Part shown: positions 1 through 22,745 of the stretch, piece by piece
How positions within the stretch are numbered: the first letter of the stretch is position 1
How the letters are laid out: the number at the start of each line of letters is the position of its first letter
IMG/VR virus record: IMGVR_UViG_3300030406_005579
Location: 1-22,745 of that record
Source of the DNA: a virus
Direction: 5' to 3' (one strand)
DNA length: 22,745 nt
Position numbers and translations under genes: made by a program
The notes under the pieces: generated by a model
What the model was told of the DNA's origin: nothing
Seen by the model: the letters and a program-made list of their open reading frames with translations, nothing else
Databases searched by the model: none

Positions 1-75
1 GTCAACCTTATGATGGCTCTTACTTTACTTCCTTTCGTCCATCACATCGGAAAATTCTTATCCAGATTTGGTTGA
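1..75 (+). CDS. 3' end of an upstream gene (partial)
   Basis: Frame 1 is open from the window edge to a TGA at 73-75 and encodes a hydrophobic and basic tail ending in GKFLSRFG. The stop overlaps the first base pairs of the next promoter's -35 box, the tight packing seen elsewhere here. Twenty-four codons are too few to identify a family, and the open frame could be chance. Confidence 0.35.
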   Translation, partial: VNLMMALTLLPFVHHIGKFLSRFG

Positions 76-100
76 CTTTTGGTCTAATATATAATATTAT
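72..100 (+). promoter_or_regulatory. sigma70-like promoter (P1)
   Basis: The -35 box is TTGACT at 72-77 and the -10 box is TATTAT at 95-100, with a 17-bp spacer. It lies 30 bp upstream of the first complete gene and matches the TTGACA-N17-TANNAT layout of the other promoters here. A GGAG-type ribosome site at 119-122 follows. Confidence 0.6.
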
Positions 101-129
101 GTATTGTGGTTTAATCATGGAGGTGCAAG

Positions 130-414
130 ATGGCACGCAAGAAGGGTGGCAAGTCCAAAGGTTTTGTCAGTCAAGGTCAACGGCCTAATGTTTCGAAGTG
201 GGCTCGTAATGCAGCCCGACGAGATTACATTGCCGACGATCTTGCGGTAGTGATCAATAAGCAAAAAGCTTGGAAGATGGGTAAAAAAGTTTTTCTGACG
301 ATCAAAAATCCTGCTGCCGCAGAAAGGTCCAATGAAAAATTTATTCGTGTTCCTGCCACTGATGTTTGGGGTAGTCCCAATAAGCGATACATTATGAAAA
401 ACAATGAGGGATAA
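130..414 (+). CDS. small basic conserved phage protein, unknown function
   Basis: A 94-aa lysine/arginine-rich protein. The N-terminal 30 residues (MARKKGGKSKGFVSQGQR...) are strongly basic and look disordered, suggesting nucleic-acid contact; the C-terminal half looks folded (KVFLTIKNP, TDVWGSPNKRY). ATG follows GGAG with normal spacing. It is the first gene after P1 and overlaps the next gene by 11 bp. It resembles uncharacterised small proteins of T4-like marine phages; no function is assigned. Confidence 0.8.
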   Translation: MARKKGGKSKGFVSQGQRPNVSKWARNAARRDYIADDLAVVINKQKAWKMGKKVFLTIKNPAAAERSNEKFIRVPATDVWGSPNKRYIMKNNEG

Positions 415-733
415 TGTAATACATTTCCCGGGTGGTAAAAAAGAGCACTCTGATGAGCTGGACAGCCATTTCAAGATCATAGATGATCTGTTGTTGTTAC
501 TCATGGAGGGTTGCTCTGAAGCCACAAACGATGCTCTATATTTCTATCGTTTTGGTTTTACCGAAGAAGCTCGGGAAAGTCTAGAAGATGGCATGGGAAA
601 ACTTTTATGCTTGATGCAACTCTTAAATGAGAAAGGTGTTGTCAGGAAAAAGGAAGTGGATTATAACTGTGCAGCTACACGTCAACAACTTATAGAAATT
701 GGAGTACTCAAAGGTGACAAGGGAAGAGATTAA
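404..733 (+). CDS. hypothetical protein with N-terminal NVIHFP motif
   Basis: A 109-aa protein, mostly helical by composition (LLLLLMEGCSEA, EEARESLEDGMGKLL). Residues 4-9 are NVIHFP, a short motif that recurs as NVLKFP at the start of the gene at 3166. Its start overlaps the end of the preceding gene, so translation is probably coupled. There is no recognisable catalytic motif. It sits in the P1 transcript between a basic small protein and a DUF2693/WYL-like protein. Confidence 0.75.
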   Translation: MRDNVIHFPGGKKEHSDELDSHFKIIDDLLLLLMEGCSEATNDALYFYRFGFTEEARESLEDGMGKLLCLMQLLNEKGVVRKKEVDYNCAATRQQLIEIGVLKGDKGRD

Positions 734-965
734 GCAGGCTTTGCTAGAAAATATTTGTACTGTCAGGTTCACAAAAGTAGACGGTACGATTCGTGATATG
801 AGATGCACACTCAATAAAATTCATTTGCCAGATAATCTTGATGTAAACGAAGATAGCAGTAGAAAGGTGAATGAGTCTGTGCTGCCAGTGTACGATCTTG
901 ATAAAAAGGGATGGCGCTCTTTTCGCGTAGATTCAGTAATTGATATTCAAACGGTGATAGTATGA
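714..965 (+). CDS. small SH3/WYL-like (DUF2693-type) phage protein
   Basis: An 83-aa protein. I chose GTG at 714 because GGAG at 701-704 sits nine bases upstream; a TTG at 699 would give five more residues but has no ribosome site. The body is VRFTKVDGTIRDMRCTLNKI...LDKKGWRSFRVDSVIDIQ, a small beta-barrel pattern typical of DUF2693/WYL-like proteins of T4-like phages, where a loop entering a GWRSFR(V/I) strand is characteristic. Possibly a ligand- or nucleic-acid-binding regulator. It overlaps both neighbours. Confidence 0.8.
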   Translation: MTREEIKQALLENICTVRFTKVDGTIRDMRCTLNKIHLPDNLDVNEDSSRKVNESVLPVYDLDKKGWRSFRVDSVIDIQTVIV

Positions 966-1942
966 AGTTTACGGTAACAGGAATGGACTCCAACATCGAT
1001 TCCACCGGTGGTGTTATTGGTGCTATGGGTGGAACAGAGATGATGAAGTACGGTCTGGTCGATCGACTTGATAAAAACTTATTGGACCAATTTAATATTA
1101 TATGCTCTCGTGTTCGTGACTTAGATGAAGACAAGCACAATATATTGTGGCTGCACGACACGTGGGATGACCCAGAGAGTCAGCATCTCAAAGATCCAAA
1201 ATCAAGAGAGAGATTCAAAAAGCTTGTATTTGTGTCAAACTATCAATTTAATACATACCATCTGGCACATGGCATACAGCACAGTGAAGCAATGATCTTG
1301 AAAAATGCTATCATGCCGATACCATCTCACGAAAAACCAGATCCAAAAGAAGGACTGAATTTAATCTACCACACGACGCCACATCGTGGGCTAGAATTGC
1401 TGTTCCCTGTATTCGAAGCTTTATATGATCAATGGAGTGATAAGATCCATCTTGATGTTTACTCTTCATTCAATATATATGGATGGCCACAAAGAGATGA
1501 ACCATATAAAGAGCTCTTTCAAAAGTGCATGGACCACCCTGGGATCGACTATCACGGTACAGTCTCAAATGATGAAATTCGTAAAGCATTGCAGAAAGCA
1601 CACATATTTGCTTATCCGAATATCTGGCCAGAGACTTCATGTATAGCAGTGATGGAAGCGATGAGTGCGGGCTGTGCCATTGTTTGCCCGAATCATGCAG
1701 CACTACCAGAAACAGCGACTTGCTTCGCCAACATGTATCAGTGGGATGAAGATCCAAATAGGCATGTGAACGAGTTTATTGGTCTTCTACAAGCTGTTAT
1801 GAGTGCATATGATGATGAGCGACATCAGGGTAAGCTAACAATGCAGAAGATCTATGCAGATAACTTTTATAGTTGGCAATCTCGCATACCTGAATGGGAA
1901 TCTATGCTCCAAAAAATACTACATGATTTAAAAAAGAATTAA
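962..1942 (+). CDS. GT4-family (GT-B fold) glycosyltransferase
   Basis: A 326-aa protein with the C-terminal GT4 signature: E224-x7-E232 in PETSCIAVMEAMSAGCAIV, followed by NHAALPE, which binds the nucleotide-sugar donor in GT-B enzymes. A GGTE motif near residue 23 fits the N-terminal glycine-rich loop. The N-terminal acceptor domain is short. It overlaps the preceding gene by four bases (ATGA). Phage glycosyltransferases modify either phage DNA bases or host surface glycans; nothing here distinguishes these, and no hydroxymethylase is in view. Confidence 0.9.
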   Translation: MKFTVTGMDSNIDSTGGVIGAMGGTEMMKYGLVDRLDKNLLDQFNIICSRVRDLDEDKHNILWLHDTWDDPESQHLKDPKSRERFKKLVFVSNYQFNTYHLAHGIQHSEAMILKNAIMPIPSHEKPDPKEGLNLIYHTTPHRGLELLFPVFEALYDQWSDKIHLDVYSSFNIYGWPQRDEPYKELFQKCMDHPGIDYHGTVSNDEIRKALQKAHIFAYPNIWPETSCIAVMEAMSAGCAIVCPNHAALPETATCFANMYQWDEDPNRHVNEFIGLLQAVMSAYDDERHQGKLTMQKIYADNFYSWQSRIPEWESMLQKILHDLKKN

Positions 1943-1948
1943 AAGTTG

Positions 1949-1976
1949 TTGACAAATTACTCAATCCTGTTAGTAT
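1949..1976 (+). promoter_or_regulatory. sigma70-like promoter (P2)
   Basis: TTGACA at 1949-1954 and TAGTAT at 1971-1976, with a 16-bp spacer, one base shorter than the other promoters. The downstream leader has a small ACCT-atac-AGGT inverted repeat and an AAAGGA ribosome site before the ATG at 2006. Confidence 0.7.
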
Positions 1977-2005
1977 GCACCTATACAGGTAATAAAGGAT
2001 GAGAC

Positions 2006-3169
2006 ATGGCCAGAACGCCTAAGAGTCTACTCGGTTTGCGAGGCAAAAAACGTAAGCCTCGCACGCCAAAAGCTTTCGATGAAAAGTACATGGGTGGTGA
2101 ACCAGAATGGACTGATGAGGTCGCCACCTCTACACAAATTGGACTAGCATATAACTGGTACAATTATTTCTACAACACCAAAGAAAAAGCGAAGCTTCTC
2201 TTCGATAACTATCCGAGAGACAAGAAAGAGATCCGCCTGCTCAAAAGGCTCCCAGACTGGAAATTAAATCCTACTTGTTGCTATCAAGCTCGCATGATGG
2301 CGGTGGGCTGTAATTTACCCGCTGAAAGTCTAAATTATTTCAATGCGACTATCGATGCTCTTCTGGATGAAGCGAAGCAGATCCAAGAGGAGAAAAAAGA
2401 GACGAAACCCACTGCCCCAAAGCCATCCATTCAAGAGAGGATAAAGGAGCAGATATCTGAGTACATTGGAGAAATTGAAGATGAGATTGATAGGTTCACT
2501 CTGAACAAGTACAAGAGTGACTTCGATATGTACAAGTGGTTGCGTCAAAACAACGTGAAGCAACAGCAGTCAAATGCGATTGCAAATTACTACAGTGGTC
2601 TTTTATCGGAACTCGAATTACTTGTCTCTGGTAATGCCTACGATGTCGAGGGTGACAAGCAACTCGATGAGGGCTACAGTCACATGAAAAAATCTGAGAA
2701 AAAACGCCTTTTGGACTTTGTGAAAAGCATTGTATCTGATGCAGCAGCGAATGCTCAGACTCAGAAAACGACTCGCAAGACTCGAACCAAGAAACCGGCT
2801 TCTGTCGAGAAACAAATCTCTCGATTGCAGTTCATGACCGAGAATGTGGATTACAAGGTGGCAAGTGTCAACCCATCATCGATTATCGGCGCTAGTCAGC
2901 TCTGGGTATTTAATGTCAAATACAAGAACCTAAGAGTATATAACTCAATGGGCCCTGCAGGGTTCTCAGTGAAGGGCACAACGTTACAGGGCTTCGATCC
3001 TGATAACTCATATGCAAAAGCACTACGTAAACCACACGACGTTCTACCGCAGGTACTCAACGGTGGTAAAAGGGTCTTGAATAAACTGATGGATAACTTG
3101 ACCACAAAAGCTACCTCACCAAACGGCCGTATCAATAAAGACTGTATTTTGATGAGGGTCATAAAATGA
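2006..3169 (+). CDS. large conserved phage protein of unknown function
   Basis: A 387-aa protein. Residues 1-25 are very basic (KSLLGLRGKKRKPRTPK). Residues about 45-115 form a tryptophan/tyrosine-rich helical region. About 120-165 is a Lys/Glu/Pro-rich linker. About 265-285 is a second basic linker (QTQKTTRKTRTKKP). The C-terminal 100 residues look folded (QLWVFNVKYKNLRVYNSMGPAGFSVKGTTLQGFD). Two basic segments and linkers suggest a nucleic-acid-binding scaffold, but I recognise no catalytic motif. It has its own promoter, P2, and overlaps the next gene by four bases. Confidence 0.8.
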   Translation: MARTPKSLLGLRGKKRKPRTPKAFDEKYMGGEPEWTDEVATSTQIGLAYNWYNYFYNTKEKAKLLFDNYPRDKKEIRLLKRLPDWKLNPTCCYQARMMAVGCNLPAESLNYFNATIDALLDEAKQIQEEKKETKPTAPKPSIQERIKEQISEYIGEIEDEIDRFTLNKYKSDFDMYKWLRQNNVKQQQSNAIANYYSGLLSELELLVSGNAYDVEGDKQLDEGYSHMKKSEKKRLLDFVKSIVSDAAANAQTQKTTRKTRTKKPASVEKQISRLQFMTENVDYKVASVNPSSIIGASQLWVFNVKYKNLRVYNSMGPAGFSVKGTTLQGFDPDNSYAKALRKPHDVLPQVLNGGKRVLNKLMDNLTTKATSPNGRINKDCILMRVIK

Positions 3170-3510
3170 ATGCGAACAACGTATTGAAGTTTCCAAAAAT
3201 AGGCACACCTCACCCTCAAAACGAAACGGAATTAAATAAACAGTTTTTGGAAAATAAAAAAGAGTATGTTGACGAAATAGTGAACCACTACAGCATGCAA
3301 GTCGTAAATAGGCTAGGTATGCACGGGTTTGAGATATTTACCGACGAATTTCTGAACAACTATGCATACACCACGGAGATCTTGAGAGCGACCCTCTATC
3401 AGTCATTAAATCTAGAACATCCATTTTATGAGCATATTAGTAAGGGGCTCGAAGAATTGGATGATGCATTAGACTATGATTTATATGATGATACGGACGA
3501 CGACTTATAA
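3166..3510 (+). CDS. acidic small protein with N-terminal NVLKFP motif
   Basis: A 114-aa protein. Residues 5-10 are NVLKFP, echoing NVIHFP in the gene at 404. The middle is helical, and the end is a run of Asp/Tyr (DDALDYDLYDDTDDDL), an acidic tail that could mimic DNA or bind a basic partner such as the preceding protein. It is translationally coupled to the gene at 2006. No family is recognised beyond resemblance to T4-like marine phage hypotheticals. Confidence 0.75.
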   Translation: MNANNVLKFPKIGTPHPQNETELNKQFLENKKEYVDEIVNHYSMQVVNRLGMHGFEIFTDEFLNNYAYTTEILRATLYQSLNLEHPFYEHISKGLEELDDALDYDLYDDTDDDL

Positions 3511-3514
3511 TCTA

Positions 3515-3543
3515 TTGACATTTTATGTCAAGTGTGGTAGTAT
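3515..3543 (+). promoter_or_regulatory. sigma70-like promoter (P3)
   Basis: TTGACA at 3515-3520 and TAGTAT at 3538-3543, 17-bp spacer. An AT-rich stretch (TATATATAATAATATG) follows, containing an alternative TATAAT. It drives the RNase H gene. Confidence 0.75.
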
Positions 3544-3575
3544 ATATAATAATATGAATTGAAATGTAGTGTGAC

Positions 3576-4445
3576 ATGATACTCGTGGATTTAAATCAAG
3601 TGATGATATCCAATCTCATGCAGCAGATTGGATTCAACAAAAATGCTGAAATTGAAGAAGACTTAGTCCGGCATATGGTTCTGAACTCTTTACGGCTATA
3701 TCGTCGTAAGTTCGGTGAAAAATTCGGTGAGCTTGTTATCTGCTGTGATGACAAGAACTACTGGCGCCGAGACATATTTCCATACTACAAAGCACACCGA
3801 AAGAAAGATCGAGAAGAGTCGGGCCTAGACTGGCACATGATTTTTGAGGTCTTGAACGGCATTCGTGATGACCTCAAGACAGAGTTTCCATACAAGGTAA
3901 TACAGGTAGAGCGTGCAGAGGCAGATGATGTCATTGCTACACTGTGTCATACGTATGGGCATTTGGGTGTCACTAACGGTAGTGGTGAACCCATACTAAT
4001 ACTGTCATCCGATAAGGACTTTGTACAGTTACAGAAATATGCCAATGTAGAGCAATACAGCCCCATGCAGAAAAAGTATGTAAACACCTCGAATCCTGCT
4101 AGATATGTGCACGAACATATCTTGCGTGGTGATAGGGGTGATGGTATTCCTAACTTCCTGTCATCCGATGACACATTTGTCGTTGGCAAGAGACAGAAAC
4201 CATTATCAGCCAAAAAAGTTGATGCATGGAATGGCATTGATCCTGTTCAGTTCTGTAATGAAGAGATGCTTCGAGGATACAAGCGTAATCAACAACTCGT
4301 TGACTTAGATTTTGTTCCTGAAAATATTCAAAGTGAAGTTCTCGAAAAGTTTAACAATTATAAATTAAACGGTAGAGGCAAAATCTTTAATTATTTCATC
4401 AAGAAAAGATTGAAAAATTTGATGGACGTTATACAGGAGTTTTGA
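3576..4445 (+). CDS. rnh: T4 RNase H-like 5'-3' exonuclease / flap endonuclease
   Basis: A 289-aa protein of the FEN/PIN-like 5' nuclease family, which removes RNA primers and 5' flaps at the phage replication fork. Metal-binding acidic residues are visible: D5 in ILVDLNQ, D58-D59 in VICCDDK, E115/D117/D118 in ERAEADDVIA, D146/D148 in LSSDKDF, and D186/D189 in RGDRGDGIPN, the helix-hairpin-helix region. YWRRDIFPYYKAHR is the usual DNA-binding/arch element. Length suits T4 RNase H (about 305 aa). The ribosome site before ATG 3576 is weak. Promoter P3 lies directly upstream. Confidence 0.93.
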   Translation: MILVDLNQVMISNLMQQIGFNKNAEIEEDLVRHMVLNSLRLYRRKFGEKFGELVICCDDKNYWRRDIFPYYKAHRKKDREESGLDWHMIFEVLNGIRDDLKTEFPYKVIQVERAEADDVIATLCHTYGHLGVTNGSGEPILILSSDKDFVQLQKYANVEQYSPMQKKYVNTSNPARYVHEHILRGDRGDGIPNFLSSDDTFVVGKRQKPLSAKKVDAWNGIDPVQFCNEEMLRGYKRNQQLVDLDFVPENIQSEVLEKFNNYKLNGRGKIFNYFIKKRLKNLMDVIQEF

Positions 4446-4669
4446 TGTTTGAAATAGTAGCAATTATGTTTATGGTACTTGGAAGTAAAGAGCTCGATGC
4501 TGTTAGGATCACCCATGATCAAGGTATACCATTAACTTTTAAAACACAACAAATATGCTATGCTCATGTTTTTGCCAACCTTGAAAAGATTAAAGAGTTT
4601 GCATCCTCGCAGTTTGATGGTCGACCAGTAAAAAGTGTTATATGTGCGCCAGTGCCAAAAGAAGTTTAA
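4445..4669 (+). CDS. small hypothetical protein
   Basis: A 74-aa protein. I chose ATG at 4445, which overlaps the preceding TGA and follows AGGAG; an in-frame TTG three bases earlier is less likely. The N-terminus (MFEIVAIMFMVLGSKE) is hydrophobic and could be a short membrane segment. No family is recognised. It is coupled to the RNase H gene and followed 12 bases later by the next gene. Confidence 0.65.
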   Translation: MFEIVAIMFMVLGSKELDAVRITHDQGIPLTFKTQQICYAHVFANLEKIKEFASSQFDGRPVKSVICAPVPKEV

Positions 4670-4681
4670 TTGGAGATCAAA

Positions 4682-5122
4682 ATGTATAAAGAAGGTGTCG
4701 CTGAGATACTAGATCGTATTTCAAAATTAAAAACCAAAAAGGAAAAGGTCGAAGCACTGCGAAGAGATCATAACATTGCTTTAGAAAATGTGATCGATAT
4801 ATGTTTCAATCCTAATTTAAAATTTGCATTACCACCCGGTGAACCGCCATATAAACCACAACCAAAAGAAACAGACTGTCAATCTTCACTGTATGCAAAT
4901 CTCAGAAAGTTTGGTGTGTTTTTGGAATCAGGACCCTATCCACACATGAAACCTCTGCAGAGAGAAGTACAATTTGTACAGTTTTTGGAAATGCTTGATC
5001 CAGATGACGCAAAACTAATTCTGTCGATCAAGGATAAAAAGATGCCCTACAAGGGTATCACCAAACAGCTTTTTAACGAAGCATGGCCCGCACTAGCATC
5101 AACCTGGAAGGAAAATGGGTAA
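4682..5122 (+). CDS. DUF6433-like phage protein
   Basis: A 146-aa protein. I chose ATG at 4682 because GGAG at 4672-4675 precedes it by six bases. Recognisable elements are KKEKVEALRRDHNIALENVIDICFNPNLKFALPPGEPPYKP and, later, LQREVQFVQFLEMLDPDDAKLI; this alternation is what I know from the DUF6433 family of T4-like marine phages. The function of that family is not known to me. It overlaps the next small gene by eight bases. Confidence 0.8.
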   Translation: MYKEGVAEILDRISKLKTKKEKVEALRRDHNIALENVIDICFNPNLKFALPPGEPPYKPQPKETDCQSSLYANLRKFGVFLESGPYPHMKPLQREVQFVQFLEMLDPDDAKLILSIKDKKMPYKGITKQLFNEAWPALASTWKENG

Positions 5123-5285
5123 AACATACCGTCGAAAGAAAAACATTTGGGATGATGATCCTGAAGGTTTTGAACGCCGATCATCAAAGCACGTAAAAAA
5201 ATGGTCGAAACAACAGCGAATTAAAAAGAAAACTCGTGAAGTACATGATGAACAAGATAACAGACCCAGCGTACATCATCGGTAA
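5115..5285 (+). CDS. short basic protein overlapping both neighbours
   Basis: A 56-aa protein starting at ATG 5115 inside the end of the previous gene (overlap eight bases) and ending at TAA 5283-5285 inside the following gene. Lys, Arg and His make up well over a third of it (GKTYRRKKN..., KHVKKWSKQQRIKKKTRE). This charge suggests RNA or DNA binding, or a remnant. AAGGA lies just upstream. The overlap fits the operon's packing, and without it about 120 bp would be empty. Confidence 0.6.
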   Translation: MGKTYRRKKNIWDDDPEGFERRSSKHVKKWSKQQRIKKKTREVHDEQDNRPSVHHR

Positions 5286-5889
5286 CGGTCAGTCTCGCAA
5301 GTCATTCGACTTGATGATACTCAATGGTAAGGGCACGGTGTTCGGCTGCAATGCTCTATACAGAGACTTTAGGTTTAAGAGGTACATCTTACCTCATTAT
5401 CTTGTTGCGATTGACGATGCCATCGTAACTGAGATAGAGTCATCGGACTTTCCATCCAATAGAGTTATTATACCACCTGAGAATGAGAAGTGGGAGCCAG
5501 TAAAGCTACACTGGGGTAACTCGGCGTCAGAGGATTGGAATCCTGCACGACCTAGATCCAATGCAGGTATGAATGCTATCATCGAAGCGATTAAAATGGG
5601 CTATAAACAATTATATGTTTTGGGGTTCGATTTTTTAGTTGTCGATGAAGATACAGCTCTATCAAATCTCTATGATGGTACTAATTGTTATGGGCTTGAC
5701 ACCAGGGCAAATTTACAAGATACACGAAATCGATTAAACTACCTGGGATGGGTGATTGAAGAAAATCCAGATGTCGACTTCACATTCTGCTACCCACGTT
5801 CAGTGATAAATAGTGGGATATACACACCACAAGCCGTTAATGTGAGTGTACAAGATTTCGAATACTTATTGACAAATGGAGATACATAG
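5245..5889 (+). CDS. DUF115/GT42-like Rossmann-fold protein
   Basis: About 214 aa. The N-terminal AYIIGNGQSRKSFDL...GTVFGCNALYRDF matches the nucleotide-binding pattern of DUF115 proteins and GT42 sialyltransferases (GNGPS...VFxCNxFY). Later, SNAGMNAIIEAIKMGYKQLYVLGFDF is the second half typical of these families. It may transfer a sugar or bind a sugar nucleotide. The start is uncertain: GTG 5236, ATG 5245 and ATG 5248 are all in frame and none has a clear ribosome site. It ends at TAG 5887-5889, overlapping the next start. Confidence 0.78.
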   Translation: MMNKITDPAYIIGNGQSRKSFDLMILNGKGTVFGCNALYRDFRFKRYILPHYLVAIDDAIVTEIESSDFPSNRVIIPPENEKWEPVKLHWGNSASEDWNPARPRSNAGMNAIIEAIKMGYKQLYVLGFDFLVVDEDTALSNLYDGTNCYGLDTRANLQDTRNRLNYLGWVIEENPDVDFTFCYPRSVINSGIYTPQAVNVSVQDFEYLLTNGDT

Positions 5890-6092
5890 TGTATGATTTA
5901 CTGATAATTGGTTCGTTGTTATTCCTTGTAGGATTATCATTCTATGCCGGATATCAGTTTGCCTTGCCTCGTGTTGTTGAAGCTGTGTTGACTTCGATGA
6001 AAGAGGAACAAATCATTCGAATGATTGAGAGTGATGATGGAGACATTGAGATCTACAGTGGTTATAAGTTTTATAAGGGTGATGTGAAATGA
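5889..6092 (+). CDS. small membrane-anchored protein
   Basis: A 67-aa protein starting at GTG 5889, seven bases after GGAG and overlapping the previous stop. Residues 4-27 (LLIIGSLLFLVGLSFYAGYQFAL) form one transmembrane helix. The rest is an acidic soluble tail (EEQIIRMIESDDGDIEIYSGYKFYKGD). Function unknown. It overlaps the next gene by four bases. Confidence 0.75.
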   Translation: MYDLLIIGSLLFLVGLSFYAGYQFALPRVVEAVLTSMKEEQIIRMIESDDGDIEIYSGYKFYKGDVK

Positions 6093-6637
6093 ATATTTTT
6101 GTCTTGAATGAACGTCCAGATATTGCAGCCAAGATGCACTGTGACAAACATGTTCCAAAGATGATAGTCGAGTCGGCACAAATGTTATCGACTGCTCATC
6201 GTTTGTTGGATGGCGAGGAATATGTCGCTCCATCCAAATCTGGTAAACGTATGGTCAAGCATTATCGTCTACCAGATCATGACGATCTTATCTACAAAGC
6301 CGTGCACGCCAAGCATCCATGCACGATTTGGACTATGGAAAACTGCAATAATTACATGTGGCACTATCTTCTTTTCAAGTATCTGTCTTGGGAGTTCGAG
6401 TATCGATTTGGTAAGTTGCATGCCTCATGGGAAAAACTCAGGGACATTCTGAATGTGACACCCAGGAATATCCGCATTGGCTCACAGACTCCATTTGCCC
6501 TAGCAATGCCAGACAAATACAAAGTTGATTGTGCGGTTCAATCATATCATAATTACTACTTGGGTGATAAGGCTCGCTTCGCTAAATGGGAGAAGGGTCG
6601 CTCTGTTCCAAGTTGGTGGAATGATAAATACAAATAG
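6089..6637 (+). CDS. conserved phage protein (MHCDKHVxKMIVE family)
   Basis: A 182-aa protein beginning MNIFVLNERPDIAAKMHCDKHVPKMIVESAQMLSTAHR, a start I recognise from proteins of many marine myoviruses that lack an established function. The conserved His/Cys/Asp/Lys cluster at 17-23, plus later HPCTIWTMEN and PFALAMPDKYK, suggest an enzyme. A distant link to pyrimidine-dimer glycosylases (DenV) is possible but unproven. ATGA coupling to the preceding membrane protein. Confidence 0.8.
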   Translation: MNIFVLNERPDIAAKMHCDKHVPKMIVESAQMLSTAHRLLDGEEYVAPSKSGKRMVKHYRLPDHDDLIYKAVHAKHPCTIWTMENCNNYMWHYLLFKYLSWEFEYRFGKLHASWEKLRDILNVTPRNIRIGSQTPFALAMPDKYKVDCAVQSYHNYYLGDKARFAKWEKGRSVPSWWNDKYK

Positions 6638-6645
6638 GAGGTAGG

Positions 6646-6966
6646 ATGCCAACTTACAGTTTTGTTGATGACACAACCAATGAAACCTTTGAAGAGATGA
6701 TGTCAATCTCTGATAAGGAAGCATTCCTCTCCGATAATCCAAACATCCGTCAATTACCACCGTCTCGGGTTAATATCATTTCAGGCCAGTCCTATACTGG
6801 AATCAAGAATGATAATGGATGGAATGAGCAGATGTCACGAATTGCTGCAGCTCATCCAACGAGTGCGGTGGCTAACCAATATGGTGACAAGTCTGGTAAG
6901 GCTGTCAAGACTCGCCAAGCCGTAGAAAAATGGAAAAAGAAGAGGGCCGCAGACAATAAAAAATGA
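6646..6966 (+). CDS. conserved phage protein, FmdB-like N-terminus without zinc cysteines
   Basis: A 106-aa protein starting MPTYSFVDDTTNETFEEMMSIS, the pattern of small phage proteins resembling the FmdB zinc-ribbon N-terminus but with no cysteine at all. The middle (NGWNEQMSRIAAAHPTS) is conserved in look, and the end is lysine-rich (KWKKKRAADNKK). A strong AGGAGG ribosome site precedes the ATG. Function unknown. Confidence 0.8.
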   Translation: MPTYSFVDDTTNETFEEMMSISDKEAFLSDNPNIRQLPPSRVNIISGQSYTGIKNDNGWNEQMSRIAAAHPTSAVANQYGDKSGKAVKTRQAVEKWKKKRAADNKK

Positions 6967-6987
6967 TTAGCCATAGAAAGGTTATTC

Positions 6988-7755
6988 ATGTACAATCATT
7001 CTAACTTAGCAGTTGTAAATAACGATTATGATTTCTTTGAGGAACGACTTTCAAAAAAGCAACAGAAAAGATTAAAAAAGAAAGGAACAAACGTAGGTTT
7101 TAAACTGAAAGGCATAGAGCCTAAAACAATAAATCAACAACGAACATTCGATGCCTATCAAGACGGTGACCACCTCTTACTTCACGGAGTTGCTGGTACT
7201 GGAAAAACCTACATATCAATATATCTCGCTCTTCAGGAGATATTGAGTACATTTACAACCAAGCAAAAGTTAGTTATCGTCAGGTCAGTTGTACCGACCC
7301 GAGACATGGGTTTTCTTCCCGGTAACCAAAAAGAGAAACAAAAGGCTTATGAAGCACCTTATTATGGAATCTTTACAGAGTTGTTTGGAAGAGGAGATGC
7401 CTATGACGTACTCAAAACCAGGGGCAACGTGGAGTTTCTATCTACATCCTACGTACGGGGACTTACTCTGCATGATAGTATTGTGCTTGTCGACGAGTGT
7501 CAGAACCTCACATTTCACGAGTGTGATTCCATCATTACAAGACTTGGCGATAATTGTAGGGTGATGTTTGCCGGTGACTTTAGACAGAGTGACTTTAAAT
7601 ATGATGACGAGCGGCAGGGTATTGTAGATTTTATGCGTGTGATAAATAAGGTGAGAGATTTTAGTAACATTGAATTCAATGAGGATGATATTGTGAGGTC
7701 TCAGTTGGTGAAGGACTACATTATATCAAAGCTGAAACATGGCATTTATTCATGA
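6988..7755 (+). CDS. phoH: PhoH-like ATPase
   Basis: A 255-aa P-loop ATPase. Walker A is GVAGTGKT at 67-74, Walker B is VLVDE at 166-170 followed by CQN, and MFAGDFRQSD fits the helicase-like motif III of PhoH. The VPTRDMGFLPGNQKEK segment is diagnostic of PhoH. Phage PhoH proteins are widespread in marine phages; proposed roles in RNA metabolism or phosphate stress are unproven. It overlaps the nuclease gene by 17 bp, suggesting linked expression. Confidence 0.95.
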   Translation: MYNHSNLAVVNNDYDFFEERLSKKQQKRLKKKGTNVGFKLKGIEPKTINQQRTFDAYQDGDHLLLHGVAGTGKTYISIYLALQEILSTFTTKQKLVIVRSVVPTRDMGFLPGNQKEKQKAYEAPYYGIFTELFGRGDAYDVLKTRGNVEFLSTSYVRGLTLHDSIVLVDECQNLTFHECDSIITRLGDNCRVMFAGDFRQSDFKYDDERQGIVDFMRVINKVRDFSNIEFNEDDIVRSQLVKDYIISKLKHGIYS

Positions 7756-8428
7756 AGACAAATTTGAACTCTATGAAATAGAGGCAATTACGACACCCGA
7801 GGGTCGACAGTACAAAGTACCAAATTTATTATCTGGTACAGATTCTTTTGGACCCTCGGATGTCTTATATGAATCTGTTACGACTGCTTTAGGTAAACAA
7901 CCTGGCAGGATGGAATCACTAAGAGAGTGGAGAAAACGTGTTGGTTGGGATGAAGCCAACCGTATCAGTCGTAAAGCAGCAGGTCGTGGGACTGCTGTAC
8001 ATACCATCATCGAAAATTATCTAAACAATGTCGAGGATCCCTGCAAGGGTAAAATGCCAGATGCCGTTTCAATGTTCAAGTCACTACAGCCCATACTTGA
8101 TAAGAGCATATCAAAGGTCTATATGCAAGAAGCGCCCCTTTGGTCTTATAAATATAGATTGGCAGGAAGAGTCGACTGTGTTGCAGACATAAATGGCATG
8201 CTATCCGTCGTAGACTTTAAAACGTCTATGAAACCCAAAAAGAGAGAGTGGGTAGGAGATTACTTTTTACAGACTGCCGCTTATAGTCATATGATAAAAG
8301 AGATGTATGGCGAAAGCGTCAAACAAACAGTCATCTTCATTGCTGTTGAAGATAGAGATCCACAGATCTTTGTCGGAGACCCACATACAGACATAACACA
8401 CGAATTCTTTGAGCAAAGGATAGTATGA
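7739..8428 (+). CDS. PD-(D/E)XK nuclease, MGME1/Cas4-like exonuclease
   Basis: A 229-aa protein. It has GTAVHTIIE at 84-92 (helix with conserved His), then LAGRVDCVAD at 141-150 with D146, VVDFKTS at 157-163 with D159 and K161, and YFLQTAAYS with Q178: the RecB-like order of the PD-(D/E)XK exonucleases related to mitochondrial MGME1. Probable role: single-strand DNA exonuclease in replication or recombination. It is coupled to PhoH upstream and a lipoprotein downstream (ATGA-type overlap). Confidence 0.9.
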   Translation: MAFIHEDKFELYEIEAITTPEGRQYKVPNLLSGTDSFGPSDVLYESVTTALGKQPGRMESLREWRKRVGWDEANRISRKAAGRGTAVHTIIENYLNNVEDPCKGKMPDAVSMFKSLQPILDKSISKVYMQEAPLWSYKYRLAGRVDCVADINGMLSVVDFKTSMKPKKREWVGDYFLQTAAYSHMIKEMYGESVKQTVIFIAVEDRDPQIFVGDPHTDITHEFFEQRIV

Positions 8429-8901
8429 TGAAGAAGATACTTACATTCATAGCAGCAGGAATGATCCTCATTGGTTGTCAGACCACCGAAAAAGCACAAG
8501 CAGGCATAGAAATTATCGATGGTCCTCCTGTAGTTCCTCCTATAGCAGATGATAGGCCTTACCCTATAGTAACTGACTGGTACAAGGGTGATATTGTAGG
8601 AGCTCAGACACTCTGTAAAGACGAAGATGCCATCATGAAAATTGTTATGGCTGATACAAAGAGTGCAGATGCGGTACGAAAGTCAATGTATGCCCAATCA
8701 ATGATTGGTCAATGCGTCATATTGCCTCGAGCCATAGGCGTACCGATAATGGACGTTCTAGTTGAGTACACAGACTTTGCAAAGAGACCATCAGTCGTAC
8801 TGATCGTCGCTGTTCCACGATATCAGGGAGTGGTAGCGTACGTAATAGCGGGTGGCCGCAGAGGGCCACCCAAGGAAGAGAAAAAAAGTGAGGGAATTTA
8901 G
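8425..8901 (+). CDS. lipoprotein of unknown function
   Basis: A 158-aa protein with a lipoprotein signal: MMKKILTFIAAGMILIGC, lipobox LIGC with Cys at about residue 18. The mature part starts with a Pro-rich linker and contains two more cysteines (TLCKDED, GQCVIL) that could form a periplasmic disulfide. It is probably exported to the host envelope. ATG 8425 follows AAAGGA and overlaps the nuclease stop. Its 3' end meets the leftward gene tail to tail, with a four-base overlap. Confidence 0.8.
   Translation: MMKKILTFIAAGMILIGCQTTEKAQAGIEIIDGPPVVPPIADDRPYPIVTDWYKGDIVGAQTLCKDEDAIMKIVMADTKSADAVRKSMYAQSMIGQCVILPRAIGVPIMDVLVEYTDFAKRPSVVLIVAVPRYQGVVAYVIAGGRRGPPKEEKKSEGI
8850..8871. terminator. hairpin at a convergent gene junction
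   Basis: GGGTGGCC (8850-8857) pairs perfectly with GGCCACCC (8864-8871) around a six-base loop. It lies inside the last codons of the lipoprotein gene, 27 bp before the convergent stop codons. There is no U tract, so it may be a partial or bidirectional transcription block, or an mRNA-end stabiliser. Confidence 0.5.
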
Positions 8902-9383
8902 TCTACGTGAGACAAGATATTCTGTTTGAGATCATCAAGTGAGTTCTCGTTAGCCTGATATCGGATACCAATACCACCCTTGTTGACCCACCGCTCAATG
9001 TTCTCTGGCTTGTCGTCGATGAGAATATTAGGCACACCATTTGTGGTAGCATACTTCTCCTTACGACCCGTAAAGATAGCCTCTTGTGGGCGGTAGTCGT
9101 GTTTGTCAAGCCAGTGGCGCTTCCAGAAGGAACTGTTCTCATGATCGTCACGGAGTGGGCTCGATAGAATTGACCACTCACCGTCGGTCACCTCATCCAC
9201 GAAAGCAATCAGCTCGTCAGATGTCTTGAATTTAGGAATACGACCGAAGAAGTCCGTGCCCTTCAGAGCTTTAATCGACTCGTCCCTGTTAGGAAGGTCC
9301 TTCCAGTGCTTCACATCATAGTGTGAAGCCAACTCCTTGAAGAAGTCGGCAATCACACCATCCATATCAACGTATATCGTCAT
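8898..9383 (-). CDS. 5'(3')-deoxyribonucleotidase (NT5C-like HAD phosphatase)
   Basis: A 161-aa HAD-superfamily enzyme that removes phosphate from deoxynucleoside monophosphates. Motif I is YVDMDGVIADFF with nucleophile D6 and acid D8, motif II ILSSPL near 72-77, motif III lysine in GRKEKY near 108, and motif IV NILIDDKPENIERW with D123-D124. Length fits the NT5C type. Last gene of a leftward operon; its ATG touches the stop of the preceding gene. Confidence 0.92.
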   Translation of the reverse strand: MTIYVDMDGVIADFFKELASHYDVKHWKDLPNRDESIKALKGTDFFGRIPKFKTSDELIAFVDEVTDGEWSILSSPLRDDHENSSFWKRHWLDKHDYRPQEAIFTGRKEKYATTNGVPNILIDDKPENIERWVNKGGIGIRYQANENSLDDLKQNILSHVD

Positions 9384-9661
9384 TATGCAGCCTCTTCAAT
9401 ATCGTCAAAAAATCCCATTTCGTGATTCACAAAATTCCATCCGAGATCCTCACCTACAGCATCTAAGATCTCATCACGGATAGAAGTATCGAGGTCGGCA
9501 ACAAAGTCAAAGTTGCCTTCACCGATTTCGATCTGCTTCATGACTCGAAACGCAGCAACTGCATCCTCGATGAACATCTCCCTCATGTCTGGAGCATCCT
9601 CCCAGGTTTCATCTTGAGCCCGATCCAGATTAGCATCGATAACAAGTTGTAAGTTCTTCAT
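9383..9661 (-). CDS. small acidic protein
   Basis: A 92-aa Asp/Glu-rich protein (MKNLQLVIDANLDRAQDETWEDAPDM..., ending FFDDIEEAA). I chose ATG at 9661 because AAGGAG precedes it by six bases; the in-frame ATG at 9682 lies at the predicted transcription start and would add MMNKETD. Function unknown; very acidic small early proteins can be DNA mimics or inhibitors, which is speculation. It is transcribed from P4. Confidence 0.75.
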   Translation of the reverse strand: MKNLQLVIDANLDRAQDETWEDAPDMREMFIEDAVAAFRVMKQIEIGEGNFDFVADLDTSIRDEILDAVGEDLGWNFVNHEMGFFDDIEEAA

Positions 9662-9688
9662 GTCTGTCTCCTTATTCATCATAGGTAC

Positions 9689-9717
9689 ATTCTATACCCA
9701 AAAAAGAAATATGTCAA
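9689..9717 (-). promoter_or_regulatory. sigma70-like early promoter (P4), leftward
   Basis: On the minus strand, TTGACA (9717-9712) and TAGAAT (9694-9689) with a 17-bp spacer. Six bases later comes ATGATGAATAAGGAG, the shared leader. The -35 box begins two bases after the upstream gene's terminator T tract. Confidence 0.85.
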
Positions 9718-9718
9718 C

Positions 9719-9741
9719 AAAAAAGGCTATTTTTTATAGCC
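9719..9741 (-). terminator. intrinsic terminator of the ATPase gene
   Basis: On the minus strand, GGCTAT pairs with ATAGCC around a five-A loop and is followed by six T residues. The TAA stop of the ATPase gene lies in the hairpin itself. The next promoter starts directly after, so the terminator insulates two leftward units. Confidence 0.85.
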
Positions 9742-10615
9742 CCTTGCAGCAAGTGACACGAGCCATTTTATCAAAGGATCGGCTATCCCGCTTGATGAGA
9801 TCACCGAGTTTGATGGCTATGCGGAGAGAGAACTCACGGATGTGATCCTGATTGTTCTCAATGAAGGCAATGACCTTTTTCTCCTGTGGTCGGGACAGAC
9901 CACGTTTTTGAAGCAGGCCCTGCTTGATGACCTGTTTCATGCGGATCAGGTAGTCACGGCGAGTTTTCATCGCCAAGTCGATGTAGTGTGACCGAGAGAT
10001 CATCGCCTGAAGGTGAGGAGCGAGTTTCCCGCCCTTTTCGGCAATCGCATCGAAGTCGAGGTTCGATATGAATATGATCGTCCCATCGAACTGAAACTGT
10101 CGAGGAATGAGAGTTGCAGTCGTGTCATCCATCATGTTGAACTCTGCCAGATAGGACACACGGCGACGGTCGGTGCTGTCACATACAGCCTTTAGCATCG
10201 CCAGAGTGGCGTCGTCAAGGAACAGACTATCGGAGTCATCAAAGACAATGACCTGACCCTTCTGACGGAACTGGTAGAGAGTCTTGAACAGACCCGTAGC
10301 CTTGACATATCCACGAATGACTGTGTGTTTACGCTCATCGGGATCCCATTTAGCGAGGCAGTCCTCAACGGTATAAGACTTGCCGAGACCAGCAGGACCG
10401 GAAACAATCAGCGAGTTGATGTCGCCCTGTAGGGCTGCATTGGTGATTGTCTCGAGAACTTCAAATCGGTCACGCAGCTTGCGGTCGATCTGAGCATCGG
10501 TCTCACCGGTTGTGATGTTAGAGGGTGCGTCTAGCTCGAACATCTTGAGAGCTGACTTACGAGCCTTACTTACAGGCTTCTTACTCTTAGAGCGATCATA
10601 TATGCCACGTGGCAT
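9734..10615 (-). CDS. AAA+ family ATPase
   Basis: A 293-aa protein. Walker A is GPAGLGKS at 73-80, Walker B is VIVFDD at 122-127 followed by SDSLF, and sensor 1 is FISN at 182-185. Arginines near 191-220 (SRSHYIDLAMKTRRDYLIR) could include the finger. The first 20 residues are basic. A single-domain AAA+ protein of this length could be a remodeller or replication accessory factor; the partner is unknown. AAGGAG precedes ATG 10615. It has its own promoter (P5) and terminator. Confidence 0.88.
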   Translation of the reverse strand: MPRGIYDRSKSKKPVSKARKSALKMFELDAPSNITTGETDAQIDRKLRDRFEVLETITNAALQGDINSLIVSGPAGLGKSYTVEDCLAKWDPDERKHTVIRGYVKATGLFKTLYQFRQKGQVIVFDDSDSLFLDDATLAMLKAVCDSTDRRRVSYLAEFNMMDDTTATLIPRQFQFDGTIIFISNLDFDAIAEKGGKLAPHLQAMISRSHYIDLAMKTRRDYLIRMKQVIKQGLLQKRGLSRPQEKKVIAFIENNQDHIREFSLRIAIKLGDLIKRDSRSFDKMARVTCCKGL

Positions 10616-10642
10616 TGGTATCTCCTTGTTGATTCATCATAA

Positions 10643-10696
10643 GTACATACTATCAGGTCAAGCCCGATATGTCAACCGTTTTTTTAAAAAAAGTTT
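10643..10696 (-). repeat. promoter cassette repeat, copy 1 (inverted relative to copy 2)
   Basis: 10668-10696 is the exact reverse complement of 12444-12472 (29 bases: AAAC, seven T, seven A, CGG, TTGACATA). 10643-10659 is likewise identical to 12481-12497 reversed (GACCTGATAGTATGTAC). The two copies differ only in the intervening spacer, so whole regulatory cassettes have been duplicated. Confidence 0.9.
10647..10675 (-). promoter_or_regulatory. sigma70-like early promoter (P5), leftward
   Basis: On the minus strand, TTGACA (10675-10670), 17-bp spacer, TAGTAT (10652-10647), then six bases and ATGATGAAT. The upstream T7A7 tract is a possible UP element. It drives the AAA+ ATPase gene. Confidence 0.85.
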
Positions 10697-10734
10697 TGTT
10701 ATGCATCAATGGGTTAGAACTTTTATCAAAAAAG

Positions 10735-11247
10735 TTATGAGGCAACGGCATACAGTACGGCTTTGGAGTCGTATAAGTCAAAGGCTTCGGTGTAGAGTTC
10801 GGTCTTGCCAATGCGAGGGAAGTCGACAACACGTGAGCGAGGAGACTTACGGGCAAAGAGGCAGAGTCGACTGTCTTTAGCGAGTTCGTTCCATACAAAG
10901 CGACCACCGGGACTCTGACTGTCACCGGCTTGAAGCGAATAACCCTTTCTGATAAGGAAACTGTATGCCAAACGAGCAATACCATTACCTCGATACCACT
11001 GAGAGACCTGAACCATATCAACATGCCAGAATGAGCCACGCTTAGATAGTGTAATATTAGCCACAATACGGTACTGACCCTTTCTCACACGGCTCTGATC
11101 ATATATCCATATATCTCTATAGTCATCCTCATGGGACTCATCAGAGTAGACATCAAATCCACGAACTCGACCGAGTCTTACAAGGTCCTCATATACGGAA
11201 CCCCAACCCAATTGTACACGCTTTGATAGAGTAATACGGTCAGGCAT
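10735..11247 (-). CDS. GNAT-like acetyltransferase
   Basis: A 170-aa protein. The core VDMVQVSQWYRGNGIARLAYSFLIRKGYSLQAGDSQSPGGRFVWNELA resembles the acetyl-CoA binding loop of GNAT enzymes (R/Q-x-x-G-x-G/A, here YRGNGIA near residues 85-91), followed by the usual helix and strand. Substrate unknown; phage GNAT proteins may modify host proteins. GAGGAG precedes ATG 11247. It is the first gene left of the divergent spacer; I find no convincing promoter of the P4/P5 type upstream. Confidence 0.72.
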   Translation of the reverse strand: MPDRITLSKRVQLGWGSVYEDLVRLGRVRGFDVYSDESHEDDYRDIWIYDQSRVRKGQYRIVANITLSKRGSFWHVDMVQVSQWYRGNGIARLAYSFLIRKGYSLQAGDSQSPGGRFVWNELAKDSRLCLFARKSPRSRVVDFPRIGKTELYTEAFDLYDSKAVLYAVAS

Positions 11248-11531
11248 AGATCTCTCCTCTTACATACAGCTGAAACTAGAGCTTGTACGCATCATAACAC
11301 ATTGAGCATAAACATATTTTTCCGTTACATCCGTGTGTTTGTTTACGGCGGCAACCACAGAAAAAACCGTATGCATTCCACTGTTCATATATGCATACTA
11401 CAACGCCCATCCCAGGCTGTAAATATATTTTTTATACGGAACTGCATTTTTATTTGTTTTCACTTCAAACACTTAGCTCTAACCCATTGAGATCATTGAC
11501 AATAAAAATGTACGTTCTGCTGCGTTTTTGT
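11248..11531. other. divergent intergenic spacer, about 280 bp, apparently non-coding
   Basis: This AT-rich stretch separates the leftward GNAT gene from the rightward early promoters. An open frame at 11302-11490 gives Phe/Ile/His-rich protein without a ribosome site and is unlikely to be real. The spacer holds an inverted repeat at 11369-11398, T-rich runs, and a 13-base TCTAACCCATTGA (11478-11490) repeated in reverse at 10706-10718. It could contain the leftward promoter, operators or an origin. Confidence 0.6.
11369..11398. repeat. inverted repeat, possible operator
   Basis: GTATGCAT (11369-11376) and ATGCATAC (11391-11398) are perfect reverse complements separated by 14 bp, centre to centre 22 bp, about two helical turns. 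Each arm also contains the palindrome ATGCAT. This geometry suits two dimers binding on one DNA face. Confidence 0.5.
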
Positions 11532-11560
11532 TTGACACATACTATATGGCCTGTTAGAAT
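11532..11560 (+). promoter_or_regulatory. sigma70-like early promoter (P6)
   Basis: TTGACA (11532-11537), 17-bp spacer, TAGAAT (11555-11560), six bases, then ATGATGAATAAGGA. The upstream GCTGCGTTTTTG is shared with P7. Confidence 0.87.
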
Positions 11561-11587
11561 ACACCTATGATGAATAAGGAAATGAAC

Positions 11588-11809
11588 ATGCAAAAACACC
11601 ACACCTTCTCGTTTACCGTTTTGACAAACGAAACCTTCGACTTCGACTTGCTCCCTCAATTCTCTTCCGAACACGGAGTCCAATCCCACCAGCGTCCACT
11701 CGACGAGGGAGTTATTATTACATTCTCCTCCGATAACCTCGACTGTCTCGAAGAAGTTCGCGAACAGCTCTCCTTCCTCAACCCCTACAATATCCAGATA
11801 AAAAAATAA
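11588..11809 (+). CDS. small early hypothetical protein
   Basis: A 73-aa protein from ATG 11588, chosen because AAGGA lies seven bases upstream; in-frame ATGs at 11567, 11570 and 11582 exist, the first at the predicted transcript start. Pattern HTFSFTVLTNETFDFDLL...EGVIITFSSDNLDCLEEVREQLSFLNPYNIQI reads as an alternating beta-alpha mini-domain. Codons here use more C-ending forms than the genes at 1-8900. Single-gene unit between P6 and P7. Function unknown. Confidence 0.7.
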   Translation: MQKHHTFSFTVLTNETFDFDLLPQFSSEHGVQSHQRPLDEGVIITFSSDNLDCLEEVREQLSFLNPYNIQIKK

Positions 11810-11837
11810 AAAAAATAGTATTTGGCTGCGTTTTTTG

Positions 11838-11866
11838 TTGACACACCTCTCTTAACCATATAGAAT
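11838..11866 (+). promoter_or_regulatory. sigma70-like early promoter (P7)
   Basis: TTGACA (11838-11843), 17-bp spacer, TAGAAT (11861-11866). The upstream GGCTGCGTTTTTTG nearly matches P6, while the start region differs (ATCAAATAGGGA in place of ATGATGAATAAGGA). Confidence 0.85.
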
Positions 11867-11892
11867 GTAACCATCAAATAGGGAATATGAAC

Positions 11893-12129
11893 ATGACAAA
11901 CTTTGACATCTCCGCCTTCGCCACAGACACTTCATTCATGAACGGTCGTGCAGTCGTTTCGATCGACACCGGTTCCCCCGAGAACAAGCGTGACATCCCC
12001 TGTGAAGGGTGTGAGTTTGCCGACAAGTGCGCCGCTAAGTTCCTTGAGTGTGCCGCCTTCCGTAACTGGGCTTCCCGCGGTGACTTTGCCGACCGTGACG
12101 TTGCTCGCCTGATCCGAGGTGCAAAATAA
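11893..12129 (+). CDS. small four-cysteine protein, likely metal-binding
   Basis: A 78-aa protein with PCEGCEFADKCAAKFLECAAF: spacing C-x2-C-x5-C-x6-C, suited to zinc or an iron-sulfur cluster. The tail is RNWASRGDFADRDVARLIRG. ATG 11893 is preferred over 11887 because the AGGGA ribosome site is too close to the latter. TAATG overlap with the next gene. Possibly a small transcription or host-takeover factor; that is inferred only from size, position and cysteines. Confidence 0.78.
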   Translation: MTNFDISAFATDTSFMNGRAVVSIDTGSPENKRDIPCEGCEFADKCAAKFLECAAFRNWASRGDFADRDVARLIRGAK

Positions 12130-12359
12130 TGAGTACCATTTTCCGGAAAAATCGATATCTTAATCTTTACGCTAAAGGTGAGTCGGTTCACGGACCGAGT
12201 GTTGTTGCGTACCTCTGGGGACATGGCAACTACAAGTACAGTATCGAGCACCGATCCGACGGTCGTGAAATCGACCTCGTGAAAATCCATGGCACGTATG
12301 AGACCGCTATGGAGATCTTCGATGGTGAGATCATGCCTGATACGGGAGTCTTGATGTGA
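12129..12359 (+). CDS. small early hypothetical protein
   Basis: A 76-aa protein (MSTIFRKNRYLNLYAKGESVHGPSVVAYLWGHGNYKYSIEHR...ETAMEIFDGEIM), probably a small beta-rich fold. The ATG overlaps the previous TAA, so it is coupled to the four-cysteine protein. Its own stop overlaps the GTG of a micro-ORF. No family recognised. Confidence 0.7.
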   Translation: MSTIFRKNRYLNLYAKGESVHGPSVVAYLWGHGNYKYSIEHRSDGREIDLVKIHGTYETAMEIFDGEIMPDTGVLM

Positions 12360-12445
12360 GAGAGGCACTGACACGCATATCTGAGTTCGTATGTCTGCTA
12401 GGTGTGTTCGCCGTAGGGTATGTAGCACTTATCGCTTTTTCCTAA
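12356..12445 (+). CDS. 29-aa membrane micro-protein
   Basis: GTG at 12356 overlaps the previous TGA. The product MREALTRISEFVCLLGVFAV... is one hydrophobic helix ending GYVALIAFS. The stop at 12443-12445 is just before the P8 cassette repeat. Coupled start, single TM helix and snug fit favour a real gene, but it is short and unverified. Confidence 0.5.
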   Translation: MREALTRISEFVCLLGVFAVGYVALIAFS

Positions 12446-12497
12446 ACTTTTTTTAAAAAAACGGTTGACATACACCGATAGACCTGATAGTATGTAC
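12444..12497 (+). repeat. promoter cassette repeat, copy 2
   Basis: Matches copy 1 at 10643-10696 in inverted orientation: 29 of 29 bases in the upstream block and 17 of 17 around the -10 box. It carries promoter P8. Confidence 0.9.
12465..12493 (+). promoter_or_regulatory. sigma70-like early promoter (P8)
   Basis: TTGACA (12465-12470), 17-bp spacer, TAGTAT (12488-12493), six bases, then ATGATGAATAAAGGAG. The T7A7 tract upstream may act as an UP element or a weak terminator of the preceding unit. Confidence 0.87.
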
Positions 12498-12523
12498 ATA
12501 TGATGAATAAAGGAGATATGAAC

Positions 12524-12772
12524 ATGCATGCAAACGAAGCACACGTTGGTGACACAGTCCGTTCCTACGATTTCAAGCCGATGGAAGGACGTGGTGACTG
12601 CTACATCGAGGGAATAGTCCTAGAGAAGGCAGCCGGTATGTATCACATTGCCGTACAGCGCCGCATGTTTGATGGAGAGTTCGTCGACGTCACTCCTGGT
12701 GAGACAGTCCAGACAGCGTTCAAGACTCTGTTCATGGAGTGGGCTGGTCGGATCACTAAACTCGCAGTATAG
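12524..12772 (+). CDS. small early hypothetical protein
   Basis: An 82-aa protein from ATG 12524, eight bases after AAAGGAG. Sequence MHANEAHVGDTVRSYDF...CYIEGIVLEK...YHIAVQRRMFDGEFV alternates like a small SH3-like beta-barrel (VGDTVRSYD then EGIVLEK). Function unknown. In-frame ATGs at 12500, 12503 and 12518 lie in the leader. The 139 bp after it hold no convincing gene. Confidence 0.72.
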   Translation: MHANEAHVGDTVRSYDFKPMEGRGDCYIEGIVLEKAAGMYHIAVQRRMFDGEFVDVTPGETVQTAFKTLFMEWAGRITKLAV

Positions 12773-12911
12773 GCTAGGGCGTATTATATATTGGCTCGAG
12801 TCCTGCGTATATGTTGGCCTAGACTATCTAAGATGAGCCCAAAAACCCAGTTACCCCCAAGTAAAAGCACCCCTCAAGCTCGCTTAAGCTAAAACAAGGA
12901 GTTACCCCTCG

Positions 12912-13133
12912 ATGAAGTTTGTAAATCTTGACGCGGATCCGCGGATTGCAGCAAGAGTTCCCACCAAAGACGGCGGACACTTTATAGTTCTGCACCGTGA
13001 TACCCGAGGCATGGCAGGAGCACAAGACAAGTTTCTGATGCGGACTCTGAATAGGGGTGTAGTCACGGACTACGGTACTCATGTATCAGTGGAGAGTGCA
13101 ATGCAGTTTGCAAAGAATAGGAGCATCATATGA
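12912..13133 (+). CDS. small hypothetical protein
   Basis: A 73-aa protein (MKFVNLDADPRIAARVPTKDGGHFIVLHRDTRGMAGAQDKF...SVESAMQFAKNRSII). AAGGAG lies ten bases upstream of the ATG. It overlaps the next gene by four bases (ATGA). No recognised domain. Confidence 0.7.
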   Translation: MKFVNLDADPRIAARVPTKDGGHFIVLHRDTRGMAGAQDKFLMRTLNRGVVTDYGTHVSVESAMQFAKNRSII

Positions 13134-13435
13134 GTGCATATCCGAATATCCGAGAAGTTTCACCGAACCGCTTGATCTCGTACTACATGATGAGTTCATA
13201 TCTGTATTACCAAAAGGATCAAAGCGTTCTCTCAGATCCTGACTTTGATGATATGTGCAAGCGTATACTGAGCGAGTGGAAGAGTATCACACACCAGCAC
13301 AAGCGTAGAGTGAGCCGCAAGGCTCTAGAAGCGGGCACGGGTTACTCCATCAAGCGCTACCCCACGATAGTGATGTCGGCAGCGGAGCTATGGTATGAGG
13401 AGTGGCAGAAAGAATTAGCAGCTTCAAAAAAATAG
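13130..13435 (+). CDS. small protein resembling the LigA N-terminal (Ia) helical pattern
   Basis: A 101-aa protein. The segment NRLISYYMMSSYLYYQKDQSVLSDPDFDDMCKRILSEW recalls domain Ia of NAD-dependent DNA ligase (HxYYxxDxPxISDxEYDxL), which binds the NMN half of NAD+. No adenylation lysine motif or other ligase domain is present, so it is not a ligase; it could be an NMN/NAD-binding or helical adaptor. Translationally coupled to the gene before. Confidence 0.68.
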   Translation: MSAYPNIREVSPNRLISYYMMSSYLYYQKDQSVLSDPDFDDMCKRILSEWKSITHQHKRRVSRKALEAGTGYSIKRYPTIVMSAAELWYEEWQKELAASKK

Positions 13436-13465
13436 CTAAGATCAATACTTTTTTTCGGAAAGTTA

Positions 13466-13494
13466 TTTACTTTATTAAAAGTTTGGTGTAGAAT
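13466..13494 (+). promoter_or_regulatory. sigma70-like promoter (P9)
   Basis: TTTACT (13466-13471), 17-bp spacer, TAGAAT (13489-13494). The -35 box is weaker than in P4-P8. It sits 45 bp upstream of the DUF932 gene, whose ribosome site is AAAGGAG at 13523-13529. Confidence 0.7.
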
Positions 13495-13538
13495 TACTTA
13501 TACGATGCGAAATGTGACCAACAAAGGAGATACACACT

Positions 13539-14480
13539 ATGGCACATATGGTTGAAACAATGGCGTATGCGGGAGAAGTTCCCTGGCACGGTCTCGGCAA
13601 GAGAGTTCCTGCGGACTTGACACCCGAGCAGATGCTTGTAGAGTCGGGTCTGGACTGGGAAGTCCACAAAGTTGATTTGAGTTATGAGTCCGAATCTGGC
13701 TGGAAGAATACAGTCCCTGGCAAGAAGGGTCTGGTTCGGACCTCGGACGGCGCCTATCTGGACACTATCGGTGACGACTGGAACCCTCTCCAGAACCGAG
13801 AAGCATTCGAGTTCTTCAATGACTTCGTTCAAGCCGGTGATATGGAGATGCACACCGCTGGTGCACTCGAGGACGGTCGTCGGGTCTGGGCACTCGCTAA
13901 GATTAAAGACGGGTTCACACTCTTCGGTAAAGATGAAGTCGAGAACTATCTACTCTTCTCAAATCCCCACAAGTATGGAATGTCCATCTCGGTCTGTCAA
14001 ACTCCTATTCGTGTCGTCTGCAACAACACGATCACTTTTGCTCTCAATGGAGCCAAGGATGATATGATTAAAGTCAATCATCGTGCGGAGTTTGATGCAG
14101 ATGCCGTCAAGGAGACTCTCGGTGTGGCGAAGGAGAGGCTTGAGACTTACAAGGAAGCCGCTGAGCTTCTTGGCTCCAAGTACTTCACCAACGAGAACCT
14201 CGTCGAGTACTTCAACACGGTGTTTCCGTTCACTTCTAATAATCGCGAGCAGACCATGTCTCGGAACACTCGCCAGGCTATGGAAGTCCTTGACACCCAG
14301 CCCGGGCATGATTACGGTAGTGGCACTTGGTGGCACGCATTTAATACCGTGACCTACCTGACGGACCACACTCTCGGTCGGTCGAATGACACTCGCTTGC
14401 AGTCGGCATGGTTCGGTGCTAACCGCAAGAAGAAGACACTCGCTCTCCAGAAAGCTCTGGAGTTTGCGGAAGCCGCATAA
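13539..14480 (+). CDS. DUF932 phage/plasmid-like protein (TIGR03299 type)
   Basis: A 313-aa protein typical in length for this family. Hallmarks: the N-terminal PWHGLGKRVPADLTPEQMLVESGLDWEV, then LDTIGDDWNPLQNREAFEFFNDFV, LLFSNPHKYGMSISVCQTPIRVVCNNT and the C-terminal GTWWHAFNTVTYLTDH. The family is common in phages and conjugative elements; its biochemical role is unsettled to my knowledge. It has its own promoter and ends with an ATGA-style overlap to an exported protein, so P9 probably also reads into the envelope-protein block. Confidence 0.93.
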   Translation: MAHMVETMAYAGEVPWHGLGKRVPADLTPEQMLVESGLDWEVHKVDLSYESESGWKNTVPGKKGLVRTSDGAYLDTIGDDWNPLQNREAFEFFNDFVQAGDMEMHTAGALEDGRRVWALAKIKDGFTLFGKDEVENYLLFSNPHKYGMSISVCQTPIRVVCNNTITFALNGAKDDMIKVNHRAEFDADAVKETLGVAKERLETYKEAAELLGSKYFTNENLVEYFNTVFPFTSNNREQTMSRNTRQAMEVLDTQPGHDYGSGTWWHAFNTVTYLTDHTLGRSNDTRLQSAWFGANRKKKTLALQKALEFAEAA

Positions 14481-14881
14481 TGAAGAAAGCAATCTTCATA
14501 TCTGCTCTCCTTGTCTCAGCTCCTGTCGGGGCTGAGACTCTGGAGGGTACTGTGCTTGATGTACGAGCTCTGACACGAAATGTTCAAGTCGAAGTACCGT
14601 ATCGTGTCTGTGATCGTGTTGCAAAAACCGTACGCTTTGATAACAGGGGCTACATGGGGTACACAGACGGTCCTCTCAAGAAGATCTTTGATCGTATCAC
14701 AGCACCTACAGGTACAGTATACGTAAATGAGTGTCAAACAGTTCACAAAACAGAGACTCAAAGCGTTCTAGATGGTTACCTAGTGACGTACTCTCTGGGT
14801 GGTAGGTTCTATCATACAAGAACAAAGGTACGCCCACAGGGCGATAAGATCAATGTGAGGATACGCCATGAAGTACAGTAG
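14480..14881 (+). CDS. exported SlyB/17-kDa-antigen-like protein lacking the glycine zipper
   Basis: A 133-aa protein with a clear signal peptide (MKKAIFISALLVSAPVGA, cleavage before ETLEG). The mature part follows the plan of alphaproteobacterial glycine-zipper envelope proteins: GTVLDVRALTRNVQVEVPYRVC at the front and CQTVHKTETQSVLDGYLVTYSLGGRFYHTRT...GDKINVRI at the end. The central Gly-rich membrane zipper expected between them is replaced by about 30 ordinary residues. One cysteine in each half could form a disulfide. Probably periplasmic; role unknown. Confidence 0.75.
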   Translation: MKKAIFISALLVSAPVGAETLEGTVLDVRALTRNVQVEVPYRVCDRVAKTVRFDNRGYMGYTDGPLKKIFDRITAPTGTVYVNECQTVHKTETQSVLDGYLVTYSLGGRFYHTRTKVRPQGDKINVRIRHEVQ

Positions 14882-15389
14882 TTTCCTTGCCGCTATGGTT
14901 TTACCCACAGCAGTTATGGCTTCACCGTGCGAGTATGACAGAGATGTCGAGTCCATACACACAAAAGTAATCGAGTCGACTCGTATCACTGACAAGTCAA
15001 TCCGCATGATGACAGACAAGACCATGCAGTGTACAGTTCAGATTGAGAGTCTTGTGGACGGCAAGTGGTTCAATCAGGAAGAGACATTTCGGTTTGATCC
15101 GTTTATAATGGATGCAGACAAGGGCTGTAATAGAGCTGTTGATAGAGCCAAAGAGCGGATATACAGTGAGGTCTCACCAGAGCTATTTCGGTCTCGGTCA
15201 ACTGTGAAGTGCTCTCACAAATATGCGAAGAAGAGACTGAAAGACATTGTGTTACCTCTACCAAAGAGCATGATGAACTACGGGGAGCACGTGGAGATTA
15301 AACTAAACTCTAATTGCAGGTTACAATCGAGTGTAAAGACCTACGATGGTGGATATACTCTATATGGATACAAGGAGCTTTGTAAATGA
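14868..15389 (+). CDS. secreted protein of unknown function
   Basis: A 173-aa protein with signal peptide MKYSSFLAAMVLPTAVMA, cleaved before SPCEYD. Six cysteines occur in the mature part (SPCEY, MQCTV, KGCNR, VKCSH, SNCRL, ELCK), an even number fitting three periplasmic disulfides. A beta-rich C-terminus ends in YTLYGYKELCK. It overlaps the SlyB-like gene by 14 bp and the next micro-protein by four. No known family recognised. Confidence 0.72.
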   Translation: MKYSSFLAAMVLPTAVMASPCEYDRDVESIHTKVIESTRITDKSIRMMTDKTMQCTVQIESLVDGKWFNQEETFRFDPFIMDADKGCNRAVDRAKERIYSEVSPELFRSRSTVKCSHKYAKKRLKDIVLPLPKSMMNYGEHVEIKLNSNCRLQSSVKTYDGGYTLYGYKELCK

Positions 15390-15532
15390 AATCGGTGATA
15401 ATATTTTGTGTCGGTGTTTTGATTGGCAGTTACTTTCCGGACATCTACCCAAAAGTCATGGATGCGTTCGTCGAGTCTGGCGCCCGTGACAAGATCGTGC
15501 AGACTCTCAATGGCTATGAAACAGTGAAATAG
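15386..15532 (+). CDS. 48-aa membrane micro-protein
   Basis: ATG at 15386 overlaps the previous TGA, with AAGGAG at 15372-15377. The product begins MKSVIIFCVGVLIGSYF, an N-terminal membrane helix, then a short soluble tail (PKVMDAFVESGARDKIVQTLNGYETVK). Its size and topology are common in phage micro-proteins. Function unknown. Confidence 0.6.
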   Translation: MKSVIIFCVGVLIGSYFPDIYPKVMDAFVESGARDKIVQTLNGYETVK

Positions 15533-15541
15533 GAGATTGTT

Positions 15542-15631
15542 ATGATTGTATTAATGGTATTTGGTGGTCTCGTCGCAGCTAACATGGTGTTAGGTGTTGC
15601 TGATATCGCACTACGTACAGCAGGTCTGTAA
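15542..15631 (+). CDS. 29-aa membrane micro-protein
   Basis: ATG 15542 follows AGGAG at 15531-15535. MIVLMVFGGLVAANMVLGVA... is a single helix ending DIALRTAGL. The TAA overlaps the ATG of the LPP20-like gene (TAATG), so it may also couple translation of that gene. Confidence 0.55.
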   Translation: MIVLMVFGGLVAANMVLGVADIALRTAGL

Positions 15632-16302
15632 TGCGTAGTGTAATTCCTGTAGGTCTCCTCTCGGTAGCAGCCTTAACGCTCGGTGCATGTTCATCGGATA
15701 AGGCACTAAAGGTTGCCGTCGAGAAGGAGATCTTTGAATACAAGAAGGAAAAGGTTGAGGACTCTGTTGCCGCCATACCTTCTTGGTTCCTTTCGCCGCC
15801 CGAAGAGGATAATATCGTATTCTCATCCGGCACTTCTTTAATGCCTGATATGCAGCTCGCCATCGATATCGCTCGTCTTAATGCGAAAGAGCAGTTGGCG
15901 GATCGTATATATTCGAAGCTACGCAGCCAGACTAAGACCTATATGGCGAAGGTCGGTGGTGATGACTTCGATGCTGCTGTATTAAATGAGGTCGAGAAGG
16001 CTACGAAGAATATCGTTGCGGATGCTGAGGTAAATGGCTACGCACAGAGGGAGCTATCACTGGTCCCTGATGGTATTCAGTATCGGGCATATGTCCTACT
16101 AGCATTCGATGCTAAGGAAGCTGCTAAGATTGTGCGTAATCGTCTTCTTACAGCCCGTGCTATGCAATCTAAGTTTCAGTCACAGGCTGCATGGCGTGAA
16201 CTTGATAAAAATGCGAAGGAGGTGAAGGATGAAGAGAGGAACAATATTATGTCTGCTGTCCCTGTCGCTCCTGTCACTACCGAGTCAAGCACGAGCAATT
16301 GA
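15631..16302 (+). CDS. LPP20-family-like lipoprotein
   Basis: A 223-aa lipoprotein; signal MRSVIPVGLLSVAALTLGAC with lipobox LGAC and Cys 20. The body has PSWFLSPPEEDNIVFSSGTS and MQLAIDIARLNAKEQLADRIYSKLRSQT, the pattern of LPP20 lipoproteins of bacterial outer membranes, followed by GIQYRAYVLLAFD, also typical. The C-terminus is Ala/Glu/Thr-rich. Such a protein is host-like and unusual for a lytic phage. Its last 74 bp overlap the next gene in another frame. Confidence 0.78.
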   Translation: MRSVIPVGLLSVAALTLGACSSDKALKVAVEKEIFEYKKEKVEDSVAAIPSWFLSPPEEDNIVFSSGTSLMPDMQLAIDIARLNAKEQLADRIYSKLRSQTKTYMAKVGGDDFDAAVLNEVEKATKNIVADAEVNGYAQRELSLVPDGIQYRAYVLLAFDAKEAAKIVRNRLLTARAMQSKFQSQAAWRELDKNAKEVKDEERNNIMSAVPVAPVTTESSTSN

Positions 16303-16519
16303 ACCCATCTCCATCGCAGCCACACTACTGGGGGCAGTTATCTCCCCGGTGGTGTGCAAGGAGATCGGGTGTACAAAGGACGTCATTATTAATATGGATC
16401 GTTCACGTACCAATAAGAGGCTCGTTGAGATGCGAGATAGTTTTAAGTGGGATGATGGTATAAATAACACTACCACCTCAAAAAAGGAGGTGTCTTCGAA
16501 GCAATCGAAAGGAAAGTAA
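16229..16519 (+). CDS. small secreted protein
   Basis: A 96-aa protein with a strong AAGGAGGTG ribosome site right before ATG 16229, inside the end of the LPP20-like gene. Signal peptide MKRGTILCLLSLSLLSLPSQARA is followed by a hydrophobic patch (PISIAATLLGAVISPVV), two cysteines (VCKEIGC) and a Ser/Lys-rich tail. The 74-bp overlap of two real frames is notable. Function unknown; partner of the overlapping lipoprotein is possible. Confidence 0.68.
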   Translation: MKRGTILCLLSLSLLSLPSQARAIEPISIAATLLGAVISPVVCKEIGCTKDVIINMDRSRTNKRLVEMRDSFKWDDGINNTTTSKKEVSSKQSKGK

Positions 16520-16520
16520 A

Positions 16521-16679
16521 ATGCAATGGATTAAGGATCGCATTAAGGAACGCACGACATGGGACGGAGGTGCACTTATCGCCGTCGGTTTGGTGGTGCT
16601 TCTTTTAGGACCACTTGCCAAATGGGCTGCTATGGCAGCTATCGCTTGGGGTGTAATTACCTTAATTAAATCTGAGTAA
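16521..16679 (+). CDS. 52-aa two-helix membrane protein
   Basis: ATG 16521 follows AAAGGA. The product MQWIKDRIKERTTWDGGALI... has an amphipathic basic N-terminus, then two hydrophobic stretches (ALIAVGLVVLLLGPL and WAAMAAIAWGVITLI). The KERTTWDGG start is one I associate with short membrane proteins of marine T4-like phages. Function unknown. Confidence 0.7.
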   Translation: MQWIKDRIKERTTWDGGALIAVGLVVLLLGPLAKWAAMAAIAWGVITLIKSE

Positions 16680-16684
16680 ATCTA

Positions 16685-16713
16685 TTGACTTTTATAAGGT
16701 GACAAATTAATAT
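16685..16713 (+). promoter_or_regulatory. promoter of the tmRNA gene (P10)
   Basis: TTGACT (16685-16690), 17-bp spacer, TAATAT (16708-16713), giving a start near 16720, just before the acceptor piece. It follows the stop of the preceding membrane protein by five bases, so the RNA has independent expression. Confidence 0.78.
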
Positions 16714-16785
16714 ATAATAATAGTGACGTTGAGGAGGACATTAAAGCTAGACAGGACCGGGGTGCAAATCCCCGCACCTCCACCA

Positions 16786-16883
16786 AAAGCACATCGGATA
16801 GGGCGGATGCATTCGTTGCAATGCCTAGCAAAAATGGCTTAACTTAGACTTGTCGGATGGGCAGGACAGGCGGTGTGTTTTTG
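16786..16883 (+). other. tmRNA intervening segment, predicted to be excised
   Basis: This 98-base stretch lies between the CCA end and the 5' end of the coding piece. Its two ends pair (AAAAGCACA with TGTGTTTTT), continuing the acceptor stem into a long precursor hairpin that would present both mature ends for processing (RNase P for the 5' end and other RNases for the 3' end, by family knowledge). Confidence 0.8.
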
Positions 16884-16965
16884 GGGGGTGTGCTAGGATC
16901 GACTGTTAGTGTATAGGAAATCGGAGTCACGAGGTTGATCGCTTTAGAGATCAAACACTATAAAT

Positions 16966-17010
16966 GCAAACGATAACTTTGCACATGATGATTTCGCTCT
17001 TGCAGCGTAA
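16966..17010 (+). other. tmRNA proteolysis tag reading frame
   Basis: Resume codon GCA at 16966, then codons for ANDNFAHDDFALAA and TAA at 17008-17010. With the alanine carried by the RNA the tag is A-ANDNFAHDDFALAA. ANDNFA at the start and ALAA at the end match the alphaproteobacterial tag pattern read by ClpXP/ClpAP. The HDD centre differs from the Caulobacter-type EE. Confidence 0.93.
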
Positions 17011-17081
17011 TTAATCGGGGTTCGGGAGGCACCTGGCAACAGAAGCCTCCCACTTTACACACAAACACACAGGAGAAAAGT

Positions 17082-17222
17082 ATGAAGTTGTGTCCCATTT
17101 TGAAAAGGTTCGGTCGAGGTCTTATTCGATCGGGCTATATGCAAGCATCATATGAAATGAAGCGCGAAGGTTTACATGCCGAAGCTGCTCGTTTACGTGC
17201 GGAGGCTTTAAAAGATGACTAA
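17082..17222 (+). CDS. 46-aa basic amphipathic protein
   Basis: ATG 17082 follows AGGAG. The product is MKLCPILKRFGRGLIRSGYM followed by a helical, Ala/Glu/Arg-rich tail (QASYEMKREGLHAEAARLRAEALKDD). It begins 30 bases after the tmRNA and overlaps the next gene by eight bases. Function unknown. Confidence 0.65.
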   Translation: MKLCPILKRFGRGLIRSGYMQASYEMKREGLHAEAARLRAEALKDD

Positions 17223-17448
17223 GAACCCATATGAAATCCGTTTCGATCTACTGACAATGGCGAAGGATATGCTCGATCGTCAGTATGAACAGACGAGTAA
17301 CATGGCATGGTCTGCATTTGAGAAGGCGGCTGAGCAGAACAAGGACGTATACAAAGAGATGGAAAAGTACGTCCCTAAAATGTTTACTCCGGAAGAGATC
17401 ATTGCTCAAGCGGAGAAACTACAATCATTCATAAACAAGAAGGACTGA
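17215..17448 (+). CDS. conserved T4-like phage small protein
   Basis: A 77-aa protein starting MTKNPYEIRFDLLTMAKDMLDRQYEQTSNMAW, a pattern I recognise from a small conserved protein of T4-like marine phages with no assigned function. Helical throughout (FTPEEIIAQAEKLQSFINKKD). Its presence supports the T4-like assignment. The next gene starts four bases after its stop. Confidence 0.8.
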   Translation: MTKNPYEIRFDLLTMAKDMLDRQYEQTSNMAWSAFEKAAEQNKDVYKEMEKYVPKMFTPEEIIAQAEKLQSFINKKD

Positions 17449-17452
17449 GTTA

Positions 17453-17749
17453 ATGGTTAAAAGTATGTGGTCCAGCGTGATGGATCCTGAACAAAATCCC
17501 TTGAGTCATCTGCCGAAGATGGTTCGCTTCCAAATAATGACATACCTTGCAGTAATGTGGTGTATGATCTTTTCGGTGTCCACGGGTCTCTATACAGTAC
17601 TTGGACCTTCGTTGATTATTCATGTATTGTTTTTAATCGGAGTGTTCTTTACATTTAAAACATTTCGTGATAACCGTCCAATCACACATCGTGATAAATT
17701 TAAAGATGATGATGGCTGTGTTAAGTACGATGATATGTGGGGAGCATGA
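17453..17749 (+). CDS. two-helix membrane protein
   Basis: A 98-aa protein. The N-terminus (MVKSMWSSVMDPEQNPLSHLPKMVRFQ) precedes two hydrophobic helices (IMTYLAVMWCMIFSVSTGLY and LGPSLIIHVLFLIGVFFTF), then a charged tail ending KYDDMWGA. Topology would fit a holin-like or inner-membrane protein, but there is no family match. The Cys-rich ORF at 17730 overlaps its end. Confidence 0.75.
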   Translation: MVKSMWSSVMDPEQNPLSHLPKMVRFQIMTYLAVMWCMIFSVSTGLYTVLGPSLIIHVLFLIGVFFTFKTFRDNRPITHRDKFKDDDGCVKYDDMWGA

Positions 17750-17876
17750 AAATGAGCACACTGGGTCAAGGTGTAGTCCTTCGGGATCAAGAGATAACTT
17801 CAAAGACCCTTGTATAAACTGTATCCCAGTGTGTTTCGGGTTGTGCCGTAATACACACGCGGGGAGCCACGGTTAG
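17730..17876 (+). CDS. possible 48-aa cysteine-rich protein
   Basis: Reading from ATG 17730 gives MICGEHENEHTGSRC...RDNFKDPCINCIPVCFGLCRN, with CxxCxxxCxxxC in the centre. The TAG lies in the hairpin at 17861-17882, as the ATPase stop lies in its own terminator hairpin. An HTG...S...DNF order is known to me from tiny phage proteins. The ribosome site is poor and the start is uncertain. A competing 23-aa frame starts at ATG 17746. Confidence 0.42.
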   Translation: MICGEHENEHTGSRCSPSGSRDNFKDPCINCIPVCFGLCRNTHAGSHG

Positions 17877-17882
17877 CTCCCC
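17861..17882 (+). terminator. hairpin between early and late units
   Basis: GGGGAGC (17861-17867) pairs with GCTCCCC (17876-17882) around an eight-base loop; no long U tract follows (ATCTTACTATT). It lies just upstream of the late promoter and likely ends the preceding transcript. Confidence 0.6.
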
Positions 17883-17892
17883 ATCTTACTAT

Positions 17893-17900
17893 TATAAATA
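17893..17900 (+). promoter_or_regulatory. T4-type late promoter (TATAAATA)
   Basis: TATAAATA at 17893-17900 exactly matches the T4 late promoter, read by a gp55-like sigma and stimulated by the sliding clamp in T4. It sits between a terminator-like hairpin and the secreted protein gene. No TTGACA-type -35 box is present. The only other TATAAATA I saw lies inside the nuclease gene near 8147. Confidence 0.75.
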
Positions 17901-17903
17901 TTA

Positions 17904-17923
17904 GGTAGCCAAGTTCGGCTACC
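17904..17923 (+). other. 5'-leader hairpin of the late transcript
   Basis: GGTAGCC (17904-17910) pairs perfectly with GGCTACC (17917-17923) around AAGTTC. The predicted late transcription start is within a few bases of it, so the mRNA would begin with a stable hairpin, followed by AAGGAG at 17928-17933 and ATG 17939. Confidence 0.6.
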
Positions 17924-17938
17924 AACCAAGGAGCTCAA

Positions 17939-18472
17939 ATGGGAAGAAATTTCATAGGGGCTGTTGCTTTGGTTATGATAGTTTCGATTTTTTCTAGTAC
18001 AGCTCTTGCGCAAACAAATACAGTTTCAACAGTTACCAGTGGAACAGTAACTGTTGATAAGACACCGCCGACCGCATCGGCACCGTCTATTGTTATTAAC
18101 AACTCAGATGTATGTAAGTCAGCATTCAGTGCTGGTGTACAAACACAGATACTTGGTATCGCATCGGGCGTTACCATTACAGACAAAAACTGCGAAAGAT
18201 TAAAGCTCGCTCGCTCTTTATTCGGTATGGGAATGAAAGTTGCTGCAGTATCCACTCTATGCCAGGATGCGCGCATCTTCGATGCTATGATTATGGCTGG
18301 TACACCATGTCCTTATAAAGGCAAGATAGGAACCGAAGCAACGAAAGCATGGGAAGAAAATCCTAATGATATTCCTGCCGGTTCTAAAATGATGGTGTCT
18401 CAGAGGGACGAGGCAAAAGAGGAGGACGCTGAGACCACCGATGACCCTTTTATACAGGAGGATCATCAGTAG
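17939..18472 (+). CDS. secreted late protein with Cys-conserved core
   Basis: A 177-aa protein with signal peptide MGRNFIGAVALVMIVSIFSSTALA. The mature start is Thr/Ser/Pro-rich, then a compact domain (NNSDVCKSAF...GVQTQILGIASGVTITDKNCERLKLARSLFGMGMKVAAVSTLCQDARIFDAMIMAGTPCPYKGKIG) with four cysteines, a pattern I know from late-region proteins of marine T4-like phages without known function. The acidic end runs into a C_CCT_TTT slippery heptamer at 18445, where a -1 shift would give a 238-aa membrane-anchored form. Confidence 0.82.
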   Translation: MGRNFIGAVALVMIVSIFSSTALAQTNTVSTVTSGTVTVDKTPPTASAPSIVINNSDVCKSAFSAGVQTQILGIASGVTITDKNCERLKLARSLFGMGMKVAAVSTLCQDARIFDAMIMAGTPCPYKGKIGTEATKAWEENPNDIPAGSKMMVSQRDEAKEEDAETTDDPFIQEDHQ

Positions 18473-18477
18473 ATGAT
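18445..18477 (+). promoter_or_regulatory. putative programmed -1 frameshift signal
   Basis: C_CCT_TTT at 18445-18451 is a canonical X_XXY_YYZ heptamer in phase with the secreted-protein frame. Ten bases later, ATCATC (18462-18467) pairs with GATGAT (18472-18477) around AGTA, spanning the 0-frame TAG. A purine-rich GAGGAGGA lies about 19 bases upstream. AGGAGG at 18456-18461 may instead serve the next start. Confidence 0.5.
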
Positions 18478-18654
18478 GGGAATGTTAGCAGTTCGGATTA
18501 TGGAAACTTCGATGATGAATACGAGATTTACGCCGAAGAAGAAGAGTTCGATGACTACAGACCTGCCACAGTACTTGCGGGTGTTGCTATATTGGGTGTT
18601 GGTTGTTTCTTCACTAGCGGCATTGCTTGTCTTGGTATACCCTTCTTATTCTAA
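18445..18654 (+). CDS. -1 frame extension of the secreted protein (putative frameshift product)
   Basis: This frame opens directly after a TGA at 18442-18444 and stops at TAA 18652-18654. It encodes YTGGSSVDDGNVSSSDYG, an acidic stretch DDEYEIYAEEEEFDDYRP and a hydrophobic helix ATVLAGVAILGVGCFFTSG ending IACLGIPFLF. No ATG or GTG lies in it, and its only TTG is inside the membrane segment, so it needs a frameshift for expression. Codon choice looks like coding sequence, while the 0 frame here has many Met codons, a sign of reading GATGA out of frame. Confidence 0.55.
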   Translation, partial: PFYTGGSSVDDGNVSSSDYGNFDDEYEIYAEEEEFDDYRPATVLAGVAILGVGCFFTSGIACLGIPFLF

Positions 18655-20071
18655 TGCAGCAGAGGGTGACGAGACTCGTACAACGGTATCAGAAACAACT
18701 GAAGTGGAGCAACTCGGTGGAGGACTTGAAGAGCACACAACTACAACTGTAGAAGACGTAGTAACCGAGGGTGCTCAGGAAACTACTGGTAACTATCTTA
18801 CGAATCCAGGTTTCCAGACCGGCAATACGAACGGTTGGGATAAGAGTGGCTCGGTTAAGGTCTGTGCCACGTGTGGACCCTTTGGTGGTAAAGCACTGCA
18901 GACAGGACCCGAGACCGCAGGAGGTACAGTAAGTCAGACCGTAGATCTCTTTGATAAAATGAATCAGCAGGAGATCAATGAAGGTTTCACTATCAACTAC
19001 GGCTCTCACGTTTTCTCTGATCAGTCAAATGCAACCGTTCCAGCATGTGATTCAGATCCTGCTAATGGTCCGGATTGTCGTGATTCATTTAGCATTACAC
19101 TTGATATCAAAGACTCAAGCGGTACATTACTTCATAAGTTCGAACACGAGTTTAAAGAAATTACTTTCACGGGCTGGAATACCACAGACTTTTTCTTTAA
19201 CTCAACGGTACCAGAAAATACATACACGAGTGCTCTTGCAACACTTGAGTTGTTCGGTATCGATGCAGGATTTCCGAACGGACACTTCGGTCCAGCATTT
19301 GATAATGCAACGATTACTACAACTCATACGAATATGATAGTCGAGCAGATCACTACGATCACTACGGAATTGATACAGACGGCGATAGAAACGATAGAGG
19401 ATACTACAACCATAGAAACAACTGATGTGGTTGAAGTTGAAACATCAACAGAACCCGAAGTTGTAGAATCATTCGAGATAACCGTGTCAGATAATTTTGG
19501 AGAAACTATTGACAATTTTGAGATTTCAATAGATAATAATATGGAGATAACTATTGAACCAATAGGTCCTGAGTCAACAGAGACAACCGTTGAAGTAGAA
19601 ACAACGGTGGCTGAAGTCGAGAATCAGATCGAAGCAGAAGTCGAGGTAAACAATGATACCGGAGATACCGAACCAACTGATACTGCCTCTGCAGATGCCG
19701 AAGAGCCACAAGAGGAAAGTGGAACCGACGAGCAAAAGCCAGAGCCAAAAACAGCATCAAAACCCAAGGCAAAGTCTGAAGTACGAAAAGCAGAATCCAA
19801 GGAGCAGAGGAAGAAAAATATCGCTACTCGTGTAGTGACTAAGATCATATCGAAGCTCGGTACTGATGCAGCCTCACAGGCAACACAACTCGCATTGATG
19901 AATGCAATCGGCGCTAACTTAACAGCAGCCGCCCCTAATCTTCAGGATGCATCAGCATGGTATGCATCTTCACAGTTACCAGATAATGTAATAAGTGACC
20001 CATCCGCTGTTCTATTCAGTTCAGCACAGGATAATATTATGAACAGTTTAGTAAACAACCAGTATAAGTAA
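18473..20071 (+). CDS. large secreted Thr/Glu-rich protein with carbohydrate-binding-like domain
   Basis: Up to 532 aa. ATG 18473 follows AGGAGG by 11 bases; ATG 18551 would give a shorter lead into the same signal peptide (LRVLLYWVLVVSSLAALLVLV, ending SNA before AEGDE). The mature part: Thr/Glu-rich 60-105; a domain starting YLTNPGFQTGNTNGWDKSGS, like jelly-roll carbohydrate-binding modules, to about 285; a long Thr/Val/Glu-rich coil with ETTVEVETTVAEVENQIEAE; a Lys/Pro linker; and a folded C-terminal 90 residues (TRVVTKIISKLGTDAASQATQL, ending FSSAQDNIMNSLVNNQYK). Likely late and envelope- or virion-associated. Confidence 0.82.
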   Translation: MMGMLAVRIMETSMMNTRFTPKKKSSMTTDLPQYLRVLLYWVLVVSSLAALLVLVYPSYSNAAEGDETRTTVSETTEVEQLGGGLEEHTTTTVEDVVTEGAQETTGNYLTNPGFQTGNTNGWDKSGSVKVCATCGPFGGKALQTGPETAGGTVSQTVDLFDKMNQQEINEGFTINYGSHVFSDQSNATVPACDSDPANGPDCRDSFSITLDIKDSSGTLLHKFEHEFKEITFTGWNTTDFFFNSTVPENTYTSALATLELFGIDAGFPNGHFGPAFDNATITTTHTNMIVEQITTITTELIQTAIETIEDTTTIETTDVVEVETSTEPEVVESFEITVSDNFGETIDNFEISIDNNMEITIEPIGPESTETTVEVETTVAEVENQIEAEVEVNNDTGDTEPTDTASADAEEPQEESGTDEQKPEPKTASKPKAKSEVRKAESKEQRKKNIATRVVTKIISKLGTDAASQATQLALMNAIGANLTAAAPNLQDASAWYASSQLPDNVISDPSAVLFSSAQDNIMNSLVNNQYK

Positions 20072-20076
20072 GAACG

Positions 20077-20316
20077 ATGGACTTATTAATAGCACACTGG
20101 CATCAAATACTTTTTGTAATGGGAATCATTGTAGTGGCAGTTCGTTTAGAGTCTGAAGTTAAGAACTTGAGAAAAGACGTAGATCAAATTCAAAAAAGAG
20201 ATACGTACGTTGAGACAGTAAAGTTAAGGGCAGAAATGGATGTACAGAATAAACAAGTATCTGCTCTTTGGGATTTTTGTAACAAGTTAAGAGAAAAGTT
20301 TAACGGACACTCATGA
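20077..20316 (+). CDS. membrane-anchored coiled-coil protein
   Basis: A 79-aa protein: one helix at the N-terminus (LLIAHWHQILFVMGIIVVAV), then a charged coiled coil (SEVKNLRKDVDQIQKRD, KLRAEMDVQNKQVSALWDFCNKLREKF). Similar topology occurs in phage lysis accessory proteins, but nothing specific is recognised. No strong ribosome site. It overlaps the next ORF by four bases. Confidence 0.7.
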   Translation: MDLLIAHWHQILFVMGIIVVAVRLESEVKNLRKDVDQIQKRDTYVETVKLRAEMDVQNKQVSALWDFCNKLREKFNGHS

Positions 20317-20444
20317 CTACTTTAGGTATATTTTGGGTCTTATCTATCATTGTATCATATGGTGTAGGTATGTACTTAGGAATGTACTTGTCTAAACCAA
20401 AGGTGAAGAAAAAGAATCAAAGAAGAAAAAGAAGGAGACGTTAA
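20313..20444 (+). CDS. 43-aa membrane protein with polybasic tail
   Basis: ATG 20313 overlaps the previous TGA. MTTLGIFWVLSIIVSYGVGM and YLGMYLSK form one membrane segment, followed by KVKKKNQRRKRRRR, fourteen residues of which twelve are basic. A helix with this cytoplasmic tail resembles small holin-like proteins. Next start follows the stop by two bases. Confidence 0.62.
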   Translation: MTTLGIFWVLSIIVSYGVGMYLGMYLSKPKVKKKNQRRKRRRR

Positions 20445-20446
20445 TA

Positions 20447-20971
20447 ATGTCTGAAGACGACGGCAAAACAGAAGTTGAGTTTGCCGGGGTCAAGTTTCGA
20501 GGTGGGAAGATATTCGTTATTATTACAGCATTGAGTACCCTCGGCGGTGGTCTTTATGCAGGCTTCGAGTTCTGGAAAGACTACATGGACATGAAAGAAA
20601 AGATAGAGACTTATGTAGCACCAGACCTGTCAGAGTTCGATAAGAAGCTAGCGGTACTGAAAGAGGAGATGACATCTCTCAAGAAAGAGTTAGTTGTATT
20701 TGAAAAACTAGAAGCCAACATACAAACAATGGCTGAATCTGCTCGTGATGAAGCGAGAGAAATTAAACGTGATTTGAAACGTGAGATGGACCACATAGAA
20801 AAGACAACCGATGATACCGAACGACGAGTCAAGGAAGACAGTCGAGAGTTCAGTAATGCCATCCGTGCTCTTGAGAAGGAAACGGATACACGATTAAAAA
20901 CTATGGAAAGGGATCTTGACTTGAAGATCAAGAAGGCTCTGAATAATCCACTAAGTGCTATTTCCAAATGA
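20447..20971 (+). CDS. membrane-anchored long coiled-coil protein
   Basis: A 174-aa protein: GVKFRGGKIFVIITALSTLGGGLYAGFEFWKDYMD includes one helix near residues 20-42, then a long charged coiled coil to the end (LAVLKEEMTSLKKELVVFEKLEANI, DEAREIKRDLKREMDHIEKT). FRGGKIFVIITALSTLGG recalls a conserved late-region protein of marine T4-like phages. Proposed role unknown. Its 3' end overlaps the leftward operon by 21 bp. Confidence 0.75.
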   Translation: MSEDDGKTEVEFAGVKFRGGKIFVIITALSTLGGGLYAGFEFWKDYMDMKEKIETYVAPDLSEFDKKLAVLKEEMTSLKKELVVFEKLEANIQTMAESARDEAREIKRDLKREMDHIEKTTDDTERRVKEDSREFSNAIRALEKETDTRLKTMERDLDLKIKKALNNPLSAISK

Positions 20972-21148
20972 TCGATAGTTACGCTGCAGTTCACCGTAAC
21001 TAATTATGTCGAGCAGATAAAATCTATCCCAAAGTGCAATCTGACGATTATACAGTTTGTGAGCATTTGAGAGGGACTCGTACTTCGCTTTTAGCTTATA
21101 GTATGATGTCCCTCTCGAATATTGTATTGCGTGTTCGTTATGAGTCAT
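20951..21148 (-). CDS. small hypothetical protein, last gene of leftward operon
   Basis: A 65-aa protein from ATG 21148, which overlaps the end of the previous gene; a longer in-frame ORF extends upstream to 21214 but conflicts with that gene. It is Tyr/Arg-rich (IQYSRGTSYYKLKAKYES, NRQIALWDRFYLLDIISYGELQRNYRSF). Function unknown. Confidence 0.58.
   Translation of the reverse strand: MTHNEHAIQYSRGTSYYKLKAKYESLSNAHKLYNRQIALWDRFYLLDIISYGELQRNYRSFGNST
20976..21002. terminator. hairpin at convergent gene ends
   Basis: TAGTTACG (20976-20983) pairs with CGTAACTA (20995-21002) around an 11-base loop. It lies five bases after the rightward stop and inside the last codons of the leftward gene, mirroring the arrangement at 8850. 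No U tract. Confidence 0.5.
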
Positions 21149-21278
21149 CTTCATCGAAGTCGGGTAACGGTTCTGGTCCGATGTATTCAGGAATAGGTTT
21201 TTTCTTATACTCATCAGGTACCTTTCCCCATCCTACAGTTCTGTCCCATTGACGTTGTGTATACCCTTCTTCACTCAT
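21138..21278 (-). CDS. 46-aa acidic protein
   Basis: ATG at 21278 overlaps the DUF1353 stop (TAATG). Sequence MSEEGYTQRQWDRTVGWGKVPDEYKKKPIPEYIGPEPLPDFDEDDS: Trp/Tyr near the start, then a Pro/Asp-rich end. The following gene overlaps by 11 bases. Short linear-protein look; function unknown. Confidence 0.6.
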   Translation of the reverse strand: MSEEGYTQRQWDRTVGWGKVPDEYKKKPIPEYIGPEPLPDFDEDDS

Positions 21279-21736
21279 TAACTTGCTGCCCAGCATCCGA
21301 ATACACGAACCGACCAATATGCAGGATATACTTTCCAAGCAGGTACTCCAGGATCTGCAGCTTTCATACCAAGTAAGAAGATTTTATCGGACAGAGCCCG
21401 AGCCTTCTTCCAAGTGCTGTATTTGTATCCTTCCGACTTTTTATATTCGCGGCAGGCAGCATATAGATGATCATGTATTACCGCAGCTCGTGCGACATCC
21501 CATGGCGCAAGCAGTGCCCAACATATACGAGGAACTGAAGCAAGGTCCGTTTTCATACCTTTCTTGCAGGTAACACGGCCAGTGTTAGCAACATTTGCAC
21601 CAATTTCTTGTAGGAGATCAAGATCAACACTGCTGATGCCATGTCCCTCGACAGTAAATGATAGCGCTTTTTCGAGAACCCAAGTCTTTGGCGGAGTAAA
21701 TTCTGCACTGATCTTTCCGTTAAACTTACACGACAT
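21278..21736 (-). CDS. DUF1353 family protein
   Basis: A 152-aa protein with GMKTDLASVPRICWALLAPWDVARAAVIHDHLYAACR: the TDLASVPR and AVIHDHLY pair is the DUF1353 signature found in many phages. The conserved Asp and two His suggest a metal-dependent hydrolase, but no activity is established to my knowledge. GAGGA precedes ATG 21736 on the minus strand. Often found in phage late or lysis-structural regions. Confidence 0.88.
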   Translation of the reverse strand: MSCKFNGKISAEFTPPKTWVLEKALSFTVEGHGISSVDLDLLQEIGANVANTGRVTCKKGMKTDLASVPRICWALLAPWDVARAAVIHDHLYAACREYKKSEGYKYSTWKKARALSDKIFLLGMKAADPGVPAWKVYPAYWSVRVFGCWAAS

Positions 21737-21748
21737 TTTTCTATTCCT

Positions 21749-22075
21749 CTATTTTTTCTTTGCGATAGCTTGAGCACCAAAGAATGCTGCGACAATACCA
21801 GCAACGGCTATGAAGTATACACCTGCCATATCGCCAAGTATCTTAGCTGCTTGTTCAATTCCAAACACAACCGAAAACACAACACAAACTGGATACAATA
21901 ACATACCAGCAAGAGCATACCAAGCCATGTTTCTCTGTGCATCGGCCTTCTTATCTTCGTTCTCAAGACGCATCATTCTCTCATCCATATCCAATTCCTC
22001 ATCGGTAACTATACCGTCGCCGTCTAAATCAAGATGAGCGTATTCACTATCTTTTTGTAGTTTCTTCTGAGCCAT
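21749..22075 (-). CDS. EF-hand-containing two-helix membrane protein
   Basis: A 108-aa protein from ATG 22075, six bases after GGAG; the upstream in-frame ATG at 22117 has no ribosome site. Residues 16-27 (DLDGDGIVTDEE) form a canonical EF-hand calcium loop D-x-D-x-D-G-x-x-x-x-x-E. The rest is two hydrophobic helices (YALAGMLLYPVCVVFSVVFG and GVYFIAVAGIVAAFFGAQAI). A calcium-responsive membrane protein is suggested by the motif only. Overlaps the lipoprotein gene by 29 bp. Confidence 0.8.
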   Translation of the reverse strand: MAQKKLQKDSEYAHLDLDGDGIVTDEELDMDERMMRLENEDKKADAQRNMAWYALAGMLLYPVCVVFSVVFGIEQAAKILGDMAGVYFIAVAGIVAAFFGAQAIAKKK

Positions 22076-22451
22076 CACTGTCTCCTTCGTAATACTTTTT
22101 ATACTGCAAAATAACATTACGATTCAACATGATGTATTTTCTGATCTGAGCAAAGTTGATAGCGAGTTGTTCGTAGCCGCCATCGGTTAATCCGAACAGG
22201 ACGACATCGTCGCCGCCCTTCTTCAATTTCTCAAACACCTGTTCATAATTATCTTTAGTAATGATTACCCAATCAACTTGACCCATAGGTAACGGTTCAG
22301 GCTCATCGAGATTAAGAGGCATTTTCTTAACCTCTCGAGTAAATATTTCCAGTTCCTTTATATTGCTACAAGCACTAGTTACCGTAAGGAACGTAGTTAG
22401 GATTAGCAACGTCAGGACATTCTGGATTAATCTGTGATTTCTTAACTGCAT
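22047..22451 (-). CDS. lipoprotein, possible spanin-like or lysis accessory protein
   Basis: A 134-aa protein. Signal VLTLLILTTFLTVTSAC with lipobox near Cys 28, then a Pro-rich linker (MPLNLDEPEPLPMG), a folded segment (QVDWVIITKDNYEQVFEKLKKGGDDVVLFGLTDGGYEQLAINFAQIRKYI) and ILQYKKYYE, a pattern I associate with phage proteins annotated Rz1-like or unknown. A long in-frame overlap (77 bp) with the upstream gene fits phage lysis genes. No partner with a transmembrane helix is directly adjacent, so spanin is only a guess. Confidence 0.7.
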   Translation of the reverse strand: MQLRNHRLIQNVLTLLILTTFLTVTSACSNIKELEIFTREVKKMPLNLDEPEPLPMGQVDWVIITKDNYEQVFEKLKKGGDDVVLFGLTDGGYEQLAINFAQIRKYIMLNRNVILQYKKYYEGDSDGSEETTKR

Positions 22452-22745
22452 TCTTTTCTTTCTCAGTCAAAGGCGAACCCATTGCGATTTCCATACAACG
22501 AAGCGCGTTCTTCGTACCTCTATTTATTGCTCGCTGCATCAGTTTTGGTTTCTGCTCAGCAAGGTTTCCAATATCTCTCTTTTCACCCGATGCATTTACT
22601 TTATTAAACTTATTTCTCAGATCTTTTATAGAAGCATTCAGTCTCTTTGATAACTCGGCTTGCTCTTTCATAGCAGCACGAATATTATCCATGTCGAGAA
22701 TCTGCTGAGCAATAACTAATTTTTGCTCTTCTACTGAATTTTCCA
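22375..22745 (-). CDS. coiled-coil protein, N-terminus beyond window (partial)
   Basis: The minus-strand frame is open to the window edge: the sequence before the ATG at 22692 (ENSVEEQKLVIAQQILDM) is in frame and continues the helical pattern, so this gene starts outside. Visible part: AAMKEQAELSKRLNASIKDLRNKFNKVN coiled coil, a basic patch, and a C-terminal segment with two cysteines (LRCMEIA, NPECPDV). Function unknown. Its 3' end overlaps the lipoprotein gene by 77 bp. Confidence 0.7.
   Translation of the reverse strand, partial: ENSVEEQKLVIAQQILDMDNIRAAMKEQAELSKRLNASIKDLRNKFNKVNASGEKRDIGNLAEQKPKLMQRAINRGTKNALRCMEIAMGSPLTEKEKNAVKKSQINPECPDVANPNYVPYGN

Follow-up and report, generated by a model that had tools for sequence, protein, structure and literature searches.

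A probably functional, circularly permuted tmRNA gene in a lineage of T4-like phages

Introduction

When a tmRNA gene is found between phage genes, does it belong to the phage or is it a stray piece of host DNA, and what might it do during infection? We addressed this question for the IMG/VR virus record IMGVR_UViG_3300030406_005579, itself a fragment, of 36,508 bases. Its first 22,745 bases are the stretch of DNA that was analysed, here called the window. A two-piece tmRNA has been described in the T4-like marine phage Melnitz, and 53 two-piece tmRNAs were counted in phage genomes (PMC9004378). The 2025 tmRNA database contains 79 unique phage sequences (PMC11915505).

Results

Record and genomic surroundings

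Phage families matched in the window were PhoH, an RNaseH-type exonuclease, a second exonuclease family (phrog_298), a glycosyltransferase, phrog_11903 and a tail assembly chaperone. The rest of the record added a DnaB/gp41-type helicase and a baseplate hub lysozyme. Among the proteins scanned, only phage proteins were recognised on both flanks of the tmRNA over 36.5 kb, and none of those scanned was seen to be an integrase. The phrog_11903 protein (2006..3169, + strand), which served as lineage marker in the tests of synteny and co-inheritance, is closest to proteins of T4-superfamily phages of Ochrobactrum, Caulobacter, Sinorhizobium, Rhizobium and Stenotrophomonas. Relatives of the record include Sinorhizobium phages phiM12 and phiN3, Caulobacter phage Cr30, Ochrobactrum phage OC and Stenotrophomonas phage DLP6. 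The gene order glycosyltransferase, phrog_11903, small gene, RNaseH was also found in phiN3 and RHph_I1_18. A nucleotide search of the tmRNA region against 50,697 phage records gave no match.

T4-type genes flank the tmRNA on either side, relatives show the same synteny, and the gene does not lie at a host or prophage border. Directly upstream is a small predicted membrane protein of 52 aa (16521..16679, +), which has the same place in several relatives. Downstream are a small open reading frame (ORF) of 46 aa (17082..17222, +), kept in the closest relatives, and a 77-aa gene (17215..17448, +) that is conserved across the lineage. We considered whether the 77-aa gene might encode the late coactivator gp33 of T4, the neighbour of the tmRNA in Melnitz, and rejected this, as BLASTP, Pfam and PHROG gave no support. 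A Skipping-rope RNA was likewise rejected as part of the gene, since even a permissive threshold gave no match in the window; one related phage contig has this RNA (RF02924) immediately upstream of its tmRNA (L140, 1406-1495).

Identification and structure of the tmRNA

The sole gene reported by ARAGORN for the window was a permuted tmRNA at 16693-17101 (+) with the tag ANDNFAHDDFALAA. Rfam matched the region to alpha_tmRNA (RF01849; 16686-17054, 113 bits, E 1.4e-30, model positions 1-355 of 355) and to tmRNA_permuted (RF04321; 16723-17010, 111 bits, E 3e-21, model positions 1-213 of 213). Both scores are more than twice the respective cut-offs, that of RF01849 being 50 bits, and the matches are far above chance. 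A sequence-only reading had placed a complete permuted ssrA of the alphaproteobacterial type between phage genes at 16720-17051, and had named a covariance search without a tmRNA hit as a refuting outcome. The search returned a strong match instead, and ARAGORN, Rfam and inspection of the sequence all bear out the gene, with the position right to within a few bases. ARAGORN and Rfam agree on a complete, circularly permuted tmRNA of about 16,723-17,054 (+).

The order of the pieces, as read from the sequence, is the permuted one of acceptor piece, intervening segment and coding piece. Rfam, sequence reading and alignment define the acceptor (tRNA-like 3') piece at 16723..16785 (+), which includes the helix-2 strand GUGAC. 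The sequence further gives a T arm (16758-16774, +), the acceptor 3' strand CACCTCC (16775-16781, +) followed by A73, and an encoded CCA (16783-16785, +). The intervening segment of 98 nt (16786..16883, +) has a closing stem, AAAGCACAUCG / CGGUGUGUUUU, that covaries in relatives, and is expected to be removed during maturation. The coding piece (16884..17054, +; ARAGORN, Rfam and sequence) comprises the acceptor 5' strand GGGGGTG (16884-16890, +), a D-like region, a pseudoknot region, the tag frame (16966-17007, +) with stop codon TAA (17008-17010), and a 3' hairpin GGGAGGC/GCCTCCC (17024-17051, +). All seven pairs of the acceptor stem GGGGGTG/CACCTCC form, including the G3-U70 alanine determinant; this pairing, the T arm and the CCA are thus present as had been claimed. 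According to ARAGORN, the tag is in frame and has a hydrophobic protease-signal end, followed by the stop.

A probable sigma-70-type promoter, TTGACT-17-TAATAT, precedes the gene (16685..16713, +). TTGAC[A/T/G]-17-TATAAT-like boxes occur at the matching place just upstream of the tmRNA in many relatives. The earlier claim that the gene has its own promoter holds in that such a box is present and resembles those of the relatives; with 9 of 12 positions matching, it is weaker than theirs and not significant on its own.

Distribution and co-inheritance

We searched 50 records for a tmRNA, 48 of which were collected via phrog_11903 and two via the tag, and found a permuted tmRNA in 17. Fourteen records extend 10 kb or more downstream of phrog_11903, and every one of them carries the tmRNA, always on the same strand and 8.8-20.3 kb away. 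A fifteenth record fits this synteny if its contig is circular. The phrog_11903 records without a tmRNA end too early to reach its position. When records were sampled instead through the 77-aa downstream gene, 27 of 33 contained the tmRNA; in the other six, at most 311 bases precede the 77-aa gene before the contig ends. The permuted form in a lytic-type phage had been called unusual, which is not supported: at least 53 phages carry a two-piece tmRNA (PMC9004378), and in this lineage it occurs in every record that is long enough.

Distances between the mature tmRNAs of 18 phages closely followed those between their phrog_11903 proteins (Mantel r = 0.87, p = 0.0001). In a tree of 37 tmRNAs, with small bacterial sampling and moderate deep support, the window groups with T4-like phage tmRNAs (clade support 91), and the sister is Melnitz (support 87). 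Most of the small number of bacterial or host-like sequences included fall outside this phage clade; one SAR11-tagged sequence lies inside the phage group. Among isolates, Rfam found permuted tmRNAs in Stenotrophomonas phage DLP6 and Rhizobium phage RHph_I1_18. The gene is dispensable in the wider clade, since the isolates phiN3, OC and Cr30 gave no Rfam tmRNA match. Judging from these sequence comparisons, we consider the tmRNA a fixed, long-inherited lineage gene of T4-like phages and not stray host DNA.

Structural conservation

In an alignment of 22 tmRNAs, standard pairs occupied 92% of the pair cells, compared with 71% in shuffles. Changes on both sides were seen at 26 of 37 pairs; the shuffles averaged 20, a comparison that disregards relatedness. 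G3-U70 was unchanged in all 22 tmRNAs and was the sole position fixed as a G-U pair. Acceptor pairs 4-6 vary by compensation (GGGGGCG/CGCCTCC, GGGGTAG/CTACTCC and GGGCCCG/CGGGTCC). In nearly all long examples, about 10-12 pairs make up the closing stem of the intervening segment, and a linker of 4 nt usually separates this stem from G1. The stem also occurs in phage isolates, among them Melnitz, DSS3P8 and RcXuper. It is missing in four host-like sequences with short intervening segments. The stem is not exclusive to phages, because a plasmid copy from Bosea (see below) has it as well.

Phage tmRNAs mostly scored 56-139 bits, whereas bacterial alpha tmRNAs reached 237-305 bits. The segment that links the tag stop to the 3' hairpin, an accessory that is no requirement for tmRNA membership, is largely deleted in the window and its phage relatives and present in the host-like sequences L011 and L048. 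In view of the low scores and the missing segment, the function of the phage tmRNAs could be altered.

The tag and the host

The tag ANDNFAHDDFALAA is identical in four phage contigs (L003, L004, L005 and L006). A search of 84,980 species genomes found no occurrence of this tag or of the wider pattern ANDNFAx[DE][DE][FY]A. Hence, the centre of the tag, which had been suggested as a clue to the source host, does not reveal the host, because no bacterial genome searched contains the tag and several phage contigs share it. This calls for caution with host guesses based on phage tmRNA tags.

Inserts in the intervening segment

The intervening segment of the window is short and has no insert; inserts were confined to relatives. 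In three of these, an HNH endonuclease ORF lies inside the intervening segment: at L139 1626-2060 (phrog_655; segment of 496 nt), at L185 2403-2798 (again phrog_655; 464 nt) and at L144 1629-1943 on the - strand (phrog_2255; 327 nt). Three others (L014, 977-1093, - strand; L023; L038) have a conserved membrane-type ORF of about 38 aa wholly within the segment, with its stop just ahead of the acceptor stem. The closing stem is retained around the inserts. The tmRNA database paper mentions endonuclease genes in tmRNA solely for group I introns, along with one tRNA inside an intervening sequence (PMC11915505). We tentatively suggest, at somewhat less than even odds, that the intervening segment of this lineage-core tmRNA serves as a cargo slot for HNH endonuclease genes and small ORFs, i.e. 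an intron-like homing site that needs no splicing. Inserts would leave the RNA undamaged because tRNA-type processing removes the segment.

Further permuted tmRNAs in phages and a plasmid

Several permuted tmRNAs turned up in sequences without an annotated tmRNA feature. The one in Stenotrophomonas phage DLP6 (L153 1501-1722; KU682439.2, 102838-103059) has the tag ANDDSFAPMAIAA, and the main text of the DLP6 paper does not mention a tmRNA. Others are in Roseobacter phage DSS3P8 (L162 1447-1833), RcXuper (L164 1426-1842), RcSimone-Hastad (L165 1414-1804) and Mesorhizobium phage Cp1R7A-A1 (L163 1299-1684). A GOLLD RNA lies just upstream of the tmRNA in DSS3P8 (L162 843-1276). Plasmid pBSY19_1 of Bosea sp. 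RAC05 carries a permuted tmRNA (L157 512-932) that is missing from the PLSDB gene table and has a phage-like, long, stem-closed intervening segment.

Discussion

Proposed function

The sequence comparisons indicate that the window probably encodes a functional two-piece tmRNA of the alphaproteobacterial type, which is stable and syntenic in a T4-superfamily lineage related to phiM12, Cr30 and DLP6. No SmpB gene was found in the 27 records searched, and therefore the RNA would have to use host SmpB. Ordinary trans-translation with host SmpB, AlaRS and proteases is the most likely mode of action. Transcription would start from the sigma-70-type promoter of the tmRNA itself, after which host tRNA-processing enzymes would cut out the intervening segment. 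The two RNA pieces would pair, and host AlaRS would recognise G3-U70 and attach alanine. Bound to host SmpB, the charged tmRNA would then move into ribosomes that have stalled on broken mRNA, append the ANDNFAHDDFALAA tag to the stalled product and free the ribosome, and the tagged product would pass to host proteases recognising the ALAA end. The likely benefit is that free ribosomes are maintained while mRNA decay and host takeover yield many non-stop complexes. We infer that, in its simplest role, the RNA would add to the capacity for rescuing ribosomes that stall on mRNA broken in the course of takeover. The sequence-only reading had suggested continued ribosome rescue while host mRNA is destroyed, or the tagging of different substrates, and these suggestions are plausible. 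That the gene is fixed, syntenic and co-inherited, with compensatory changes in its structure, argues for a real ribosome-rescue benefit during infection.

Alternatively, instead of simply adding rescue capacity, the phage tmRNA might compete with or replace that of the host. Host or defence proteins would then be tagged in a different way, or stalled products would be broken down and reused as amino acids. The Melnitz authors put forward a comparable idea (PMC9004378), and both a tag centre unlike the host tags in the collection searched and a 3' part trimmed relative to bacterial alpha tmRNAs are in line with it. However, the tag retains the standard ANDN start and ALAA end, and we saw no sign of altered substrates. 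We consider such a diverted function unlikely, at roughly one chance in eight.

Considerably less probable is a recent, incidental capture of host ssrA, for instance by imprecise excision or recombination, without a selected role. Such an event is conceivable, as integration commonly takes place at host ssrA, fragments of which can be carried by prophages (PMC9004378). Yet the tmRNA has the same position and strand in 14 of 14 informative records, is co-inherited with a phage protein, and has covarying stems, a tag absent from all bacterial genomes searched and a place in a distinct phage clade. Sequence evidence of this kind appears largely to refute the capture.

It is highly improbable that the RNA inhibits host trans-translation, as the tag-less tmRNA of mycobacteriophage DS6A reportedly inhibits the endogenous tmRNA (mentioned in PMC11915505), since it has an intact and conserved tag frame, stop codon, CCA and alanine determinant. 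Host chromosome or a prophage boundary mis-binned as virus, conceivable for some IMG/VR contigs with a host-like tmRNA (L011, L022 and L048; 285-301 bits), is, on the present data, refuted for this record and has a negligible probability: phage genes alone were recognised among the scanned proteins on both sides, and many phage records share the gene order. The sequence-only reading had itself raised the alternative of a host chromosome with a prophage beside ssrA, which did not materialise, the record being that of a T4-like phage.

Comparison with known systems

Phage two-piece tmRNA is a kind already known. Like the tmRNAs of Methylophilales phage Melnitz and related marine myophages, that of the window is phage-encoded, permuted and alpha-type (RF04321/RF01849) and resides in a T4-like phage; it also shares with Melnitz a stem-closed intervening segment with a 4-nt linker and a standard ANDN...ALAA tag. 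In contrast, the Melnitz tmRNA has a glutamine riboswitch just past its 3' end, whereas the window gave no riboswitch match, and it adjoins the late-transcription coactivator, to which the downstream gene of the window is unrelated by BLASTP. With the alphaproteobacterial two-piece tmRNA (RF01849) it shares the permuted order, the G3-U70 acceptor stem, the T arm, the ANDN tag start and the 3' hairpin with GGCACCUGGCAACAGAA. The phage version differs in lacking most of the segment from tag stop to hairpin, in its lower score and in its longer, stem-closed intervening segment. Two T4-superfamily isolates from the same wider clade, DLP6 and RHph_I1_18, also have a permuted tmRNA, but theirs lie near tRNA genes and at other positions, and the unannotated tmRNA of DLP6 is fitted better by the beta model.

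Phage tmRNAs are usually viewed as scattered oddities; the T4-like lineage described here is a natural test set. As far as the cited papers show, its new features are a tag absent from the searched bacterial genomes, the inserts in the intervening segment, and the fixation and synteny of the tmRNA across the lineage.
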